Source: Myxococcota bacterium (GTDB lineage Bacteria; Myxococcota; Polyangia; GCA-2747355; JAKLHH01). Taken from it: 7,798 bases of DNA. Below are positions 1 through 7,798 of the stretch, piece after piece. A program made the position numbers and the translations under genes. The stretch lies in contig JAKLHH010000327.1 in assembly GCA_022710245.1 (NCBI GenBank), positions 1 to 7,798 of the forward strand, read 5' to 3'. Every line of letters begins with the position of its first letter. The first letter of the stretch is position 1. The notes beneath the pieces are model-generated. The model was not told the DNA's origin and did not search any database. It worked only from the letters and a program-made list of their open reading frames with translations.

Positions 1-157
1 GGCCGCTGGCGACGACCCGCTGCACCAGATCGCGCCGCGCCGCCACCGCCACCGGCACCTTGGGCCCGCGGATGCGGCGGACCACCAGGTAGCTGGCCCC
101 GAGGAGGGGCACCAGGAGGAGGAGGTACAGCCAGCGCCTGCGCTTGCGCCGGGTCAT
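1..157 (-). CDS. Efflux membrane-fusion protein (HlyD/MacA/AcrA-like), N-terminal fragment
   Basis: Only the first 52 codons are in the window; the rest lies beyond its left edge. The ATG at 157-155 follows a G-rich stretch (GGGGG at 167-163, 5-nt gap) that could serve as a ribosome binding site. The product starts with a basic n-region (MTRRKRRRW) and one hydrophobic segment (about residues 9-26, LYLLLLVPLLGASYLVV). A positively charged stretch and then KVPVAVAARRDLVQRVVASG follow, which is the usual entry into the first beta-barrel strand of periplasmic adaptor proteins of RND or MacAB-type exporters. Such proteins are anchored in the inner membrane and bridge the pump to the outer-membrane channel. 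The divergent TetR gene is the classic arrangement for a regulated efflux operon. The family call rests on a short fragment, so the pump type cannot be decided. Confidence 0.6.
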   Translation of the reverse strand, partial: MTRRKRRRWLYLLLLVPLLGASYLVVRRIRGPKVPVAVAARRDLVQRVVASG

Positions 158-184
158 CGACGCCCCCGATGGGTGGTGTCTAAA

Positions 185-204
185 CTTGAACTCATGAGTT
201 CAAG
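185..204. promoter_or_regulatory. Perfect 20-bp palindrome, candidate TetR-family operator
   Basis: CTTGAACTCATGAGTTCAAG is identical to its reverse complement over all 20 bases. It lies in the gap between the divergent efflux-adaptor and TetR genes, the usual position for an operator through which a TetR dimer represses both directions. It is AT-rich compared with the surrounding DNA, which makes it stand out. Binding is inferred from position and symmetry. Confidence 0.6.
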
Positions 205-205
205 A

Positions 206-234
206 TTGACAACGACAGTCCAGGTTGTCAAGAT
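206..234. promoter_or_regulatory. Second inverted repeat with a TTGACA in each arm; likely TetR-gene promoter
   Basis: The arms TTGACAAC (206-213) and GTTGTCAA (224-231) are perfect inverted repeats around a 10-bp spacer, so each strand carries a consensus -35 hexamer. On the plus strand TTGACA (206-211) is followed after 17 bp by CAAGAT (229-234), a weak -10 with 3 of 6 matches. The predicted start of transcription falls at about 241-242, on the GTG proposed for the TetR gene. On the minus strand the second TTGACA (231-226) may serve the efflux gene, but I find no good -10 for it. Overlap of dyad symmetry and promoter fits autorepression. Confidence 0.45.
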
Positions 235-241
235 CGTCCAC

Positions 242-811
242 GTGCCTCGCTCGTTGCCACGTGTCGCTCGTCGCCGGGCCGAGACCCGGGCCCGCATCCT
301 CGCGGTCGCCGCCCGGCGCTTCGCCGCCGACGGGCTCGAGGGGGTCCGCCTCGACGAGGTCGCCGACGCCGCCGACGTCGCGCGCGGCACGCTCTACACC
401 CACTTCCCCAGCAAGGAGGCCCTCGTCGCCGCCGTCCTCGAGCCGGTGATGGAGCAGGCCTGCGCAGGGGTCAAGGGGCTCGCGCGCCTGGGCCCGCACC
501 GCGGGGTCGACGCGCTCCTCACCCTCTACCTCGAGCTCTGGCGCTCCCACGCCGATCCGCTGCGCGTCGCGCACCGCCTGCCGGCCATGCCCTCCGAGCG
601 GCTGGCCGCGCTGCACGGCGCCTTCCTCGGCGAGGTGCTGCGCATCTTCAAGCGCTCCGCCGAGGCCGGCATCCTGCGCACGGGTGATGGCGTCCTCGCC
701 GCGCGCATGATCGCCTCCCTCGCGGTGCCGCTCCTCGAGCTGTGTGGCTCCCACCCCGCGGGTGACGTGCTCTTCGTCGAGAGCCTCCACGCGCTCCTGC
801 TCCGCGACTGA
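242..811 (+). CDS. TetR/AcrR-family transcriptional repressor
   Basis: This is a 189-residue protein, typical for the family. The N-terminal DNA-binding domain is clear: helix 1 begins at RILAVAARRFAADG (about residues 18-31), and the helix-turn-helix with its recognition helix spans about residues 35-61 (LDEVADAADVARGTLYTHF then PSKEAL). The C-terminal ligand-binding and dimerisation part (about 65-189) is helical and diverged, so the ligand cannot be predicted. I chose the GTG at 242 because it leaves the usual short arm before helix 1 and keeps both candidate operators upstream. The frame stays open back to 173, with an ATG at 194 inside the palindrome. No Shine-Dalgarno sequence precedes 242, and the promoter prediction puts the transcript start there, so the mRNA may be leaderless. 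It probably represses itself and the divergent efflux operon. The final codons and stop are tandemly duplicated. Confidence 0.88.
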   Translation: MPRSLPRVARRRAETRARILAVAARRFAADGLEGVRLDEVADAADVARGTLYTHFPSKEALVAAVLEPVMEQACAGVKGLARLGPHRGVDALLTLYLELWRSHADPLRVAHRLPAMPSERLAALHGAFLGEVLRIFKRSAEAGILRTGDGVLAARMIASLAVPLLELCGSHPAGDVLFVESLHALLLRD

Positions 812-832
812 TCGCTCCTGCTCCGCGACTGA
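792..832 (+). repeat. 21-bp tandem duplication spanning the TetR stop codon
   Basis: The 20-base unit CGCTCCTGCTCCGCGACTGA occurs at 792-811 and again at 813-832 with one T between, a period of 21. The first copy encodes the last residues (LLLRD) and the TGA. The second copy keeps the same frame and repeats LLLRD plus TGA, so readthrough would add only SLLLRD before a second stop. Confidence 0.95.
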
Positions 833-840
833 CCACCGGC

Positions 841-1094
841 TCAGGGCACCACCTGGATCGCGCCGGCCATCCCGCTCCCGGTCTTCGTCCCGTGCGCGGT
901 GCAATAGTAGCCGTAGAGGCCCGCCGCGCTGAAGGTGATGCTCACGCTGCTCCCGCTCGAGGTGGCCGGGATCACGTCTCGAGCCGCGCTTCCTTCGCGC
1001 CGAGGTCGCGGGGGCCCGTGTCGCTCTTGCTGTCATCGCTGCAGGCGCCCAGGGCGAGAGCGCCGGCGAGGAGGATGCCTGTCAGGCTGGTCAT
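841..1094 (-). pseudogene. Decayed cupredoxin (plastocyanin-like) lipoprotein gene
   Basis: The 5' end looks functional. AAGGAG at 1105-1100 lies 5 nt before the ATG at 1094, and the first 40 codons encode a lipoprotein signal with lipobox LGAC (Cys18) and a polar DDSKSDTG linker, then hit TGA at 974-972. In another frame, the stretch from about 978 to the TGA at 843-841 encodes the C-terminal half of a type I copper protein: IPATSSGSSVSITFSAAG, then YGYYCTAHG and GSGMAG. The copper ligands are Cys (codon 903-901), His (894-892) and Met (870-868), spaced C-x2-H-x7-M. The strand carrying the first His ligand is absent. An internal deletion plus frameshift therefore best explains the 254-bp remnant, since intact relatives are roughly twice as long. 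An intact protein would have been a membrane-anchored periplasmic electron carrier or copper binder. A 40-residue lipopeptide might still be made. Confidence 0.72.
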
Positions 1095-1140
1095 CGTCGC
1101 TCCTTCCGAACCGTGACGCTACAGATAACAGGGCGCGGGG

Positions 1141-1247
1141 GCCGCGCAACCACGCGACCGGGGCCGCGCAACGACGCGACCGCGCGCCGCGCAACGGCAC
1201 GAAGCCGCGGCACGACCGCCCGCCGCGCAACGGCGCGACCGCGCGCC
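1141..1247. repeat. Degenerate GC-rich direct repeats
   Basis: GCCGCGCAAC recurs at 1141-1150, 1163-1172, 1186-1195 and 1222-1231. The longest repeat pair (1163-1188 and 1222-1247, 26 bp) differs at one base. The stretch lies between the cupredoxin remnant and the transglycosylase promoter. Open frames run through it, but their products are low-complexity Arg/Ala and match nothing recognisable, so I treat it as non-coding. The rest of the 1095-1407 gap holds the cupredoxin ribosome binding site and the promoter annotated separately. Confidence 0.7.
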
Positions 1248-1279
1248 CTCGCCGCACGCGCGAAGATCGGGTCGCCGCG

Positions 1280-1309
1280 TTTCCCCTGGCGAGAGGGAGC
1301 GGATATAAT
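1280..1309 (+). promoter_or_regulatory. Sigma70-type promoter of the transglycosylase gene
   Basis: TATAAT at 1304-1309 is a perfect -10 hexamer in otherwise very GC-rich DNA. The -35 is weak: TTTCCC at 1280-1285 with an 18-bp spacer has 3 of 6 matches. Transcription would begin near 1316, leaving a leader of about 92 nt before the ATG at 1408. Confidence 0.55.
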
Positions 1310-1407
1310 CGCCGCCGAGCCGTGACCCGCATGCGTCCTCGAACCTCGCAGCCTCCTGATCGCCCCTCCCGGCACCGGCGCGGCCCCCTCGCGTGAGCCC
1401 TCGATCC

Positions 1408-3732
1408 ATGACCAAACCGCTGCTCGCTCGACCTCGCCACGCCGGCCTCGCCGCTGCGCTCGCGCTGCTGCTCCTCGCCGGCCATTCCCGCGGCGGACCG
1501 CTCGAGTCCGCGGCCGCCGCCTTCGCCCGCGAGGAGTTCGCGGAGGTGCTCCGCCAGCTCCCGGCCGCCCAGCGCGAGGCGGAGGCGAGCCTGCTCCGCG
1601 GGCGCGCGCTCCTCGAGCTCGGGCGCCACGCCGAGGCCGAGAAGAGCCTCTCCAACCTGCTCCCCCCGCTGCCTCAGCTGCGCGACCTGCTGCAGTTCCT
1701 CCTCGGCGAGGCACTCTTCGGGCAGAAGCGCTTCAAGGAGGCGGCCGCGCGCTTCAAGGCCGCCGGGCTGGCGAAGAACTCGCGCTGGATCTACCTCTCC
1801 TGGCAGCGCCGCGCCGCCTCGCTCATCGCCGGCCGTGCCTACCGCGAGGCCGCCGAGGAGTACCGGCACCTGCTCCGCATCCAGGCGAAGCACCCGCGGC
1901 GGCCCGAGTGGGAGGTCGCGCTCGCGCTCTGCCAGGAGAAGCTGGGCGACCGCAAGAAGGCCGCCGAGGCGCTGCAGGAGGTCTGGCTCGGCTCGCCGGT
2001 GAGCCCGGCCGCTGCCAGCGCGCGCAAGGAGCTCGACCGCCTGATCGCCGCCGGCTTGAAGCTCAAGCCGCCGCCGCTCGCGCGCCGGCTCGCGCGCATC
2101 CGCGCGCTGCGTAACGAGAAGAGCTACGCCGCCGCCCTCGAGGAGCTCGGCGCCCTGCGCGAGCGGGAGAAGAGCAAGGAGGCCGCGGCCCGCCTCGACC
2201 TCGAGATCGCGCTCACCCAGCTGAAGGCGGACCGCCCGAAGGAGGCGCTCGCCGCGCTGCGGGCGATCCCCGCGAGCGCCAGCGACCCGCCGCCCTGGCA
2301 CCTGCGCAAGCTGATCGCGACCTGCCTCGCGCGCACCGGCAAGATCGACGAGGCCTCGGCGCTCCTCCTCAAGCACGGGCTGCCAGCCAAGGGCAAGCTG
2401 ACGCCGGCGCAGCGCGCCGAGGTGGGGCGCGCGGCGAAGCTCCTCGCCGAGTACGGCCGCCACGCCGAGGCGCTCAAGCTGCACGAGCGCCTGCTCGCCG
2501 GGAAGAAGAAGCTCGACGCGGAGACGCGCCTCGAGCTCACCTGGCTCGCCTTCCGCGCCGGCCGCCACGCCGAGGCGATCAAGGGCTTCGAGGAGCACCT
2601 CAAGCGCGGGAAGGCGAGCAAGGACTTCACGCTCTACTGGCTGGCGCGGGCCCACGCCGCGGCGGGCCAGGCGCCCAGGGCGGAGGAGCTCTACCGCGAG
2701 CTGATCGCCAAGCACCCGCACACCTACTACACCATCCTCGCGCGCTCGCGCCTCGCGGAGCTGGGCAAGCTGAAGCTCCCGCCCGGCCGCTGCACGGCGC
2801 CGAAGCCGCCGCCCTCGATGGCAGAGCGGAGCGGCGAGGTGCTGAGGCGCCTCGCCGCGCTGATCGCCCGCTACGGAGACCTCTACCCGTCGCTGCAGCG
2901 CGCGCAGACGTTCTGGCGGCTGGGGATGATCGCCGACGCGCGACGCGAGCTCCGGCTGATCGCCATCGACGCCGCCTTCGTCGCCGCCAAGGGGCGCCCC
3001 AAGGGGTGGATCCAGCGCCCGTCGGTGGAGCGCCTCTGGCGCGGCGGGCCGCTCGAGCGGCGGCGCTTCGGCAAGCGCGAGCGGCAGATCGCCAAGGAGG
3101 GCCAGGTGCTGCGGCACGCGCTCTCCGGCCTGCTGCAGGCCGCGGGCATCTCCTACTTCGCCTGGCAGCTCGGCCCGGCGGACCCGAGCCCGGAGCGCGC
3201 GCGGAACCCCCGCGCCTACCCCGAGCTGGTGAACGAAATGGCGCTCCGGTTCAAGCTCGACCCCAACCTGGTCTGGGCCATCATGCGCACCGAGAGCAGC
3301 TACCGCCTCGACGTCATCTCGCGCGTGGGCGCCACCGGCCTGATGCAGATCATGCCCCACACCGGGCGGCGTATCGCGAAGGCGATGGGCCTGAAGGGCT
3401 ACGAGCACGACTCGCTGTTCGAGCCGGAGACGAACCTGCTGATGGCCACCTGGTACCTGAAGGCGCTCTCCGACAAGTTCCACGGGCAGATCACGCTGCT
3501 CGCCGCCGGGTACAACGGCGGCCCGCACCACGTGGCGCGCTGGCTCGACATGCGCGGCAAGAGCTGCGCGGCCGACGAGTTCATCGAGGAGATCCCCTTC
3601 AGCGAGTCGCGCCGCTACGCGAAGAAGATCCTGCGGCTGGTGCGGCTCTACGAGCGCATCTACTGCGGCAAGGACGACCGGCAGGCCTCGAACAAGCTCG
3701 ACGCCACCTTCCTGCCGCAGCCCGACTTCTAG
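1408..3732 (+). CDS. slt: Soluble lytic murein transglycosylase (Slt70-like, family 1A) with long TPR region
   Basis: This 774-residue protein cleaves the MurNAc-GlcNAc bond of peptidoglycan in the periplasm, forming 1,6-anhydro-MurNAc. A signal peptide (KPLLARPRHAG, then a hydrophobic core to about residue 24) is followed by a long alpha-helical, Ala/Leu/Glu-rich TPR-like superhelix (about 30-600). The C-terminal SLT domain has every family landmark: the catalytic Glu in MRTESSY (Glu629), GLMQIMP (644-650), AGYNGG (700-705) and EIPFSESRRY (from about 728). The last motif marks the Slt70 class rather than MltC or EmtA types. It is longer than the E. coli enzyme (about 645 residues) because of the extended superhelix. 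The ATG at 1408 gives a good signal peptide, but no Shine-Dalgarno sequence is evident. An in-frame GTG at 1393 would add five residues and overlaps the TGA of a short upstream frame. The gene is convergent with the pseudokinase gene. Confidence 0.93.
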   Translation: MTKPLLARPRHAGLAAALALLLLAGHSRGGPLESAAAAFAREEFAEVLRQLPAAQREAEASLLRGRALLELGRHAEAEKSLSNLLPPLPQLRDLLQFLLGEALFGQKRFKEAAARFKAAGLAKNSRWIYLSWQRRAASLIAGRAYREAAEEYRHLLRIQAKHPRRPEWEVALALCQEKLGDRKKAAEALQEVWLGSPVSPAAASARKELDRLIAAGLKLKPPPLARRLARIRALRNEKSYAAALEELGALREREKSKEAAARLDLEIALTQLKADRPKEALAALRAIPASASDPPPWHLRKLIATCLARTGKIDEASALLLKHGLPAKGKLTPAQRAEVGRAAKLLAEYGRHAEALKLHERLLAGKKKLDAETRLELTWLAFRAGRHAEAIKGFEEHLKRGKASKDFTLYWLARAHAAAGQAPRAEELYRELIAKHPHTYYTILARSRLAELGKLKLPPGRCTAPKPPPSMAERSGEVLRRLAALIARYGDLYPSLQRAQTFWRLGMIADARRELRLIAIDAAFVAAKGRPKGWIQRPSVERLWRGGPLERRRFGKRERQIAKEGQVLRHALSGLLQAAGISYFAWQLGPADPSPERARNPRAYPELVNEMALRFKLDPNLVWAIMRTESSYRLDVISRVGATGLMQIMPHTGRRIAKAMGLKGYEHDSLFEPETNLLMATWYLKALSDKFHGQITLLAAGYNGGPHHVARWLDMRGKSCAADEFIEEIPFSESRRYAKKILRLVRLYERIYCGKDDRQASNKLDATFLPQPDF

Positions 3733-3743
3733 GGCAGCGAGCC

Positions 3744-3768
3744 GGGTCAGACCCGACGGGTCAGACCC
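3744..3768. terminator. Symmetric stem-loop between convergent genes, possible bidirectional terminator
   Basis: GGGTCAGACCC occurs at 3744-3754 and again at 3758-3768, separated by GAC. Each copy is nearly self-complementary, so the two copies can pair as 5 bp, an A/A mismatch and 5 bp around a GAC loop. It lies in the 28-bp gap after the transglycosylase stop and runs into the last codons and stop (3763-3761) of the opposite gene. There is no T tract on either side, so intrinsic termination is unproven. Confidence 0.45.
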
Positions 3769-5050
3769 CGACGAGCACGACGCCGAGGAAGCGCCGCGCG
3801 CCGAGCTGCTTGATGCTGGCGGCGACGGACTCGCGGCGGGTCCGGCCCGCGCGCACGACGAGGATGGCGCCGTCGAGGTGGTCCTGCAGGATGTTGATGT
3901 CCGCTGACTCCATCACCGGCGGCGGCGCCACGACGAGGTAGTCGTAGGCGCGGCGCGCCTCCTGCATCAGGTCGGCGATGGTCTCCGAGCTGAGCACCGC
4001 GGCCGGGTTTCGCTCGACGCCACCCGCCGGCAGCAGGCTGACGCTCCCGCTCAGCGCGAGCGCCTCCCACGGGTCGCGCGGGCTGCGCCGGTGCTGGCGC
4101 ACCTGGTCGGCGAGGTTCACGCTCGACTCCAGCCCGAAGAGCTCGGCCAGCTCGGGGTGGCGCAGGTTCGCCTCGAGGAGCAGGACGCGGCACCGCGTCC
4201 CCTCGCCGAGCGCGAGCGTGATGTTCGCGGCGGCGAGCGTCCCGTCGCGGCTGGTGGTGGGCGCGGCCAGGGCGACCACGCGCAGCCCGCGCGCCTCCCT
4301 CAGCTTCAGCGCGAGCACGCGGTACTGCTCCGCCATCGGCGAGCCGGGCTGGGTCATCAGCCAGAGCGCGGGGTCCGGCGAGACGCGCTCGAGGGCGCGC
4401 TCCTTGATGAGGAGCGGCGCCTCGATCTGCAGCGGCTGCGGGCGGGTCGGTCGTCCCTCGACGTCCTCGGCCAGCTCCCGCGTCTCCCCGAGCGGGGGCT
4501 CGGCGCGCGCGGCCCACGCGCGCGACGCGCTGACCCCGGCACGGCGCGAGGCGCCCACGTCCCGGGACTCGATCACGCCACGGGCAGAGGTCACGTCGAC
4601 GGCGCGGGGCGGCAGGGGCTCGACCCGCTGGGCGCGGCGCGCGGCCGACCGCTCCACCAGCTCCTCCTCCGGCTCGGCCGTCCGGGCGCGCGAGCGCCGC
4701 GCGGCCGACCGCTCCAGCGCGTCGCCCGGCTCGCGTCGAGCGGCGAAGCCCTCCGGCTCCTCGGGGCGCTCGGCGCGCAGGGCCGTCGAGGTGTAGGGCG
4801 CGGTGGTGCGGCGCCGCTGGCTCTGCTCGACGGGGGCCTCGCCCTGCCAGACCGTGGTCTGCACGCCGTCGAGCCACTTGCCGGGGCCGGGGCCGGGGCC
4901 GGGCGCGGGTGCGGGCGCCGGCGCCGGCTTGGCGGGATCGGTGGTCTCCTGCTCGTCGGTGTCGGCGAGCGCCTCGAGGCTCTGCACGTCCGTCGTCGCC
5001 TCGCGGTAGGGCGAGCTCGCCGGGCCTCGATCTTTCCGCCGCTGATCCAA
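3761..5050 (-). CDS. BY-kinase/CpsD-like protein with degenerate nucleotide-binding motifs (probable pseudokinase)
   Basis: This is a 429-residue cytoplasmic protein with no membrane segment. Residues 1-230 are low-complexity: a Pro/Ala then Pro/Gly tract (41-57), two ERSAARR repeats (113-119, 133-139) and charged linker. Residues 231-429 match the cytoplasmic domain of bacterial tyrosine kinases that regulate polysaccharide export (CpsD/CapB/Wzc C-terminus): GSPMAEQYRVLALKL, VLLLEANLRHP, LLPAGGVERNPAAVLSS, DGAILVVRAGRTRRESV. All three catalytic motifs are changed. Walker A GEGKTT is SRDGTL (267-272, Lys to Gly). Walker A' VDAD is LEAN (292-295). Walker B IIDTPP is VVAPPP (373-378). The C-terminal Tyr cluster is missing and the chain ends at VVLVGV. 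The TTG start has GAGG 6 nt upstream (5060-5057). It may act as a regulatory or scaffold partner of an active kinase elsewhere, or be decaying. Conservation of the surrounding fold favours a maintained protein. Confidence 0.85.
   Translation of the reverse strand: MDQRRKDRGPASSPYREATTDVQSLEALADTDEQETTDPAKPAPAPAPAPGPGPGPGKWLDGVQTTVWQGEAPVEQSQRRRTTAPYTSTALRAERPEEPEGFAARREPGDALERSAARRSRARTAEPEEELVERSAARRAQRVEPLPPRAVDVTSARGVIESRDVGASRRAGVSASRAWAARAEPPLGETRELAEDVEGRPTRPQPLQIEAPLLIKERALERVSPDPALWLMTQPGSPMAEQYRVLALKLREARGLRVVALAAPTTSRDGTLAAANITLALGEGTRCRVLLLEANLRHPELAELFGLESSVNLADQVRQHRRSPRDPWEALALSGSVSLLPAGGVERNPAAVLSSETIADLMQEARRAYDYLVVAPPPVMESADINILQDHLDGAILVVRAGRTRRESVAASIKQLGARRFLGVVLVGV
4639..4716 (-). 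repeat. 18-bp direct repeat, 60 bp apart, inside the pseudokinase gene
   Basis: GCGCGGCCGACCGCTCCA (plus-strand reading) occurs at 4639-4656 and 4699-4716. The 60-bp offset is exactly 20 codons, and the copies encode the two ERSAARR segments of the disordered N-terminal half. It looks like an internal duplication that kept the frame. Confidence 0.8.
4881..4898 (-). repeat. CCGGGG hexamer tandem repeat (3 copies)
   Basis: Three perfect copies, followed by degenerate ones to about 4930, encode the Pro-Gly and Pro-Ala dipeptide tract of the pseudokinase linker. Because the unit is six bases, copy-number change would alter linker length but not the reading frame. Confidence 0.85.
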
Positions 5051-5066
5051 GACTGGCCTCGAGCTA

Positions 5067-5096
5067 CTTGTAGAGCGGGCTGAAAGCCCTGGTCAA
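5067..5096 (-). promoter_or_regulatory. Candidate promoter of the pseudokinase gene, with an inverted repeat in the spacer
   Basis: On the minus strand TTGACC (5096-5091, 5 of 6 matches) and TACAAG (5072-5067, 4 of 6) are separated by 18 bp. Predicted transcription starts near 5060, just at the ribosome binding site, giving a very short leader. Between the two hexamers lies a perfect inverted repeat, GGGCT (5077-5081) and AGCCC (5085-5089) with a 3-bp centre, which could be an operator half-site pair. CTTGTAG also recurs at 5067-5073 and 5098-5104. Confidence 0.45.
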
Positions 5097-5135
5097 GCTT
5101 GTAGCATGCAGGAGCTGGGTCCCGATCGGTAGTGC

Positions 5136-5441
5136 TCAGTTGCCGGTGGCGGGCCCGCGCTCGACCTCGAGCCCCAGCCCGCGGAGCAGGCGGAGGCTGG
5201 GGTCCTCGCAGCGTGGGACGCGCACCGCCGGTAGCGGGGCGGCGAGCGCGCCCTCCGTGCTCTGCAGCCTGTCGCTCTCGCGGCAGCGGCACTCGGTGTC
5301 GACGCACTTGCACTCGTACCCTGGCTCGCAGGAGTGGTCCGTCGCGAGCGGGTAGCAGGGCTTGTTGTCCACCACGTCGTCGGGGACGGTGCAGCCGGCC
5401 AGCGCGAGGAGGCCGGCGAGCGCGAGGCGTCGTACCGTCAT
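5136..5441 (-). CDS. Small Cys-rich lipoprotein, unknown function
   Basis: The 101-residue product begins with a lipoprotein signal peptide (MTVRRLALAGLLALAGC; lipobox LAGC, lipidated Cys17). Seven more Cys follow at 29, 38, 44, 46, 51, 53 and 78, six of them packed into residues 29-53 in a pattern (CEPGYECKCVDTECRC) that resembles an EGF-like or other small disulfide module. The rest (54-101) has no recognisable motif. It is probably an envelope-attached, disulfide-stabilised protein. The start is secure: the ATG at 5441-5439 shares its A with the TGA of the upstream gene, and a strong purine-rich site (GGAGGGAGG) ends 5 nt before it. The two genes are therefore almost certainly translated from one mRNA, possibly by coupled translation. 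I do not recognise the family. Confidence 0.82.
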   Translation of the reverse strand: MTVRRLALAGLLALAGCTVPDDVVDNKPCYPLATDHSCEPGYECKCVDTECRCRESDRLQSTEGALAAPLPAVRVPRCEDPSLRLLRGLGLEVERGPATGN

Positions 5442-6424
5442 CAGAACCTCCCTCCAGCGACGAGCAGCCCGCGGCCCGCGCTGACGTCGAGGCCCAGGCG
5501 CAGCCTGGCGCGCTCGTCGGCGCGGTCGCTGCGCGCCTGCAGGATGAAGAGCAGCGCCGAGGTGGCGAGGAGCGCGCCGCCCGCGCCATAGCAGATGTTG
5601 GCGACCAGCGCGTTCTTCTGCGCCTTGTCCCGCAGCACGAAGGCGTCGTGCTGCGAGGTGGTGTCGTAGGCGTCGTTGACGGCGCCGCGTGAGACCAGCC
5701 CGAAGGTGACAGCGACCCCCATCGCCGCCACGCCGGCGCTGCCCACCAGGAAGGCATGCCAGTAGCGCCGACCGAAGGAGCGCCGCGGCGGGGGCGGAGC
5801 GGGCGCCGCGACGACGGGCGCGCCGCGGCTCGGCCCCGAGGCGGCCGGCTTCTTCTTCCCGGCGAGGGGATCCTCGGTGTCACGCTGCTCGAGGATGGCA
5901 GCGGCGGCCTCGGCCTCGCTCTTGGTGACGGCGCCGTCGTCGGCGCCACCCTTGCCCTTGCCCTTGCCCTTGCCTGTGCCGGCCTTGCCGATCAGGCGCT
6001 GGGCGAGCTGGAGCGCCGGCGGGTGCGCCTTCGGTGAGTCCATGTCGAAGGCCTCCGCCGCCGCCACCTCGCCGCTCCCTGCGGAGATGACGCGGAGGTC
6101 GACGTGCAGGCCCCCGCCCTGCGCCTCCACGTGCCCCGTGAGGAGGAGGCTGACCCCGAGCTTGCCGCCCACCGCGCGCGCGCACGAGGCCTGCTGCAGG
6201 CAGAGGCGCAGCTTGGCCGCGTGCCCGGCGTCGACGAGCTTGAGCTGGACGCGGTGGCTCTTGCGAAGCCCGGTGGCGATCGCCTTGACCACGCTGGCGG
6301 CGACCTGGGCCGCGCCCTTCCCGCTGGAGGAGAGGGGGACCAGCGCGACCCGCTGCGGGCCGGCCTCCGCGAGCGCGGGCAGCAAGGCCAGGCAGAGAGG
6401 CAGCCAGCGTGCGATCGATCTCAT
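5441..6424 (-). CDS. Secreted/inner-membrane protein: N-terminal TolB/FlgO-like domain plus two C-terminal helices
   Basis: This 327-residue protein has a signal peptide (cleavage probably after AEA, residue 21). Residues 24-140 look like the small alpha/beta domain seen in TolB N-terminal or FlgO-like proteins: VALVPLSSSGKGAAQVAASVV, an RVQLKLVDA strand, LLLTGHVEAQGGGLHVDLRVI, then SAGSGEVAAAEAF. A KGKGKGKG tract (151-158), a charged stretch and a Pro/Ala linker (about 192-213) follow. Two hydrophobic helices (about 223-244 and 272-296) flank a short polar loop (SRGAVNDAYDTTSQHDAFVL). This architecture recurs in PEGA/TPR-type envelope proteins of myxobacteria; that comparison is from memory of the family. 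Cys75 and Cys81 could form a disulfide. The start at 6424 has GGAGGG 3 nt upstream. It is the first gene of a unit with the Cys-rich lipoprotein. The specific function is unknown. Confidence 0.8.
   Translation of the reverse strand: MRSIARWLPLCLALLPALAEAGPQRVALVPLSSSGKGAAQVAASVVKAIATGLRKSHRVQLKLVDAGHAAKLRLCLQQASCARAVGGKLGVSLLLTGHVEAQGGGLHVDLRVISAGSGEVAAAEAFDMDSPKAHPPALQLAQRLIGKAGTGKGKGKGKGGADDGAVTKSEAEAAAAILEQRDTEDPLAGKKKPAASGPSRGAPVVAAPAPPPPRRSFGRRYWHAFLVGSAGVAAMGVAVTFGLVSRGAVNDAYDTTSQHDAFVLRDKAQKNALVANICYGAGGALLATSALLFILQARSDRADERARLRLGLDVSAGRGLLVAGGRF
5949..5972 (-). repeat. CCCTTG hexamer tandem repeat (4 copies)
   Basis: Four perfect copies encode the alternating Lys-Gly tract of the two-helix protein. 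As with the Pro-Gly tract in the pseudokinase gene, a 6-base unit keeps the frame when copy number changes. Confidence 0.9.
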
Positions 6425-6455
6425 GCACCCTCCTCGGGAGAGCCACGGCGGCGCA

Positions 6456-6479
6456 GGTCCGTCGTGGGGACGACGGTCC
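6456..6479 (-). other. Stem-loop in the leader of the two-helix protein gene
   Basis: CCGTCGT (6459-6465) and ACGACGG (6470-6476) are perfect inverted repeats around GGGG. The stem extends by two more G-C pairs beyond a T/T mismatch (6456-6457 with 6478-6479). It lies about 30 nt upstream of the start codon, inside the predicted 5' leader, so it could affect translation or RNA stability, or serve as an operator in DNA. Confidence 0.6.
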
Positions 6480-6523
6480 CGCGAGGCCGCGGTCAGTAAC
6501 GTTTGCAAGTCACGATCCACCCC

Positions 6524-6552
6524 AGTGTACCCTCCGGAACGGCGAAGTTGAA
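6524..6552 (-). promoter_or_regulatory. Candidate promoter of the two-helix/Cys-rich lipoprotein unit
   Basis: On the minus strand TACACT (6529-6524, 4 of 6 matches) lies 17 bp after TTCAAC (6552-6547, 3 of 6). Transcription would start near 6517, giving a leader of about 93 nt that contains the stem-loop. The -10 is identical to that of the divergent WHy lipoprotein promoter. Confidence 0.35.
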
Positions 6553-6559
6553 TTGTCAC

Positions 6560-6728
6560 GAGATGGAGGGAGCGCGAGGCGCCGGGGGGGCAGGGCCATC
6601 GCCACGAGGTGGGGACCCGCGCACTGGGAGCCGGGTGCCCAGCTGTGGGCATGCTCCCCCACCGGCGCGCGCGTCTCATCCCGGAGCGTCCCGCAGCGAC
6701 GCGAGGACGGCGGCGGCGGCGCGCCGCC
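6560..6728. other. Spacer in the divergent promoter region, nothing recognised
   Basis: The whole gap between the divergent genes (6425-6763) is 339 bp. Its outer parts hold the leader stem-loop and two promoter candidates. This middle part is GC-rich. A plus-strand frame is open through it in frame with the lipoprotein gene, but it encodes Arg/Ala/Gly/Pro-rich sequence with no domain and would place a long extension before a proper signal peptide. I see no gene, RNA or repeat here. Confidence 0.55.
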
Positions 6729-6757
6729 TTGGCACGGGTAGGCGGACGGCTTACACT
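6729..6757 (+). promoter_or_regulatory. Sigma70-type promoter of the WHy lipoprotein gene, predicting a leaderless mRNA
   Basis: TTGGCA (6729-6734, 5 of 6 matches) and TACACT (6752-6757, 4 of 6) are separated by exactly 17 bp. The start of transcription expected 6-7 nt after the -10 falls at 6763-6764, the first base of the proposed GTG start codon. No ribosome binding site precedes that GTG, which agrees with a leaderless transcript. Confidence 0.65.
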
Positions 6758-6763
6758 CGACGC

Positions 6764-7663
6764 GTGCTCCGTCGACGATGCCTCCGGCTGGCAGCCCCGC
6801 GGCCGCGCGCTCTCCTCGCGCTGCTCAGCGTGCCGTGGCTCCTCGCCGGCTGCGCCGAGCGGTTCCTCGACTTCCAGGTGCGCCGCCTGACCGCGCTCAA
6901 GGTGGTGCGCATCGACGGCGCGGGGTTCGACCTGCAGGTCCGCTGCGAGCTGGAGAACCCGAACCCGCTCGGGGCCGAGCTCGGCGCCATCTCGTTCGAG
7001 ACCTGGGCCGGCGACCATCGCCTCGGCCGCGGCACGCTCCCGGGGCCGATCCAGGTGGCCGCGCGCAGCCGCTTCACCCTCGAGGTGCCGGTGCGCGTGG
7101 CCTACGCCGAGCTGCCGGCCGATCTGCCCGCGCGGGTCGCCGGCGGCTCGCTCGCGCTGCAGACCGAGGCGAGCTTCAGCGCCCGCACGCCGGTCGGGAG
7201 CTACGCGATGCGGCTCCGCTCGTCGGGGCAGACGCAGGTCGCCGAGGCGCTGCAGGTAGCGGTGCAGGGGAGCTTCCGCGGCGAGGCGCTCCGCGTCGAG
7301 CGCATCTCCCTCGCTGGCCTCGAGCTGCGGCGGATCCGGCTCAAGGTGCGCCTGCGCGCGCGCAACCTCTTTGCCTTCCCGCTCCGCGTCCAGCGCGGCG
7401 AGGTGGACCTCGCCATCGGCGGGACGCCGTTCGGCAAGAGCAAGCTCGAGCAGCCGCTCGCGCTGCCGGCGCACGGCGAGGCGACCACGGAGGTGGCGAT
7501 CGCGGCCACCCACGGCACGGTCGGCACGGTGATCACGAGCATGCTCGGCCAGCAGCCGCGCTTCCGCGTGCGCGGCACCCTCTGGATCGACCCTGTCGGC
7601 GGCGTCTCGCAGATCCCCATCGACGTCGAGGCGGACCAGTCGATCTTCGGCTCGGGGGAGTAG
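6764..7663 (+). CDS. Lipoprotein with two WHy/LEA-2-like domains
   Basis: The 299-residue product has a lipoprotein signal (basic LRRRCLRLAAPRPR, hydrophobic core, lipobox LAGC with Cys30). Two related beta-rich domains follow. Residues about 45-145 match the WHy/LEA type 2 fold (late-embryogenesis-abundant group 14), with a typical NPN motif (ELENPNPLGAEL, Asn65-Asn67) and the strand pairs VVRIDGAGFDLQVRCEL and FTLEVPVRV. Residues about 176-290 repeat the pattern (LELRRIRLKVRLRARNLFAFPL in the NPN position, then a beta-sandwich with ATTEVAIAA). Bacterial members are envelope-associated and linked to desiccation or stress tolerance in plants, but their bacterial role is poorly defined. The GTG at 6764 is chosen because it directly precedes the signal peptide and coincides with the predicted transcript start. 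The frame is open further upstream but without coding character. The stop lies in a five-copy tandem repeat. Confidence 0.85.
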   Translation: MLRRRCLRLAAPRPRALLALLSVPWLLAGCAERFLDFQVRRLTALKVVRIDGAGFDLQVRCELENPNPLGAELGAISFETWAGDHRLGRGTLPGPIQVAARSRFTLEVPVRVAYAELPADLPARVAGGSLALQTEASFSARTPVGSYAMRLRSSGQTQVAEALQVAVQGSFRGEALRVERISLAGLELRRIRLKVRLRARNLFAFPLRVQRGEVDLAIGGTPFGKSKLEQPLALPAHGEATTEVAIAATHGTVGTVITSMLGQQPRFRVRGTLWIDPVGGVSQIPIDVEADQSIFGSGE

Positions 7664-7739
7664 CGTCGGCTCGGGAGTAGCCTCGGCTCGGGGGAGTAGC
7701 GTCGGCTCGGGGGAGTAGCGTCGGGTCGGGGGAGTGGCG
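7647..7739 (+). repeat. 19-bp tandem repeat (5 copies) beginning in the last codons of the WHy lipoprotein gene
   Basis: The unit TCGGCTCGGGGGAGTAGCG occurs at 7647-7665, 7683-7701 and 7702-7720. A 17-bp variant (two G deleted, last base C) is at 7666-7682, and a variant with TGG in place of TAG is at 7721-7739. The first copy encodes the final GSGE and the TAG. Later TAGs at 7678, 7697 and 7716 lie in frames +2, 0 and +1 relative to the gene, so all three frames are closed. Confidence 0.95.
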
Positions 7740-7741
7740 AG

Positions 7742-7798
7742 CTAGCAGAGGGCGGGGAGCACCGCGGCGACCAGCGCGGGGCCGGGGGGGCCCTCGCC
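7742..7798 (-). CDS. Possible 3' end of a convergent gene
   Basis: The minus strand is open from the right edge to a TAG at 7744-7742 and would encode a C-terminus ending in GPALVAAVLPALC. The composition is plausible, with a hydrophobic end, and the convergent layout would match the other gene pairs here. Only 18 codons are visible, and in DNA this GC-rich open frames are common, so the call is weak and no family can be named. Confidence 0.3.
   Translation of the reverse strand, partial: GEGPPGPALVAAVLPALC

Follow-up and report, generated by a model that had tools for sequence, protein, structure and literature searches.

What could a protein with the fold of a BY-kinase, and with its catalytic residues lost, be maintained for? 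The question is raised by a gene in the 7,798 nucleotides of Myxococcota DNA analysed here (the window). A first-pass annotation had read its product as a BY-kinase-like protein with the P-loop Lys, both A' Asp residues and the Walker B Asp substituted, the C-terminal Tyr cluster gone, a long disordered N-terminal half and no frame damage. The residues it named, Gly270, Glu293, Asn295 and Ala375, do stand at those positions, the frame is open, and its third codon positions are of the coding type. A promoter scan found none. Its features, with counts for the related proteins introduced below, are:

3761..5050, minus strand: predicted BY pseudokinase gene, 429 amino acids, TTG start, open frame, GC3 0.96
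4439..5050, minus strand: disordered N-terminal tail, residues 1-204 (residues 1-205 are rich in Ala, Arg, Pro and Glu)
4847..4879, minus strand: tail motif KWLDGVQTTVW (residues 58-68), conserved in 10 of the 12 clade rows
4364..4438, minus strand: conserved segment preceding the domain, residues 205-229, from the alignment, with an AF2 strand at 215-219
3764..4420, minus strand: BY-kinase-fold domain, residues 211-429
4310..4330, minus strand: EQYRVLA, the helix-2 oligomer motif EX2RX2R without its third residue (alignment)
4235..4261, minus strand: former Walker A (P-loop) PTTSRDGTL, the Lys at 270 missing in 12 of 12
4163..4180, minus strand: Walker A' variant LLEANL, of the E/D-x-N/H form also present in 22 of 22 Lys-bearing relatives
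4067..4114, minus strand: LADQVRQHRRSPRDPW block, common to the Myxococcota relatives, with Q316, R318, H320 and W328 in 12 of 12
3917..3940, minus strand: former Walker B YLVVAPPP, Asp375 replaced in 12 of 12

A Pfam search gave no match to the pseudokinase. Six NCBIfam polysaccharide tyrosine-kinase models match it, none reaching its cut-off (E values for the best three run from 1.5e-22 to 1.1e-19), and the best matches in a sequence search of the PDB are BY-kinases, from E 9.8e-12. The AF2 model bears out the proposed likeness: it has a complete BYK fold, as active BY-kinases do and as stand-alone BY pseudokinases do, behind a disordered N-terminal tail (pLDDT 39-65 per ten-residue block over residues 1-200). 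Between 189 and 201 residues of the model superpose on BYK structures, its core on Wzc/CapAB. The model stops at the last strand, and a C-terminal helix is absent.

Eleven other proteins group with the window protein in one clade, at 44-69% identity in the best local alignment and with support of 100/99 when the motif columns are removed. Only those roughly 8,000 candidates with the most words in common were scored in the protein searches, one of which missed P0011, so the clade has at least 12 members. The sources of the other eleven are contigs in JGI, ENA and NCBI, between 1.6 and 29.7 kb long, and the clade is probably of Myxococcota origin. The P-loop Lys and the Walker B Asp, on which an active BY-kinase relies, are both missing from all 12 (position 375 is Ser in eight and Ala in four). 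The first A' position is Asp in ten and Glu in two, the second Asn throughout; the window protein reads ExN where DxD would be expected. None of the 12 has a Tyr in its last 25 residues, in line with the annotation's statement that the C-terminal Tyr cluster is gone. The ring motif EX2RX2R is incomplete as well, with E241 and R244 in every member and Ala (eight), Ser (three) or Tyr (one) at position 247. Judged from sequence, functional Walker motifs and a Tyr tail are lacking across all 12 orthologues, as expected of a BY pseudokinase.

What has been kept is just as uniform. Invariant in the clade are E241, Q242, R244, Q316, R318, H320, W328, P377, P378 and S382-A383-D384, and few parts of the domain vary as much as the former Walker A (only three of 190 nine-residue stretches, itself included, are equally or more variable). 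All ten members with a tail carry the motif (K/R/G)W(L/I/M)(D/E)xxxT(T/A/S)(V/I/L)W; the other two rows (244 and 224 amino acids) are tailless. A profile of the tail, searched against 145 rows from outside the clade and a further 472 that were background or shuffled, gave no match at E < 0.1; its top hits had E values of 0.18 for a background protein, 0.28 for L093 and 0.66 for a shuffle. [Look-alikes occur as WIDEAATLI or FEDAATLI in seven of the 16 rows of the group of L109, discussed below, and as WIDDLPTEL in L138; the patterns were written post hoc, and these are leads only.] A variable Walker A beside invariant blocks and a tail motif is the pattern of a maintained fold and an abandoned active site. 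On the sequence evidence, the clade is a real, conserved BY pseudokinase group.

Two rival readings can be weighed at this point. The loss of catalytic residues and the highly variable P-loop could be the marks of a gene in early decay. This is very improbable, since identical losses recur through the 12-member clade at the identities given above while the tail motif and domain blocks are kept; clade-wide loss with the helix-2 residues E241/Q242/R244, the Q316..R318.H320..W328 block and the fold retained leaves simple decay strongly disfavoured, and the view of a maintained pseudokinase is supported. The open frames of the other members add little against decay, as a predicted-protein database holds open frames only. 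It is also improbable, if a shade less so, that the protein is an atypical nucleotide-binding switch of the ParA/MinD kind and not a pseudo-enzyme. ParA, MinD and Mrp ATPases have the deviant Walker A KGGxGKT. The window protein has neither a deviant Walker A nor the Walker B Asp that mark that family. Several clade proteins carry the JGI names Mrp ATPase or tyrosine kinase, and such database names (kinase, chromosome-partitioning ATPase) are unsupported by their active sites.

How the losses came about is best seen from relatives that retain the Lys. Close relatives with intact motifs were looked for, and the Lys-bearing ones compared fall outside the clade, at no more than 42% identity. The comparison set of 22 Myxococcota relatives was picked for the Lys, so that its presence in 22 of 22 is by construction. 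All 22 retain the Walker B Asp (position 375) and W328, and none has a Tyr in its last 25 residues. Their Walker A stretch is moderately conserved (27% of stretches are equally or more conserved), its first residues varying. Mean variability is 0.87 bits in the clade as against 1.46 in the comparison, and because the clade is also less divergent the lower figure is not evidence of constraint. Since these 22 relatives already show the altered A' and lack a Tyr cluster, that half of the annotation's list predates the clade and is not special to it; the Walker A and Walker B losses, when the motifs are aligned with homologues, do hold clade-wide.

A 66-row tree, with the motif columns left out and further rows added by hand-picking, requires at least six changes for the Lys state and one for the Walker B Asp; all 54 rows outside the window clade retain that Asp. 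The group of L109 (16 rows) has the Lys in ten, Gln, Ser or Ala in six, and the Walker B Asp in all 16. With at least six changes required and this group mixed, Lys was lost repeatedly in these proteins, and the window clade is the one that went furthest in losing motifs. A single loss common to the window clade and the Lys-less L109 and L110 was considered and is rejected on the mixture in L109's group; placing the 18 Lys-less rows in one clade gives an AU p of 0.0001 (for a grouping named after the tree was seen), and one clade of the window clade with the whole L109 group is not rejected (p 0.33). Rows with identical domains were dropped, 12 from the 147-row set (one of the 147 had no domain match) and 2 + 2 from the tree sets. 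No window-clade member was found in overlapping sets of 377, 289 and 317 genomes, searched at cut-offs of 1e-35, 1e-40 and 1e-52 with scoring limited to a few candidates in each genome; L109 and L110 were the top matches. A pattern scan of genome contigs, with for example (D/E)(A/T)NLR, is biased to that A' form, and the best 80 of 541 were kept.

Phyla distant from Myxococcota also have proteins that deviate from the motifs. BYK-like proteins of Actinoplanes (L049 and similar) have lost the P-loop Lys. In the Bacillaceae, one from Peribacillus (L031) is without both the Lys and the Walker B Asp, and one from Metabacillus (L078) has lost the Asp and kept the Lys. The genome G009 has tandem stand-alone BYK-like genes, both with Lys (L143, 9865-11318), and G389 has long BYK-like frames without a Tyr tail at L161 8363-10915 and L162 7229-9595. 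The former has a sub-cut-off Wzz match and a linker, EVFSL..WIDDLPTEL, resembling the tail of the window clade; in the latter GRT replaces GKT.

The genes around the pseudokinase do not look like those of polysaccharide export. The window contig carries genes for a TetR protein, an SLT protein, the pseudokinase, a small Cys-rich protein, a TolB-like protein and an LEA_2 protein, of which the nearest are:

1393..3732, plus strand: TPR and SLT lytic transglycosylase, convergent with the pseudokinase gene (PF01464, E 1.2e-27), 49% identical in G389
5136..5441, minus strand: small Cys-rich putative lipoprotein, upstream of the pseudokinase gene, with a homologue in the corresponding position in both L160 and L142
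5441..6424, minus strand: weakly TolB_N-like protein, upstream (PF04052, E 0.027, below cut-off), with homologues in L160 and L142

The pseudokinase gene is separated by an 85-base gap from the TolB-like and Cys-rich genes that precede it on the same strand. No PCP gene was found in the window, and no visible polysaccharide gene at the corresponding locus of related genomes. In G389 the LEA_2, TolB-like, Cys-rich and SLT genes have the order and orientation of the window, the kinase-like gene is absent, and the Cys-rich and SLT frames overlap by 7 bases. G009, the genome behind L008, is a Myxococcales MAG, on which the assignment of the phylum rests; it also has all four genes, but an additional ORF lies between Cys-rich and SLT; the contig of G393 ends before the point of comparison. 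Elsewhere in G389 and G009 there are BYK-like matches at E 1e-20 or better, four in each genome, and all eight retain the Walker B Asp. Entry of the pseudokinase gene into the locus in the window's lineage would be the simplest explanation, its loss in both others a less simple one. The block of SLT, Cys-rich, TolB-like and LEA_2 genes, with or without an extra gene, spans 1393-7663 in the window, 5761-10963 in L160 and 8577-17093 in L142. Two further observations concern the ends of the window. At 841-1094 (minus strand) a frame with a lipoprotein-like start at 1094 ends after 40 residues, and YGYYCTAHGTKTGSGMAGAIQVV, the C-terminal part, is read in another frame, so that the gene looks broken; we take it to be the remnant of a small copper-protein-like gene. 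At 7647-7739 an imperfect 19-base tandem repeat of five copies overlaps the end of the LEA_2 gene.

For the relatives the setting is different. At ten of 13 loci, the K-less L109 and L110 among them, a gene of about 480-610 amino acids lies directly upstream of the kinase-like gene on the same strand, overlapping it or lying no more than about 50 bases away, to the extent that starts could be assigned; at L012 such a gene adjoins convergently, and at L007 and L008 an adjacent PCP is absent. Of the 11 adjoining proteins eight have sub-cut-off Wzz or GNVR matches and three have none. For L109's neighbour, an AF2 model of moderate quality (pLDDT 70.8, pTM 0.43) has Wzc and WzzE as its best structure matches (Foldseek E 2.5e-10), but its overall superposition is poor (TM 0.34, rmsd 33). 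The 11 are taken here as PCP-2 proteins. Sugar-transferase or glycosyltransferase genes adjoin in L125 and L126, which hold L109 and L110.

The account of the window protein that is given somewhat better than even weight is that it is a stand-alone BY pseudokinase, without canonical ATP use, serving in the cytoplasm as the scaffold of a PCP-2 polysaccharide co-polymerase whose gene lies elsewhere in the genome. It would act by protein-protein contact, its domain docking on the cytoplasmic tail of the PCP and helping it to form and come apart without tyrosine phosphorylation; the disordered tail at the N-terminus, which carries the W-D/E-T-W motif, may recruit a further partner. In favour of this account stand the clade-wide absence of the P-loop Lys and Walker B Asp, the variable former Walker A, the complete fold, the PCP-2 genes beside most of the relatives inspected (K-less L109 and L110 included) and the precedents of EcpK/EpsV and HfsB/HfsA. 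A classical ring, or octamer of the Wzc type, is doubtful because the third EX2RX2R residue is lost (A247). That substitution counts against the scaffold reading, as do the absence of a PCP from the window, of polysaccharide genes from the related loci and of an adjacent PCP at L007 and L008, the moderate PCP model, and the lack of a C-terminal helix like that of EcpK (see below).

The neighbourhood prompts an alternative which is thought unlikely: that the pseudokinase left the polysaccharide machinery and became an adaptor for the envelope locus of SLT transglycosylase, TolB-like protein and Cys-rich lipoprotein. The clade would have been freed from polysaccharide export, its gene moving into the locus after catalysis was lost, and the phosphorylation-free adaptor would grip its new partner through the W-D/E-T-W motif of the tail, the stand-alone BYK fold having repeatedly been made a non-enzymatic module in this phylum. 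The close same-strand position behind the TolB-like and Cys-rich genes is consistent with this, as is the occurrence of the four-gene set in G389 without the pseudokinase and its retention in G009. Gene adjacency is, however, no proof of joint function, and the neighbours look secreted, whereas inspection finds no signal or membrane segment in the pseudokinase. Less likely again is a protein that inhibits or activates an active BY-kinase through mixed oligomers. Candidate partners exist, for all four related genomes examined (G387, G435, G009 and G389) contain a long BYK frame (L128, L127, L141 and L140) of 709-740 amino acids whose motifs are intact and whose tail is Tyr-rich, and E241 and R244 of the contact motif are kept. 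Its third residue is, however, lost in 12 of 12, and the study of EcpK argues against such dependence for that protein (PMC12004946).

The window clade and L109's group, with the Lys kept in ten of 16 and lost in six, form a graded series within one phylum, with Lys-bearing kinase-like proteins at one end and complete pseudokinases at the other, by which the need of PCP-2 machines for kinase chemistry becomes testable. How interesting the pseudokinase is will be decided by the clade's partner.

Among known systems, the ring of eight kinase domains in Wzc disassembles upon phosphorylation of the tyrosine tail (PMC8285477). The Wzc and CapB kinase domains, unlike the window protein, have active motifs and a Tyr cluster and are split from or fused with their PCP; EX2RX2R is the ring contact in the CapB work, where CapB1, inactive in vitro, is also discussed as a BY pseudokinase (PMC3795738). 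The nearest sequence relatives, at no more than 42% identity, are the stand-alone Myxococcota BYK-like proteins (L001, L004, P0026 and others), mostly beside PCP genes, which like the window protein have a similar A' variant, the Q..W block, no Tyr tail and a long tail; unlike the window clade, many of them keep the P-loop Lys. No description of the window clade was found in open-licence papers, and the most directly relevant study is that of EcpK, where EcpK and HfsB are BY pseudokinases with missing motifs examined experimentally, and EcpK/EpsV and HfsB/HfsA are precedents for pairing with a PCP (PMC12004946). Both are compared here by description only. HfsB of Caulobacter (PCP HfsA) is likewise stand-alone and described as having no Tyr tail (PMC12004946); it belongs to a different bacterial group. 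EcpK (MXAN_7447, WzeX), the BY pseudokinase of the EPS pathway of Myxococcus xanthus, is proposed to be a non-enzymatic domain that binds the EpsV C-terminus in place of Wzc-type phosphorylation (PMC12004946). As described there, EcpK has a reduced core (lacking alpha1/2, beta1, alpha6/7 and beta4/5) and a K/R-rich C-terminal helix and is found in eps clusters, whereas the window protein has the full BYK core, ends at the last strand and is encoded by a gene not seen in such a cluster; the marks of an EcpK orthologue are thus absent. Shared by the two are a stand-alone BYK fold without Walker motifs or Tyr tail, an unstructured N-terminus, a Myxococcota host and a gene that does not adjoin that of a PCP, ecpK being described as not adjacent to epsV (PMC12004946). 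By analogy, the window protein appears to fit the EcpK kind, stand-alone and with neither an active site nor a Tyr tail.
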